NCBI GenBank assembly: GCA_945831805.1
Contig: CAMADY010000002.1
Span: 1-64,000, forward strand
Source of the DNA: an uncultured Prevotellaceae bacterium
GTDB lineage: Bacteria; Bacteroidota; Bacteroidia; Bacteroidales; Bacteroidaceae
Reading direction: 5' to 3'
DNA length: 64,000 nucleotides
Positions 1-64,000 of this stretch are shown here, piece after piece. The translations under genes and the position numbers were made by a program. The notes under the pieces are model-generated. The model did not search any database. It had not been told where the DNA came from and worked only from the letters and a program-made list of their open reading frames with translations. How positions within the stretch are numbered: the stretch's first letter is position 1; every line of letters begins with the position of its first letter.

Positions 1-99
1 GTCGTCAGCGAACCAAAGGGTTGATAGTACAAACAGTTACAAAACTAGGATATTAACCGCAAAACCACCAAACCACAAAACCGCAAAATTATCTCCAAA

Positions 100-135
100 A
101 TGTTTGGAAGTTTAAGATAATTGTTGTAACTTTGC
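100..135 (+). promoter_or_regulatory. Bacteroidetes-type promoter ATGTTTGG-N19-TAACTTTGC
   Basis: -33 TTTG-like box and -7 TAnnTTTG box directly upstream of the ORF at 151; same spacing as at 28205 and 6356(-). Confidence 0.7.
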
Positions 136-150
136 ACAAAATATCCGTTA

Positions 151-378
151 ATGATGGAAAGAGAATTTGCAAAATGGATACTCGATATAGCCAAATACGT
201 AGTGACAGCGTTACTGTTGTCTAATATTTTTGGTAATTTATCAGATGATGGTATTTATGCACTTGGTGCAACTGTTGTTTTCATGTGTTTAGGTCTTGGT
301 CTTTATATATTGAGAAGACAGGATAAAAAGGACAAACAACGTGAAAAGAATCGTAACAAAAATAAAAATAGGAGGTAA
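151..378 (+). CDS. small hypothetical membrane protein (75 aa)
   Basis: ORF with hydrophobic stretches and a basic C-terminus, preceded by a promoter motif. Confidence 0.6.
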   Translation: MMEREFAKWILDIAKYVVTALLLSNIFGNLSDDGIYALGATVVFMCLGLGLYILRRQDKKDKQREKNRNKNKNRR

Positions 379-379
379 G

Positions 380-502
380 ATGATGAATGATCCAGTAACA
401 AGAATTTATTTTGTTTATGCACTTATAGCATTTATAGCAATTTCGGGTTTCATTTACGTCAGATTCTTCGACAAGGACGAAGAAGACTTGGAGACTGCAT
501 AA
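380..502 (+). CDS. small single-TM protein (40 aa, MMNDPVTRIYFVYALIAFIAISGFIYVRFFDKDEEDLETA)
   Basis: Read directly; follows ORF 151-378 closely, one predicted TM helix; below the ORF-track size cutoff. Confidence 0.5.
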   Translation: MMNDPVTRIYFVYALIAFIAISGFIYVRFFDKDEEDLETA

Positions 503-534
503 AGAAAACTATATAGACATAACAACACTAAACA

Positions 535-1908
535 ATGGAAAAGAAAATTCCTTACAAGACCTATCTCGCGGAAGACGAGATACCTACCAAATGGTACAAC
601 GTGCGCGCTGACATGAAGGTAAAGCCAGCACCACTGATCAATCCTGGAACAGGTCAGCCACTGACCATCGAGGAGATGAACCCTATCTTCTGTACAGAAC
701 TCAACAAGCAGGAGCTTGACAACGATACAAAGTGGTTCGACATTCCGGAAGAAGTGTTGAACTTCTACCGCATGTTCCGTCCATCACCACTCGTACACGC
801 AGAGTTCCTTGAGAAGGCTCTCGGCACACCAGCCAAGATATTCTATAAGTTCGAGGGTAACAACACCTCTGGTTCACATAAGCTCAACTCCGCAGTAGCG
901 CAGGCTTACTACGCAAAGGCACAGGGACTCAAGGGCGTAACGACAGAGACAGGTGCCGGACAGTGGGGTACTGCCCTCTCTATGGCAACACAGTTCTTCG
1001 GACTCGACTGCAAGGTGTATATGGTAAAGTGCTCGTACGAGCAGAAGCCATTCCGCCGCGAGGTTATCCGCACATACGGTGGTAACATCGTTCCTTCACC
1101 ATCCATGACAACAGAGGTTGGTAAGAAGATCAACGCAGAGCACCCTGGCACTACAGGTTCACTCGGCTGCGCTATCTCTGAGGCTGTAGAGGCTGCAGTA
1201 ACAAACGAGGGCTACCGTTACGTTCTCGGTTCAGTGCTCAACCAGGTGCTCATCCACCAGACCATCATCGGTCTTGAGGCTCAGGCAGCACTGAAGAAGC
1301 TCGGCATCAAGCCAGACATCCTCATCGGCTGTACAGGCGGTGGCTCAAACCTCGGTGGCTTCGCATCACCATTCCTTGGTGAGATGCTCCGTGGCGAGGC
1401 AGACTATAAGATTATCGGTGCTGAGCCAGCATCATGCCCATCGTTCACACGTGGCGTATATGCTTACGACTTCTGCGACACAGGTAAGATCTGCCCACTC
1501 GCTAAGATGTACACCGTAGGCTCACAGTTCATACCTTCTGCTAACCACGCCGGCGGTCTCCGCTTCCACGGTATGTCACCAATCCTCTCTGAGCTCTACC
1601 ATCAGGGTCTCTTCGAGGCACGTGCCTACGAGCAGACACAGGTCTTCGAGGCTGCAGAGATCTTCGCACGCGCTGAGGGTATCCTACCAGCTCCAGAGTC
1701 TTCTCACGCTATACGTGCTGCCATCGACGAGGCACTGAAGTGCAAGGAGACAGGCGAGGAGAAGGTTATCGTCTTCAACCTCTCGGGCACAGGCTACTTC
1801 GACCTCATGGCTTACCAGAAGTTCAACGACGGCGAGATGGGCGACTACATCCCTACCGACGAGGAGATACAGGCTGCTCTCGCACAGCTTCCAAAGGTTG
1901 GCGCATAA
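535..1908 (+). CDS. TrpB2-type tryptophan synthase beta-like PLP enzyme
   Basis: 457 aa; KFEGNNTSGSHKLNSA PLP-lysine motif, GCTGGGSN, SLGCAISEA typical of TrpB2. Confidence 0.85.
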   Translation: MEKKIPYKTYLAEDEIPTKWYNVRADMKVKPAPLINPGTGQPLTIEEMNPIFCTELNKQELDNDTKWFDIPEEVLNFYRMFRPSPLVHAEFLEKALGTPAKIFYKFEGNNTSGSHKLNSAVAQAYYAKAQGLKGVTTETGAGQWGTALSMATQFFGLDCKVYMVKCSYEQKPFRREVIRTYGGNIVPSPSMTTEVGKKINAEHPGTTGSLGCAISEAVEAAVTNEGYRYVLGSVLNQVLIHQTIIGLEAQAALKKLGIKPDILIGCTGGGSNLGGFASPFLGEMLRGEADYKIIGAEPASCPSFTRGVYAYDFCDTGKICPLAKMYTVGSQFIPSANHAGGLRFHGMSPILSELYHQGLFEARAYEQTQVFEAAEIFARAEGILPAPESSHAIRAAIDEALKCKETGEEKVIVFNLSGTGYFDLMAYQKFNDGEMGDYIPTDEEIQAALAQLPKVGA

Positions 1909-1961
1909 AACTACGGCATGTCACCTACACGACAAGCAAAAGCCATACATCATTAAATAGG

Positions 1962-2008
1962 AAATGTTGCAATGATTATATTTTATAGTCGTTGCAACAT
2001 TTTTTTTA
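1962..2008 (+). terminator. Rho-independent terminator
   Basis: AATGTTGCAA ... TTGCAACATT followed by a T run. Confidence 0.75.
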
Positions 2009-2229
2009 TGTCCATACCATAACTAATCTTATTCACTTTGCATTGTAATCTCCATATAGCAATATTCGGGTATTTTTCATCAAGAACAACAATATTCTTT
2101 GATATGTCAGGAAAAAGCAGTACCTTTGCACTAGCAAAAAGCAGTCTCCATGCCTTTTCGCATAGCAAAGATATAGAAAAATATATACAATAGTCAGTTA
2201 GTTAATATAAAAAAAAGAAACAGAAGATT

Positions 2230-4470
2230 ATGATTTTAAGCAACCTCCAGGAAGACTTCCAGGGAACAGTCTGGAAGCGTGAGATTGATGTCCGTGACTT
2301 TATTCAGCACAACTATGAGCCATACGATGGCGATGAGTCATTCCTCGTTGGACCTACCGACAAGACCAATAAGCTGTGGGCTAAACTCTCCGAGATGTTC
2401 AAGGTAGAACGCGAGAAGGGCGTTTATGACGTAGAGACCCGTATGCCTCAGAGCATCGACGCTTATGGACCAGGTTACATAGACAAGGACAACGAGGTGA
2501 TAGTAGGTGTGCAGACTGACGTCCCTCTTAAGCGAGCCATCTTCCCTAAGGGAGGCATCCGAATGGTAGAGGCAGCCCTAATGGCCTATGGCTATGATCT
2601 CGATCCTCTCACAAAAAAGATCTTCACGAAGTATCGCAAGACGCATAACGAGGGTGTCTTCTCAGCTTACAACGACGACATCAAGGCAGCACGCCATGCA
2701 CATATCATCACCGGTCTGCCTGATGCTTACGGCAGAGGACGTATCATCGGCGACTACCGTCGTATTGCGCTCTACGGCACAGCAAACCTCATTGCCGAGA
2801 AGAAGCGCTACCACAAGCGTATAGATATTCAGGAATATACAGAGGAGATAACGCGCCATCGTGAGGAGGTTACCGATCAGATCAATGCTCTCAAGGAGTT
2901 TGAGCGCATGTGTGCCGCATACGGTTTCGACGTGACACGCCCTGCACAGAATGCTCGCGAGGCAGTTCAGTGGACATACTTCGGTTACCTCGGTGCTGTA
3001 AAGGATCAGGACGGTGCCGCAATGTCTATCGGTCGTATATGCACCTTCCTCGACATCTACATCCAGCGTGACCTCAAGAAGGGACTCATCACTGAGTCTG
3101 AGGCGCAGGAGATGATAGACCAGATGGTTATGAAGCTACGCATCGTACGTTTCCTTCGTACACCGGAGTACAACGATCTCTTCTCTGGAGACCCTATCTG
3201 GGCTACTGCTTCTGTAGGTGGTATGGGCATCGACGGACGCAATATGGTAACAAAGACCGACTACCGACTCCTCCATACCTTATATAATATGGGTCCTTCA
3301 CCAGAGCCAAACATCACTGTTCTGTGGTCAGAGCGCCTGCCAAAGGCATGGAAGAAATACTGCGCAAAGGTCAGCATGGACACAAGTGCAATACAGTACG
3401 AGAACGATGACCTCATGAGACCGGAGCTCGGTGACGACTACGGCATTGCTTGCTGTGTATCACCAATGAAGATTGGTAAGCAGATGCAGTTCTTCGGAGC
3501 ACGCGCCAACCTCGCTAAGTGTATGCTCTACGCTATCAACGGCGGTCGTGACGAGATGCACGGCAACCAGGTAGGACCATGCTTCAGCCCTATCACAGGC
3601 GACTATCTCACATACGAGGAGTTCTGGCCACGCTTCGATGCTATGATGCGCTGGCTCGCAAAGACCTACGTCAATGCGCTGAAGATTATACACTATATGC
3701 ACGACAAGTATAACTACGAGGCATTCGAGATGGCTCTCCACGACGGAGATGTTCAGCGCACACGTGCTACGGGTATTGCCGGTATCTCGATTGTTACAGA
3801 CTCTATCGCCGCAATGAAGAACTGCAAGGTACGTATCATACGAGATGAGACAGGACTTGCCGTTGACTATGAGATAGAGGAAGGTGAGTATGTGCCTTAC
3901 GGGAACAACTGCGATGAGACTGACCAGATTGCTGTTATGCTCACGGAGAAGTTCATGGAGTACCTCCGTCAGCATCGCACTTATCGTGACGCTATACCTA
4001 CCCAGTCACTACTTACCATCACATCCAACGTTGTCTATGGACGTAACACAGGCGCAACACCTGACGGACGTAAGGCTGGAGTACCATTCGCACCAGGCGC
4101 AAACCCAATGAATGCGCGTGACATGAAGGGTGCCGTAGCGGCTCTCGCTTCGGTTGCTAAGCTGCCGTTCCATCACTCTAAGGACGGTATCTCTTACACA
4201 TTTGCCATCGCTCCGTCGGCTCTCGGCACTGATCGTGAGATGCAGGCTGACAATCTTGTTAATCTCATGGACGGTTACTTCACACCAGATGGAGGTCAGC
4301 ATCTTAACGTCAACGTCTTCGACCGTCAGCTACTACTCGACGCTATGGAGCATCCGGAGAAGTACCCACAGCTCACTATCCGCGTAAGTGGCTACGCTGT
4401 GAACTTCGTTAAGCTCACCCGTGAGCAGCAGCTAGACGTTATTAGCCGTACTATTAACAACTGTATGTAA
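2230..4470 (+). CDS. pflB: formate C-acetyltransferase (pyruvate formate-lyase)
   Basis: 746 aa; [10 protein letters not shown] Cys-Cys motif and C-terminal RVSGYAVNF glycyl-radical motif. Confidence 0.96.
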
Positions 4471-4531
4471 CAGTATTTCCCTTCTCCTTCTCCATCGAAG
4501 GGGAGGGGATTTTTTACTTACCTTTTTCATT

Positions 4532-5368
4532 ATGGATGAGAAAGAAATATTAAAGGAAGCCTCCTCTCCGAGAGGTTTGGTGGGGGTTATTCACTCTCTT
4601 GAATCCTTCGGCACGGTGGACGGTCCCGGAATTCGCTTCATAGTGTTTATGCAGGGCTGCCCGCTGCGTTGTCTGTTCTGCCATAATCCCGACACATGGC
4701 AGGTTGTCAGCCCGGAAACAGGCGAATCCGTAAGGCTGGATGAACAGTCGGAAGCCAGTCAAACTTCCTCGTCCATATCCAAGGGAGGGGGTAAAAGGGA
4801 CGGTTATTACCGCTGGACACCTCAGCAGACGATAGAGGAGGTGCTCAGATACCGTAACTTCATCAAGACGGGAGGGCTGACGGTGTCGGGTGGTGAGCCG
4901 TTGATGCAGTCTGACTTTGTGCGCGAACTCTTCATTCTTGCACACCAGAATGGCATACAGACATGCCTCGACACCAGTGGAGCGATATGTTCCGAAAAGG
5001 CATTCAGCGTTCTTGACCATACAGACATTGTGCTGTTGGACATCAAGACGATGGATCCGGACCTTTACCCGCGTCTCACTGGCGTGCAGCAGAAGAACAA
5101 CCTGCTCTTCCTTGACGAACTGCAGCGACGTGGCATACGCACATGGGTAAGGCATGTTGTGGTTCCGGGGCTGACGGATAGCGACGAATGGCTGATGAGG
5201 CTGCGCGATTATGTACGGCAATATTCTGTTGTTGAGAAGGTTGACATTCTGCCATACCACACTCTAGGTACATTCAAATACGATGATCTTGGTATTGACT
5301 ATCCGCTGAAAGGGGTTCAGCAGCTTACTCCTGAGCGCACGGCTGAGATAAAGGCGATGTTCGATTGA
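4532..5368 (+). CDS. pflA: pyruvate formate-lyase activating enzyme (radical SAM)
   Basis: GCPLRCLFCHNPDTW CxxxCxxC motif, SGGEPLMQ; adjacent to pflB. Confidence 0.94.
   Translation: MDEKEILKEASSPRGLVGVIHSLESFGTVDGPGIRFIVFMQGCPLRCLFCHNPDTWQVVSPETGESVRLDEQSEASQTSSSISKGGGKRDGYYRWTPQQTIEEVLRYRNFIKTGGLTVSGGEPLMQSDFVRELFILAHQNGIQTCLDTSGAICSEKAFSVLDHTDIVLLDIKTMDPDLYPRLTGVQQKNNLLFLDELQRRGIRTWVRHVVVPGLTDSDEWLMRLRDYVRQYSVVEKVDILPYHTLGTFKYDDLGIDYPLKGVQQLTPERTAEIKAMFD
4559..4588 (+). repeat. GC-rich palindromic repeat (family A) inside the pflA N-terminus
   Basis: gcctcctctccgagaggtttggtgggggtt, related to the parE/dus/argB copies. Confidence 0.6.
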
Positions 5369-5606
5369 TTCGTTCATCGCCTCTTTTGTTTGTTAATGAC
5401 ATATATGTCAATATACTTCCTAATAATTATTATTGGTGTCCGATAAAATGTTTGAAGACGATTTTATACCGCTGCGCTCGGCTACACGAATTATCCACGA
5501 ATTTTTCATAAAAAATATTTTCTCATTGTTTCAATAAAAATAAGGGTGGAACTACTCGTAAATATTTCGTCTCATAGATACCGCCTCCAAATCGTTCTCA
5601 CTTTTT

Positions 5607-6017
5607 TTACAATCCTGTCTGGCAGTTTTCCCAATCTTCAATTCGCAGTCCGGGGATTCTATCGAAGTGCTTGATATTGTGGGTAACAACTGTAAGGTTA
5701 TGATAGAGTGCAGTACTTGCAATGAGCAAATCCAGATCATCGAGACGGATGCCTTGCAGTTCAAGGCTGGCACGTGTCTTGGCGTAAACATTAATGACTG
5801 CTTCATTGACAGGAATTGTGGGGAACAGTTCTCTTGTCTTCTCCACTTCGTTCTTCTGTCTTGCGTCTTTACCCTTGTATGCTCCTACGAGAAGTTCTCC
5901 TATGGTGAGGGTACTGATGGCGCATTGTTTTCTTCCTGCGACCAATATGGCTTCGCGGATACCATACTTATTTTTGAACAGGCTTATCAAGACATTGGTA
6001 TCAAGTAGGTATTTCAT
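5607..6017 (-). CDS. PIN-domain (VapC-like) toxin
   Basis: MKYLLDTNVLISLF ... DLDLLIASTALYHNLTVVTHN; PIN acidic residues. Confidence 0.85.
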   Translation of the reverse strand: MKYLLDTNVLISLFKNKYGIREAILVAGRKQCAISTLTIGELLVGAYKGKDARQKNEVEKTRELFPTIPVNEAVINVYAKTRASLELQGIRLDDLDLLIASTALYHNLTVVTHNIKHFDRIPGLRIEDWENCQTGL

Positions 6018-6027
6018 GCGGAATAGT

Positions 6028-6291
6028 TTACCAAGGTTCAATAATTTGACGGTTACTAACACGACTATCGTGCAGTTCATCAGCTATTTCGTGGGCACTG
6101 CGGGGATCCTCATCCCAGCCTCCGTCGTCAAAACAGTCGAAGACATGCTCTTCGTCGATTTTTTCTTCCTGCATAGTTATGCTTGGCATTGAAAGTATGA
6201 ACTCCAAATATCCGTACATCTGTTTCTTTAATGCCTCAATATTGATGTGCCGCGTCTCGGGCACTTCGAATGTCATGGTTACAGTACACAT
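6028..6291 (-). CDS. putative antitoxin of PIN toxin
   Basis: Small acidic ORF directly upstream of and co-oriented with the PIN toxin. Confidence 0.65.
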   Translation of the reverse strand: MCTVTMTFEVPETRHINIEALKKQMYGYLEFILSMPSITMQEEKIDEEHVFDCFDDGGWDEDPRSAHEIADELHDSRVSNRQIIEPW

Positions 6292-6320
6292 AATTCTTCT
6301 CCTTTATTTGTAATCTGGCT

Positions 6321-6356
6321 ACAAAATTACATTATTTATTTTAATCCACCAAACAT
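6321..6356 (-). promoter_or_regulatory. Promoter of TA module 1 (ATGTTTGG-N19-TAATTTTGT on minus strand)
   Basis: Same spacing as the promoters at 100 and 28205. Confidence 0.6.
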
Positions 6357-6440
6357 TTCCGTGTTTTTTTACAAACTCCCTGTTAGGGTACGCATGCAAT
6401 GAGAATATGATGTAAAGAAGTAAAAAGACAAAAACAATAA

Positions 6441-6528
6441 GCATCAAACTACGATGTAATAACTATCAAACTACCCGGTAGAAGCATAGTTGCTACCCGG
6501 TAAAAGCATAACTATTGCGCTGGGGAAC
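6441..6528. repeat. 22-nt-period degenerate tandem array (4 units)
   Basis: Units start at 6441, 6463, 6485, 6507; gcatcaaact.../ctatcaaact.../catagttgct.../cataactatt... Confidence 0.75.
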
Positions 6529-6769
6529 GCAGAAAATCGCCATTTCGCTGCACGGTCCTGATTTTTCAGAGCTATGTTTTTTTCTGCGAAATGACCGCAA
6601 TGGCATGCTGATGGGATATCTACGTGCGACATACTCCAACAACGCAGTTCTTGGGATAGATGCTTGCTGAAAGGATGTTTTTGTGTTATTTTTCTTTAAT
6701 TATTATGTAGTTTGCAAACTTTTTTGTAACTTTGCAAAAGAAATAGAAAAATCTTACGCAGGTAAAAAA

Positions 6770-7930
6770 ATGTCACAGATAGAGATACGTACCATCAGTA
6801 CGTTGAAGGAGATAGGCCGATTCATCGACTTCCGTACGGAGCTGTACAAGGATGACCCTTGTGCGGTGCCATACCTTTTCATGGATGAGAGGGATACGCT
6901 CAACCCGAAGAAGAACCCTTCGTTCCAGTTCTGCGAGGCAGAGTACTACATGGCGTACCGCGACGGTAAGGCGGTGGGTCGTGTTGCTGCCATCATCAAC
7001 CACCGCGCCAACGAGAAGTGGGGTCGCAGGAACGTGCGATTCGGATATTTTGACTTCATTGACGACATTGAGGTGTCGCGCGCACTCATCGAGAAGGTGA
7101 AGGACTACGGCAGGCAGAAGGGCATGGACACCATCATCGGTCCGATGGGATTCATCGACATGGACCGCGAGGGCATGCTCATCGACGGCTTCGACATCAT
7201 GGCAACGATGCACGCCAACCATAACTTCCCGTATTATCCGCAGCATATTGAGAAGTTCGGTGGCTTCGAGAAGGACAACGACTGGGTGCAGATGCTCATA
7301 CAGGTGCCGCAGGAGGTGCCGGAGAAGATGGCGAAGATAACTAAGATGATAGGCACGCGCTATGGCATCAAGGCACGCAAGCTTACGAAGAATCAGCTGC
7401 TCGACGGTGGCTACGGACATAAGTTCTTCGACGTGCTGAACGAGTGCTATAAGGACCTCTACGAATACTCCAGGCTTTCCGACGAGCAGATTGACAAGCT
7501 GCTGAACGACTATCTCGGCATTGCCGACCTCAACCTCATCACGTTCATCTTCGACGAGCGCGACACAGCGGAAGGTCCTGACGGAAAGCTGATAGGCTTC
7601 GGAGTGAGCTTCCCGTCGTTCTCCAAGGCTCTGCGCCAGACGAAGAACGGCAAGCTGTTTCCGTTCGGATGGCTGCATCTGCTGCGTACGCTGAAATGGC
7701 ACAATACGGACACGGTGGATCTGCTTCTGATTGGCGTGCTGCCGGAGTACCGTGCGAAGGGTGCCAACGCTATTCTCTTCGACGACCTCATACGCTGGTA
7801 CGTTAAGTACGGCTTCACGAGGGCTCTGACGCTGGCGATGATGGAGACTAACGATGGTGTCCTCTCCGCATGGCAATATTTTGACGCAAAGGTGGTGAAG
7901 CGATTGAGGAGTTATAAGAGCCCCCTCTAA
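6770..7930 (+). CDS. hypothetical GNAT-like protein
   Basis: 386 aa from ATG 6770; LIGVLPEYRAKGANAILFDDLIRWYVKYGFTRA acetyltransferase-like C-terminus; stop codon lies inside a repeat. Confidence 0.7.
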   Translation: MSQIEIRTISTLKEIGRFIDFRTELYKDDPCAVPYLFMDERDTLNPKKNPSFQFCEAEYYMAYRDGKAVGRVAAIINHRANEKWGRRNVRFGYFDFIDDIEVSRALIEKVKDYGRQKGMDTIIGPMGFIDMDREGMLIDGFDIMATMHANHNFPYYPQHIEKFGGFEKDNDWVQMLIQVPQEVPEKMAKITKMIGTRYGIKARKLTKNQLLDGGYGHKFFDVLNECYKDLYEYSRLSDEQIDKLLNDYLGIADLNLITFIFDERDTAEGPDGKLIGFGVSFPSFSKALRQTKNGKLFPFGWLHLLRTLKWHNTDTVDLLLIGVLPEYRAKGANAILFDDLIRWYVKYGFTRALTLAMMETNDGVLSAWQYFDAKVVKRLRSYKSPL

Positions 7931-7951
7931 ATCCCCCCGAGGGGGGACTTT
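7919..7951 (-). repeat. Family A repeat, left arm of inverted pair 1
   Basis: agccccctctaaatccccccgaggggggacttt; inverse of 8017-8049 (31/33). Confidence 0.9.
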
Positions 7952-7980
7952 CTTAAGTTACTATTATCCAGTTATATTTT

Positions 7981-9966
7981 ATGGCAGAAATATCAAACGA
8001 ACAAGACATATTACAAAAAGTCTCCCCTCGGGGAGATTTAGAGGGGGCTCCCGTCACCTACGACGACTCCAACATCCGCAAGCTCTCCGATGTTGACCAC
8101 ATCCGTACGCGTCCGGGAATGTATATTGGACGCCTCGGCGACGGCTCGCACGCAGAAGACGGCATCTATGTCCTGCTGAAGGAGTCTATCGACAACTCCA
8201 TCGACGAGTTCCGCATGAACGCAGGCAAGCGCATTGAGATAGAGATGTACGACAACAAGGCTATCTCGCTGCGCGACTACGGTCGTGGCATTCCGCAGGG
8301 AAAGATGATAGAGGCGGTGAGCCAGCTCAACACCGGCGGTAAGTACGACTCCAAGGCGTTCAAGAAGTCCGTCGGAATGAACGGTGTGGGTATCAAGGCG
8401 GTGAACTTCCTCTCTACGAAGTTCGAGGTACACTCATACCGCGACGGAAAGGTGCGCAAGGCAACGTTCGAGAAGGGCATCCTCGTAAGCGATACTACGG
8501 AGCCTACGGAGGACGAGACGGGTACGTATATCTTCTTCGAACCGGACGATACGCTGTTCAAGAACTACGGCTTCCATAACGACATCGTGGAGACGATGCT
8601 GCGCAACTACACGTACCTCAACAGCGGTCTCGCCATAATGTTCAACGGAAGGCGCATACTGTCGCGAAATGGTCTGCAGGATTTGCTGAAGGACCAGATG
8701 ACGTCAGATCCGCTCTATCCTATTGTACACATGAAGGGCGAGGACATAGAGATTGCCTTCACACATACTAACCAGAACGGTGAGGAGTACGACTCCTTCG
8801 TCAACGGTCAGCATACTACGCAGGGCGGTACCCACCAGTCGGCGTTCAAGGAGCACATGGCGAAGACCATCAAGGAGTTCTACGGCAAGTACGAGTATTC
8901 CGACATCCGCAACGGACTCGTCGGCGCCATTGCAGTGAACGTCGAGGAACCTATCTTCGAGTCGCAGACGAAGATAAAGCTCGGCTCTACGCACATGGCA
9001 CCGGAGGGCGTGCTCGTAAACAAGTATATCGGCGACTTCATAAAGACGGAGGTCGATAACTTCCTGCACCGCAATCCCGACATTGCGGAGATTATCGAGA
9101 CGAAGATCAAGGACTCGGAGCGTGAGCGCAAGGCGATGGCGGGAGTGGCGAAGCTGGCGCGTGACCGTGCTAGGAAGGCAAACCTCCACAACCGCAAGCT
9201 GCGCGACTGCCGCATACACTTCTCCGATGCTAAGAACGACCGTAAGGAGGAGTCATGCATCTTCATCACCGAGGGTGACTCTGCCAGCGGTTCAATAACG
9301 AAGAGCCGCGATGTTAACACGCAGGCGGTGTTCTCTCTGCGCGGTAAGCCGCTCAACTCCTACGGACTCACCAAGAAGGTGGTCTATGAGAATGAGGAGT
9401 TCAACCTCCTGCAGGCTGCCCTCGACATTGAGGAGGGTCTCGACAACCTGCGCTACAACAAGGTCATCGTGGCTACCGATGCCGATGTCGATGGCATGCA
9501 CATCAGGCTCCTGACCATCACGTTCTTCCTGCAGTTCTTCCCTGAGCTGATAAAGAAAGGCCACGTCTATGTACTGCAGACGCCGCTCTTCCGTGTCCGC
9601 AACAAGCGTACCAAGGTAAAGAACAAGCAGGTGGTGCAGGCAGAGGACGAGAAGCTGAAGGCGCGTGGCGAGAAGACCAAGGACTACATCACGCGCTACT
9701 GCTACTCCGAAGAGGAGCGTCTGGAGGCTATCGAGGCGCTCGGACCTGATCCGGAGATAACGCGATTCAAGGGTCTCGGTGAGATTTCGCCGGATGAGTT
9801 CGCAGGATTCATCGGTCCCGACATACGTCTGGAGCAGGTAACGCTGCAGAAGAGCGACGAGGTGGAGAAGCTCCTCGCATACTATATGGGCAAGAACTCC
9901 ATGGACCGCCAGAACTTCATCATCGACAACCTCGTAATAGAAGAGGATAGGCCGGAGGAGGAATAG
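7981..9966 (+). CDS. parE: DNA topoisomerase IV subunit B / type IIA topoisomerase ATPase subunit
   Basis: [55 protein letters not shown]. Confidence 0.9.
8017..8049 (+). repeat. Family A repeat, right arm of inverted pair 1 (coding, Par[10 protein letters not shown])
   Basis: aaagtctcccctcggggagatttagagggggct. Confidence 0.9.
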
Positions 9967-9982
9967 ACCCCAATAAATCCCA

Positions 9983-10015
9983 AGCCCCCTCTAAATCCCC
10001 CCGAGGGGGGACTTT
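9983..10015 (-). repeat. Family A repeat, left arm of inverted pair 2
   Basis: Perfect 33/33 reverse complement of 10083-10115. Confidence 0.93.
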
Positions 10016-10046
10016 CTGAGATTACCTTTTCTAAGAAAAAAACATT

Positions 10047-11123
10047 ATGGCAGAAATATCAAGCGAACAAGACATATTACAAAAAGTCCCCCCTCGGGGG
10101 GATTTAGAGGGGGCTCCGAGGGTCTGCTTCCTCGCCCCGATGGAAGATGTCACCGATATCGGATTCCGCAAGCTCTGCAAGAGGTTCGGTGCAGCGATGG
10201 TTTATTCCGAGTTTGTGGCGGCGGAGGCACTGGTGCGCAGCATCAAGGCCACGGTGCGCAAGCTCACCATCAGCGACGACGAGCGACCTGTCGGCATACA
10301 GATCTACGGCAGGACGGTGGCGGATGTCGTGGAGGCGGCACGCATCGTTGAGGCTGAGGCGCACCCAGACGTCATTGACCTCAACTTCGGTTGTCCGGTG
10401 AAGAAGGTGGCAGGCAAGGGTGCCGGTGCCGGTATGTTGCAGAACATACCGCTGCTGCTCGATATGACGGAGGCAGTTGTCAATGCCGTCAGCACGCCCG
10501 TAACCGTAAAGACACGCCTCGGATGGAACGCTGAGAACCTCGTATTCACAGGCGTTGATGACATAACGGACAAGGCTGCCGTTGATGCAAGCCTCTCGAA
10601 GATATCTACACCGGTAGGCGGTTGGCAGGGCAGGGACCTCGCAGACCATCTCTTCGACCGTGGCATCAAGGCACTGACCATCCACGGCAGGACACGTGCA
10701 CAGATGTACACCGGTGAAGCTGACTGGACGCTTATCGGAAAGGTGGCAGAGAGACATTCTACCATCATTGGCAACGGCGATATCACCACCCTCGACGAAG
10801 CCGACAGGGCATTCGAGCAGTACGGCGTCGATGCGGTGATGATAGGTCGCGCCACATTCGGACAGCCATGGCTCTTCTCACGCGAGGCAACGGAGACGCT
10901 CACCGTAGCCGACAAGATAGACATCCTCCTGGAGCTCCTGCATCTCAACATGGAGTACATCGGCGATGAGTACAAGGCAATACTCCACACACGCCGTCAT
11001 CTCGCTGCAACGCCTGTCTTCAAAGGAATACCGAACTTCCGCGAGACACGCATCAAGATGCTCCGCGCCGACAAGGTGGAAGACCTCACGCAGATTCTTA
11101 ACGAACTAAAAACAAAACTATAG
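10047..11123 (+). CDS. tRNA-dihydrouridine synthase
   Basis: LAPMEDVTDIGFRKLC, DLNFGCPVKKV, GNGDI; N-terminal extension shared with ParE. Confidence 0.9.
   Translation: MAEISSEQDILQKVPPRGDLEGAPRVCFLAPMEDVTDIGFRKLCKRFGAAMVYSEFVAAEALVRSIKATVRKLTISDDERPVGIQIYGRTVADVVEAARIVEAEAHPDVIDLNFGCPVKKVAGKGAGAGMLQNIPLLLDMTEAVVNAVSTPVTVKTRLGWNAENLVFTGVDDITDKAAVDASLSKISTPVGGWQGRDLADHLFDRGIKALTIHGRTRAQMYTGEADWTLIGKVAERHSTIIGNGDITTLDEADRAFEQYGVDAVMIGRATFGQPWLFSREATETLTVADKIDILLELLHLNMEYIGDEYKAILHTRRHLAATPVFKGIPNFRETRIKMLRADKVEDLTQILNELKTKL
10083..10115 (+). repeat. Family A repeat, right arm of inverted pair 2 (coding, Dus PPRGDLEGA)
   Basis: aaagtcccccctcggggggatttagagggggct. Confidence 0.93.
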
Positions 11124-11136
11124 ATAACCTGGATTT

Positions 11137-11163
11137 TCTAGAGAAACTAGAATGACTAGAAAT
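11137..11163. repeat. 9-nt-period array NNCTAGANN x3
   Basis: ttctagaga aactagaat gactagaaa. Confidence 0.55.
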
Positions 11164-11187
11164 ATTGACAAAAAAAAATTACAATAA

Positions 11188-12039
11188 ATGGAAAACGTAA
11201 TTTCAAAAGCCTCCCCTCGGGGAGGTTTGGAGGGGGCCATGGAGGGGGCTGTTTCAGTAATCAAAGTCGGCGGCGCTGTCGTTGAAGACGCACAGCAGCT
11301 TGCTGCACTCCTCGATAACTTCTCCGCCATTCCTGGCAAGAAGATCCTCGTGCATGGCGGCGGACGCCGTGCTACGAAGGTGGCAGCACAGCTCGGCATC
11401 GAGAGCCACATGGTCAACGGCCGACGCATAACGGACAGCGAGATGCTCTCCGTCGTTACTATGGTCTATGGCGGACTCGTAAACAAGAACCTCGTAGCAC
11501 AGTTGCAGGCAAAGGGTGTCAACGCTCTCGGCCTCACCGGTGCTGATATGGACATCATACGCTCACACAAGCGTCCGCTGAAGAAGGTTAAGATGGAGGA
11601 CGGCACGGAGCAGATGGTTGACTTCGGATATGTCGGCGACGTGGACTATGCCAACGGCGAACGCCTCGCAGAGCTCCTCAACAGCGGCGTCATTCCAGTC
11701 GTTGCACCTCTGACGCACGATGGCGAGGGCAACATCCTCAACACCAATGCCGACACCATGGCGTCAACCGTGGCGAAGGCGCTGGCACAGTATTTTGACG
11801 TGACGCTAATCTATTCGTTCGAGAAGAAGGGCGTGCTCTCAAACCCTGACGACGACGACAGCGTCATCCCTACCATCACCCGTGAGTCATACGACAAGTA
11901 CGTTGCCGACGGAACAATCTCCGGCGGCATGATGCCGAAGATAGAGAACGCATTCGAAGCTGTTGAGGCAGGCGTGAAGCGCGTCATCATTACCCTCGCT
12001 ACAGCAATAGACGGAAACCACGGAACGGTGATTTCCTAA
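11188..12039 (+). CDS. argB: acetylglutamate kinase
   Basis: VIKVGGAVVED, LVHGGGRRATKV, GGLVNKNLVAQLQ, GGMMPKIE. Confidence 0.92.
   Translation: MENVISKASPRGGLEGAMEGAVSVIKVGGAVVEDAQQLAALLDNFSAIPGKKILVHGGGRRATKVAAQLGIESHMVNGRRITDSEMLSVVTMVYGGLVNKNLVAQLQAKGVNALGLTGADMDIIRSHKRPLKKVKMEDGTEQMVDFGYVGDVDYANGERLAELLNSGVIPVVAPLTHDGEGNILNTNADTMASTVAKALAQYFDVTLIYSFEKKGVLSNPDDDDSVIPTITRESYDKYVADGTISGGMMPKIENAFEAVEAGVKRVIITLATAIDGNHGTVIS
11210..11250 (+). repeat. Family A repeat inside argB N-terminus
   Basis: gcctcccctcggggaggtttggagggggccatggagggggct encodes ASPRGGLEGAMEGA. Confidence 0.85.
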
Positions 12040-12070
12040 TTGAAAATTGAGAATTGAGAATTGAGAATTG
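12040..12070. repeat. 7-nt-period array (attgaga)n
   Basis: attgaaaattgagaattgagaattgagaattg between argB and the sigma gene, overlapping the TTG start. Confidence 0.7.
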
Positions 12071-12556
12071 ACAACCATCCATGACATACTCTCCTACAAG
12101 AACCAGATGTACCGCCTGGCTTTGCGCATCACGCTGAACAGTCAGGAGGCGGAGGATGTCGTGCAGGACGTCATCATAAAGCTATGGAACATGCGCGAGA
12201 AGCTCTCTGAGATCGACAATCTCGAAGCTTTCGCCATGAAGATGGCGCGCAACCTCGCCCTCGACCGACAGCGCATGAAGGTAAACCATACTGAGGATAT
12301 CAGCGGAATGGACTTCCCATCCTCTGCAGCATCGCCAGAGGCTGCTATAGAGCACGACGAGCGCGTGCAGTCAATACGCTATGCCATGGCGCTACTGCCC
12401 GAGAAGCAGCGCTCATGCATGCAGCTGCGAGACTTCGAGGGCTACAACTACAAGGATATTGCCGACATGCTACAGATTACCGAAGACCAGGTGAAGATAA
12501 ACATCTTTCGCGCACGTCAGGCTATAAAGAAACAACTGTTGGATACAAAACAATAA
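12068..12556 (+). CDS. ECF-type sigma-70 family RNA polymerase sigma factor
   Basis: YRLALRITLNSQEAEDVVQDVIIKLW and LPEKQRSCMQLRDFEGYNYKDIADML; likely TTG start. Confidence 0.87.
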   Translation: MTTIHDILSYKNQMYRLALRITLNSQEAEDVVQDVIIKLWNMREKLSEIDNLEAFAMKMARNLALDRQRMKVNHTEDISGMDFPSSAASPEAAIEHDERVQSIRYAMALLPEKQRSCMQLRDFEGYNYKDIADMLQITEDQVKINIFRARQAIKKQLLDTKQ

Positions 12557-12571
12557 ACATAACATACAAGT

Positions 12572-13303
12572 ATGAAATATGCACTCGTAACAGGAGGCTC
12601 ACGCGGCCTCGGAAGAGCGGTATGCAAGGACATTGCAAAGCTCGGAATACCAGTAGTAGTAAACTATCAGAGCAACGAAGAGGCTGCCAAGGCTGTCATC
12701 AGCGAGATTGAGGCTGAGGGCGGAAAGGCAGAGCTCCTGCAGTTCAACGTAGGCAACAAGGCAGAGGTCGATGCCGCTATAGAGAAGTGGGAGGCAGCGC
12801 ATGCCGACGACTACATAGCATACCTCGTCAACAATGCCGGCATACGTCGCGACAACTTGATGTACATGATGCCGGAGGAAGACTGGCACAGCGTCATCAA
12901 CACATCGCTCAACGGATTCTACTACGTAACATCAAGGCTCCTGCCTAAGATGGTTATGCGTAAGCACGGCGGTCGCATCGTCAACATGGCATCGCTCAGC
13001 GGACTCAAGGGACTGCCGGGACAGACCAACTACAGTGCTGCTAAGGCGGCGCTCATCGGTGCTACGAAGGCTCTTGCACAGGAGGTCGCTGCACGTAGCG
13101 TCACCGTCAACGCGGTGGCACCAGGCTTCATAGAGACCGACATGACCAAGGAACTGCCTGTTGACGAACTCAAGCAGACCGTTCCGATGAAGCGCTTCGG
13201 AAAGCCGGAGGAGGTTGCGGCTCTCGTGAAGTTCCTCATTTCTGACGAGGCAGCCTACATCACCGGCGAGGTGATATCAATCAACGGCGGTCTCTACACA
13301 TAA
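12572..13303 (+). CDS. fabG: 3-oxoacyl-ACP reductase (SDR)
   Basis: VTGGSRGLGRAV, NNAG, YSAAKAALIG, GFIETDMT. Confidence 0.9.
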   Translation: MKYALVTGGSRGLGRAVCKDIAKLGIPVVVNYQSNEEAAKAVISEIEAEGGKAELLQFNVGNKAEVDAAIEKWEAAHADDYIAYLVNNAGIRRDNLMYMMPEEDWHSVINTSLNGFYYVTSRLLPKMVMRKHGGRIVNMASLSGLKGLPGQTNYSAAKAALIGATKALAQEVAARSVTVNAVAPGFIETDMTKELPVDELKQTVPMKRFGKPEEVAALVKFLISDEAAYITGEVISINGGLYT

Positions 13304-13330
13304 ACGACACCATACTACTTAAAATAAAAA

Positions 13331-13370
13331 AGCATAGTGATCATAACACGTCACTATGCTTTTTTTTTAA
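13331..13370. terminator. Terminator after fabG
   Basis: AGCATAGTGA tcataacacg TCACTATGCT followed by T run. Confidence 0.85.
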
Positions 13371-13380
13371 TGTGTAGAAC

Positions 13381-13485
13381 TTACTTCACAAGGTACTTTC
13401 TGCCGTTGACGATGTACAGTCCGTGGCGAGGATTCTGCACCTTGCGGCCCGAAAGGTCGTAGATAGTCCCTGGAGCCTTGCTTAC
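13381..13485 (-). pseudogene. orphan C-terminal sorting-like remnant (VSKAPGTIYDLSGRKVQNPRHGLYIVNGRKYLVK*)
   Basis: Read on minus strand; typical Prevotella C-terminal motif of secreted proteins with no N-terminal gene body. Confidence 0.75.
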
Positions 13486-13530
13486 AAAAAAAACAGAATT
13501 ATTTATGATTTATATGTTGTATCCCTCCTT

Positions 13531-14133
13531 TTAGGGTTTTTGCAGATATAGTATAGCCTCTGGACCTTCGTTGAAGAGCAGGTCGAGGATGGAGAGGTCG
13601 GGTATGAAGCCATGCCTGCGCTGGAACGTCTGGTAGTAAGGTGATGGGTGTTCTTTTAGTCGCTCCGCTTTGTAGAAGCACCGGCTGGAGTCGCTTAGCG
13701 GGGTGTTGGGTGATGGGTGGTAGGTGGTGGTGAGTACGATGTCTTTCGTGATGCCTAATAGCTCGAACATCTTTCGGGTGATGGCGAGGTCGTAGTCGAA
13801 AAGGCTCTCCCAGCGCTCCGTGAAGAATGGCTGCACCTCGTCGGCGTAGTATTCGAAGAATGGCGACATGCCGTAGGCGGTCTTCAGTGCCTCCCAGTGC
13901 TGATGGCGCCAGTTGCCGTGGTCGCTGACCGCCACGTCCCTTATCTTACCGCCGCATGGCACGCTGACGGGAACGGAGAGTGTCTGCACACCGTTGGCCG
14001 TGGCTATCTGCATGCGGTTGCGGAAGGTCTGCTTCGTGTAGCTCTCGCATGCCTCGATGACGGCAGGACCATCATTCTGCACCACGTCCCGATACCATGA
14101 GATGGGTCCGAAGTATGTTATGTTCTTTATCAA
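13531..14133 (-). CDS. WbqC-like family protein
   Basis: YFGPISWYRDV, NWRHQHWEALKTAYGMSPFFEYYADE, LLFNEGPEA. Confidence 0.8.
   Translation of the reverse strand: MIKNITYFGPISWYRDVVQNDGPAVIEACESYTKQTFRNRMQIATANGVQTLSVPVSVPCGGKIRDVAVSDHGNWRHQHWEALKTAYGMSPFFEYYADEVQPFFTERWESLFDYDLAITRKMFELLGITKDIVLTTTYHPSPNTPLSDSSRCFYKAERLKEHPSPYYQTFQRRHGFIPDLSILDLLFNEGPEAILYLQKP
13646..13705 (-). repeat. Family D repeat inside WbqC-like CDS
   Basis: Reverse complement ccgctaagcgactccagccggtgcttctacaaagcggagcgactaaaagaa matches 62296-62347. Confidence 0.75.
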
Positions 14134-14145
14134 TTTCTCTATTGG

Positions 14146-15333
14146 CTAAGCATTGGTTGAACCTTGACTGTTGCTCCTCAGCTTCAGTCGCTTGATGTTG
14201 AAGCGGCGGTACATTATGAAGACGGCTATGATGTTATATACTACAGCCTGTATGCAGAGCGCACGGAACTCCGGTATGACGTCGCCGATGCGTGCTCCCA
14301 TGCTGCTCATGCGTACGATGCCACGGATGGCGAAGGTCGATGGTATGATGTCGCCGACGCCCTGCCAGAAGCCCGGTATGGCACTCTGCGGCCACGACAG
14401 TCCGGACATGAAGAGGAACGGCACGGAGGTGCAGACGGCTGTCAGCATGACGTTCTCGCGGTAGCGTATCATCTCGCTGCCCACGATGCCGAAGCCGATG
14501 CATGCCATGAGGTACGGCGTCATGAAGACCATCCAGTCCCATAGGTGTGCCATCATGACGAAGCCGAAGATGCGTGGCACTACGAGGGAGGTGTAGGCAA
14601 GCATTACGGCGTAGATCATGAAGTACGTCAGGCCCTTGCCGAGCATGGTGGAACCGACGCTCTTCATATCACGGAAGTATGTCTCGCGCTCGGTGCCGGC
14701 ACGCAGTCCGAGGCAGAGGAGTATGGCCTGCTGTATGATGAGCACCAGCACGCCAGGCAGTATGGAGTTGCCATAGCCGCCCGTGACGTTGAAGACCTGT
14801 ATCTCGTCAACCTTCAGTGGGGCCGACGACAGCTCCGCATCGCGCTTCGTCATAGGCTGCGCTATCTGCGCGCTGATCTGTCCGCCCATAACCATGCTGA
14901 CGGTCTGCACGGAAGTGTAGATAGCCTTGTACGTCAGCATGTAGCTCATGTCGCAATAGACGGAGACGACGGCCTGCTCGTGGCGACCTGCCTTCTCGTC
15001 GAAGTCTGCTGGCAGATAGACGACGCCGTAGGCCTCGCCCCTGCCGACGTATTCCTTTGCCTCCTCAAGGCTGCCGGCATAGTAGCTCACCTCGCAGTCT
15101 GGCGTGGCGTTGAGCTTCTGAAGAAACTGGCGGCTGAGGGAGGAGTGTGAGTTATCGACAGCAACGACGGGCACCTCGCGTACCACCTCGTTGTTGTATA
15201 TCCAGGAGTAGAGGACAGGGTACGCCAAAGGCAGCACGAAGCAGAAGAGTATTGCTCCCTGATCCTTCAATATGGCGCGTATCTCATGAATCCATACCTC
15301 AAAGACGTTCTGTATGTACTTATAAATATTCAA
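14146..15333 (-). CDS. ABC-2 type efflux permease
   Basis: 396-aa class membrane protein, N-terminal TM plus periplasmic domain plus C-terminal TMs. Confidence 0.85.
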   Translation of the reverse strand: MNIYKYIQNVFEVWIHEIRAILKDQGAILFCFVLPLAYPVLYSWIYNNEVVREVPVVAVDNSHSSLSRQFLQKLNATPDCEVSYYAGSLEEAKEYVGRGEAYGVVYLPADFDEKAGRHEQAVVSVYCDMSYMLTYKAIYTSVQTVSMVMGGQISAQIAQPMTKRDAELSSAPLKVDEIQVFNVTGGYGNSILPGVLVLIIQQAILLCLGLRAGTERETYFRDMKSVGSTMLGKGLTYFMIYAVMLAYTSLVVPRIFGFVMMAHLWDWMVFMTPYLMACIGFGIVGSEMIRYRENVMLTAVCTSVPFLFMSGLSWPQSAIPGFWQGVGDIIPSTFAIRGIVRMSSMGARIGDVIPEFRALCIQAVVYNIIAVFIMYRRFNIKRLKLRSNSQGSTNA

Positions 15334-15335
15334 TT

Positions 15336-15501
15336 TGAAAATGGAAGATTTAAAATTGAAAATTGAAAATGTAAAATGTAAAATGGAGAATGTAAAATGT
15401 AAAGTTATGATTACCTTATATCCCTTCTCTTCTGGTCGAATCGGCTTCCCCCCTCGGGGGAACGGGAGGAGGGGCTCCTCGGGGGGACGGGAGGAGGGGC
15501 T
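15336..15501. repeat. Composite junction element 1: 7-nt-period array plus conserved GC palindrome block
   Basis: aaagttatgattacc..ttatcccttctcttctggtcgaatcggcttcccccctcggggg block shared with elements 2 and 3. Confidence 0.85.
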
Positions 15502-16665
15502 TTACTCTATATACACCCCACTCCTCATTGCATTCGCTATTCTGCTGGAGAAGCAGAGCGGAATGAAGGCGAGGATGATTAGTGCCAGGATGTGCAGCTG
15601 CACCACGGACAGCGGGAAGGTGTTGAAGATGCAGAGCTCATAGATCATGTAGTAGTGGCGCAGGGGGAACAGCCATGAGACTGCCTGCAGCGGACCGTCC
15701 ATGGCGAAGACCGGGAAGGCGCTGCCCACCATCGAGAAGCTCAGCACGCCGATGAGCGAGCAGATGCTCATGCCCATACGCAGGGTAGGGCAGAAGCCGA
15801 AGATGGTGAGGCTGAGGCCCTGCGTGCCTATGACGGTGAGGAATCCGAGCAGGGCGAGGCGCTTATAGCCGCCAGCGGCAGGGAATCCGAGGTAACCGTA
15901 GAGGTAGGTCATCAGTATGCACATCACTATACAATATATTATGGTATGGGGAACAACCTTGCCGAGAACAGCCACCAGAGGGTTGTCGTCGGCTGTCTGC
16001 ATATATTCCTTCGAAGTGCCGAACTTCAGTTCCGTACCGAAGCTGAACGCCGTGATGAGTAAGATGAACAGCAGGAAGCAGGCCGGGATGAACGGATTGC
16101 TAAGATATACGTTGTAGTTGACGTAGGGGTTGCCGATGTTGTGGGCATCGAGCGTGATAGGCTGAAGGACGGCTTTCTGCAACTCCGCACTGACACCCTT
16201 CGCCGTGAGTGTCGCCTGAGCCACGCCGGCCTTCGCAAGCGTAGCTACCGTCTTCAGGTCCTTGAAGAGCAGCGAGCCCGACGACATCGTGGTGCTGCTG
16301 TAGAAGAACTCTATCTTTGGCTGGCGCTGGGCAAGCAGGTCGTTCGTCATGTCCTTAGGGAAATGCATGAAGGCGTAGATCTCACCCTGCTGCATGGCAT
16401 GGCGCGCATCATCGACAGACGGATACTGCGCCACCACCTTCGACGACTGGAAGCTGTCGAGCATGCGTGTAAGCTTGCGCGAGGTGGAGCTGTTGTCGTT
16501 GTCAACAATGCCGACAGGCATATCCACGGGCACGCCGTCCTTCATCAGTGTGGTGAAGAAGAGTGCGCAGAGGCAAGGCATGACAACCATGCACATAAGG
16601 TATATCTTATGCGAAAAGATGATGCGGAACTCCCGCAACGCTACTGCTATGAACGACTTTACCAT
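15502..16665 (-). CDS. ABC-2 type efflux permease
   Basis: Paralogous architecture to 14146-15333. Confidence 0.85.
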   Translation of the reverse strand: MVKSFIAVALREFRIIFSHKIYLMCMVVMPCLCALFFTTLMKDGVPVDMPVGIVDNDNSSTSRKLTRMLDSFQSSKVVAQYPSVDDARHAMQQGEIYAFMHFPKDMTNDLLAQRQPKIEFFYSSTTMSSGSLLFKDLKTVATLAKAGVAQATLTAKGVSAELQKAVLQPITLDAHNIGNPYVNYNVYLSNPFIPACFLLFILLITAFSFGTELKFGTSKEYMQTADDNPLVAVLGKVVPHTIIYCIVMCILMTYLYGYLGFPAAGGYKRLALLGFLTVIGTQGLSLTIFGFCPTLRMGMSICSLIGVLSFSMVGSAFPVFAMDGPLQAVSWLFPLRHYYMIYELCIFNTFPLSVVQLHILALIILAFIPLCFSSRIANAMRSGVYIE

Positions 16666-16667
16666 TA

Positions 16668-16890
16668 TAAAATGGAAGATTTAAAATGGAAAATGGAAAG
16701 TGGAGAATGGAAAATGGAAAGAGGAAAGTGGAAAGAGGAAAATGGAAGGAGGAAAGTGGAAAGAGGAAAATGGAAAGAGGAAAGTGGAAAATGGAAAGTT
16801 ATGATTACCACCTTATCCCTTCTCTTCTGGTCGAATCGGCTTCCCCCCTCGGGGGGACGGGAGGGGGGGCTTCTCGGGAGGAGTGACTCC
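16668..16890. repeat. Composite junction element 2
   Basis: (ggaaaNN)n array plus the same ~60-bp block. Confidence 0.9.
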
Positions 16891-17883
16891 TTATTCCTTT
16901 ATTACCAGCGACATTCCTGGGCGCAGGCCCTCGAACTTCTTCACTGGGCGAGCCTTCACCTCGAAGGTCTTGAGGTCATACTGGCCGTTGCTCTTAGTGG
17001 CCTTCCATGTGGCGAAGCTGCCCTGGTCCTTGATGTTGCTCACCTTCATCTCTATGTCCTTGTTGAAGGCAGGGATGAATGCGGTGAATGTATCTCCGAC
17101 CTTGATGCCGTTGAGGCAGTCCTCGCGTACATTAAATACTCCCCACATATCGTCCATGATGCTGATCGTCATGATAGGGCTGCCGGTGCCTACAAGCTCG
17201 CCGACCTTAGGGTAGATGTTCGACACCTCACCGTCCATCTGTGCCACCTGCACCGTCTCGCGGATGTATGAAGACACCTCCTGTACTACACCCTGAGCCT
17301 GACCGAGCTTTGCTGCGGCAGCGGTCTTCTCCTGGACGCGGGCACCGTTCTTCGCCATCTGATACTGGCTCTGCGCTGCCTGCTCCTGGGCCTCGTAAGC
17401 CTTGAACTGGGCGTAAGCCTCGTCGCGCTTCTGCTCGCTCACCACGCCCTCGTCGAAGAGGCGCTGAACACGCTCGTACGACTTGCGGTAGATCTCAAGA
17501 CCGGCCTTCGCCTGCTGCCACAGCTCGTAGGCACCCTTGATCTGCTCCTGGCGAGCACCGGCGTTTGCCATGTCGCTCATGGCAGCAGCGGCGTTCTCAA
17601 CGCTCTGCGCCTGAACCTTCTTCGCCTCTACCTCTGGAGCATCCAGAATGACGAGGGTGTCACCCTTGTGTACGAAGTCGCCCTCCTTGACACGAATCTC
17701 AAGGATGCGACCAGGCACCTTACTTGACACGCGGTATTCCGTGACGTCAACCTGTCCTTGTATGAAATCCTCTTCAGTGCCTATCGTCAATGCGCCGATG
17801 ACACCTACTATGATGATGATTGCTGCGAAGCTCAATACTCCGAGCAAAACGCTCTTATGCTGTTTCTTTTCTACGTCTGTCAT
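16891..17883 (-). CDS. HlyD/EmrA-type membrane fusion protein
   Basis: Single TM; VSSKVPGRILEIRVKEGDFVHKGDTLVILD biotinyl-lipoyl-like hairpin. Confidence 0.9.
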   Translation of the reverse strand: MTDVEKKQHKSVLLGVLSFAAIIIIVGVIGALTIGTEEDFIQGQVDVTEYRVSSKVPGRILEIRVKEGDFVHKGDTLVILDAPEVEAKKVQAQSVENAAAAMSDMANAGARQEQIKGAYELWQQAKAGLEIYRKSYERVQRLFDEGVVSEQKRDEAYAQFKAYEAQEQAAQSQYQMAKNGARVQEKTAAAAKLGQAQGVVQEVSSYIRETVQVAQMDGEVSNIYPKVGELVGTGSPIMTISIMDDMWGVFNVREDCLNGIKVGDTFTAFIPAFNKDIEMKVSNIKDQGSFATWKATKSNGQYDLKTFEVKARPVKKFEGLRPGMSLVIKE

Positions 17884-17916
17884 AATTATTTCGTCAAATT
17901 GAAAATGAACTTTTTT

Positions 17917-18144
17917 TGAAAATGGAAAGAGGAAAATGGAAAGAGGAAAGTGGAAAGAGGAAAGTGGAAAGAGGAAAATGGAAAGAGGAAAATGGAAAGA
18001 GGAAAATGGAAAGAGGAAAGAGGAAAATGGAAAGTTATGATTACCACCTTATCCCTTCTCTTCTGGTCGAATCGGCTTCCCCCCTCGGGGGGACGGGAGG
18101 AGGGGCTCCTCAGGGGACGGGAGGAGGGGCTCCTCGGGGAGGCC
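17917..18144. repeat. Composite junction element 3
   Basis: (ggaaaNN)n array plus the same block, with two further palindrome units. Confidence 0.9.
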
Positions 18145-19653
18145 TTACCTCTGTCCCAAAGCTTTCCTCAGTCCTGCCTCGCTGAGCTTGACATCTATCT
18201 GTGCGTCAATCTTCTGCGACTGCGCCTGGAACCAGGCAGTCTGCGCTGCCATCACCTCGGTGGTGCTCATCACACCCTCCTTGAAGCCGACCGTTGCGCA
18301 GCGCAGGTTCTCGTCGGCCTGCTGGATATGCTTCTGGGCAGCCACGAGCTTCTTCTCTGCAACCCTCAGCTTCATGTCCGACTGCGAAATCTGAAGCTCC
18401 AGCTTCTCCTTCGTCTCGTCCAGCGTCATCGCTGCGATGTTTGACGACAGCTTCGACGCACGCACCTTGTACATGGCGTCGCCCCAGTCCAGCACTGGCA
18501 TGCGGAGCATCACGCCCACGTTCCATACACCGCCGAACTTCCTCTCGTAACCGTTATATACGTTAGGGTTACTGATGAGGTAGCCACCGGTCAGCGCTAT
18601 CTGTGGCAGATAAGCCGCACGCGCTATCTTCGTCTGCTGCTTCGTTATCTCGACAGCGTCTGACAGCAGGCGTGTCTCAGGGCGGTTCGCTATAGCCTCG
18701 TCGATGTCGTACTGGCGCGTCACGCTGCCGTTGCCGAGGTTCTCACTGCCTTCGTCGGCAAGAGTCACGTCGCTGTCAAGAGGCAGTCCGCAAAGCTGGC
18801 ACAGCAGCATGCGGGCAAGGCTTAAACCGCTCTCTGCCTGCGTCTTCGACATCTCCGCCTCATTGACGCGGACGGAGACCTTCAGGCCGTCGGCACGGGT
18901 CGCAACACCCTCCTTGATCATCTTCTGGACATCCTCGTCGAACTTCGAAACGAGCGACAGGTAACTGTCCGCAAGCTTCTGCTTGTGGTTAAGCGAAACG
19001 ACGAGCCAGTAGGCCTGGTCGATGTCGTAGAGCACGTTCTGCTCCGACAGGTCCGTCTTCTCGGCAGCAATACGCTCGGAGATCTCCGCCATCTTGTTGC
19101 CGGCAATGATGGCACCACCCATATAGATAGGCTGCGTAAGCATCACGCTGCCGACGAACATGTTGCGCGTGTCGGTGCGGAAGGCGTCGCGGATGTTCTC
19201 GCCAAGAGCATTGCCGTAAGCCTCAAGCTGCTGCTGACCTGCCGCCTTGACCTGTTGCAGAAGGGGCGTCATCTGCTGAAGCTTCTGAAGTAGCTCCGGC
19301 GTGAGCACACCAGCGTCAAAAATTTTCTGGACACCAGCCTGGGCTACGCCGTTGATGGCACCCACGGCGTTCGTTCCGATGTTTGAGAGGGCCGTCTTCT
19401 GACCATCGTTAAGAAGCGAGATCTCCCTGCTCATAAGGAGGTAGGCACCAGAGAGGTCCACGTGCGGTAAGTACTTTGTCCTTACGGACTTACGTACGTT
19501 GCGCGCCACCTCCTGCTGTGCCCTCGAAATGCTAAGCTGCTTGTTGTTGCGCAGAGCCATCGCGCGACAAGAGTCGAGCGTCAGGGTCTCGGCAGAAGCA
19601 ACGGCACATCCCAACAATGTCAGGCACAATGCGATAATCTTGTTCTTGTTCAT
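18145..19653 (-). CDS. TolC-family outer membrane efflux protein
   Basis: Signal peptide, LTLDSCRAMALRNN; coiled-coil repeats. Confidence 0.9.
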   Translation of the reverse strand: MNKNKIIALCLTLLGCAVASAETLTLDSCRAMALRNNKQLSISRAQQEVARNVRKSVRTKYLPHVDLSGAYLLMSREISLLNDGQKTALSNIGTNAVGAINGVAQAGVQKIFDAGVLTPELLQKLQQMTPLLQQVKAAGQQQLEAYGNALGENIRDAFRTDTRNMFVGSVMLTQPIYMGGAIIAGNKMAEISERIAAEKTDLSEQNVLYDIDQAYWLVVSLNHKQKLADSYLSLVSKFDEDVQKMIKEGVATRADGLKVSVRVNEAEMSKTQAESGLSLARMLLCQLCGLPLDSDVTLADEGSENLGNGSVTRQYDIDEAIANRPETRLLSDAVEITKQQTKIARAAYLPQIALTGGYLISNPNVYNGYERKFGGVWNVGVMLRMPVLDWGDAMYKVRASKLSSNIAAMTLDETKEKLELQISQSDMKLRVAEKKLVAAQKHIQQADENLRCATVGFKEGVMSTTEVMAAQTAWFQAQSQKIDAQIDVKLSEAGLRKALGQR

Positions 19654-19984
19654 TACTACAAGTCTTGCTTTTTTTCTTCTTTACTGTAAAAATGAAACGA
19701 TAATTCTATTTCAAATTGCAAAATTATAACAAATTTTCAAAAGCACAAAATAAATCAGCCAAAAACGAAAAAAAAAATCAACAAGAAAAGGAATTTGTAA
19801 CACAAAATTTCCGTTTCGTTATACTGTTTCGGGGTATTTTGCACTCTTTACCATTATTTTCCTTGCACACCCAGATAACTTTTACTACCTTTGCATACAC
19901 TTTTTAATCTACGCACGCATCGCATGCACTCCTGCGCAAGGCACTCAGCCCCTCCTGCGATACAAAAACTAACAAACGAACTCA

Positions 19985-20545
19985 ATGTCAGACATCATAA
20001 AATACGAAGAAGTAGAACGCCGCATCATAGAACTACGCGGACAGAAAGTCCTCCTCGATCGTGACGTAGCAGAACTCTACGGCGTTGAAACCAAACGCAT
20101 CAACGAAGCCGTAAAGAATAACCCCGAGAAATTCCCTGAAGGCTATGTCATTCAGACCACGAGAGAAGAGTCTTCAGCTCTAAGGTCGAAAATTTCGACC
20201 TTAGAAGCATCGGAAGGGCAAGGACACTATTCAAAATTCAACTACAAAGCCTTTACCGAACGTGGTCTATATATGCTAGCGACCATACTCAAAGGCAAGA
20301 GAGCAACACAAACGACTCTCGCAATAATTGAGACCTTTGCGCAAGTAAGGGAAATGGCGCGCACAATGGAGGCCCTGCAAAATGTCACCGATGGAGGAGC
20401 ACAACAACAAGACCTCTTACAGAAAACGGGTGAGATACTTGCAAACGTGGTTGGCACAAATCTAACTACCACCACCACTGAGACGGAAATAGAACTCAAC
20501 TTTGCCGTAGTTAAGATACGACACAAGGTAATAAAATCCGTATAA
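19985..20545 (+). CDS. ORF6N domain-containing DNA-binding protein
   Basis: IIELRGQKVLLDRDVAELYGVETKRINEAVKNNPEKFPEGYVIQ. Confidence 0.88.
   Translation: MSDIIKYEEVERRIIELRGQKVLLDRDVAELYGVETKRINEAVKNNPEKFPEGYVIQTTREESSALRSKISTLEASEGQGHYSKFNYKAFTERGLYMLATILKGKRATQTTLAIIETFAQVREMARTMEALQNVTDGGAQQQDLLQKTGEILANVVGTNLTTTTTETEIELNFAVVKIRHKVIKSV
20180..20204. repeat. 25-nt perfect palindrome inside ORF6N CDS
   Basis: ctaaggtcgaaa-a-tttcgaccttag. Confidence 0.95.
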
Positions 20546-20549
20546 AAAC

Positions 20550-20578
20550 ATCTGTGTCCTCTGTGACATCTGTGGGAC
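20550..20578. repeat. 9-nt-period TCTGTG array
   Basis: tctgtgtcctctgtgacatctgtgggac. Confidence 0.6.
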
Positions 20579-20607
20579 AAAAATATAAAACTAAATAACA
20601 CTCAAAA

Positions 20608-23600
20608 ATGAAAAAACTAACAAAACTACTCAACAACCAGGGACAGGCATGCCCATACCTCTCCCGGCAAATGATGAGCCTCTTACTCCTCCTGCTCACA
20701 ATCATCGCAGGAAGTAATAAGGTATGGGCGGAAAATACGCTATTCACTACGAACTTTGGAGAATCCAAATGGTCTAGCTACTCATCAATTTCTAATGGAA
20801 CAACAGCTAATGGTATTACTTTTATTGGCAATATGACTATTAGCAATGGTCAACTAAACGCTGGTTCTAATGATAGATATTTAGCTATTCCTGTTACAAA
20901 TGTAAATGGTAATATTACAATTTCTATTGAAGGATCATCTAAGTTCAGATATAATGTTATAGAAGGTGAAGAAACAAGTGAAAAACCAGGTTCGTTTGAT
21001 AATAATGATTCTCAGACTATAACAAAAGAAAATCTTGTTAGAAGTAATTATGTTATTTGGATTAAACCTACAGATTCTTCTAGAATATACTCTTCTATCA
21101 CTATCACCACTCCTGAAGGTGGCGCTCCTTCTCCTGTTTCAGGCACGTTCTTCTATTTGAAGGACGTGAAGACAAATGAAACACCAGTTGGTGCTGGAGA
21201 AAAAATGAATCTTACGTCTTTTGATGCGACAATAAAAGGTGGTTCCGTTTCTGTGTATAACGGACATAGTACTACGGGATCTCAGATGTTGTATAATAAC
21301 TCTATTAAAATCAATAGTAGCGGAAATAGCCGTGTTGAGATAACATTAGATAATGCACTCGCAAATGGTGATATCATTACTATTGATGAAGCAAAGAACT
21401 ATTACATCTCAAAAGATGGAACGAAAGGAAGTATAACTACAACTGATGGAAGTTATACAGTCGGTTCTCAGTCTGACAATCTTAATGGCTCTACTACTCT
21501 TTATGTTTGGAATAATAAAGATGATAGTTCTACAGCAAACACTATTTATAGCATATCTATCAAGCGTGGTAATGACCCTAGAGTAACCTTTGACGCTAAC
21601 GGTGGTGAAGGTTCTATGCCTGCACAGGAGATTATTGCTAATGAGGCAACAAACCTGACTGATAATACATTTACAAAGGCTGGCTATACCTTCAAGGGAT
21701 GGAATACTCAGAGTGATGGTACAGGTACAGCATACGCTGATGGCGCATCTATCAACATTGATACAGACATTACTCTCTATGCTCAGTGGAAATCTTCGGC
21801 TTGCGAGATAACAAATGTAACAGCAGGTGTCGCAGAAGATCAGAAATACGAGAGTTCATTTGATGAAGCAACAAAGACATACACTGTCCTGATTCCTTTT
21901 GAGGATAGAGGTATAGTTTCTGGTGAAACTGACTATTATGATTTCGCTTATACTTTGTCTGCTGGTGCAAATGTTAATGACGCAAACAAGAGAAAGTCTT
22001 GCCCTACTACTGCAGGTGGTAAGAATACTTTGACTCTTGTTGTAACAGCGGAGGATGGTGTAACACAGAAGACATGGAAGTTAGTTCTTGAACGTGGTGC
22101 AGCTCCTATTGTTGCTCATACAGTATCGTTTGATGTTGATGGTAAGGGTGGTACTGTTGCAAACATGCAGGAATCAGCGCCAGAGACAGGTATAACCCTT
22201 CCTAAGGTTACACCTATTCCTGACCATACATTCCTTGGCTGGGATTCTAACAATGATGGAACAGCAGACCTCTTTGCTGGTGATCCATACAAACCATTGG
22301 CAGACATTACTCTCAAGGCAATCTATCGTGCAGAAAGTGCAACTGTTGGTGCAGCTAATTCTCAGTGGTGGACAAACTTCTCTGAGTTCTGTCAGTTGAA
22401 TAAGGACAATAGCATTGGCTTCACATTCACAAATAACGGTGGTAATGATAATACCTATGAAAACTGGGTAATGATTGTTACGGACAATGCAGAAGGCCAT
22501 GCTCTTGACGGCAATCCGAATGTTGGTAGCAACGAACTTTACCTTCTCCGTCCAGACGGGAACGCATGGGGTAATGGTGCAACAGGAAGAACATCACAAT
22601 TGTATAAAGACAAAGGTAACGGAGAATATGGTGAAGTTACTGTAGATGGTGGTTCTGCAGAAGCAAAGACTGCATTCATCAACGCAATGAAGAATGCAAC
22701 TGTGGATCTTCGCATCTCTTACGAAGACCAGTATATCTATACTATTGCGAAGATTACAAGTACGAACGGAAACTACATTCTTGTTGACAAGAGTGGAAGT
22801 ATTGGTTCTGCTGAAAATGTTTGGATTTCTTTCACAACAGAGAAATCATATATAACATTTACAGGACAGAAGACAAACCAACCTTCTGTTAAGGTAACAA
22901 CAGCTCATACAGGCGAAGGCTCTACAGCTGCTAAGATTGCAGGTGGTATTCAGCTTTTCCCAGACAGACCTATTGCAAATGGAACAGAGGTTGTATTCCA
23001 GGCAACACCAGCTGCTGGCTATTCTCTCGTAAACTGGACTGATGCCGAAAGCAATGAAATAAGCACACAGACAGACTTCACAAAGGCTATAGAAGCAAAT
23101 GTAACATATACAGCAAACTTTGCACAGACATATAACTATTCTGTTGTTGCAAAAGCTGGTGCTGTAGAATTGAAGACAATTAAAGAGGGTTCTGTTGTAG
23201 CAGGTTCAAACGTTACTGTGCATTATCCTAAGTACATTCTTAACGAAGGTACAATGTATGAGATTGCAAAGAATGGTAGTCACCCAGATTATGGCGTTAC
23301 ATTCACACCTGACGCCGACAACTATGTTAAAGAGATTACCTATACTGCTTCTGCACTTGAAAATGTAGTATATTATACAGAAGCAGAGGATTTGAGGTCT
23401 TATACAACATGCGCTACCGGTAATGGTTCTGCTGTAGGTTCTAATGGTAAGGTGGCGCGAGGCACAAACAACAATGTCACAACTCTTTCTCCTGGTAAAT
23501 ATAAGATTTGGGCAAAGGGAGTTTCCAATTCATCTCGTACAGCAACATTCACAGTAGGCTCAATCGATGTTTTCTCGTTTGCTTTCAACGGAAATTATAA

Positions 23601-26600
23601 TGAGCAAACTTCAGACGAATTTACTGTTAATACAGAATCAGTTTTGAAGGTTAGTACTAGTGGTTCAGATAGTGACGGTCTTGACTGTTTTTACATTATC
23701 CGAACAGGTGATGCTGTTACATACAACGTAACTCAGGCTACAAGCACTGGTGGCTCTATCAAGTCAAGCGTTAACCTTACACAGCCTGTTCCTGCTGGCA
23801 CAAATATTACGTTTACTGCAACTGCAAACTACTGGTATCAGGTTGAAAACTGGTATGACGAAGCACCAGACCCTGATGTACAGCTTGCTGGTGCAGTGAA
23901 TACATGCGACGTAACAGTTAATGCTGATATGAACGTAAAGGTTAACTTCATACGTTATTATAATGTAGCAGTCACAACAACTGCTGGTGGTACCGTTGCT
24001 TTGAAGAATGAGGCCGGTACAGAAGATATTGCAGCTGATGCACCATTGAAGAGAGGTACTAAGGTTAAAGCAATAGCTACGCCTGCTTCTGGTTATCATT
24101 TCGTTAGATGGGAGGCAAATGGAGTTGAAGTATCTAACTCACAGGCAGAATATCAGAAGAAGGTAGAAGAGTACGCAGGTGCTAATGCAACACTCATCAC
24201 TCTCAACGCAGTATTTGAGGAGGATGCAGTAGCTGTTGCTGTTCCTACAGCTGATAAAACAAATGGATCTTCTATCAATCTTGGTGATAAGATTACACTG
24301 TCTGCAGAGACAGGTGCTACCATTCATTATATCTGGGCAAGCGTTTCAGGTCTTTATACTACAGTAGCAGACATGCAGGCAGAATCTGATCGCTTGAAGT
24401 CTTCTACAACAAACACTATACAGACATCAACCAATACCGTAGGTTCTCGTTTTCTCTATGTTTATGCACAGAAGGGTAACTGGACTAGTGACGTTGTATG
24501 CTTTAACTATACAGCGCAAATCCTCGCTGGTGAAGCAACTGTACTTGAGGTGCGTGGTGCTAGGCATACTGGCGATGCTCCATATTACTTCACAAATAGT
24601 GTGAATACAACGGATGTGAAGTTCGAACGTAACGACAACGACTACAATCTGGATGCAAAGGTATCTCCCTTAGCTGCTGACCAGGCTTCTTCTGCGATCG
24701 GTGTAGGAGTCCCTAAAAAGGTTGATGGTGATTATCCAATTACGATTAACCTCAATTCAACATCGGCATCAAAGATTGTTGTTGCTGTAAATGGTGTTGG
24801 TGCAAGCCGTACTATTAGTAAAATTGAAGTTGATGATGAACAAGTTAATAGCTGGACACAAACACCTTCTTCATTCGGTAATACAAAGCCTAATACAACT
24901 CGCGTTGAAATTTCAGGTCTGAACATTGCACAGGGAAGTAAAGTTACGATACATTTCAGTAACTCAACCAATGTTTATTACTTCGAAGTTTACTCTACAT
25001 CGCAGATTAACGCTCCGAAGATTAAGGACAATGGTGACAGAAGTGCTACTATCACAAGTAAGACAGATGGTACTACTATCTATTACAAGACTTACACAGA
25101 GAAGCCTGTATCAATTCCTTCTAAAGATGAATTGACATCAACTCTTACAGATGGTAAGACTGCAAAGGTAGAAAGCACAAGCTATGTTTATGCTTATGCC
25201 GAGAAGAATAGTCAGAAGTCAGACATCACAGAAGGTATCATCAATGTAGCAACTACTCCAAGTCTTTCTTGCCGACCTGTTGCTGTAAATTTGAGTGTTG
25301 ACGATCCAAACTTGTCAAATACTCAGCAGATTGCTACAGTTGCAACAATGAACAAGGAGGTTGTAACTGGTAACTACACTTATAGCTACACTAGCGATAA
25401 GGAAACTGTTGCTACAGTGAGCAACACTGGTCTTATCACAGCTGCTGGTGCTGGTTCTGCAAAGATTACTATCACTGCAAAATCTGGTGATGACGTAGTT
25501 GCTACAGACGAGGTAATCGTTGTTGTTACAGACAAGGATATGATTACTCCTGAGTTTACATGGAATGGTACTCAGTTTGATGTCGTTGTGAACAATAAGT
25601 TCAACGACAAGACTCCAAAGGCATACAAGGAGGTAACACTTAATGCAGAACAGCGCTTTGTTGACATCACTACTGGTTATAACATAACTTACTTCAGCAG
25701 TAATGACAATGCAAGTGTTGATAAAAATGGTGTCGTTACAGGTCTCAAGATTGGTCAGGCTACTATAACTGCTGTATTCATTGCAAAGGATGAATATGCA
25801 GGTTCTTACAACCCTGGTATTGCAACAATCATTGCAAACGTAAAGGTTGGTGGTGCAGTTCCACTTAATGTGGAGGTTTCTAACAATCCACCAACGATAG
25901 ACCTCTCTACTGCATCTCTTACTTATCAGTCAAAGACTCCAACACTTGTAGCAGCTCAATACACACCTCTGAGCAACAGTGAGTGGTTCGCTACATATGA
26001 GTCTGATAACTGGAACGTAGCAACTGTTGACGTAAATGGTCTTGTTACTGCTCACAATGTAGGTGAGGCACACATTGTTGTTGCTTACATGCCAAATCAG
26101 GATGGTCAGTATGCAGAAGACTTCAATGCCTTCGTACATACCTATACTATTAGGGTCGTTGATCCAACACGCTTCATTATCACTCAGGGATATGGCTACG
26201 ATGAATCGACAGGGCATTCTACCATATTCCCATTGTCAACTGTTACAGACAATAACAAGTACGTAACAATGACATTCGGCGGATGGCGTGGCGTGAACGG
26301 TACTGATGAAACATATTATAATAGTGGCAGTAAACGCGATGAAGGAACAGAATATAATGGAGGCCGTGACTATTGGGGTGGTAAAGGCGATGCAGGTAAG
26401 ACTGATGCTGCTGGTGCGAGCCCTGACTATCCATACGCTGTAACATCAAAGAGCGGTGGTAACCCAATATCAGAGACTATAGGCAAGGGTTATAATCCAA
26501 CAAATGCAACCCAGTTCTCTGTTCCTTGTCGTGGTGCATACCTCATGTACGAACCTTCTGTTGACGGTGTTCTTACAGTAAACATTCTTCAGAATGGTGT

Positions 26601-27813
26601 TCTTGATGCAAAGGACTTTAGTAAAGCTTCTCCAGGACGTCTTGTTTACATCGTGGATGAGTTTGGTCATGTGGTTAATCCTACTGCTTACGGCATGGCT
26701 TCTGACGTTAGAAACTGGAAGATTGGTGACAAGGCAGATAATGGTAATCTGTTGACAGAGGCAATCTACAAAGATGCTCTCTCTAAACTTGGTCTTCCAG
26801 AGTCTGATTATACCTCAGGTACTCATGCTCCAGGCAATGTAGAATCTGTAATTCCATACAACCAGGGCTATGCAGTACTCCGAAAGGGTCCTTCATTCTA
26901 TACCTTCGATGTTAAGGCTGGTAAGAAGTACTACATCTTCGGTAATGGTACAAAGAACGGTTTCTATGGATTCAAGTTCGTTAAGTCAAATAGCTTCTCT
27001 GCTACAGACGTAACTATCTCTACAGAAAGTGGCGTGTCTAAGGTTAATGACGGTGCAGACTTGACTATGAATGCAGCTATTGCAAAGTATAACGACAAGC
27101 CTGTTGTAATCAGGGAATATGACCGCAACTTCACTGCTGGCATTTGGACTCCATTGGTATTGCCTTATTCAATGAACGACATTCAGGTTAAGGCTATCTT
27201 CGGTGACGGTGTTGACATTCTCTATGTTGACGACGTTCAGGGACAGACAATCAAGATGTCTCACCACTTCTATAAGACAATTGTTGCTGGTAAGTCTTGT
27301 CTCATCAAGCCTTCAAAGGCTGTTATGTCTCTCGCTACAACAGATATTACTAAGGATGGCGTAGCTTATCCATACGTGACATTCTCTAATGCAGCCATCA
27401 CAGGCTTCTCTGACTACACCTCAAGCAAGCAGGAGACTAATTTTACTTGGTCTGCATCATATGATTCACAGGCAGTTACTGGTGGTGACTACTACATCAG
27501 TACAAAGGATGGTAACTTCACACGCTTGGCTGCTGGTAAAAACTCTACTTTGAAGGGTTGTCGTGCATTCCTTAAGAAGACGAATCCAGAGGCAGAGCCA
27601 GTGGCTCTCTCTGTCAAGATGTCAAGTTTCATGGATGACGAGGACGTTCCAACAGAAATAGAGATGGTTATCGTTGATGAAAACACAGATGAAATAACTG
27701 TTGTTACTAAGGACGACATCATCTATAATCTGGTTGGACAGCCAGTAAATCGCAGCAGTATGAAGTCTGGTGAGGTTTATATCGTGAATGGTAAAAAGTT
27801 TGTTGCTAACTAA
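20608..27813 (+). CDS. large secreted/surface protein with InlB-type (List-Bact) and Big_2-like repeats
   Basis: 2401 aa; signal peptide; VTFDANGGEGSMP..FKGWNTQSDGTGTAYADG; C-terminal IIYNLVGQPVNRSSMKSGEVYIVNGKKFVAN. Confidence 0.85.
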   Translation: MKKLTKLLNNQGQACPYLSRQMMSLLLLLLTIIAGSNKVWAENTLFTTNFGESKWSSYSSISNGTTANGITFIGNMTISNGQLNAGSNDRYLAIPVTNVNGNITISIEGSSKFRYNVIEGEETSEKPGSFDNNDSQTITKENLVRSNYVIWIKPTDSSRIYSSITITTPEGGAPSPVSGTFFYLKDVKTNETPVGAGEKMNLTSFDATIKGGSVSVYNGHSTTGSQMLYNNSIKINSSGNSRVEITLDNALANGDIITIDEAKNYYISKDGTKGSITTTDGSYTVGSQSDNLNGSTTLYVWNNKDDSSTANTIYSISIKRGNDPRVTFDANGGEGSMPAQEIIANEATNLTDNTFTKAGYTFKGWNTQSDGTGTAYADGASINIDTDITLYAQWKSSACEITNVTAGVAEDQKYESSFDEATKTYTVLIPFEDRGIVSGETDYYDFAYTLSAGANVNDANKRKSCPTTAGGKNTLTLVVTAEDGVTQKTWKLVLERGAAPIVAHTVSFDVDGKGGTVANMQESAPETGITLPKVTPIPDHTFLGWDSNNDGTADLFAGDPYKPLADITLKAIYRAESATVGAANSQWWTNFSEFCQLNKDNSIGFTFTNNGGNDNTYENWVMIVTDNAEGHALDGNPNVGSNELYLLRPDGNAWGNGATGRTSQLYKDKGNGEYGEVTVDGGSAEAKTAFINAMKNATVDLRISYEDQYIYTIAKITSTNGNYILVDKSGSIGSAENVWISFTTEKSYITFTGQKTNQPSVKVTTAHTGEGSTAAKIAGGIQLFPDRPIANGTEVVFQATPAAGYSLVNWTDAESNEISTQTDFTKAIEANVTYTANFAQTYNYSVVAKAGAVELKTIKEGSVVAGSNVTVHYPKYILNEGTMYEIAKNGSHPDYGVTFTPDADNYVKEITYTASALENVVYYTEAEDLRSYTTCATGNGSAVGSNGKVARGTNNNVTTLSPGKYKIWAKGVSNSSRTATFTVGSIDVFSFAFNGNYNEQTSDEFTVNTESVLKVSTSGSDSDGLDCFYIIRTGDAVTYNVTQATSTGGSIKSSVNLTQPVPAGTNITFTATANYWYQVENWYDEAPDPDVQLAGAVNTCDVTVNADMNVKVNFIRYYNVAVTTTAGGTVALKNEAGTEDIAADAPLKRGTKVKAIATPASGYHFVRWEANGVEVSNSQAEYQKKVEEYAGANATLITLNAVFEEDAVAVAVPTADKTNGSSINLGDKITLSAETGATIHYIWASVSGLYTTVADMQAESDRLKSSTTNTIQTSTNTVGSRFLYVYAQKGNWTSDVVCFNYTAQILAGEATVLEVRGARHTGDAPYYFTNSVNTTDVKFERNDNDYNLDAKVSPLAADQASSAIGVGVPKKVDGDYPITINLNSTSASKIVVAVNGVGASRTISKIEVDDEQVNSWTQTPSSFGNTKPNTTRVEISGLNIAQGSKVTIHFSNSTNVYYFEVYSTSQINAPKIKDNGDRSATITSKTDGTTIYYKTYTEKPVSIPSKDELTSTLTDGKTAKVESTSYVYAYAEKNSQKSDITEGIINVATTPSLSCRPVAVNLSVDDPNLSNTQQIATVATMNKEVVTGNYTYSYTSDKETVATVSNTGLITAAGAGSAKITITAKSGDDVVATDEVIVVVTDKDMITPEFTWNGTQFDVVVNNKFNDKTPKAYKEVTLNAEQRFVDITTGYNITYFSSNDNASVDKNGVVTGLKIGQATITAVFIAKDEYAGSYNPGIATIIANVKVGGAVPLNVEVSNNPPTIDLSTASLTYQSKTPTLVAAQYTPLSNSEWFATYESDNWNVATVDVNGLVTAHNVGEAHIVVAYMPNQDGQYAEDFNAFVHTYTIRVVDPTRFIITQGYGYDESTGHSTIFPLSTVTDNNKYVTMTFGGWRGVNGTDETYYNSGSKRDEGTEYNGGRDYWGGKGDAGKTDAAGASPDYPYAVTSKSGGNPISETIGKGYNPTNATQFSVPCRGAYLMYEPSVDGVLTVNILQNGVLDAKDFSKASPGRLVYIVDEFGHVVNPTAYGMASDVRNWKIGDKADNGNLLTEAIYKDALSKLGLPESDYTSGTHAPGNVESVIPYNQGYAVLRKGPSFYTFDVKAGKKYYIFGNGTKNGFYGFKFVKSNSFSATDVTISTESGVSKVNDGADLTMNAAIAKYNDKPVVIREYDRNFTAGIWTPLVLPYSMNDIQVKAIFGDGVDILYVDDVQGQTIKMSHHFYKTIVAGKSCLIKPSKAVMSLATTDITKDGVAYPYVTFSNAAITGFSDYTSSKQETNFTWSASYDSQAVTGGDYYISTKDGNFTRLAAGKNSTLKGCRAFLKKTNPEAEPVALSVKMSSFMDDEDVPTEIEMVIVDENTDEITVVTKDDIIYNLVGQPVNRSSMKSGEVYIVNGKKFVAN

Positions 27814-27832
27814 TCGAATGGAGGACTAGAAA

Positions 27833-28039
27833 ATGAAGAAACAATATGTTTTCCCAACTGTCTCCTTCGAAGAAATAGAGACGAACGGTATCATGGATAT
27901 TAACACCAGTGGTGGTACAAATGTTACTACAGGTGTGACAGGTGAAAGCTATGGAGATAAACCTGATGTCACCGAAGAAGAAGGAGATGGTAGTGACCTT
28001 GCCAAGAAAGGCTCCTTCATCTGGGACGATGAGTTCTAG
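27833..28039 (+). CDS. small MKKxYxxP-type hypothetical protein (68 aa)
   Basis: MKKQYVFPTVSFEEIETNGIMDINTSGG; directly downstream of the surface protein. Confidence 0.6.
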   Translation: MKKQYVFPTVSFEEIETNGIMDINTSGGTNVTTGVTGESYGDKPDVTEEEGDGSDLAKKGSFIWDDEF

Positions 28040-28138
28040 CCTCATCGCTTGCTAGCTACACATTATTTATATATATAGGCATTCAGCCACACTTCTTCTT
28101 TAACAGGGGGAGTGTGGCTGAAGTCGTTAGGAGCCCCT
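28012..28138 (+). repeat. ~125-bp imperfect direct repeat, copy 1 (includes hairpin)
   Basis: cttcatctgg..acgatgagttcta..cctca....acacattatttatatata.aggca.tcagcca.acttcttctt.aacag.gggagtgtggctgaagtcgttaggagcccct shared with copy 2. Confidence 0.9.
28083..28121 (+). terminator. hairpin TCAGCCACACT/AGTGTGGCTGA
   Basis: 11-bp perfect inverted repeat downstream of stop at 28039; no strong T tract. Confidence 0.5.
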
Positions 28139-28204
28139 CCCCTGCCTTGCAGGCATCCCCTCCCGAGGGCGGGGAATAGTGGCTTGCACAAAATATCGCA
28201 GGAA

Positions 28205-28240
28205 ATGTTTGGAGGTTTGAAAAATAATTTGTAATTTTGC
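28205..28240 (+). promoter_or_regulatory. Promoter of TA module 2
   Basis: ATGTTTGG-N19-TAATTTTGC. Confidence 0.75.
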
Positions 28241-28268
28241 AAGCAGAAACATAAAAGAGTTGAGAATT

Positions 28269-28514
28269 ATGACAGCACTAACATTACAGTTTGAGGAAAA
28301 GATGTTTACTCATCTTAAAAGGAAAGCAGATGACATTGGATATAGTATTGATGCCTATATCATGTATCTGCTTGCTGCTGACTTTGATAAGACAGAGGAG
28401 AAGAAGTCTGAAGACAATATAGACACTTTGTTAGGTTCTATGCAGTTTCATAGTGGGGTGGTGCCTGTTACGGAGAATGGTAAGTGTGCCGTAGCAGAAA
28501 TGAAATATCTATAG
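28269..28514 (+). CDS. putative antitoxin
   Basis: Small ORF upstream of PIN toxin; EEKMFTHLKRKADDIGYSIDAYIMYLLA. Confidence 0.7.
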   Translation: MTALTLQFEEKMFTHLKRKADDIGYSIDAYIMYLLAADFDKTEEKKSEDNIDTLLGSMQFHSGVVPVTENGKCAVAEMKYL

Positions 28515-28517
28515 GCT

Positions 28518-28931
28518 ATGAAGGTTTTTATAGATACGAACGTACTTTTGGATTTCATGTGCCAGCGTGCACCTTTCTACAAAGAAGTGTACGCCATTTT
28601 CAGAAAGGCGGCATTGCATGAGATAGATATTGTAGTCAGTGCTCTGACGATTGTCAATACACAATATACTGCGAGAAAGTATGGTCTTTCTTCGGAGGAT
28701 GTGTGTTCGGCTATCAGAAATATCCTGACTCTGATTTCCGTTTCTCCTATAGATGGTGAAATGGTGAAGCAGGCATATTCTATGCCCGACAAGGACAAGG
28801 AGGATGTCTTGCAGTTCTTATCTGCAAGGTCTGTTGATGCAGACATTATTGTCAGTCGCGATAAAAAGGGATTCTTAAACTCTCCTGTACCAGTGTTTAC
28901 TCCTCAGGAGTATCTTGTTCGTGAGCCTTGA
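28518..28931 (+). CDS. PIN-domain toxin
   Basis: MKVFIDTNVLLDFMCQRAPFYKE ... DADIIVSRDKKGF. Confidence 0.88.
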   Translation: MKVFIDTNVLLDFMCQRAPFYKEVYAIFRKAALHEIDIVVSALTIVNTQYTARKYGLSSEDVCSAIRNILTLISVSPIDGEMVKQAYSMPDKDKEDVLQFLSARSVDADIIVSRDKKGFLNSPVPVFTPQEYLVREP

Positions 28932-28949
28932 TAGATCTTTGCTCCACAT

Positions 28950-29074
28950 CTTCATCTGGAAACGATGAGTTCTAACCTCACCATTTGTTAGATACACATT
29001 ATTTATATATACAGGCAGTCAGCCATACTTCTTCTTCAACAGAGGGAGTGTGGCTGAAGTCGTTAGGAGCCCCT
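28950..29074 (+). repeat. ~125-bp imperfect direct repeat, copy 2
   Basis: See copy 1 at 28012-28138. Confidence 0.9.
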
Positions 29075-29255
29075 GCCTTTTGGGAAAAGGGGTCATGGGA
29101 TAAAAAGAAAAATTAATGGGACTATCTACAACTTGACTCCCATTAAAGAGACGCTTCGCTGAAACGAAAATTAATCGCAAATTAATCGTGAATTTTTCGG
29201 AAATTATTAAATCATATGTCAGTTTGCCGCGTATTGAAGCAAGCGTCATCGGTCT

Positions 29256-29678
29256 CTATCGTTTCCGCTTAGCGCAGTCAGGGCAGATACCTTTGATGAT
29301 GTACTCGGCTTCGCGAACCTGGAAGCCTTCGGGGATTGGAACTTCGGGTATCTCGACGCTCTCCAGACAGTAGGTGTGATGGCAGACGATGCAGGTGAGG
29401 TGGACGTGACCGTGGTGATGATGGTGGTCGGAGCAGTGGCAAACGCAGTATTTCTGTATGCCGGAGCCATCGTCTATAAGATGCAGAAGTCCCTTTTCCG
29501 CAAACAGTGTCAGTGTGCGGAAAAGGGATGAGTTGTCCATAGTGGGCAGTACGCCCGCCATATCGAGAAGCGAGAAGGCTCCGTTCATCTTTGCGAATGC
29601 CTTCATCACGAGGATGCGGTTGGCGGTGACACGGATGCCGAGGCTTGTCAGGGTTTCTTCGTAGTCTGTGTGAGTCAT
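29256..29678 (-). CDS. Fur-family transcriptional regulator (Zur-like)
   Basis: GIRVTANRILVMKAF, HHHHHGHVHLTCIVCHHTYCLE, CPDC. Confidence 0.88.
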   Translation of the reverse strand: MTHTDYEETLTSLGIRVTANRILVMKAFAKMNGAFSLLDMAGVLPTMDNSSLFRTLTLFAEKGLLHLIDDGSGIQKYCVCHCSDHHHHHGHVHLTCIVCHHTYCLESVEIPEVPIPEGFQVREAEYIIKGICPDCAKRKR

Positions 29679-29712
29679 GTATTTTCTCTTCGTTCTTCAC
29701 TCATAACTTATA

Positions 29713-30657
29713 TTACAGTGGGTATTCGTCGAAGGCGAAGAGTACGGTTGAGAGGTATCGTTCGCCGGTATCTGGGAGGAGGGCGACGATCTTCTTGCCC
29801 TTGTTCTCCGGACGCTTGGCGAGGAGCTGTGCACCGTATGCTGCCGCACCGGAAGAGATACCGACGAGGAGTCCTTCCTGCTGTGCGAGCTCACGGCCAG
29901 TGCGGATAGCATCATCGCTGTCGATGTCGAGAACCTCGTCAATGAGGTCGCCGTTGTATGTCTTAGGAACGAATCCCGCACCGATGCCCTGTATCTTATG
30001 AGGACCGCTTGGCTGACCGTTCAGCACTGCTGAGGTAGAAGGCTCCACGGCATATACCTTTATGTCAGGATTCTGCTCCTTGAGGTACTTCGCGATGCCG
30101 CTGACGGTGCCGCCGGTACCAACGCCAGCCACGAAGATGTCTATATCGCCAGCGGTCTGCTTCCACAGCTCAGGACCAGTCGTAGCATAGTGCTTTGCTG
30201 GGTTTGCGGGATTCTCAAATTGCTGGAGTATAACGGCGCCAGGTATGGAGTCGCGCAGCTCTTCGGCAGCCTTGATGGCACCAGCCATTCCCTCCTTGCC
30301 GCTTGTCAGTCGCACCTCTGCACCATACGCCTTCACGAGGTTGCGGCGCTCGATGGACATCGTCTCAGGCATTGTCAGTATGAGGTGATAGCCCTTTACG
30401 GCACTGACGAGTGCGAGGCCCACGCCGGTGTTGCCTGATGTAGGCTCAATGATTGTAGCGCCTGGCTTCAGGATGCCCTTCTGCTCTGCATCCTCTATCA
30501 TGGCGAGTGCGATACGATCCTTCACGCTTCCGCCTGGGTTGAAAAACTCCACCTTTGCGATGATTGGTGTCTCCAGTCCTTTCTGTGCTGAGAACTTATT
30601 GAGTTCGAGGAGCGGTGTGTTGCCTACCAGCTCCGTAAGTGATTTTGCTATTGCCAT
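29713..30657 (-). CDS. cysK: cysteine synthase A
   Basis: [33 protein letters not shown]. Confidence 0.95.
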
Positions 30658-30794
30658 AGTTTTGTTCCTTTCCTTATTTTTTTGTTTGTGTATTTATCTT
30701 TGTCTTGTTTCGTTTGCAAAATTACAAAATAATCTTGATATCTGACAGAAAACATCAGAAAATTTATCAGAAAATTTAATTTCTCCTTTTTTCT

Positions 30795-30840
30795 CGAAGC
30801 GGAGGGGGTGCAAGGACTATTGAGCTGAGTGAGGGGCTCC
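30795..30840. repeat. Family C GC-rich repeat abutting metY stop codon
   Basis: gaagcggagggggtgcaaggactattgagctgagtgaggggctcc; matches 56203-56246. Confidence 0.8.
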
Positions 30841-32130
30841 TTATATTTGCGCAAACGCCTGATCGAGGTCTGCAATGATGTCGTCGATGTGCTCCACGCC
30901 GATGGATAGGCGGACGGTAGCAGGCGTGATGTGCTGCTGTCCGAGCTCCTCTGGCGAAAGCTGCGAGTGTGTCGTTGTGTAAGGGTGAATCACGAGTGAC
31001 TTCACGTCAGCCACGTTAGCCAGCAGCGAGAATATCTTCAGCGAGTCGATGAACTTCCAGGCTTCCTTCTCGCCGCCCTTTATCTCGAAGGTGAAGATGG
31101 AGCCGGCACCCTTCGGGAAGTATTTGTTGTAGAGCTCGTGCGATGGGTGAGAAGCTACGGCAGGGTGGTTAACCTTCGCCACCTTAGGATTGCTCTCAAG
31201 ATACTTCACCACCTTCAGCGCATTCTCCACGTGGCGCTCAATGCGGAGCGGGAGAGACTCTACACCCTGAAGCAGAATCCATGCGTTGAATGGGGATATG
31301 GTGGCACCGGTATCGCGGAGAATGACAGCACGGATACGTGTCACGAAGGCTGCTGCTCCTGCCACGTCAGCGAAGATTGCGCCATGGTAGGATGGGTCGG
31401 GCTTTGCTATCGTCGGGTACTTGTCGGCATTAGCCTTCCAGTCGAACCTACCACCGTCAACGATAACGCCGCCGAGCGATGAGCCGTGGCCGCCGATGAA
31501 CTTCGTGGCAGAGTGGACCACGATGTCTGCGCCATGCTCAAGAGGGCGTGCCACGATAGGTCCGAAGGTGTTGTCAACGATGAATACAATGTTATGTCTG
31601 TGTGCTACCTCAGCCACGGCATCGAGGTTCGTGACGTCAGCGTTAGGATTGCCGAAGGTCTCGGCGTAGATAACCTTCGTGTTCGGCTGGATTGCAGCCT
31701 CAAGAGCCACCGGGTCGTTGACATTGACGATGGTGTTCGTCACTCCCTGATTGGCGAGAGTATGGGTGATGAGGTTGTAGCTACCACCGTAGAGATTGTC
31801 TGCCGCAACGATATGATCGCCTGCCAGCACGATGTTCTGAAGTGCGTAGGTCACGGCAGCAGCACCGCTGGCTACTGCAAGTCCCGCCACACCACCTTCG
31901 AGGGCAGCCACACGCTCTTCGAATACCGCCTGTGTGGAGTTCGTCAGACGGCCGTAGATGTTTCCCGCATCACGAAGTCCGAAGCGGTCGGCAGCGTGCT
32001 GGGAGTTGTGGAACACGTATGATGTGGTCTGGTAGATAGGTACTGCACGTGAATCTGTTGTCGGGTCAGCCTGTTCCTGGCCTACGTGGAGTGCGAGTGT
32101 CTCGATGTGAAGTTTGTTCTGTGTACTCAT
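30841..32130 (-). CDS. O-acetylhomoserine aminocarboxypropyltransferase/cysteine synthase
   Basis: 429 aa; PLP Cys/Met metabolism family, VVHSATKFIGGHGSSLGG. Confidence 0.93.
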   Translation of the reverse strand: MSTQNKLHIETLALHVGQEQADPTTDSRAVPIYQTTSYVFHNSQHAADRFGLRDAGNIYGRLTNSTQAVFEERVAALEGGVAGLAVASGAAAVTYALQNIVLAGDHIVAADNLYGGSYNLITHTLANQGVTNTIVNVNDPVALEAAIQPNTKVIYAETFGNPNADVTNLDAVAEVAHRHNIVFIVDNTFGPIVARPLEHGADIVVHSATKFIGGHGSSLGGVIVDGGRFDWKANADKYPTIAKPDPSYHGAIFADVAGAAAFVTRIRAVILRDTGATISPFNAWILLQGVESLPLRIERHVENALKVVKYLESNPKVAKVNHPAVASHPSHELYNKYFPKGAGSIFTFEIKGGEKEAWKFIDSLKIFSLLANVADVKSLVIHPYTTTHSQLSPEELGQQHITPATVRLSIGVEHIDDIIADLDQAFAQI

Positions 32131-32364
32131 AAGTCTATTCCTTTCTTTTAAAGTTATTGTTGTTTTCTGAGTGCAAAGTTACAACATTTTGAAAAAGATT
32201 CCAAGAAGTTTTGAAATTTCAGAAAAAAACACTAACTTTGTACCCGAAAACAAAAAAGAAACGCCTGAAAGAGGTATTCGGAAGTGGTATTTTGCAGAAT
32301 AATATTCTACAGACCGCAGAATGATAGAAAAATCGTCTATGAAACATGGTAAAACAGAGATAAA

Positions 32365-32829
32365 ATGAACGGCAGTCTCGACGAAATAGATGTAAAGATA
32401 CTTTCTCTGCTGCAGGATGACTCCCGCCTGACGAACAAGGAGCTTGCAGCAAAGATACACCTCTCGCCAACGCCTACCTTCGAGCGAGTCAAGCGCCTGG
32501 AGCGTGAGGGCTACATACAGAAGTACATGGCGGTGCTCGATGCGGAGAAGATAAACCGCGGATTCATAGCCTTCTGCAACCTCAGGATGAAGCAGCACTC
32601 CTACGAGAATGGCACGCGCATCATGGAGGCGGTGCAGGAGATTCCTGAGATAGTGGAGTGCTACAACATCTCCGGCGACTACGACTTCATGCTGAAGATA
32701 TACGTCCAGGACATGAAGAGCTATCAGGATTTCGTGATGAAGATTCTCGGAGAGCTCGACTGCATAGGTTCCCTCAACAGCTTCTTCGTGCTCGGTGAGG
32801 TGAAGAACTCGCACCAACTGCCTATATAG
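32365..32829 (+). CDS. Lrp/AsnC family transcriptional regulator
   Basis: LDEIDVKILSLLQDDSRLTNKELAAKIHLSPTPTFERVKRLE. Confidence 0.93.
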   Translation: MNGSLDEIDVKILSLLQDDSRLTNKELAAKIHLSPTPTFERVKRLEREGYIQKYMAVLDAEKINRGFIAFCNLRMKQHSYENGTRIMEAVQEIPEIVECYNISGDYDFMLKIYVQDMKSYQDFVMKILGELDCIGSLNSFFVLGEVKNSHQLPI

Positions 32830-32922
32830 TGCCTGTTTTCCGGCAGCCTATACGATGCTTTTTGTCAGCTGCCTGGATAAAGATGCTTTGCCTGCAGACT
32901 GTACGAAGTCGTTCGTCTGCAC

Positions 32923-33010
32923 TCAGACAATGTTTCGTTAGCACTCAGACAGTGTTTCGCCAGCACTCAGACGATGTTTCGCCAGCACCCGGACAACGCA
33001 GAACCGATAA
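32923..33010. repeat. 22-nt-period tandem array (4 units)
   Basis: TCAGAC/TCAGAC/TCAGAC/CCGGAC at 32923, 32945, 32967, 32989. Confidence 0.9.
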
Positions 33011-33048
33011 TGATATCACTACTATATATATAATATTGTATAATAAAA

Positions 33049-34644
33049 ATGCAACGCTTACTTCAGATAATAGTGGCGTTAGTCATGGCACTTGCCATAC
33101 TTCCAGCCCGTTCACAGATGCGCATGAACCTCGGCAACGACTCTCCTTTGCAGAAACTCGCCATAGCGCACATGTACATTTCGAACCTCTACGTTGATAG
33201 CGTTGACGACAAGAAGCTTGCCGAAGATGCCATCCGCGGCATGATAGAGAAGCTCGACCCGCACTCCGCCTATTCCACACCGAAGGAGGTTAAGGCGTTC
33301 AACGAACCCCTGCAGGGCAACTTCGAGGGTGTCGGCGTGCAGTTCAACATGCTTGAGGACACGCTCCTCGTCGTCCAGACCATCACCGACGGTCCGTCAG
33401 AGAAGGTCGGCATCCTTGCCGGCGACCGCTTCGTTAACGTCAACGACACCGCCATCGCTGGCGTGAAGATGTCGAAGGAAGACATCATGCGCCGCCTCCG
33501 TGGCCCTAAGGGTACTAAGGTAAGGATCGGCGTGAAGCGCAGTGGCATCAAGGACATCATCTACTTCACCGTAACTCGCGACAAGATACCTCTCAACACC
33601 GTCGATGCTACCTACCTGATACGTCCCGGCGTGGGCTACGTACGCCTCGGCAGCTTCGGTGCCACGTCGCACCAGGAGGTCGTCGATGCCATCAACAAGC
33701 TGCGCAGCCAGGGCATGCGGGACCTCATCCTCGACCTCCAGGACAATGGCGGCGGCTACCTTAACGCTGCTGCCGACATCCTCAACGAATTCCTTGAGGA
33801 GGGCGACCTGCTGGTATATACGCAGGGTAGGGTGATGAAGCGCCAGGAGTTCAGGGCTCGCGGCAACGGCATCTTCCGCAACGGACGCATCGTGGTGCTG
33901 ATAAACGAGTTCTCGGCATCGGCATCGGAGATTGTCTCCGGAGCCATACAGGACCAGGATCGTGGCATCGTCGTGGGTCGCCGCTCGTTCGGCAAGGGTA
34001 CGGTTCAGCGCCCTGTTGACCTTCCCGACGGCTCTATGATACGCCTCACCGTAGCCCGCTACTACACACCGAGCGGCCGCTGCATCCAGAAGGCTTACGA
34101 GAAGGGCAGGAAGGACGACTACGACCACGACATAGACAACCGCTACAAGCACGGCGAGTTCACCTGTGCCGACAGCATTCACTTCGCCGACTCGCTGAAG
34201 TACAAGACTCTGAAGCAGGGCAGGACGGTCTATGGCGGTGGTGGCATCATGCCGGACTACTTCGTGCCGCTCGACACTACGCGCTATACGAAGTACCATC
34301 GCGAGCTCTCCGCAAAGAGCGTCATCATCAATGCCAACCTTCGCTATGCGGAGAAGAACCGCAAGGCGCTGCTGAAGAAGTACGGCAAGGACGTGGAGAC
34401 GGGCTTCAAGGCGTTCAATGCGGACTATCAGGTGCCTGAGGCACTGCTCGACGAGATCTTCGAAGAGGGCAGGAAGCAGAAGGTGGAGCCAAAGGAAGGC
34501 GAGGATCTGGAAAAGACCCGCCGACAGATTGCGCTGCAGCTAAAAGCCTTAATAGCAAGAGACTTGTGGACGATGACGGAATATTTCCGTGTCATAAACG
34601 AGGAGAGCGATGCCGTAAAATGTGCTTTAGAGCAGCTTAAATGA
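33049..34644 (+). CDS. S41 family (CtpA-type) peptidase with PDZ domain
   Basis: FEGVGVQFNM, LILDLQDNGGGYLNAA, SASASEIVSGAIQD. Confidence 0.93.
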   Translation: MQRLLQIIVALVMALAILPARSQMRMNLGNDSPLQKLAIAHMYISNLYVDSVDDKKLAEDAIRGMIEKLDPHSAYSTPKEVKAFNEPLQGNFEGVGVQFNMLEDTLLVVQTITDGPSEKVGILAGDRFVNVNDTAIAGVKMSKEDIMRRLRGPKGTKVRIGVKRSGIKDIIYFTVTRDKIPLNTVDATYLIRPGVGYVRLGSFGATSHQEVVDAINKLRSQGMRDLILDLQDNGGGYLNAAADILNEFLEEGDLLVYTQGRVMKRQEFRARGNGIFRNGRIVVLINEFSASASEIVSGAIQDQDRGIVVGRRSFGKGTVQRPVDLPDGSMIRLTVARYYTPSGRCIQKAYEKGRKDDYDHDIDNRYKHGEFTCADSIHFADSLKYKTLKQGRTVYGGGGIMPDYFVPLDTTRYTKYHRELSAKSVIINANLRYAEKNRKALLKKYGKDVETGFKAFNADYQVPEALLDEIFEEGRKQKVEPKEGEDLEKTRRQIALQLKALIARDLWTMTEYFRVINEESDAVKCALEQLK

Positions 34645-34869
34645 CGAAAAGCGCTTGATTTTCGCTAATTTAATGCACAATAATACGAGTTTTGTGCACA
34701 AAGTATTACAATTTTATCAAAAAAATTTGGTCAATTCGAATAATTAGAGTAATTTTGCACCCGAAATCAGAGGTGTGCACCATAAAGTGCTCTTCGCAAG
34801 GTGTATTCACGATGGTTTCATGAAGCTTAAAATCAGACAATTCATTATTAATTAAATTATCAAAACATT

Positions 34870-35106
34870 ATGTCAGAAATTGAATCAAAAGTAGTAGAGA
34901 TTATCGTTGACAAGCTGGGTGTTGACGCAGCAGAGGTAAAGGCAGAGGCATCTTTCACAAATGACCTCGGTGCAGACTCTCTTGACACTGTAGAGCTCAT
35001 CATGGAGCTTGAGAAGGAGTTCGGTGTAACAATTCCAGACTCTGACGCAGAGAAGATCCAGACTGTAGGTGACGCTATTGCTTACATCGAGAACGCTAGC
35101 AAGTAA
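34870..35106 (+). CDS. acpP: acyl carrier protein
   Basis: [20 protein letters not shown]. Confidence 0.97.
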
Positions 35107-35137
35107 TCCTTGTTGACGTTACGATAAAAATATCATG

Positions 35138-35183
35138 GGTGATGAGAGGTGGATGATGTTCACCCTTCATCACCTTATTTTTT
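35138..35183 (+). terminator. Terminator/attenuator between acpP and fabF
   Basis: GGTGATGA..GGTG..CACC..TCATCACC then T run. Confidence 0.75.
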
Positions 35184-35208
35184 TATTTCTAACAGATAAG
35201 ATTTTTTT

Positions 35209-36468
35209 ATGGAATTAAAGAGAGTAGTAGTAACAGGCATGGGCGCTGTTACACCACTTGGTAACTCTGCAGAGGAGACATGGCAGAACATGCTCAACGG
35301 CGTTAGCGGCGCTGCAGAGATAAAGCAGATTGATGCTACAAGATACAAGACACAGTTCGCTTGTGAGGTGAAGGACTTCGACGCTTCAAAGTGGATTGAC
35401 CGCAAGGAACTTCGTAAGATGGACAAGTTCTGTCAGTTCGCCATGGCTGCTGCACAGATGGCAGTAGAAGACTCTGCAATGGATCTTGAGACAGTCAACA
35501 AGGACCGCGTCGGCGTTATCTTCGGTGTTGGCATCGGCGGTCTCCACACCATGCAGGAAGAGCTCGAGTATTACTCAGACCACAAGGACACTCCTAAGTT
35601 CGGTCCTTTCTTCATCCCAAAGATGATCGGCGACATCGCACCTGGTCAGATCTCCATCAAGTACGGTTTCCACGGACCAAACTACGCAACGACATCTGCG
35701 TGTGCTTCTTCAAGCAACGCTCTTGCCGACGCTTTCAACCTCATCCGTCTCGGTAAGGCAAACGTAATAGTAAGCGGTGGCTCTGAGGCTGTCATCACAG
35801 ACCCGGGTCTCGGTGGCTTCTGCTCTATGCATGCCCTCTCTACCCGCAACGATGAGCCACAGAAGGCAAGCCGTCCGTTCTCTGCAAGCCGCGATGGCTT
35901 CGTAATGGGCGAGGGTGCTGCCTGCCTCATCCTTGAGGAGCTCGAGCACGCTAAGGCTCGTGGCGCAAAGATATACTGCGAGATGGTTGGTGCTGGTATG
36001 TCGGCTGACGCTCACCACATTACAGCTTCTCACCCAGAAGGTCTCGGTGCGAAGATCGTAATGTCTGAGGCTCTCGCTGACGCTGAGATGAAGCCAGAGG
36101 ACATCGACTACATCAACGTTCACGGTACATCAACTCCTGTTGGTGACATCTCTGAGGCTAAGGCTATCAAGGATCTCTTCGGAGACGCTGCCTACAAGCT
36201 CAACATCTCTTCTACCAAGTCTATGACAGGTCACCTCCTCGGTGCTGCAGGTGCCATTGAGGCTATGGCTTGCGTAAAGGCTGTTCAGGAGGATATCGTT
36301 CCTCCAACAATCAACCACGAAGATGGTGATGAGGATCCGGAGATTGACTACAACATGAACTTCACCTTCAACAAGGCTCAGAAGCGTGAAGTACGTGCTG
36401 CTCTCAGCAACACCTTCGGATTCGGTGGACATAACGCTTGCGTAATTTTCAAGAAGTATGCTGAATAA
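35209..36468 (+). CDS. fabF: beta-ketoacyl-ACP synthase II
   Basis: MELKRVVVTGMGAVTPLGN, TTSACASSSNAL. Confidence 0.97.
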   Translation: MELKRVVVTGMGAVTPLGNSAEETWQNMLNGVSGAAEIKQIDATRYKTQFACEVKDFDASKWIDRKELRKMDKFCQFAMAAAQMAVEDSAMDLETVNKDRVGVIFGVGIGGLHTMQEELEYYSDHKDTPKFGPFFIPKMIGDIAPGQISIKYGFHGPNYATTSACASSSNALADAFNLIRLGKANVIVSGGSEAVITDPGLGGFCSMHALSTRNDEPQKASRPFSASRDGFVMGEGAACLILEELEHAKARGAKIYCEMVGAGMSADAHHITASHPEGLGAKIVMSEALADAEMKPEDIDYINVHGTSTPVGDISEAKAIKDLFGDAAYKLNISSTKSMTGHLLGAAGAIEAMACVKAVQEDIVPPTINHEDGDEDPEIDYNMNFTFNKAQKREVRAALSNTFGFGGHNACVIFKKYAE

Positions 36469-37552
36469 TATCCTTGACAGAATAAAGCTCCCTTTCCGCA
36501 AGGAGAAGGAGCTTTATTCTGCTTTATACGATATCCTCGGTTTCTACCCACGCAACATTACCTACTACAAGCTCGCGCTGATGCACAAGAGTCTCGGCCA
36601 CCGTGCTACGGAAGAGGAGATAAGGGCTCTCGAAGGCAAGGGCAAGCGTAAGGGCAAGGGCGGCAAGGGCAACCAGAGGGGACGTCTCGGAAAGCATATC
36701 AACAATGAACGCCTGGAGTTCCTCGGCGATGCCATACTCGATGCAGTGGTGGGCGACGTGGTATATCAGGAGTTCCCGGGAAAGCCGGAGGGATTCCTTA
36801 CCAATGCACGCTCGAAACTCGTGCAGCGTGAGACTCTCGGAAAGCTCGCCAAGGAGATGGGCATCACCAGACTAATCCTCGCCAGCGGACGCACGGCAAC
36901 ACACAACAGCTATATGGGCGGCAATGCCTTCGAGGCACTCGTAGGGGCTATATACCTCGACCGTGGCTACAAGGCATGTCAGGAGTTCTGGACAGAACGT
37001 ATCATGAAGAAGTTCCTTAACGTGGAGAAGATAGCGTATAAGGAAGTGAACTTCAAGTCGAAACTATTGGAATGGTCGCAGAAGAACCGTGTCACACTGG
37101 AGTTTCGCCTTGAGGATCAGTCGCAGGACAAGAATGGCTCGCCTATTTTCGTGCATACCGTTGTACTCGAAGGCGTCGATGGCTGCAGGGCGGAGGGATT
37201 CTCTAAGAAGGAGAGTCAGCAGAAGGCTTCCGAGATGACGCTGAAGAAGCTACGCTCCGACAACAGGTTCCTCGACAGCATCTTCGCCGCAAAGACGGCT
37301 CGCACGCAGATGGATGAAGACCCTACGATGGCCGTTCCTGACGTAGAGCAGAAGGAAGAGGAAGGACTCGTTGTGACTCAGGCGCGGCAGACCGACATCG
37401 CCGGACAGGCAGAGGACAATGAGGCTCCTGCCGCTGTTTCTGAGACGGAGCAGATAATAGACAGTATGAACCTGGATGACGTGAGCCACGATATGGCTGG
37501 CGAGTCAAAAGAAGACATAATAGCCAAGGCAGAAGCTGAGGCATACAAATAA
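36458..37552 (+). CDS. rnc: ribonuclease III
   Basis: NNERLEFLGDAILDAVVGDVVY, dsRBD; Lys/Gly-rich insertion before signature. Confidence 0.93.
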   Translation: MLNNILDRIKLPFRKEKELYSALYDILGFYPRNITYYKLALMHKSLGHRATEEEIRALEGKGKRKGKGGKGNQRGRLGKHINNERLEFLGDAILDAVVGDVVYQEFPGKPEGFLTNARSKLVQRETLGKLAKEMGITRLILASGRTATHNSYMGGNAFEALVGAIYLDRGYKACQEFWTERIMKKFLNVEKIAYKEVNFKSKLLEWSQKNRVTLEFRLEDQSQDKNGSPIFVHTVVLEGVDGCRAEGFSKKESQQKASEMTLKKLRSDNRFLDSIFAAKTARTQMDEDPTMAVPDVEQKEEEGLVVTQARQTDIAGQAEDNEAPAAVSETEQIIDSMNLDDVSHDMAGESKEDIIAKAEAEAYK

Positions 37553-37563
37553 AAACAGACATT

Positions 37564-38280
37564 ATGAAAATAGCACTTATAGGATATGGCAAGATGGGCA
37601 GGATGATAGAGCAGATAGCTCTCTCCCGCGGCCATGAGATAGTAAGCATCATCGACATCGACAACCTCGACGATTTCGAGTCGCCAGAGTTCGCAAGCGC
37701 CGATGTAGCAATAGAGTTCACCAACCCAAGCGTAGCTTATGGAAACTACCTCCGTGCATGGAAGGCTGGCGTGAAGGTTGTCAGCGGCACCACGGCATGG
37801 CTCAAGGAGCATGGCGACGAGGTTCGCAACGCATGTGCCAACGAGGGCAAGACACTCTTCTGGGCGTCTAACTTCTCTGTTGGCGTGGCTATCTTCTCTG
37901 CCGTAAACAAGTATCTGGCAAAGATCATGAACCAGTTCCCACAGTACGACCCGAACCTTGAGGAGGTACACCACGTTCATAAGCTCGATGCACCTTCCGG
38001 CACTGCCATCACTCTCGCCGAGGGCATCATCGACAACCTCGACCGCAAGAGCCGCTGGGGACTTCATGAGACAGCCTCTGACGTGCTCCGCATCGACGAC
38101 ATACGCCGTGGTGAGGTGCCTGGCATCCACTCTATCACATGGGACAGCGAGGCTGACTTCATCAAGATAGAGCACTCCGCATACTCCCGTCAGGGCTTCG
38201 CTCTCGGTGCCGTCCTCGCTGCAGAATACACAGCGCAGCACGAGGGACTACTCACCATCGACGATATGTTTAAGTTCTAA
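37564..38280 (+). CDS. dapB: 4-hydroxy-tetrahydrodipicolinate reductase
   Basis: IALIGYGKMGRMIEQ, HHVHKLDAPSGTAITLAE. Confidence 0.94.
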   Translation: MKIALIGYGKMGRMIEQIALSRGHEIVSIIDIDNLDDFESPEFASADVAIEFTNPSVAYGNYLRAWKAGVKVVSGTTAWLKEHGDEVRNACANEGKTLFWASNFSVGVAIFSAVNKYLAKIMNQFPQYDPNLEEVHHVHKLDAPSGTAITLAEGIIDNLDRKSRWGLHETASDVLRIDDIRRGEVPGIHSITWDSEADFIKIEHSAYSRQGFALGAVLAAEYTAQHEGLLTIDDMFKF

Positions 38281-38284
38281 GGCA

Positions 38285-39730
38285 ATGAAACGTAAAAACG
38301 AACCAAATATGAAGGTGCAGTGGGCGAAGTTCATCGTGGCTATCGTCCTCTACATCGCATTCCTCATCTGGCTGAAGAGCTGGCTGGGAATCATCGTCAT
38401 ACCATTCATCTACGACGCGTACATCTCAAAGAAGATACGCTGGGACTGGTGGAAGGACTGCGAGAACCCGCTGCGCATGATTATGTCGTGGGTCGATGCA
38501 CTCGTCTTCGCACTCGTGGCAGTATATTTCATCAACCTATTCTTCTTCCAGAACTACGTCATTCCTTCCAGCTCACTGGAGAAGTCACTCCTCACCGGCG
38601 ACTACCTCTTCGTAAGCAAGGTAAGCTACGGTCCGCGCATACCGCAGACACCGCTGACGGCACCGCTGACACAGCACACGCTGCCTATCGGCGACATCAA
38701 GTCGTACATCGAGTGGCCGCAGTGGGACTACCGCCGTGCGCCGGGTCTCGGAAAGATAGAACTCAACGACATCGTTGTCTTCAACTACCCTGCTGGCGAC
38801 ACCGTCGTCTCCGACATGCGCTATCAGCCACAGGACTACTACCAGATGTGCTATGGCTACGGACAGCAGATACTGCGCCAGAACGGTGTGGAGGCAAACC
38901 TCGACTCTCTGCCACGCACCATGCTCCGTAAATACTATGCCCTGGCATACAATGCCGGCAGACAGTACATTCTCAGCAATCCGGGCGAATACGGTAAGCT
39001 CCTATGGAGACCGGCAGACCGTCGTGAGAACTACGTCAAGCGCTGTGTGGGACTGCCTGGTCAGACGCTCCAGATAAAGGACCGCATCATCTATCTCGAC
39101 GGCAAGGCTAACAAGGAGCCGGAGAATGTGCAATACACCTATTATATAAAGCTGAAGAACCCTCTGCCAGAGGAGCTGATGCACGAGATTGGCGTAACGC
39201 AGGAGGACATACTGCAGCTTAACCAGGAAGGATGCATGCCGCTCACCAAGAAGGCTTATACTGCGCTAGCGAATAGAAAGGACCTCGTGGCATCCATACG
39301 CCTCAATACCGACCGCATTATCGGCGACATGTACCCTCTCGATGGCAACTACGGCTGGACACGCGACAACTACGGTCCTATATGGATTCCGCAGAAGGGC
39401 AAGAGCGTCAAGCTGACACTTGAGAACCTGCCTATCTACGAGCGTCCTATCCGCATCTACGAAGGCAACGACCTTGAGGTGACGGACAACGGCAAGATCC
39501 TCATCAACGGCAAGGAGGCGAAGGAATACACCTTCAAGATGGACTACTACTGGATGCAGGGCGACAACCGCCACAACTCCGCCGACTCACGCTACTGGGG
39601 CTTCGTACCAGAGGACCACATCGTGGGCAAGCCAATCTTCATCTGGTGGTCAACAGACAAGGACCGCCACGGCTTCATCGACGGCATCCGCTGGAACCGC
39701 CTCTTCAACATGGTTGACAACATCAAGTAA
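38285..39730 (+). CDS. lepB: signal peptidase I
   Basis: IPSSSLEKSLLTGDYLFVSK, MQGDNRHNSADSRYWGFVP. Confidence 0.93.
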   Translation: MKRKNEPNMKVQWAKFIVAIVLYIAFLIWLKSWLGIIVIPFIYDAYISKKIRWDWWKDCENPLRMIMSWVDALVFALVAVYFINLFFFQNYVIPSSSLEKSLLTGDYLFVSKVSYGPRIPQTPLTAPLTQHTLPIGDIKSYIEWPQWDYRRAPGLGKIELNDIVVFNYPAGDTVVSDMRYQPQDYYQMCYGYGQQILRQNGVEANLDSLPRTMLRKYYALAYNAGRQYILSNPGEYGKLLWRPADRRENYVKRCVGLPGQTLQIKDRIIYLDGKANKEPENVQYTYYIKLKNPLPEELMHEIGVTQEDILQLNQEGCMPLTKKAYTALANRKDLVASIRLNTDRIIGDMYPLDGNYGWTRDNYGPIWIPQKGKSVKLTLENLPIYERPIRIYEGNDLEVTDNGKILINGKEAKEYTFKMDYYWMQGDNRHNSADSRYWGFVPEDHIVGKPIFIWWSTDKDRHGFIDGIRWNRLFNMVDNIK

Positions 39731-39802
39731 CGGCAATGCGCTTCTTCGCAATATCCGAGATTTCGCATTTGACCCGTTTGTAATTCTTCTTAAAAATATA
39801 AG

Positions 39803-39832
39803 ATCGTCCACACCTGTCTGTGGGCGATTTTT
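39803..39832 (+). terminator. Terminator after lepB
   Basis: ATCGTCCACA cctgtc TGTGGGCGAT TTTT. Confidence 0.8.
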
Positions 39833-39990
39833 CTTTGTGTCCCACACCAAGGTTAAAACAACGTTAAATCTGGGGTGGGAGAGTGGAATATAGGATATTT
39901 TAGTACTTCAAGAGAAAAATATACGTAAATACTCATTTTTTTGTATAAGAACGCTTGTTTTTTTGAGGAAAATGTGTAACTTTGCAGAAG

Positions 39991-40078
39991 AACTCGGGTG
40001 GAAAATGTGTGGAATATGACAAAAACTCGGGTGGAAAATGTGTGGAATGCAACAAAAACTCGGGTGGAAAATGTGTTT
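39991..40078. repeat. 33-nt-period array (3 copies of aactcgggtggaaaatgtgt)
   Basis: Starts at 39991, 40024, 40057. Confidence 0.95.
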
Positions 40079-40115
40079 TATCCACTAAAAGCTTATACAA
40101 AAACTGTGTGCCAGT

Positions 40116-41453
40116 ATGTACAAAAGAAAGATAGAAAACAAACTCCAGGCATGGTTGGACGATCCGTCACACAAGCCTATCGTAGTGAAAGGTGTTCGTC
40201 AGTGTGGCAAGACAAGCAGTGTAGTTGATTTTGCCCGCAAACACTTCAAGTATGTGGTGTATCTTGACTTCCGTGAGCATCCGGATTATAAGAAGTTCTT
40301 CACTCCCAATCTGGAGGTGGACTCAATCATCATGCGTATCACTGCATCAATGCCAAGTGCAGAGATTGAACCTGGAGAAACATGCTTTGTGTTCGATGAG
40401 ATTCAGGATTGTCCTCATGCAAGAGGCTCCCTCAAGTATTTCCACCTTGATGGCAGATACGAGGTGATGTGTACAGGTTCACTGCTTGGTGTCAATGGAT
40501 ATAAGACAAAGGAGGAAGAACAAGAAGAAAAGGAAGCTTCAATACCTGTTGGTTTCGAAGACATCATCAATATGTATCCTATGGACTTTGAAGAATGGCT
40601 GTGGGCTAATGGAATCAAAGATCTGCATATTAATTATCTGAAGAACTGCCTGTCAGAAGAAACTTCTGTTGATGAAGCTTTGCATAATCGTTTCCGCAAT
40701 CTGCTACATCAGTATGTCGTAGTAGGAGGTATGCCAGAAGCCGTATCTACATTTATTGAGACAAAGCTGATTGGCAAGGTGCTTGCTGTGCAGAAGCGTA
40801 TCATTGAGGAATACAAAGCAGACATGCTTCAGTATGCTCCAGCTACAGACAAACCAAGAATCCGCGAATGCTTTGAATCTATCCCTGCTCAGCTAGCGCG
40901 CGAATACAAGAAGTTTACCTATACCGTGGTTCGTCCAGGAGCACGTGGACGAGACTATGTCGGTAGTCTGCAGTGGATTGAGGATGCAGGCATTATCCGT
41001 AGGTGTTACAATACGGAGATTACCGAACTGCCCCTTGACGGCAATAGAATACAAGGTGAGTTCAAAGTCTATATGGCAGACATCGGGTTGCTCGTCGCCA
41101 TGCTTGAAGAGGGAACTCAGTCAAGCATCCTGGCTGGCGACCTGCTTAGCTACAAAGGTGCCATCTTTGAAAACCTCGTTGCAGATATATTGGGCAAAAT
41201 GGAACGTAAACTGTATTACTATCACAAAGACGGAGGTATAGAAATAGATTTCCTTATACGTTACAGGGGGAAGTGTGTGCCAGTGGAATGCAAAGCCACG
41301 ACAGGCAATGCTAAATCCCTGACTACTGTACTAAGGAATCAAGACAAGTATCATGTTGATATTGCGCTAAAGCTGGGTGATTACAATATCGGCAGAAAGG
41401 GCAATCTCCTCACGCTGCCAATGTACATGGCATTTCTGCTAACTGAAGTGTAG
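40116..41453 (+). CDS. AAA ATPase with DUF4143-type C-terminal domain
   Basis: VVKGVRQCGKTSSVVDFARKHF, CFVFDEIQDCPHARGSLKYF; C-terminal IEIDFLIRYRGKCVPVECK nuclease-like motif. Confidence 0.87.
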   Translation: MYKRKIENKLQAWLDDPSHKPIVVKGVRQCGKTSSVVDFARKHFKYVVYLDFREHPDYKKFFTPNLEVDSIIMRITASMPSAEIEPGETCFVFDEIQDCPHARGSLKYFHLDGRYEVMCTGSLLGVNGYKTKEEEQEEKEASIPVGFEDIINMYPMDFEEWLWANGIKDLHINYLKNCLSEETSVDEALHNRFRNLLHQYVVVGGMPEAVSTFIETKLIGKVLAVQKRIIEEYKADMLQYAPATDKPRIRECFESIPAQLAREYKKFTYTVVRPGARGRDYVGSLQWIEDAGIIRRCYNTEITELPLDGNRIQGEFKVYMADIGLLVAMLEEGTQSSILAGDLLSYKGAIFENLVADILGKMERKLYYYHKDGGIEIDFLIRYRGKCVPVECKATTGNAKSLTTVLRNQDKYHVDIALKLGDYNIGRKGNLLTLPMYMAFLLTEV

Positions 41454-41654
41454 AATATACACCTACATCCCCAAATTTAAAACAACGTTAAAATCGGATA
41501 GTTTTACTTATAAAGGAAAGAAGAAAATGTAAATATCATTAGAAAATTCTTCTTTTTCAACGCAATTGCATTGCTTTTTAGATAAAATTTGCTAAATAAT
41601 AATTGTTTTGGTGCATAAATTTCTTTCAATTAAAGAAAATTGTGTATTTTTGCA

Positions 41655-41966
41655 GTGTCCTTTCGAATCTGAGGCTCCTGAATGGAGATAAGGAGGAATT
41701 TGGACACTTACATAATAGATTAGCGATTACGCGCTTGGTTCTTGACACCTTGAAACTTCGCAACTTTCGAAACTGTCAGAGAAGAAGCAACGTAGATGCT
41801 CATGGGTATGTTATATCCGTGCATGCGATTCGCCTGTCTTACATTTTTGGTGAATCTGATGCCGTATGCATACAGCGTGGGTTTCGATGTTGCTCGTTTT
41901 GACAGTAAGGGCAATGCGAAGGCCTCAAGGTGTGGAACGGGTAACGTATAGCTCCACGCTTTTTTG
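41655..41966 (+). ncRNA. Candidate structured noncoding RNA (5' hairpin plus ~200-nt rod plus terminator)
   Basis: Nine nested complementary segments between 41738 and 41938; TATTTTTGC promoter at 41645; GTGGA/TCCAC followed by TTTTTT at 41932-41965. Confidence 0.7.
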
Positions 41967-41997
41967 TTTTGTGAGAAATCTAGAATTATAACAATTT

Positions 41998-44985
41998 ATG
42001 AATTTTCATAAGATGGAATCAAAACAAAATTTGGTTATGCCTTCCCACAATGAGTCTATCGAAGAAAAAAGGATTCGGTATGAAGCAAAGAAAAAAGCAG
42101 AAAGACTACAACAGATCAGCAAGATTCTTGAAGGACATGAATATGCACTTCCTGCAAAGTATTCTGAAGATCAATACCAATCAAAAGTGATTCAACTGCA
42201 AAGTGGGCATCATTTGGTTTTGGCAGGTGCAGGTTGTGGCAAAACAGATGTGCTTGCTGAACGTATTATGTATGCTATAAACCATGGCGTAGATACGCAA
42301 GATATGCTTTGCCTTACTTTTACAAACAGGGCAGCACGCAACATGCGCGACAGGATAGAAATAAGGACAGGGCTTGGAGATATGGTATCTTTGTTTGTCG
42401 GCAACATACACCGCTTTTGCTCTACATTCCTATATGAGCAAGGTGTTATCTCGCAGACTTCAAACATACTTGATGAGATTGATTCCGAGTCATTGATTAA
42501 GGACTTCATGAGTCAAATAGGTTTCGTCGAACTGACAGAGAATGATAATGGCATAGAGTGCAATTGGGTGACCTGCTTCAAGGTTCAGCATCTCGTTTAT
42601 CAACTTCGCCAAAAGCATAACAAAGAGATTCTCCTCAATACGGATTCTCTGAAACCTTATATAAAACATGTAGCAGATAAGTATCCTTCACCAAGAGGAC
42701 ACTGGTATGATTATGTCGACTTGTATGATAACATAGAACAAGAAAGCTACAGCAGTGAGAGGATAAGGATTTTCATTGAAGAATGCAAAAAGGCGAAAAG
42801 AGAAAGAAGGAATATACCAAAACCACCACTGGATGAACTTGTCAAAGGCATCTTGAAGGTTGCAAAACTATACGAGGAATACAAGCGAGACAATGAACTT
42901 CTTGATTTTGATGATCTGCTGCTAAGAGGATACGACTATCTATTTGAAAACAACAAGACCATCAAGAAGTATTCATGGATTCAGGTTGATGAGGTTCAAG
43001 ACTTAAACCGCCTTCAGCTGAAGATTATTGACTTGTTGACAGATACGTCACGCTCAAATGTCGTAGTGTATCTTGGCGATGAGCAACAAGCCATCTATTC
43101 TTTCATGGGAGCAAAGTTGGACATAATGAATTATCTGAAAGACGAAAAATGTAAAGGAGAGTCCATAAGATTGTTCATTAATTACCGTTCACCTAAATAC
43201 CTACTTGACGTATTTAATCACTTCGCAAATTACGAATTAGATACAGATGTGAGCCTACTTCCTCAAGCTCATAACAAAGAAATGGACGACCATGGAGGTA
43301 GACAATTCTTAATAAGTAATTATGCGAATGAAGAAATAGCAAATGTTGTCGCAAAGGCATTAGAACTTTATTCTGAGACAGAGAGGACTGCAATACTTGT
43401 ACCTTACAACAAAATCGCAAACGATATAAGTGAGAAGTTAGGTAAGATAAAGCACTTCAAGATTTCAGGACAGGACGTGTTCTCTACTCGTGAAGTACAG
43501 ACACTCCTTGCACATTTCAACGTTGTGAACTTTGAGAGGAACTTCCTGGCATGGACACGACTGATGACAAACATCGGCGTATTCAATACACCAAAAGCAT
43601 CTCGTGACTTCTATCGCGAGATGGATAAGTGTTTTCTTACACCTGAAGATTTCCTGAAATATGATGGACAGAGTTACATCGCAAGCTTTGTTCGTGATTA
43701 CGAAGGAGAATTTGTCATATTCGACACCGAAACAACAGGACTGGACATATATAACGATGATATTGTGCAGATAGCAGCGGTAAAGCTGAACAACGGATTA
43801 ATTGTTGACAAATGCAACATTATCATCCAAACAGACAAAGAGATCCCGGAGTTCCTTGGAGATATAGAGAATCCGCTGACAAAAGAATATGCCGAAAGAA
43901 AGCAAAAGTATGAGAAGGAAGGTCTTGACAAATATGAAACAGAGGAAGGCATAAAGAAATACTTTGTCAACAGAGCCGAAGGTCTCAAGGATTTCCTTGA
44001 TTTTGCAGAAGGTTGTCCTATCTTAGGTCACAATGTAGAATACGACTATCATATCTTGGATTATAATCTAAGACGCGATTGCAACATACACAATATAGGA
44101 GAACTGTTCCCGACTTACTATGACACGCTGAAGATAATGCGCATCGTAGAGCCAGGCTTGATGTCCTACAAATTAAAGAATCTGCTTGAAAGACTGCATC
44201 TTGAAGGTGACAATTCTCATCTTGCAGATGCAGATATTCTTGCAACGAAATCTGTTGCAGATTATGCAAGACGCAAGTCTTTGTCGGTCATAAAGGAACA
44301 AGGAAAGTTCATTGATAGATACAGCCATCAGATAAACACTCTTGTCAAGAGGTACCAGAAGTATTATCTGCACACACAAGAGATGCTGTATGACAAACAG
44401 AACGACTTAAGTGTTCCTGCACTGGTTAGCGAGATGGAATATCTATACAATGGATTGCTGGCAGACGGTATCATAGAACCTATCGAGAAGTATCAGCATA
44501 TTAAAGAATTCCTTGCACTTGATGCATTGCAGAACGATATGCAGTCTTCTCTTCATGAGTTATTGAATAAGCATATCATGGAGATAAACACCTTCAAAGA
44601 AGCAGACCTAAGTGACAGTTCTACGATAAAAGAGAAACTGTTTGTGTCAACTGTCCATAAAGCAAAAGGACTGGAGTTCGAGAATGTCATTGTGGTTGGC
44701 GTAAACGACGGAACATATCCTTTCTTTCCTAATATAAACAAGAACGACAAAGATGCTATAAAGGAAGATGCACGAAAGTTATACGTTGCTATCTCAAGAG
44801 CAAAAAAACGCCTGTATATTTCTTATGCAAACAGAAGGCGAGGAATCAGCGCACGAGGAAAATCTTACGATATGGAGATAAAAAAATCATGTTTCCTTAA
44901 GCATGTCTCAATTTTCTTTGGAACAATAAATATACGGATTGAAATATCAGAAAATATCATTAATAAGTTCAAATATGGAAAATAA
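41998..44985 (+). CDS. UvrD/Rep-like SF1 helicase with embedded DEDDh (DnaQ-like) 3'-5' exonuclease domain
   Basis: LVLAGAGCGKTDVLAERI, WIQVDEVQDLN, FVIFDTETTGLDIYNDDIVQIAAVKL, HLADADILAT, STVHKAKGLEFENVIVVG, LYVAISRAKKRLYISY. Confidence 0.9.
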   Translation: MNFHKMESKQNLVMPSHNESIEEKRIRYEAKKKAERLQQISKILEGHEYALPAKYSEDQYQSKVIQLQSGHHLVLAGAGCGKTDVLAERIMYAINHGVDTQDMLCLTFTNRAARNMRDRIEIRTGLGDMVSLFVGNIHRFCSTFLYEQGVISQTSNILDEIDSESLIKDFMSQIGFVELTENDNGIECNWVTCFKVQHLVYQLRQKHNKEILLNTDSLKPYIKHVADKYPSPRGHWYDYVDLYDNIEQESYSSERIRIFIEECKKAKRERRNIPKPPLDELVKGILKVAKLYEEYKRDNELLDFDDLLLRGYDYLFENNKTIKKYSWIQVDEVQDLNRLQLKIIDLLTDTSRSNVVVYLGDEQQAIYSFMGAKLDIMNYLKDEKCKGESIRLFINYRSPKYLLDVFNHFANYELDTDVSLLPQAHNKEMDDHGGRQFLISNYANEEIANVVAKALELYSETERTAILVPYNKIANDISEKLGKIKHFKISGQDVFSTREVQTLLAHFNVVNFERNFLAWTRLMTNIGVFNTPKASRDFYREMDKCFLTPEDFLKYDGQSYIASFVRDYEGEFVIFDTETTGLDIYNDDIVQIAAVKLNNGLIVDKCNIIIQTDKEIPEFLGDIENPLTKEYAERKQKYEKEGLDKYETEEGIKKYFVNRAEGLKDFLDFAEGCPILGHNVEYDYHILDYNLRRDCNIHNIGELFPTYYDTLKIMRIVEPGLMSYKLKNLLERLHLEGDNSHLADADILATKSVADYARRKSLSVIKEQGKFIDRYSHQINTLVKRYQKYYLHTQEMLYDKQNDLSVPALVSEMEYLYNGLLADGIIEPIEKYQHIKEFLALDALQNDMQSSLHELLNKHIMEINTFKEADLSDSSTIKEKLFVSTVHKAKGLEFENVIVVGVNDGTYPFFPNINKNDKDAIKEDARKLYVAISRAKKRLYISYANRRRGISARGKSYDMEIKKSCFLKHVSIFFGTINIRIEISENIINKFKYGK

Positions 44986-45268
44986 CAAACAAAAAGAAGA
45001 ACGTCTGTATTACAACATACAGGCTATTGAGATTTGCAAAAAGCATGGTGTTGAATACAAATATTCTACAAGTAATGACTTAATCAAGGATTATCTCAAA
45101 GTAGAGGATGTTCCAGAAGCAATAGGTGAACTGAAAGCCCTCAACTGTTGGACGAAAGTCAAGCAGGTGAGCGAGGAAAAGGAGTTAACTGATGAGGATG
45201 GAAAGCCAACAGGTGAAAAAGTCACAAAACTTTACATCAAGTTTGAAACAGATGTAAAACATTTGTAA
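44975..45268 (+). CDS. small hypothetical protein (97 aa), overlaps helicase stop
   Basis: ATG 44975 inside helicase 3' end (stop 44985); shared downstream terminator. Confidence 0.75.
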   Translation: MENNKQKEERLYYNIQAIEICKKHGVEYKYSTSNDLIKDYLKVEDVPEAIGELKALNCWTKVKQVSEEKELTDEDGKPTGEKVTKLYIKFETDVKHL

Positions 45269-45285
45269 TACACTACCTTCTGATG

Positions 45286-45333
45286 AAAGGAATGTGTATC
45301 ACACAATTGAAGTCTCGATACACATTCCTTTTT
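45286..45333 (+). terminator. Terminator of helicase operon
   Basis: AAAGGAATGTGTATC / GATACACATTCCTTTTT. Confidence 0.92.
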
Positions 45334-45682
45334 CTCTTACTATAATTCTTTCTCAACAGAAAAAACAAATTTCCTCAGAACCGAACACTCTTGCCCTAAA
45401 ACTCCGCATGAATGCTAGGGTTGTGAGGGTGAAGGCCTGGCGGGAAACATACACCCAACCATCACCTACCTACACCCGAACAGTACATTTTGCCTCCCAC
45501 AAGTGTATCCGTCTCCATGTCTATCTATTGCTCAGTTCTTAGATATATTGTGATCTTGATGGATTATTGCTTGATTTCAATGATTGTGTTCTTTTTGCAT
45601 TTATTAACATAATTAGGTGTAACTTTTTTGTGGGGTTGCGCGTCATTAGGATAGAACGTACCCAAAAAGTATAAAAAAGACA

Positions 45683-46168
45683 ATGGACTATAAATATATC
45701 GAACAACTGGTAGATCGTTACTTCGCTTGCGAGACATCGCTGGAGGAGGAGCAGATTCTGCGCGTATTCTTCGCTCAGGAGACGGTTCCGGTGAGTCTGT
45801 TGCAATACCGTCAGCTGTTTGTTGAGCAGACGGAGGCGAAGCATGAGGTGCTGTCGGATGTTTTCGATGAGCGCATACTTGCCCTCGTTAATGGTCAGCA
45901 GAAGGCTGAGCCAAAGCGTGTGAAGGCACGCATCATCTCCATGCCGCAGCGTCTGCGCCCTCTGTATAAGGCTGCCGCTTGCGTGGCAGTGGTTCTCGCT
46001 CTTGGTCAGGCAGCACAGATGCCTTACAGCGAGCGCGAGGCAGAGCAGGAGAACATCGCACGCTCTATGGTGAAGCCTGACATCCAGAAGGATGAGAACG
46101 CCGTAGCTAAGAGCGACTCCGCTGTAAAGGAGAAGACGGTGACGAGCACTGAGGTGCTTTCCAACTAA
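45683..46168 (+). CDS. putative anti-sigma/membrane protein
   Basis: MDYKYIEQLVDRYFACETSLEEEQILRVFF plus one TM; resembles proteins usually paired with ECF sigma genes in Bacteroidales. Confidence 0.6.
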   Translation: MDYKYIEQLVDRYFACETSLEEEQILRVFFAQETVPVSLLQYRQLFVEQTEAKHEVLSDVFDERILALVNGQQKAEPKRVKARIISMPQRLRPLYKAAACVAVVLALGQAAQMPYSEREAEQENIARSMVKPDIQKDENAVAKSDSAVKEKTVTSTEVLSN

Positions 46169-46272
46169 GGTAATAATTTCTATGCTTTAAATATCCTATC
46201 AATCATTAAAACAATCTGCTCACACTCTTGTGAAAGAACTGTGGGAATCCTTGCAAACAACGGTTTGTAACG

Positions 46273-46320
46273 AAAAGGGAAGACATCGAGAGCAACGGCT
46301 CTGCAATGTCTTCCCTTTTT
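46273..46320. terminator. Bidirectional terminator
   Basis: AAAAGGGAAGACAT ... ATGTCTTCCCTTTTT. Confidence 0.93.
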
Positions 46321-46334
46321 AAGTTTTCTATGAG

Positions 46335-47024
46335 TTACAGCTGTCCTGACTCAACGAGTCTTACTACGCGCTCTGTCAGTCGGTCTTTGCCCTGTGGGTC
46401 GTACTCCTTCTTCAGCGATGCACCGAACATCCACGCGAAGGTCTGGTAGAAGACGGCGCGTGTGTTGCCGAGGAATGCCTGTATGAGCTGGTACGATGAG
46501 GAGTTCGTCTCTCGGTAGATGAGCTTTATCAGCAGCTTGCCCTGCGAGTATGTCAGCTTCTTCATACGCGGAGTATATTCCGCCTTGATGCTCTTCTCCA
46601 CAATCTTCATGTGTTCCTTGCGCGCCTTGTTGTCGGGCAGCGTCTGCATGTAGTCGTAGGTTTCGAGAACCATGCGGTTTACCTCCTTCGCTATCGGCAG
46701 CACCTTCTTCACGTTATAGACGAGTCGGTTGTAGGCATTGCGCTGGCGGTCGTTCTTGAACTCCATCGGTCCATAGACATAGACGTTGTTCATCTCGACG
46801 TACTGTATGCTGTCGCTGCCTTCGAGCACCTTGCCGACGCGCACCATCGGCACGAAGGTGGGGCTGTCCATGTCGATCTTGCGGTCCTCAGGGTTTATCT
46901 TCCTATGCTTCTGAGCCACCGCCGGGAGACTGCTGAGGGCGAGCATTGCAAGCAGAAGAATGATAGTTGTTTTTATAGTGAGAAATACCTTCACGTCTGT
47001 ACCTTTTTTATTATTTGCGCACAA
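46335..47024 (-). CDS. DUF4294-like hypothetical exported protein
   Basis: Signal peptide; NVYVYGPMEFKNDRQRNAYNRLVYNVKKVLPIAKEVNR. Confidence 0.75.
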   Translation of the reverse strand: MCANNKKGTDVKVFLTIKTTIILLLAMLALSSLPAVAQKHRKINPEDRKIDMDSPTFVPMVRVGKVLEGSDSIQYVEMNNVYVYGPMEFKNDRQRNAYNRLVYNVKKVLPIAKEVNRMVLETYDYMQTLPDNKARKEHMKIVEKSIKAEYTPRMKKLTYSQGKLLIKLIYRETNSSSYQLIQAFLGNTRAVFYQTFAWMFGASLKKEYDPQGKDRLTERVVRLVESGQL

Positions 47025-47187
47025 AAGTAATCATAATTTTTCATTTTTCAAGTGTTTTTCTTCTTAAAATAATTAAATATAGTGTGATTTTTTTTGACAT
47101 TTAGGTATTTTAGTGTAACTTTGCACTAAAATTACGCAGACGAAGTGCCTGAAAAGTGCTTGCGTCGTGCAAAAAGATACAATCTCA

Positions 47188-48354
47188 ATGAACAAAAAAA
47201 ATATCTTTATGCGTTGCCTCATGATGGCGACGATAGCATTCTCGCTGTGTGCTTGTGACGGCAACAAGTTTCATGTTAACGGCACCATCGGCGATGCCAA
47301 GGACTCCGTACTCTACTTCGAACACATGAGTCTCGACGGTCCTGTGGTGATGGACTCCGTGAAGCTCGACCAGAATGGTGAGTTCTCGTTTGCCGGCGAC
47401 GGCGTTGCTGCTCCGGAGTTCTACCGCCTGCGCATAGCAAGCAACATCATCAACGTCAGCATCGACTCCACGGAGACCGTCAGCTTCAAGGCGAAGTACC
47501 CTACGATGGCTACGGACTACGAGGTTGAGGGCTCTGAGAACTGTAAGAAGATCAAGGAACTGTCGTTGCTGCAGATTCAGCTGCTGGGCCGTTCGCTCGC
47601 CATAGACCGCAACAGAAGTCTCGGTGTGGAGCAGGTGAAGGACAGCATCAACATCCTTATGACGCAGTATAAGGACTACGTCCGCCAGAACTATATCTTC
47701 AAGGAGCCGCAGAAGGCGTATGCGTATTTTGCACTCTTCCAGACTCTCGGCAATATGCTTATCTTCAATCCTCGTGAGTCGGAGGACGATATCCGCACGT
47801 TTGCTGCCGTGGCAACGTCGTGGGATACGTACTATCCTGAGGCAGAGCGCGGCGAGAACCTCCACAACATAGCTATCGAAGGCCTGAAGGTGATACGCCA
47901 TAACCGTGTTAAGATGATGGGACCTGCCGTGGACGCTGCGAAGGTTACGGTGTCGAACATCATCGATGTGCCCCTCATCGACAACAAGGGACGCCAGCGT
48001 TCGCTGAAGGAACTGGCAGGAAAAGTGGTGCTGCTGGACTTCCATGCCTTCGCATCGGAGGGCAGCACGAAGCGTATCATGATGCTGCGCGACCTCTACA
48101 ACAAGTTCCATGCTCAGGGATTGGAGATATACCAGGTGTCGGTTGACCCGGACGAGCACTTCTGGAAGACGCAGACGGCGGCACTGCCTTGGATCAACGT
48201 ACACGATCCGGATGCGCTGGAGTCGCAGTATCTCGTAAGGTATAACGTGCAGTCAATCCCTACCTTCTTCCTTATTGACAAGACAAACACGCTGCATAAG
48301 CGTGACGTACAGATAAAGAACCTCGACGATGAAATACAGTCACTCCTCAGATAA
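47188..48354 (+). CDS. DUF4369/thioredoxin-fold lipoprotein
   Basis: Lipobox FSLCACDG; LAGKVVLLDFHAFASEGSTKRIMMLRDLYNKF; IPTFFLIDKTN. Confidence 0.8.
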   Translation: MNKKNIFMRCLMMATIAFSLCACDGNKFHVNGTIGDAKDSVLYFEHMSLDGPVVMDSVKLDQNGEFSFAGDGVAAPEFYRLRIASNIINVSIDSTETVSFKAKYPTMATDYEVEGSENCKKIKELSLLQIQLLGRSLAIDRNRSLGVEQVKDSINILMTQYKDYVRQNYIFKEPQKAYAYFALFQTLGNMLIFNPRESEDDIRTFAAVATSWDTYYPEAERGENLHNIAIEGLKVIRHNRVKMMGPAVDAAKVTVSNIIDVPLIDNKGRQRSLKELAGKVVLLDFHAFASEGSTKRIMMLRDLYNKFHAQGLEIYQVSVDPDEHFWKTQTAALPWINVHDPDALESQYLVRYNVQSIPTFFLIDKTNTLHKRDVQIKNLDDEIQSLLR

Positions 48355-50029
48355 GGCTCCGCGCGGGGTGCTGCTCTTTGACTTCGGAACGGTTCTCATA
48401 GGGCTCTCGAAGGAGAAATGCATCGCGGCGCTGGAGAAGATCGGTTGCGGAAAGATAGCATACTACGTCGATGAGTGCCGCCAGGAGGACCTCTTCCATG
48501 AGCTTGAGATAGGCGGAAGCATAGAGGCTTTCTGCGAGGAGGCACGCCGGCAGTCGTCGTTTACGGACGAGACAGGCACCGAACATCCATGCCCTGCTAC
48601 CAATGAGGAGATCTGCAGGGCGTGGAACGAGCTGCTGCTGACGATTCCGATGGAGAAGCTCCGCATGATAAAGCATCTGCATGACGACCTCGGATACCGC
48701 ACTGCCATTCTCTCCAACACGAACTACATCCATTGGGAGCACTCCTTGAAGCATGTCTTCACCGCCGACGGACTGACGATAGACGACTATTTCGACGATA
48801 TCTTCCTCTCCTGCGACCTGCAGATGGTGAAGCCGGATGCGTGCATCTATGAGGAAACGGCAAGGCGTCTGTGCGTTGAACCGGGCGAGATATTCTTCAT
48901 TGACGACAGCAGGAAGAACATCGATGCTGCCATTGCGGCGGGATATTATGGGCTCTATGACCCGAAGGGCGACAAGTGGATGTACCGATTGTCATTGCTC
49001 GATGAGGAGAATGACCTCTTTTCATTGCACAACCGCAAGGGTAAGGCTGCGATAATCGGCAACTTCGACGGCATCCACGAGGGACATCAGTACGTGATGA
49101 AGCGTCTGGTGGAGCTGTGCGCAAAGCACGACCTCGAACCGCTCGTCATTACCTTCGACCAGCATCCAAGGGCATTGTTCGACAAGACGTTCGTTCCGAA
49201 GTATCTTACCACTCAGGAAGAGAAGCGCCAGCTGCTGAAGGAAACGCTCACAGCGTTCTGCAAGGAGGTTGAGGCTGCCAACGATAATGCTGGCAATGAG
49301 CCATCGGCAATGACGCCACAGGTGTGCATCCTGCCGTTCAACCGCTCCCTCGCATCGCTCTCCGCACGTGAGTTTATGGAGAAGGTGCTGAAGGAAGAGA
49401 TGGGCGTGGAACTGCTGTTGCTCGGCTATGACAACCGCATCGGCAAGCGCAACGAAGAGGAGGACAGCGAGAGCTATCGCGAGTACGGCAAGGATCTCGG
49501 CATGCACGTCATAATAGCAAACCCTATTGACGTTGACAGCATGAGGGTTTCGTCATCGCACGTTAGGCATCTGGTGGCGGAAGGCGATATGCAGAGCGTC
49601 AGCAAATGCCTCGGAAGGGACTACTCCCTCACCGGCATCGTGGAGAAAGGTTATCAGGAAGGTCGTAAGATAGGATTCCCTACAGCCAACATCTCCGTTG
49701 CAGAAGATAAGCTGCTGCCGGGCAACGGTGTGTATAGCACGGTGATAACCATCTGTGATACAGAAGCTGCCGTTGACAAGACAGAGAAGTCCACCGACGG
49801 AACGAACGGTTATACATCATACAAGTGCATCACGAACGTCGGCACACGCCCTACATACGGTGGGAACACCGTGACGGTAGAAACACACATTCCGGGCTTC
49901 AAGGGCGACCTCTACGGCAAGACCGTGACACTGCGCTTCATCAGGAAGATTCGCGATGAAAAGGTATTCGACTCTCCGGAGAGTCTGAGAAATCAAATAG
50001 AACAGGATATTATACAACTGAATGATTAA
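48329..50029 (+). CDS. ribF: HAD hydrolase fused to bifunctional riboflavin kinase/FAD synthetase (RibF)
   Basis: N-term LLFDFGTVLIGL..FIDDSRKNIDAA HAD motifs; C-term IIGNFDGIHEGHQYVMK and YQEGRKIGFPTANI RibF motifs. Confidence 0.88.
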   Translation: MKYSHSSDKAPRGVLLFDFGTVLIGLSKEKCIAALEKIGCGKIAYYVDECRQEDLFHELEIGGSIEAFCEEARRQSSFTDETGTEHPCPATNEEICRAWNELLLTIPMEKLRMIKHLHDDLGYRTAILSNTNYIHWEHSLKHVFTADGLTIDDYFDDIFLSCDLQMVKPDACIYEETARRLCVEPGEIFFIDDSRKNIDAAIAAGYYGLYDPKGDKWMYRLSLLDEENDLFSLHNRKGKAAIIGNFDGIHEGHQYVMKRLVELCAKHDLEPLVITFDQHPRALFDKTFVPKYLTTQEEKRQLLKETLTAFCKEVEAANDNAGNEPSAMTPQVCILPFNRSLASLSAREFMEKVLKEEMGVELLLLGYDNRIGKRNEEEDSESYREYGKDLGMHVIIANPIDVDSMRVSSSHVRHLVAEGDMQSVSKCLGRDYSLTGIVEKGYQEGRKIGFPTANISVAEDKLLPGNGVYSTVITICDTEAAVDKTEKSTDGTNGYTSYKCITNVGTRPTYGGNTVTVETHIPGFKGDLYGKTVTLRFIRKIRDEKVFDSPESLRNQIEQDIIQLND

Positions 50030-50822
50030 CTCTATATTATATTTCATAGCATTCGCAGTAATCCAGGTGACGGTATCGCTTGGAGCAACGATGGTGTGCA
50101 AAATGTGGTTCCCTGACATAACAGAGACATCCTCTACGCTGCTCCTCATCGCATCTGCCATCAGTTCCGTACTCACGATAGCACTCTTCTGGGCATGCAA
50201 ATGGTTCCGTGGCAACAGGGACTACATCCGCACACGTCCATGGACAACACTACTATGGGCTGCACTGCTCGGCATCGGCAGCATACTGCCGCTGGCAAGA
50301 CTTGAGGAGTTCATTCCGCAGTCATGGAAGACAGACCTCATTGGCGATGAACTCTTCGGCATGCTGCAGACGCCGGAGGGCTACTTCTTAATCTGCATGC
50401 TGGCACCGCTGGCTGAAGAGATTGTCTTCCGTGGAGCAATGATAAAGGCAATGACAGCATGGTGCGAGAAGCGCGGCATCATGGGATGGCGCAAGGAGTG
50501 GATAGCGATAGGACTGTCGGCAGCTCTCTTCGCCGTGGTACACTTCAATCCTGCGCAGATACCGCATGCACTGATAATGGGAGTGCTACTAGCATGGCTC
50601 TTCGTAAAGACACAGAGCATCGTGCCAGCGTTCATCATACACTGGATAAACAACAGCTCGGCATACGTCTTCGTGAAGCTATATCCGAACATACCGATGG
50701 ACGCACCGCTCGTAGATTACTTCCACGGCAACGAGAGAACCCTCATGCTCGCAGTGATCTATTCGCTGATGATTGCCCTACCATCCCTTTACCAACTCAT
50801 AAGAATAAACAGAAAAAAGTAA
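50022..50822 (+). CDS. CPBP family intramembrane metalloprotease
   Basis: [26 protein letters not shown]. Confidence 0.9.
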
Positions 50823-50826
50823 CCCC

Positions 50827-50912
50827 AGCCCTGTTAAAGGCGGTGCTTCCGCCTTCACCCCAAAACAACAAGCCCAGTTAAAGGCGGTGCTTCCGCCTTT
50901 CAACCCATCAAT
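50827..50912. repeat. Two tandem family B hairpins (GGCGGTGCTTCCGCC)
   Basis: gttaaaggcggtgcttccgcctt... twice, just upstream of sufB. Confidence 0.9.
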
Positions 50913-50925
50913 AAAAACAACATAC

Positions 50926-52365
50926 ATGGCAGAAAAGAATGAATTTGTGAAGCATGTGGCGGAGCAGAAGTATGAATACGGCTTCACCACAGATGTTCAC
51001 ACAGAAATCATACCGGTAGGTCTCACGGAGGATGTCGTCAGGCTCATCTCCTCTAAGAAAGGCGAACCGGAATGGATGCTTGAGTTCCGACTGAAGGCAT
51101 TCCGCCACTGGCAGACGATGAAGCAGCCGAAGTGGGGACATGTCACGGTGCCGGAGATAGACTATCAGGCTATATCATACTATGCTGACCCAATGGCAAA
51201 GAAGGATGGTCCGAAGGAGATAGACCCCGAACTGGAGAAAACCTTCGACAAGCTCGGCATACCTCTTGAGGAGCGACTCGCACTCAGCGGTGTTGCCGTT
51301 GATGCCATCATGGACTCCGTCTCTGTCAAGACGACATACAAGGACAAGCTGAAGGAGAAGGGCATCATCTTCATGTCCATCGGCGAGGCGGTGAAGGAAC
51401 ATCCGGACCTCGTGAAGGAATACTTGGGCAGTGTGGTGCCATACCGCGACAACTTCTTCGCTGCACTCAACTCAGCAGTGTTCTCCGACGGTTCGTTCGT
51501 GTATATACCGAAGGGCGTACGCTGTCCTATGGAGCTGTCATCATACTTCCGTATCAACGCAAAGAACACCGGACAGTTCGAGCGCACACTGATAATAGCC
51601 GACGATGACTCATACGTCTCTTACCTCGAAGGCTGCACTGCTCCGATGCGCGATGAGAACCAGCTGCATGCTGCCATCGTGGAGATTATCGTGAAGGACC
51701 GTGCAGAGGTGAAGTACTCCACCGTACAGAACTGGTATCCAGGCGATGAGAACGGCAACGGCGGCGTCCTGAATCTTGTGACGAAGCGTGGCGACCTGCG
51801 TGGTGAAAGCTCAAAGCTCTCATGGACACAGGTGGAGACGGGCTCTGCCATAACATGGAAATACCCTTCCTGCGTACTCCGTGGCGATAACTCACAGGCA
51901 GAGTTTTACAGCGTTGCCGTGACGAACAACTATCAGGAGGCTGACACTGGCACGAAGATGATCCACATGGGACGCAACACCAAATCGACAATCATCTCGA
52001 AGGGTATCTCGGCTGGTCATTCGCAGAACTCATACCGTGGCCTCGTTCGTGCCACGTCGAAGGCTGCCAATGCCCGCAACTACTCTTCATGCGACTCACT
52101 CCTGCTCGGTAGCCAGTGCGGTGCACATACGTTCCCTTACATGGACATCCGCAACAAGTCCGCCATCGTGGAGCATGAGGCTACGACATCGAAGATCAGC
52201 GAGGCGCAGCTCCTCTACTGCAACCAGCGCGGTATCTCGACGGAGGATGCCATAGGACTCATCGTCAACGGCTATGCCAAGGAGGTCCTGCAGAAGCTGC
52301 CGATGGAGTTTGCCGTAGAGGCACAGAAATTATTAAGTGTATCATTAGAAGGATCAATAGGATAG
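50926..52365 (+). CDS. sufB: Fe-S cluster assembly protein SufB
   Basis: [40 protein letters not shown]. Confidence 0.97.
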
Positions 52366-52368
52366 GTT

Positions 52369-53115
52369 ATGTTAGAAATAAAGAACATACACGCCAAGGT
52401 AGGCGACAAAGAGATATTGAAGGGCGTAAACCTCACCATCAACGACGGTGAGATACATGCTATCATGGGTACCAATGGTGCCGGAAAGTCAACACTGAGC
52501 AACGTCATCGTAGGCAATCCTGCTTACGAGGTGACAGAGGGTGAGATAACCTTTGAGGGCAAGGACCTCCTGGCAATGAAGCCTGACGAGCGTGCCAACG
52601 AGGGTATCTTCATGTCGTTCCAGCTGCCGGTGGAGATTCCGGGTGTCTCAATGACAAACTTCATGAAGGCTGCCGTCAACGCACGCCGCAAGGCAAAGGG
52701 CATGGAGCCTATGAAGACTGCCGACTTCATTAAGATGATGAAGGAGAAACGCCAGCTCGTGGAGATAGACCAGAAGCTGATGAACCGTTCTGTCAACGAG
52801 GGATTCTCCGGTGGCGAGAAGAAGCGCAACGAGATATTCCAGATGGCTATGCTCGAACCTACCTTCTGCATCCTCGACGAGACCGACTCAGGTCTTGACG
52901 TTGACGCACTGCGCATCGTGGCAGAGGGCTTCAACAAGCTGCGCACGGAGAAGACCTCGGCAATCGTCATAACGCACTATCAGCGACTGCTCGACTATAT
53001 CAAGCCGGACGTGGTACACGTACTCATCGACGGTAAGATAGTGAAGACCGGAGGACCAGACCTCGCACTGAAGATAGAGAACGAAGGATTTGACTGGATA
53101 AAGGAGACGCTGTAA
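52369..53115 (+). CDS. sufC: Fe-S cluster assembly ATPase SufC
   Basis: MGTNGAGKSTLSNVI, FSGGEKKRNEI. Confidence 0.97.
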   Translation: MLEIKNIHAKVGDKEILKGVNLTINDGEIHAIMGTNGAGKSTLSNVIVGNPAYEVTEGEITFEGKDLLAMKPDERANEGIFMSFQLPVEIPGVSMTNFMKAAVNARRKAKGMEPMKTADFIKMMKEKRQLVEIDQKLMNRSVNEGFSGGEKKRNEIFQMAMLEPTFCILDETDSGLDVDALRIVAEGFNKLRTEKTSAIVITHYQRLLDYIKPDVVHVLIDGKIVKTGGPDLALKIENEGFDWIKETL

Positions 53116-54272
53116 TGACCAACGACATTAACTTATACTACCAGATAAAGCCACTCCTTGACGTGGAGAAGTATCGCGAGCGCTATCGCTATACTGACGT
53201 GAAGGCTATGCTCGAGCCGAACTACGGCATCGTGCTGCCACGCTATACCCTCAAGGATGTGCCTTACGTCTATCGCGCTGCCGATGCACCTATCGACATA
53301 AAGCAGTATCTTGGGGGCATTGCCGACAACGAAGACCCACTGACAAACCTCAACTCCTCGTTCTCACCGGAGCCTATCGTCATCTATGTTCCGAAGGGTG
53401 AGGTGGTGAAGACACCTATACGCATAGAGAACAGCATGTCGGGAGAACAGGACACCATGGCTATTCGCCGTGTCCTCATCGTCCTCGAAGAGTCTGCCGA
53501 GGCAACAGTGTTCCTCGTTGATAACGTGAAGGGTGAGTCAAAGTACCTCAACAGCCAGGTCATCGAGGCTTACTGCAAGGACAACGCCCACCTCAGCATG
53601 TACGAGATGGAGGAGACCGGCAGCAACTGCAACCGCTTCTCTAACCTCTATGTCTCAACGGGTCGCTATGCTACGCTGAACCATTTTAACGTGACGCTCA
53701 ACAACGGCACCACACGCAACGGCATCGACGTGTTCATGAAGGGCGAAGGCTCCGAGGTGACGCTCAACGGTGCGGTGCTAGCCGACGATGAGCAGCATGT
53801 TGACAACAATACCGTCATCGTGCATGAGGTGCCGCAGTGCCAGAGCAACGAACTCTACAAGTACGTCGTTGACGACAAGGCTGTCGGTGCGTTTGCAGGA
53901 CGTATCCTCGTGAAGGAAGGTGCACAGCAGACGGCTTCACAGATGACCAATAATAATATGTGTGCGTCCGATGAGGCGCGTATGTTTACGCAGCCGATGC
54001 TCGAGATCTATGCTGACGACGTGAAGTGTGCCCATGGCTCTACGGTAGGCGTTATGGACGATGCCGCTGTCTTCTACATGCAGCAGCGTGGCATCCCTCT
54101 CGAAGTGGCAAAGACACTCCTAAAGTACGCCTTCATCTCACAGGTCATCGACACCATGAAGTGGACTTCATTCCGCGACCGCCTCCACATCCTCGTCGAT
54201 AAGCGACTGAGCAAGGAAGAGAAGTGCGGACAGTGTAAAATATGCAGTCCTAAGAATAATGATGAGCAATAA
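53115..54272 (+). CDS. sufD: Fe-S cluster assembly protein SufD
   Basis: SufBD C-terminal domain, KCAHGSTVGVMDDAAVFYMQQRGI. Confidence 0.93.
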   Translation: MTNDINLYYQIKPLLDVEKYRERYRYTDVKAMLEPNYGIVLPRYTLKDVPYVYRAADAPIDIKQYLGGIADNEDPLTNLNSSFSPEPIVIYVPKGEVVKTPIRIENSMSGEQDTMAIRRVLIVLEESAEATVFLVDNVKGESKYLNSQVIEAYCKDNAHLSMYEMEETGSNCNRFSNLYVSTGRYATLNHFNVTLNNGTTRNGIDVFMKGEGSEVTLNGAVLADDEQHVDNNTVIVHEVPQCQSNELYKYVVDDKAVGAFAGRILVKEGAQQTASQMTNNNMCASDEARMFTQPMLEIYADDVKCAHGSTVGVMDDAAVFYMQQRGIPLEVAKTLLKYAFISQVIDTMKWTSFRDRLHILVDKRLSKEEKCGQCKICSPKNNDEQ

Positions 54273-55620
54273 TATTACAAAGGAAAAAGCAAATAACAGT
54301 CTCCCCCTCGGGGGAGTAAGGGGGGCCTTCCCTATATTAGAGCGTAAGATATACGACAAATACCCTTTGGTGTATCTCGACAACGGAGCGACCACGCAGA
54401 AGCCGCTCTGCGTCCTTGATGCCATGCGTGAGGAGTATCTCAACGTCAATGCCAATGTGCATCGTGGCGTACACTACCTCTCGCAGCAGGCAACAGACCT
54501 CCATGAGGGTGCCCGTGAGCGTGTCAGACAGTTCATCAATGCCGGAAAGTCATCAGAGATAATCTTCACACGAGGCACCACGGAGTCAATGAACCTCGTG
54601 GCATCATCGTTTACGGAGGCATACATGAAGGCTGACGACGAGGTCATCATCTCAACCATGGAGCACCACTCCAACATCGTGCCATGGCAGCTGCAGGGCA
54701 TCCGCAAGGGTATCAAGCTGAAAGTTATACCGATGTCCGACGATGGCATCCTCGACATAGAGGCCTACAAGCTGCTCTTCTCCGGGAAGACGAAGCTCGT
54801 CAGCGTGACCCATGTCAGCAATGTCCTCGGTACCGTAAACCCCGTCAAGGAGATTATCCGCATAGCACATGAGCATGGCGTGCCATGCCTCATTGACGGT
54901 GCGCAGTCAACGCCTCACATGAAGATTGACGTGCAGGACCTCGACTGCGACTTCTTCGCTTTCTCCGGACACAAGATGTACGGTCCTACGGGTATCGGCG
55001 TGCTCTACGGCAAGGAGAAGTTCCTTGACGAGATGCCACCATACCAGGGTGGCGGCGACATGATCGGCACGGTATCTTTCGAGCACACCACATACGCTGC
55101 GCTGCCTTATAAGTTCGAGGCAGGAACACCTGACTACATCGCCACCAACGGACTCGCCAAGGCCATCGATTTCATGGAGCAGATAGGTCTCGACAACATC
55201 GAGGCACACGAGCGTGAGCTCACCCGCTATGCCCTCGAACAGATGCAGCAGATACCAGGCATGCACATCTTCGGACCTCTCGACCCCAACCACCGCGATG
55301 CCGTCATCTCCTTCCTCGTACACGACCCTAGCTCATCTGCTGTGGGCCCCTCCCTCTCCTCCCCTCAGGGTTTCTGTCCCCCGCAAAACGGGGGAACCGA
55401 AAGGGGTCTTCGTGAGGGGGCTTTCATCCACCACCTCGACATGGGCACTCTCCTCGACCGTCTCGGCATTGCAGTCCGCACCGGCCATCACTGCGCAGAG
55501 CCTCTCATGAACCGCCTCGGCATCAACGGCACCGTACGCGCCTCCTTCGCACTATATAATAATAAGGAGGAGATCGACACCCTCGTAGCCGGCATCAAGC
55601 GCGTCTCGATGATGTTCTAA
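54259..55620 (+). CDS. sufS: SufS cysteine desulfurase
   Basis: PLVYLDNGATTQKP, SGHKMYGPTGIGVLYGK, RTGHHCAEPLM. Confidence 0.95.
   Translation: MMSNNITKEKANNSLPLGGVRGAFPILERKIYDKYPLVYLDNGATTQKPLCVLDAMREEYLNVNANVHRGVHYLSQQATDLHEGARERVRQFINAGKSSEIIFTRGTTESMNLVASSFTEAYMKADDEVIISTMEHHSNIVPWQLQGIRKGIKLKVIPMSDDGILDIEAYKLLFSGKTKLVSVTHVSNVLGTVNPVKEIIRIAHEHGVPCLIDGAQSTPHMKIDVQDLDCDFFAFSGHKMYGPTGIGVLYGKEKFLDEMPPYQGGGDMIGTVSFEHTTYAALPYKFEAGTPDYIATNGLAKAIDFMEQIGLDNIEAHERELTRYALEQMQQIPGMHIFGPLDPNHRDAVISFLVHDPSSSAVGPSLSSPQGFCPPQNGGTERGLREGAFIHHLDMGTLLDRLGIAVRTGHHCAEPLMNRLGINGTVRASFALYNNKEEIDTLVAGIKRVSMMF
54298..54330 (+). repeat. Family A repeat inside sufS N-terminus
   Basis: agtctccccctcgggggagtaaggggggcc encodes SLPLGGVRGA. 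Confidence 0.8.
55345..55425 (+). repeat. GC-rich repeat insertion inside sufS C-terminal region
   Basis: cccctccctctcctcccctcagggtttctgtcccccgcaaaacgggggaaccgaaaggggtcttcgtgaggggg encodes PSLSSPQGFCPPQNGGTERGLREG. Confidence 0.75.
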
Positions 55621-55633
55621 GTCCCCTCCAACA

Positions 55634-55715
55634 AATCGCTACCCCCCTTACCCTGCGAGCAAATCGCTAACCCCCTTACCCTGCGAGCCATGTTGATGGC
55701 GGTGCTTCCGCCGTC
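55634..55715. repeat. Tandem direct repeat plus family B hairpin
   Basis: aaatcgcta(a/c)cccccttaccctgcgagc twice, then gttgatggcggtgcttccgccgtcaac. Confidence 0.85.
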
Positions 55716-55733
55716 AACCACCTATATATCCCT

Positions 55734-56414
55734 ATGCAGAAAACATCCATTCCCGAAATGCACCGCCTCACTGTCGAGCAGTTCCACAAGGCGGAGAAGA
55801 TGCCCCTCATCGTTGTCCTCGACGATGTGCGGTCGCTATACAACGTCGGCAGCGTCTTCCGCACTGCTGACGCTTTTCGTGTAGAAGCAATATACCTCTG
55901 CGGCATCACCGCAACGCCCGACACCGTATATAACCCCGACGGCACCATCCTCCGCGACTGTTCACTGAAAGCATCGCAGGAGATTCACAAGACCGCCCTC
56001 GGTGCCGAGAACAGCGTAGCATGGCGTTATTTCGCGGACTACAACGACTGCATCCGCGCCCTACGCGCCCAGCACTGCACCATCCTCGCCGTAGAGCAAT
56101 GCCACGGCTCCACCATGCTCAACGACTTCATCCCGAACGATAAGGGCGAATCGGCTCCCTATCCAACAGCGTCGCTCTCTCCTAAATACCAGAACATAAA
56201 CGAAGCGGAGGGGGTGCAAAGACCATTGACAGGGGGAGGGGCTCCAACTTACGCCGTCATCCTTGGCAACGAGGTGAAAGGTGTCCACCAGGATCTCATC
56301 GACCAGTGTGACGGCTGTCTCGAAATCCCGCAGTACGGCACAAAGCACTCCCTCAACGTCTCCGTCACCGGCGGCATCATCATCCACCACTTCGCCACCC
56401 ACCTCCTCAAATAG
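55734..56414 (+). CDS. TrmH/SpoU family RNA methyltransferase
   Basis: LDDVRSLYNVGSVFRTADAF, VILGNEVKGV, LEIPQYGTKHSLNVSV. Confidence 0.93.
   Translation: MQKTSIPEMHRLTVEQFHKAEKMPLIVVLDDVRSLYNVGSVFRTADAFRVEAIYLCGITATPDTVYNPDGTILRDCSLKASQEIHKTALGAENSVAWRYFADYNDCIRALRAQHCTILAVEQCHGSTMLNDFIPNDKGESAPYPTASLSPKYQNINEAEGVQRPLTGGGAPTYAVILGNEVKGVHQDLIDQCDGCLEIPQYGTKHSLNVSVTGGIIIHHFATHLLK
56203..56246 (+). repeat. Family C repeat inside TrmH-like CDS
   Basis: gaagcggagggggtgcaaagaccattgacagggggaggggctcc matches 30795-30840. Confidence 0.85.
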
Positions 56415-56464
56415 CCACGTTGATGGCGGTGCTCCCCGCCATCCCCCAACACCCACCACCCAAA

Positions 56465-57268
56465 ATGAAGCTCACCCGACTTTTCCGCAAGGCATGCGCC
56501 GAATACTCGCTGTTGCAGGACGGCGACAAGGTCCTCGTTGCCCTCTCCGGCGGAAAAGACTCCCTCATGCTCGTCAAGCTCCTCGGAGAACAGCAGCGCA
56601 TCCATAAACCCCGCATCACCGTTGAGGCGGTCCACGTCATCATGGACAACATACCCTACGAGACAGACCGCTCCTACATACAGCAGTTCTGCCAGCAACT
56701 CAAAGTCCCCCTCACCATCCTCCACTCCTCCTTCGACGACACAACCGCAAACCAAACAACCGCCCAATCGCATAACCATCCAACCGCCCAACCGCATAAC
56801 CCTCCAACCGCAAAACCGCATAACCATCCAACCGCAAAACCGCAAAACCAAAAGCCCAAATGCTTCCTCTGTTCATGGAACCGCCGTAAGACTATCTTCC
56901 AGTATGCAGAGGCCAACGGCTTCACGAAGGTAGCGTTAGGACACCATCAGGACGACATCCTCACAACCCTCCTTATGAACATGACCTTCGAAGGATCCAT
57001 ACAGACCATGCCGCCGATGCTGCCGATGGAGCATTACCCATTCGCCATCATACGCCCCATGTGCCTTATTCCAGAACACCTCATCACGGCGAAAGCCAGG
57101 GAACTTCAGTTCGAGAAGCAGAAGACCCTCTGCCCCTACGACACCGTCACACGCCGTGCCGCCATGGCAGACATCTTCCATACACTGGAGAGGATGAACC
57201 CTGAGGCACGCTACAGCCTCTGGCATTCCATGACGAACATCGTCCCTAATCTCCTCCCACCGAAATAG
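56465..57268 (+). CDS. ttcA: TtcA-like tRNA 2-thiocytidine synthetase
   Basis: VALSGGKDSLMLVKLL PP-loop; CFLCSWNRRKTIF; CPYD. Confidence 0.87.
   Translation: MKLTRLFRKACAEYSLLQDGDKVLVALSGGKDSLMLVKLLGEQQRIHKPRITVEAVHVIMDNIPYETDRSYIQQFCQQLKVPLTILHSSFDDTTANQTTAQSHNHPTAQPHNPPTAKPHNHPTAKPQNQKPKCFLCSWNRRKTIFQYAEANGFTKVALGHHQDDILTTLLMNMTFEGSIQTMPPMLPMEHYPFAIIRPMCLIPEHLITAKARELQFEKQKTLCPYDTVTRRAAMADIFHTLERMNPEARYSLWHSMTNIVPNLLPPK
56739..56855 (+). repeat. 8-nt-period (AACCGCNN)n array, in frame inside ttcA
   Basis: Encodes TTANQTTAQSHNHPTAQPHNPPTAKPHNHPTAKPQNQKPK. Confidence 0.9.
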
Positions 57269-57404
57269 CCATCCCTGTTCATTGCAACGTTTTCCAAAGT
57301 ATAAGCCATGCTCTTTTGCGGTGTTTCCGCAAAGAATCCCCCCTCCCAATCCCCATTTTGCTTTTGACTTGCAAAAACTTCTTGCTAATTTTGCACTCGC
57401 AAAT

Positions 57405-57460
57405 TGCATCGCATCGTGCACCAGCTTTGCTGACACGCACTATTTGCAGCGTGCGATGCA
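57405..57460 (+). promoter_or_regulatory. 16-nt imperfect inverted repeat in 5'UTR of metal permease
   Basis: TGCATCGCATCGTGCA / TGCAGCGTGCGATGCA (14/16), downstream of TAATTTTGC. Confidence 0.65.
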
Positions 57461-57498
57461 TCGTCACTCGCAAAAACAATCAAAACACATAAAAAGCT

Positions 57499-58944
57499 AT
57501 GCAAGAAGTAATTCATCTTATCAACGAAATGTCACCATACCTCCTGCTGGGATTCCTCCTCGCAGGACTTATGCACGTCTTCATCCCCGGCGAGTACTAC
57601 ACCCGTTTCCTCGCCCGCAACAGTTTCAGCAGCGTTCTCTACGCCGCAATCTTCGGCATCCCGCTGCCGCTATGCTCCTGCGGCGTCATCCCGACAGCCA
57701 TGTCTCTCCGCAAGGAAGGCGCATCGAAGGGTGCCGTAGCATCGTTCCTCATCGCCACACCACAGACGGGAGTTGACTCCATCATCGCCACCTTCAGCCT
57801 CATGGGACTGCCCTTCGCCATCATACGGCCTATAGCAGCCCTCGCGACAGCAATCTTCGGAGGACAGATGGTGAATACCTTTAGCCCCTCCCCAGCCCTC
57901 CCGAAGGAGGGGGGCACTAATCACGGACATACTGACTGCTGCCACGCTAACGATTCATCTCCTGCGAGCCACGCTGCTGGCGGTGCTTCCGCCAGCGCTA
58001 CCGCCGCCAAACCATCCATCACCCACCGCCTCAAGGAGGCTCTGGAGTATGCCTACATCGAGATGATGGAGGACATCGGCAAATGGCTTGTCGTGGGCTT
58101 GATAATAGCAGGCCTCATAACCGTCTTCGTACCGGCGGAGCTCTTCCAGATATTCCAGGGCAACACCCTCGCCTCGATGCTCCTCGTACTCTGCATCGCG
58201 CTGCCGATGTACCTCTGCGCAACAGGCAGCATACCAATCGCAGTAGCACTCATGATGAAGGGCCTCACACCCGGCGCAGCACTCGTGCTGCTCATGGCAG
58301 GACCAGCCTGCAACTTCGCCTCCATCCTTGTTATAAACAAGGTGTTGGGCAGGCGCACCCTCGTGACCTACCTCGTCTCTATCGTCATCGGTGCCGTTGC
58401 CTTCGGTTACCTCATCGACTACCTCCAGTTCAACGGCATCATCGATTTCCTTGAGAACCTCACCATGCAGCAGGCATGTTGCGAGGAGGGTGACTCATGG
58501 TTCTCATGGCTCTGCACAGCAGTACTCCTCCTCATGCTCATCAATGCCCTCGTGCTCCCAAAGCTCGGACTCCGCAAGCCACACCACTGCCACTGCGGCT
58601 GCCATGACCACGATCACCATGACCACTGCGGCTGCGGTAGCCATGAGCATGAGCACGAACACCACGACCACTGCGGATGTGAGAGTGATGTTCACGATGA
58701 TAAGGACGGTTGCTGCTGCCATAGCCACAACGAACCTGCTGTACCTCAGCCATCCATTTATTTCGTTGACGGCATGAGCTGCAACCACTGCCGTGCTGCC
58801 GTAGAGAAAGCACTCCGCACCACCCCGGGCGTTACCGATGCCACTGTTGACCTCGCCTCCAAGCAGGCTACTGTCGTAGGCACCGCCACCTTCGAAGAAC
58901 TCGCAGAGGCTGTCGCTTCCGTCGGCTTCAAACTCCGCAAGTAA
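57499..58944 (+). CDS. YraQ/DUF318-type permease fused to His-rich linker and HMA domain
   Basis: PLPLCSCGVIPTAMSLRKEGASKGA; HCHCGCHDHDHHDHCGC; GMSCNHCRAAVEKAL. Confidence 0.9.
   Translation: MQEVIHLINEMSPYLLLGFLLAGLMHVFIPGEYYTRFLARNSFSSVLYAAIFGIPLPLCSCGVIPTAMSLRKEGASKGAVASFLIATPQTGVDSIIATFSLMGLPFAIIRPIAALATAIFGGQMVNTFSPSPALPKEGGTNHGHTDCCHANDSSPASHAAGGASASATAAKPSITHRLKEALEYAYIEMMEDIGKWLVVGLIIAGLITVFVPAELFQIFQGNTLASMLLVLCIALPMYLCATGSIPIAVALMMKGLTPGAALVLLMAGPACNFASILVINKVLGRRTLVTYLVSIVIGAVAFGYLIDYLQFNGIIDFLENLTMQQACCEEGDSWFSWLCTAVLLLMLINALVLPKLGLRKPHHCHCGCHDHDHHDHCGCGSHEHEHEHHDHCGCESDVHDDKDGCCCHSHNEPAVPQPSIYFVDGMSCNHCRAAVEKALRTTPGVTDATVDLASKQATVVGTATFEELAEAVASVGFKLRK
57883..58015 (+). repeat. 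Two repeat insertions in permease linker (family A-like and family B)
   Basis: agcccctccccagccctcccgaaggaggggggc; cctgcgagccacgctgctggcggtgcttccgccagcgc. Confidence 0.75.
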
Positions 58945-59108
58945 CGTAGATAGAAGAAGAGTGTCAAAAAACTTTACACAATAGTGTCTAATTTTTTGAC
59001 AATTGGCAATTTTGGCATGAAACATATACAACTGTAATGAGAAAACATAGTAATTTTGCACCGAAAGATAAGATGTTGTGTCGCAAAAAGACGTGCATTG
59101 TCCTTCTA

Positions 59109-59205
59109 TGCTTGCTGTCAAACGGTCTTTTGCTTGCTATCAAAAATCGCTATGCTTGCTTTCGGACGGCACTATGCTTGCTCTCAAACAAAAGAAATTT
59201 TCGAA
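59109..59205. repeat. 22-nt-period tandem array (4 units)
   Basis: TCAAAC/TCAAAA/TCGGAC/TCAAAC at 59118, 59140, 59162, 59184. Confidence 0.9.
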
Positions 59206-59344
59206 TAAATTTACGGACAATTCGATAATTCGCGTTAAAAAAGAAAAAAATGCCTGCGGCGCTACGTAAATGCCCGTAAATTATCCGCGAATTTAATCGT
59301 AAATTCTCATCCGTACAGCTTGATAAACTTTAAAACTATAAGAA

Positions 59345-62290
59345 ATGAAAAAATCAATTATCATCCTCCTGTCACTGCTCTGCCTCGCCGCAAATGCAAT
59401 GTCGGCAGAGAAGAAAGACACGCTGATGGCTCTCTACGGCGGTGTGTTTGACTCCTTCACTGGTGCGGCTGTCAAGGCGAACGTGTATCTGCTGCGAGAG
59501 GACTCCACCATCGTGAAGCAACCGACGAAGAAGGACTCCGTGTTCGTAGATACATTGGAGGTACAGCAGTTTGAAGACTGGCAGACAAAGCGACAGCAGG
59601 TGAGATATGTCGGTATCGTGCCCAAGCAGAAGGGCAACTATATCCTCAAGGCGGAGCATGAGGACTACGAGACGCTCTGCATGCCCCTTAATATAAATAA
59701 GGTGAAGAGTTACGTTGAAGCACCTGACCTGAGGATGAAGCGCAAGATACATAAGTCTGCGGACCTGGATGAGGTCGTGGTTAAGGCAACGAAGATACAG
59801 ATGGTCTATCGTGGTGATACGCTGGTGTATGATGCTACGGCATTCGTACTTCCTGAGGGCAGTATGCTTGATGGTCTCATACGTCAGCTGCCTGGAGCAG
59901 AACTGTCGAGCGAGGGCGAGATAACCATTAACGGCAAGAAGGTGGATAACCTCACGCTCAACGGAAAGGATTTCTTCAAGGGGGACAACAAGGTGATGCT
60001 GGAGAACCTGCCTTACTTCACGGTAAAGGAACTGAAGGCTTACGACAAGACGGACGAGAAGTCGGCGGCGCTCGGACTTCCTGCCGAACAGCAGAATAAG
60101 ACCTTCACGCTCGATGTGGTGCTGAAGAAGGAATATCAGCGTGGTTATATCGCCAATGCAGAGGTCGGCGGTGGCTCCGAAGAGCGCTGGATGGCGAAGC
60201 TTTTTGGCTTGATGTATGGTGAGAGATACCGCCTTGCAACCTTCGGTAATGCCAACAACGTGAATGAGGAACGCTCTCCTGGCAGGGATGGCGACTGGGA
60301 TCCGAGCAAGACGAGCCGTGGTTTGATAACGACACGCCAGGCTGGTGTGCACCATGAGATAAGCGATAAGTTCAGCAAGTGGTCGAACACACTGGATGCC
60401 AAGGCCTCATGGCAGGACACGAACAACGAACAGACGTACCGCAGTGAGCGCTATCGCACCGAGGGAAACATCTTCTCTGGTGGCTTCAGCAGCAACAAGA
60501 GTAAGAACAACGACTTCAAGATTAACGAGAAATTCCAACTGGAGAAACCGTATTGGCTCAGGGCTGACGCAGAACTGAGCTATGCCACGCGAGACAACAA
60601 CGGCGATTCGGCTGACTCCACATGGCAGACAAGGCTGACCAATAGCAGCGAGTCGCTCTCGAAGAGTCTGCGAAAGACGTTCAATGCCAGCGGAAGGGTC
60701 AATCTCAGTAATAGCACTCCGTGGGATAATGGCTCATACGACCTCGGCGTGAATGCAGCATACGAAAGGACTAACCCATCGGAGAGTTTCAGCTTCAACA
60801 GGACTAATATCTTCTCTACGGATGGAGCCAGCTCCGACTTGCGCAACAGGTATGGCGACAATGCTTCGTGGCGGTATAACTATGAGGCGGAGGCGAGCCT
60901 GAATCATTGGTTCAACAAACCGCAGATCCATCTTGACCTGTCGTTTAGCTACAGGCAGAAGATGCTGCACAGCGATAACCTTAACTATCGTCTTGACTCT
61001 ATTGGCGGACGCTATGCAAGTGAGGCGTTTATTCTTCCTTCAACTTTCGACTCGCTCGCTATTGCCACGGACATAAACAATAGCTATCAGTACAACACCC
61101 TCAGTCGTAACTATACCACGAGACTTGGCATCTCCAAGTCCTTCTCCAAGGTGACTACCAATGCTGAAGGCGAAAAGGTACCACGTCACCAGGGTTCCAT
61201 ACACCTGAGCCTTCCGCTGCAGATTGCCGATGAACGCATAGACTTCTGGCGACCAACGAAGACCATCGGACGCACCAGTCTGCAGACTGCCAGCAGGACG
61301 CTCCGATCGTTCAATCCGTATTTGTACTTCTACTGGAAAACGAAGCGTACGGAGTGGACTGCAAATATTCAGCGATACGAAGATCCGAACTCCCTGACGT
61401 CACTCGTTGATATGAGCAGTACGAGCAATCCGCTGTACTTCTCTTTCAGCAATCCTTCGCTGAAGACGGCATGCCACTACAACTCCTCCATACGTCTCAA
61501 TGTGAAGTGCGACTCCATTCCCCTGACCTATTGGGTGAAGGCGGACTGCTATCTTGGCACGAACTATGTCGGTTCACGTCGTTGGTACAACTCCAGGACG
61601 GGTGGTTATGTTTCGATGGACGATAATGTCAACGGCAACGTGAACAGCAAGGCGAGTGCCGGACTCAACTGGCAATTTGACAAGCAGAAGCGTTGGCGAC
61701 TGACGATGGATGGTTTCCTGCAGTATCATCGCAGCGTAGATTTCGCTTTGCAGACGGTGGAGTTTGACGGAACTCCTACACTTGAGCAGCTTCATGCCCT
61801 CACTCCTTCGCCGGAACTCTCAACTGTGAACAACATCAACACCAACTTGCGACTAGTCTTGAACTACAAGTACAAGCAATTCACCGCAGGACTCCTCGGC
61901 AGAGTTGACGGTCGCCACAGTCGCAGCAACCGCGAGGACTATCAGGACCTTGATGCCTACGAATACAAGTATGGTGTGAACTGCACCTACACCACGCCTA
62001 AGCATTTCGGTTCCTTCACCATCGCTACCGACTACAACATCTTCGTGCGCCGTGGCTATCAGTCAGCGGAGATAAACAACACTACCAATGCGTGGAATGC
62101 TTCCATCTCCAAGTCGTTTATGAAGGGTTCGCTCGTAGCAAAGGTCTCTGCCTACGACATCCTCCATCAGGTCAGCAACATCGGCTATTCTGTCAACGCC
62201 CAGGGCTACACTGAGCGCCGCTACAACTCAATCCCTCGCTACGTCATGTTCTCAATGGCATATCGTTTTACCAAGAAGCCAAAGAAGTAA
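59345..62290 (+). CDS. outer membrane beta-barrel protein (TonB-receptor-like, no obvious plug)
   Basis: Signal peptide; carboxypeptidase-like N-terminal domain; beta-barrel C-terminus. Confidence 0.8.
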   Translation: MKKSIIILLSLLCLAANAMSAEKKDTLMALYGGVFDSFTGAAVKANVYLLREDSTIVKQPTKKDSVFVDTLEVQQFEDWQTKRQQVRYVGIVPKQKGNYILKAEHEDYETLCMPLNINKVKSYVEAPDLRMKRKIHKSADLDEVVVKATKIQMVYRGDTLVYDATAFVLPEGSMLDGLIRQLPGAELSSEGEITINGKKVDNLTLNGKDFFKGDNKVMLENLPYFTVKELKAYDKTDEKSAALGLPAEQQNKTFTLDVVLKKEYQRGYIANAEVGGGSEERWMAKLFGLMYGERYRLATFGNANNVNEERSPGRDGDWDPSKTSRGLITTRQAGVHHEISDKFSKWSNTLDAKASWQDTNNEQTYRSERYRTEGNIFSGGFSSNKSKNNDFKINEKFQLEKPYWLRADAELSYATRDNNGDSADSTWQTRLTNSSESLSKSLRKTFNASGRVNLSNSTPWDNGSYDLGVNAAYERTNPSESFSFNRTNIFSTDGASSDLRNRYGDNASWRYNYEAEASLNHWFNKPQIHLDLSFSYRQKMLHSDNLNYRLDSIGGRYASEAFILPSTFDSLAIATDINNSYQYNTLSRNYTTRLGISKSFSKVTTNAEGEKVPRHQGSIHLSLPLQIADERIDFWRPTKTIGRTSLQTASRTLRSFNPYLYFYWKTKRTEWTANIQRYEDPNSLTSLVDMSSTSNPLYFSFSNPSLKTACHYNSSIRLNVKCDSIPLTYWVKADCYLGTNYVGSRRWYNSRTGGYVSMDDNVNGNVNSKASAGLNWQFDKQKRWRLTMDGFLQYHRSVDFALQTVEFDGTPTLEQLHALTPSPELSTVNNINTNLRLVLNYKYKQFTAGLLGRVDGRHSRSNREDYQDLDAYEYKYGVNCTYTTPKHFGSFTIATDYNIFVRRGYQSAEINNTTNAWNASISKSFMKGSLVAKVSAYDILHQVSNIGYSVNAQGYTERRYNSIPRYVMFSMAYRFTKKPKK

Positions 62291-62295
62291 CCGCA

Positions 62296-62347
62296 CCGCT
62301 CAGCGGTTCTGCCGATGCTTTTATAAAGCGGAGCGACTAAAAGAACC
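62296..62347. repeat. Family D repeat, intergenic copy
   Basis: ccgctcagcggttctgccgatgcttttataaagcggagcgactaaaagaac. Confidence 0.75.
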
Positions 62348-62388
62348 GTTGTAACAGCACAACCGTTTAACCCTACAACCGCACACCC
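62342..62388. repeat. AACCNNNN octamer array
   Basis: aaccgttgtaacagcacaaccgtttaaccctacaaccgcac. Confidence 0.6.
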
Positions 62389-62389
62389 C

Positions 62390-62884
62390 ATGAACCGGAT
62401 AGTCCTCATCATGTTACTCATGTCCTATGTGCAGAGCATTGATGCACAGCATCCAAGGCTCATCAGCATATTGGATATAGGTAGTCGTGAGCCTGTTGAC
62501 AGGGCGGTGATAATGCAAGGCAACGATACCATTGCACGTTCAACGCCTCAGGGATTGGTGGTCATACCGACCGTGGTTGGTAAGGTTGTGTTTGCGCATA
62601 GGGACTACGAACCCGTAGAGTATGACTACGATAGTATTCCGTCCGTGGTGAAGATGAAGTGCGTTGTACAGGAATTGGACGAATTGGTGGTGTTGGGCAG
62701 AATGCCGGTAAAGTTTGACATGAAGCTTGGTGGTATGAAGCTTGGTGAGTCGAATCTCGGCATCGTGAAGACGACAATGCAAGGCAGCACCATGGATCTC
62801 GAAACCGTGCGACGCAAACTCTTTGGCAGAACGCGCAAAGAGAGGAAGAAGGACAAGCTGCGCAAGAATCTGGATGGATATTAA
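62390..62884 (+). CDS. carboxypeptidase-like regulatory-domain protein
   Basis: Signal peptide; HPRLISILDIGSREPVDRAVIMQGNDTIARSTPQGLVVIP. Confidence 0.65.
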   Translation: MNRIVLIMLLMSYVQSIDAQHPRLISILDIGSREPVDRAVIMQGNDTIARSTPQGLVVIPTVVGKVVFAHRDYEPVEYDYDSIPSVVKMKCVVQELDELVVLGRMPVKFDMKLGGMKLGESNLGIVKTTMQGSTMDLETVRRKLFGRTRKERKKDKLRKNLDGY

Positions 62885-63007
62885 GAACGTGTTTTCTGTT
62901 AATTTTCAACAAAAATAGTCGCATTCATTTGGTGGTGTGAAGAAAAAAACGTAACTTTGCACTCACAAGATGCTTCGCACCAACGCGCTCATGCACTTGC
63001 AAAAAAT

Positions 63008-63283
63008 ATGAGGACAGAAGCGATATTATCAAATCAACGGGATATGACGTCATTTAGATATGGCGATTACAATATCCGTTTCCGCACTCCTTCCATCCTG
63101 AAAAGATATACAGAGGTGAAGGAGTGGGATAAGGGATATATTGTCGTTATGGCAGACTACGAAGGTATCGGTCTTACGGAAGAATATATAGACCTAGTTC
63201 CTATACTTAAGAATCTCTATATAAATCCAGATACTTTCCTAGCAAATATTCAAACAGTAAAAATAGGCAACTATGAGTCATAA
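63008..63283 (+). CDS. hypothetical protein (91 aa), first of overlapping trio
   Basis: TAACTTTGC promoter upstream; overlaps next ORF. Confidence 0.7.
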   Translation: MRTEAILSNQRDMTSFRYGDYNIRFRTPSILKRYTEVKEWDKGYIVVMADYEGIGLTEEYIDLVPILKNLYINPDTFLANIQTVKIGNYES

Positions 63284-63512
63284 AGATATATATAACGTTT
63301 GCTCAAACGCAGATATGATAGTTTGCGGTTATGCTTTCAAAAGAACGGATGATTTGAATATCAGTGTTCTGCAACTTCAAACACCTAATCATGCATTAAT
63401 ACTATCTCCAAACAATGAAATTCTAGAAACATCAATGGATGATGTTGAATTGGAGATTGTGAAGGACTATTGGATAAAGAACAAAAAACACATGGAGGAG
63501 TCTTATGCCTAA
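63273..63512 (+). CDS. hypothetical protein (79 aa)
   Basis: Overlaps both neighbours. Confidence 0.7.
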   Translation: MSHKDIYNVCSNADMIVCGYAFKRTDDLNISVLQLQTPNHALILSPNNEILETSMDDVELEIVKDYWIKNKKHMEESYA

Positions 63513-63783
63513 ATATTATGACTTCATGATTTGTGGGTACTATCTCTATTTTACGTCCCATTGCATAATCGAGGCAATGCATGTCCATGCGAGTGATAGG
63601 CATCTTACTGAGGCTGGTTCGGCAAAGCTTTTCGTGAAAAGTAATGGAGAAACAGAGGTGAAGGAACAAGGGAGACTCACAGACAAAGAGCTACGCATCA
63701 TCCGTGAATTCATAAAGACTAACTATAAGGAAATGTACCTCAAATGGTCAAGTATGAGCAAAGAGGGATTTTATCAAGGATGA
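63505..63783 (+). CDS. DUF4160-like protein
   Basis: ASDRHLTEAGSAKLFVKSNGE..LTDKELRIIREFIKTNYKEMYLKW. Confidence 0.55.
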   Translation: MPKYYDFMICGYYLYFTSHCIIEAMHVHASDRHLTEAGSAKLFVKSNGETEVKEQGRLTDKELRIIREFIKTNYKEMYLKWSSMSKEGFYQG

Positions 63784-63950
63784 AGGTTTACAAATCACGC
63801 ATAAGTTTACTTTTGGTGACACTGTTAGTGCTGCTATGCTACTGTCCTCTATTGTTTATTCCGCAAGAGGGATTCTTGCCATACGTTATAGCGGCAACGA
63901 TATGTGGAGGACATTTGACAAGGATGTCCCTGAGTCTTCTGTCATATTAG
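63780..63950 (+). CDS. small hypothetical membrane protein
   Basis: ATGA overlap with previous ORF; hydrophobic N-terminal helix. Confidence 0.45.
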   Translation: MKVYKSRISLLLVTLLVLLCYCPLLFIPQEGFLPYVIAATICGGHLTRMSLSLLSY

Positions 63951-64000
63951 GAGGTGTTGATTTATAGAAAAGGAGACTTTGCTATAACCAATAGTAATAG

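Follow-up and report, generated by a model that had tools for sequence, protein, structure and literature searches.

The stretch at positions 41655-41966 of the window, by which we mean the whole 64,000-nucleotide piece of Prevotellaceae DNA analysed here, is very likely one copy of an uncatalogued Bacteroidales family of cis-acting leader RNAs. Our preferred reading, which we hold at a probability of roughly 0.6, is that the region serves the downstream gene as its 5' untranslated leader and that this Bacteroidales-specific family acts by conditional transcription termination. Rfam lacks a large switch-like RNA that most sampled genomes of an abundant gut genus carry, as do many other Bacteroidales, and by its position this RNA appears to control genes that have in common only that they are accessory. 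The leader suggests that surface proteins and phage defence in gut bacteria are subject to a regulatory layer so far unrecognised, and this can be tested directly in the culturable carriers Segatella copri, Segatella hominis and Paraprevotella clara.

A multicopy structured RNA missing from Rfam

The first-pass annotation of this DNA had read a rod-shaped RNA from nested complementary segments, and in the minimum free energy (MFE) structure of 41655-41966 these segments do pair where it had placed them, nested as described. The predicted fold reaches -115.4 kcal/mol, compared with -85.2 ± 4.7 kcal/mol in dinucleotide shuffles (z = -6.4; 0 of 100 shuffles equalled it), and the reverse strand of the same region folds more weakly (z = -3.7).

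A blastn search of relatives matched parts of the region in 13 of 60 genomes, commonly several times per genome, and from these matches we drew a first alignment of 22 copies. RNAalifold found 36 consensus pairs in it, and at 19 of these both partners have changed. A covariance model (R1; 20 homologues, 217 positions), built on the core alone with the 5' hairpins P1 and P2 left out, detected the element at 1-11 copies each in 85 of the 120 genus genomes, and at five places in the window's own, incomplete genome. Across the Bacteroidales the element was found in 61 of 296 genomes and 37 of 178 genera, while phylum-wide only 3 of 300 genomes matched, one being the window's own genome and the other two weak. 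Named carriers include Segatella copri, S. hominis, Palleniella muris, Paraprevotella clara, Bacteroides sp., Muribaculaceae and Alistipes, and three Phocaeicola/Bacteroides plasmids also bear the element. A phage origin was set aside, as IMG/VR gave no exact-pattern match; phage collections yielded two partial matches, both in unannotated human-faecal records. The window's own genome also holds a lone 5' fragment of the element, apparently a decayed copy (L002; G000:C23:31887-31977).

The suggestion that this could be a novel structured RNA has held up against Rfam 15. The whole window gave no cmscan match at gathering thresholds, and nothing credible was returned for the region at E ≤ 10 or for seven homologous loci at E ≤ 3, the relaxed threshold producing just chance matches to CRISPR-repeat and miRNA families. 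Literature searches found no description of this leader RNA.

The homologous core of the element spans 41740-41959 (Table 1). The separate 5' hairpin noted earlier (GTGTCC/GGACAC at 41655/41702, enclosing CTCCT/AGGAG) is present and is likewise part of the family, with a sequence that varies between copies; in a 5' alignment of 101 copies most share the P1 internal loop ACGCCGA / GGnnGGGTGGGGA, of which the window copy has a divergent version. P2 forms a stem of at least 4 bp within the 34 nt before the model start and is absent in at most 3 of 152 copies, its paired bases varying. In one natural deletion (L040:7844-7925) V1, CTTCGC and the terminator are kept, and the whole apical rod and V2 are gone.

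Table 1. Features of the window copy and its surroundings, with window coordinates and the basis of each assignment
Feature	Coordinates	Strand	Basis
Predicted promoter -7 element TATTTTTG	41645..41652	+	Bacteroidetes TAnnTTTG consensus
P1 5' hairpin, GTGTCC/GGACAC enclosing CTCCT/AGGAG	41655..41707	+	MFE fold; 5' alignment of 101 copies
P2 hairpin AGCG-ATTACG-CGCT	41722..41735	+	Stem kept across copies
Strand a TCTTGAC, alternative partner of a'	41740..41746	+	a:a' 85.5% standard pairs; double changes 7/7
V1 left arm ACACCTTGA, pairs 41925-41933	41745..41753	+	98.7% standard pairs; double changes 7/9; z 24.5 against permuted partners
CTTCGCA, pairs 41915-41921	41756..41762	+	99.1% paired in 81 copies
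V2 left arm CTGTCA, pairs 41900-41905	41773..41778	+	Double changes in 3/3 tested pairs; z 11.6
Strand a' GTCAGAG, alternative partner of a	41775..41781	+	Alternative-helix pairing counts
AGCAAC, pairs GTTGCT 41889-41894 in rod form	41786..41791	+	97% paired, few changes
Apical rod part	41799..41881	+	Length varies between copies; missing in natural deletion L040
GCGTGGG, distal partner of terminator 3' arm CCACGC	41875..41881	+	97% paired
Strand c GTTGCTCGTTT, nearly invariant; partner a' side (rod) or c' (terminator form)	41889..41899	+	
TGCGAAG and V1 right arm TCAAGGTGT	41915..41933	+	Rod pairing counts
Strand c' GAACGGGTAAC	41935..41945	+	Alternative-helix pairing counts
Predicted intrinsic terminator, GTGGA 41932-41936 / TCCAC 41953-41957, U-tract 41960-41965	41932..41965	+	Covarying stem, z 6.8
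Spacer to helicase start codon	41966..42012	+	Window copy without the motif of other copies
UvrD-type helicase gene with inserted DnaQ-like exonuclease domain	41998..44985, start maybe 42013	+	Pfam UvrD-helicase, UvrD_C, RNase_T

Position of the element relative to genes

We scored the nearest downstream ORF of at least 100 aa for 152 distinct copies and found it co-directional with the element in 132 and opposite in 4, while the orientation of the upstream ORF was mixed (87:55). The distance from the model end to the downstream ORF clusters at 70-95 nt, with about 30 others, whose reading frames stay open across the leader edge, scored at 0-2 nt, their true start not being resolved by the script. 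In the plasmid copies from Phocaeicola and Bacteroides, PGAP-annotated genes begin ~75-90 nt past the element end.

The promoter-like TATTTTTGC proposed at 41645 fits the Bacteroidetes -7 consensus TAnnTTTG and recurs at the same distance in other copies: exact matches to TAnnTTTG are concentrated 90-99 nt before the model start (61 over 151 copies), with no comparable peak elsewhere, and such a match occurs 80-150 nt upstream of it in 101 of 152 copies. At the other end of the element, the proposed GTGGA/TCCAC-T6 terminator is conserved among homologues with a covarying stem, and at least 5 of the first 8 nt after the last stem are T in 146 of 150 copies. On these features, the structure before the gene is a predicted intrinsic terminator.

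Most copies carry a further motif beyond the U-tract, ~40-55 nt past the model end, whose sequence complements the terminator 3' arm, CAGACUCCCG with CGGGAGUCUG being one such pair. Pairing between motif and arm scores ≥16 in 63% of copies, compared with 18% when spacers are swapped, and the two change together. The window copy is atypical in that this motif is missing and an A+T-rich hairpin surrounds the start codon instead.

Taken together, the orientation bias, the spacing, the upstream promoter, the U-tract and the spacer covariation lead us to conclude that the element is very likely a cis-acting 5' leader, the promoter part of this assignment resting on consensus matches. The same observations bear on the alternative that each copy is a stand-alone small RNA (sRNA) with its own promoter and terminator, acting in trans in a 6S-like or base-pairing manner and lying next to a gene by chance or for reasons of space. 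Promoter and terminator do flank the element, and B. thetaiotaomicron is rich in intergenic sRNAs (PMC7366714), but a stand-alone RNA fits poorly with the 132:4 orientation, the tight spacing and the lack of any TAnnTTTG excess in the spacer between RNA and gene (consensus search, 151 copies). Moreover, given the spacer covariation, element and downstream stretch belong to one RNA, and we consider a stand-alone sRNA highly unlikely. An attenuator working through a leader peptide was also rejected: no conserved short ORF was found among the 152 copies. In 70 of them the 45 nt around P2 contain no ATG, and the others differ in frame.

Paired columns and two exclusive folds

Returning to the leader itself, we measured pairing in a set of 81 copies (A4), whose figures lean towards the rod because its copies were gathered by exact-pattern search and by a model built around that fold. 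In this set 95.3% of the 2604 cells in the rod helices are standard pairs, compared with 30-43% for slid partners, and 339 cells are doubly changed, compared with 103 in shuffles, both controls leaving the relatedness of copies in. V1 is paired in 98.7% of cells though its sequence is almost free. V1, V2 and CTTCGC were first seen in the unbiased set of 22 copies, in which the CTTCGCA helix already has compensatory changes. Among paired columns, G-U outnumbers A-C by 822 cells to 140, and the plus-strand RNA is therefore under selection.

The alternative helices a:a', c:c' and GCGUGGG:CCCACGC are paired almost as completely in A4 (94.5%, compared with 34-53% for slid partners), and they are incompatible with the whole rod. 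Pairing of c:c' reaches 96-99%, and its changes are nearly all between G-U and A-U or between G-C and G-U, on the c' side; strand c hardly varies and c' varies mostly by G-U-compatible changes, as expected of a strand with two partners. The 5' arm of the short terminator stem overlaps the end of V1, and the antiterminator contact a:c' is weakly supported, with a z of 2.1. The paired columns thus support two exclusive predicted folds, the rod on one side and, on the other, a pair of local hairpins with an intrinsic terminator at the end. The rod read in the first-pass annotation is in this respect real and supported by homologues, but it is just one of two mutually exclusive forms. Kissing hairpins, with a:a', c:c' and the rod formed simultaneously, were set aside on steric reasoning.

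In stepwise folding of the window copy, the local 5' hairpin forms first, and the rod with V1 and GUUC:GAAC appears once 41940 is reached. Constrained folding places the short-stem terminator form a median of 5.5 kcal/mol above the MFE and the full c:c' helix with the distal stem a median of 14 kcal/mol above it, and on these modelled energies the short terminator stem would be the more plausible competitor of the rod.

Genes behind the leader

We compared 118 downstream proteins with Pfam and found BspA-type leucine-rich repeats in 7-8, AbiH in 3 and NusG/UpxY in 2; other recurrent families are outer-membrane barrels and restriction and helicase domains, and most of the proteins belong to no recurrent Pfam family. 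The downstream genes are unrelated accessory genes, among them BspA-type surface, outer-membrane, restriction/abortive-infection and UpxY antiterminator genes. Homologues of the window helicase are present in 50 of 120 genomes, and the leader RNA preceded none of the 19 such loci examined. The RNA is therefore not tied to the adjacent nuclease, as had been suggested for the window copy. The best PADLOC matches of the window helicase (41998-44985) are RT-associated helicase and GajB models, and an AAA_14/DUF4143 ATPase gene at 40116-41453, adjoining leader and helicase, has a strong PADLOC match to the candidate defence family PDC-S01.

Within the genus, an upxY-type gene directly follows the leader at no fewer than 13 loci. 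UpxY as a general partner is ruled out by copy-rich genomes in which it was not detected: no UpxY match at E ≤ 1e-5 was found in the window genome, G004, G069, G076 and others, all with copies of the leader. At L263 a second copy lies on the opposite strand ~600 nt before the first, upstream of an upxY-type gene.

Comparison of related loci indicates that the leader is a modular unit, the same predicted leader preceding different genes in related genomes. L094 and L151 are 96% identical over 6.4 kb of upstream flank and leader and have no homology from the U-tract on, a break that could also reflect an assembly error at a repeated element. In the trio L033, L061 and L152 the upstream gene is common and the genes right after the leader differ, with L033 and L061 converging again at a common downstream gene, which argues that the gene-swap pattern is real. 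At other related loci leader and gene are common and the surroundings differ, and L104 and L171 have the leader alone in common, from -105 to +70. In both L094 (L291)/L151 and L033 (L293)/L061 (L292)/L152, homology stops at the leader 3' end or shortly beyond it and another gene follows, so that the leader marks a point of gene turnover.

A further alternative is a mobile or recombination element acting as DNA (MITE, BIME or attC-like), in which inverted arms mimic RNA structure. Copies are dispersed, homology between loci often ends at the leader edges with the downstream genes swapped, and hairpin 2 nearly matches the reverse complement of hairpin 1. Such an element is nevertheless very improbable given the excess of G-U over A-C in paired columns, which points to RNA, the strict orientation to the downstream gene and the conserved promoter and U-tract; neither terminal repeats nor a transposase were noticed in the copies.

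Proposed mechanism

Because transcription within the upxY leaders of B. fragilis ends early unless UpxY acts, regulated termination is the natural reading of the leader, and we consider transcription attenuation its probable mechanism. Transcription would start at the TAnnTTTG promoter, and P1 and P2 would form, followed by the local hairpin a:a'. As the 3' half emerges, the RNA would take one of the two exclusive folds. In the off fold the 3' half would close on itself (c:c', with GCGUGGG:CCCACGC or the short GUGGGA:UCCCAC) beside the U-tract, and RNA polymerase would stop. In the on fold the 5' half would capture the 3' half as a long rod (V1, CUUCGCA, V2 and a':c), the end of V1 taking the first bases of the terminator 5' arm and a:c' being able to take the rest, with read-through into the gene. 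In the read-through RNA the spacer motif would pair with the terminator 3' arm, now free, perhaps maintaining the on state. Candidate signals are a small molecule, a protein or a NusG-type antiterminator. We infer three points: use of the folds as a switch, the identity of the on fold, and the absence of another promoter for the gene.

The spacer motif lies downstream of the terminator, and thus outside the first termination decision, so translation or stability control is also conceivable. The leader might then act post-transcriptionally, its structure and spacer pairing governing mRNA stability or the start of translation, with the T-rich stretch as a loop and no working terminator. Bacteroidetes seldom rely on Shine-Dalgarno pairing, so accessibility of the start region matters there, and the motif, 25-35 nt before the start codon, covaries with the 3' arm across the T stretch, a pairing open to read-through RNA only. 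Against this, the T-run found in nearly all copies (146 of 150) right after a G+C-rich stem is the signature of an intrinsic terminator and would be needless for a loop. We regard post-transcriptional action as unlikely and keep conditional termination as our reading of the leader.

More tentatively, the leader may be a shared module through which one global signal or factor gates surface, restriction and abortive-infection genes, with newcomers recombining in behind the terminator. If this is true, horizontally moving genes across the Bacteroidales join one regulon.

Comparison with known systems

Most leader families described so far either belong to a single pathway or respond to a global signal. 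The element resembles riboswitches and attenuators in its two exclusive predicted folds, intrinsic terminator, U-tract and leader position, but its downstream genes have no functional coherence, no leader peptide is conserved, its decision helices span ~220 nt and it is a candidate without a known ligand. The likeness to 6S RNA raised in the first-pass annotation is confined to the long rod with internal loops; the element is multicopy, a leader bound to a co-directional downstream gene, and RF00013 matched neither the region (E ≤ 10) nor the genome, a test that is weak alone as its control matches include no named Bacteroides. Bacteroides possesses a separate, validated 6S RNA (PMC7366714).

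A metagenome survey predicted 3161 structured RNA candidates (PMC8040213). The cis-acting candidates named in its text are 38-106 nt long and precede specific genes, which sets the present family apart as far as that text goes, and some of the survey's candidates could overlap it.

The UpxY proteins of B. fragilis keep transcription from stopping prematurely in the 5' leaders that precede upxY (review PMC7819879). Here too the RNA lies directly before upxY-type genes (at least 13 loci), a likeness drawn from the published description rather than from leader sequences; most copies, however, precede non-capsule genes, and several copy-rich genomes have no detectable UpxY. Lastly, LoaP and put-type antitermination leaders are likewise 5' structured RNAs upstream of accessory operons, although the RNA described here is far larger and includes its own predicted terminator; by analogy with those leaders, P1, near the promoter, could serve as a recruitment site.
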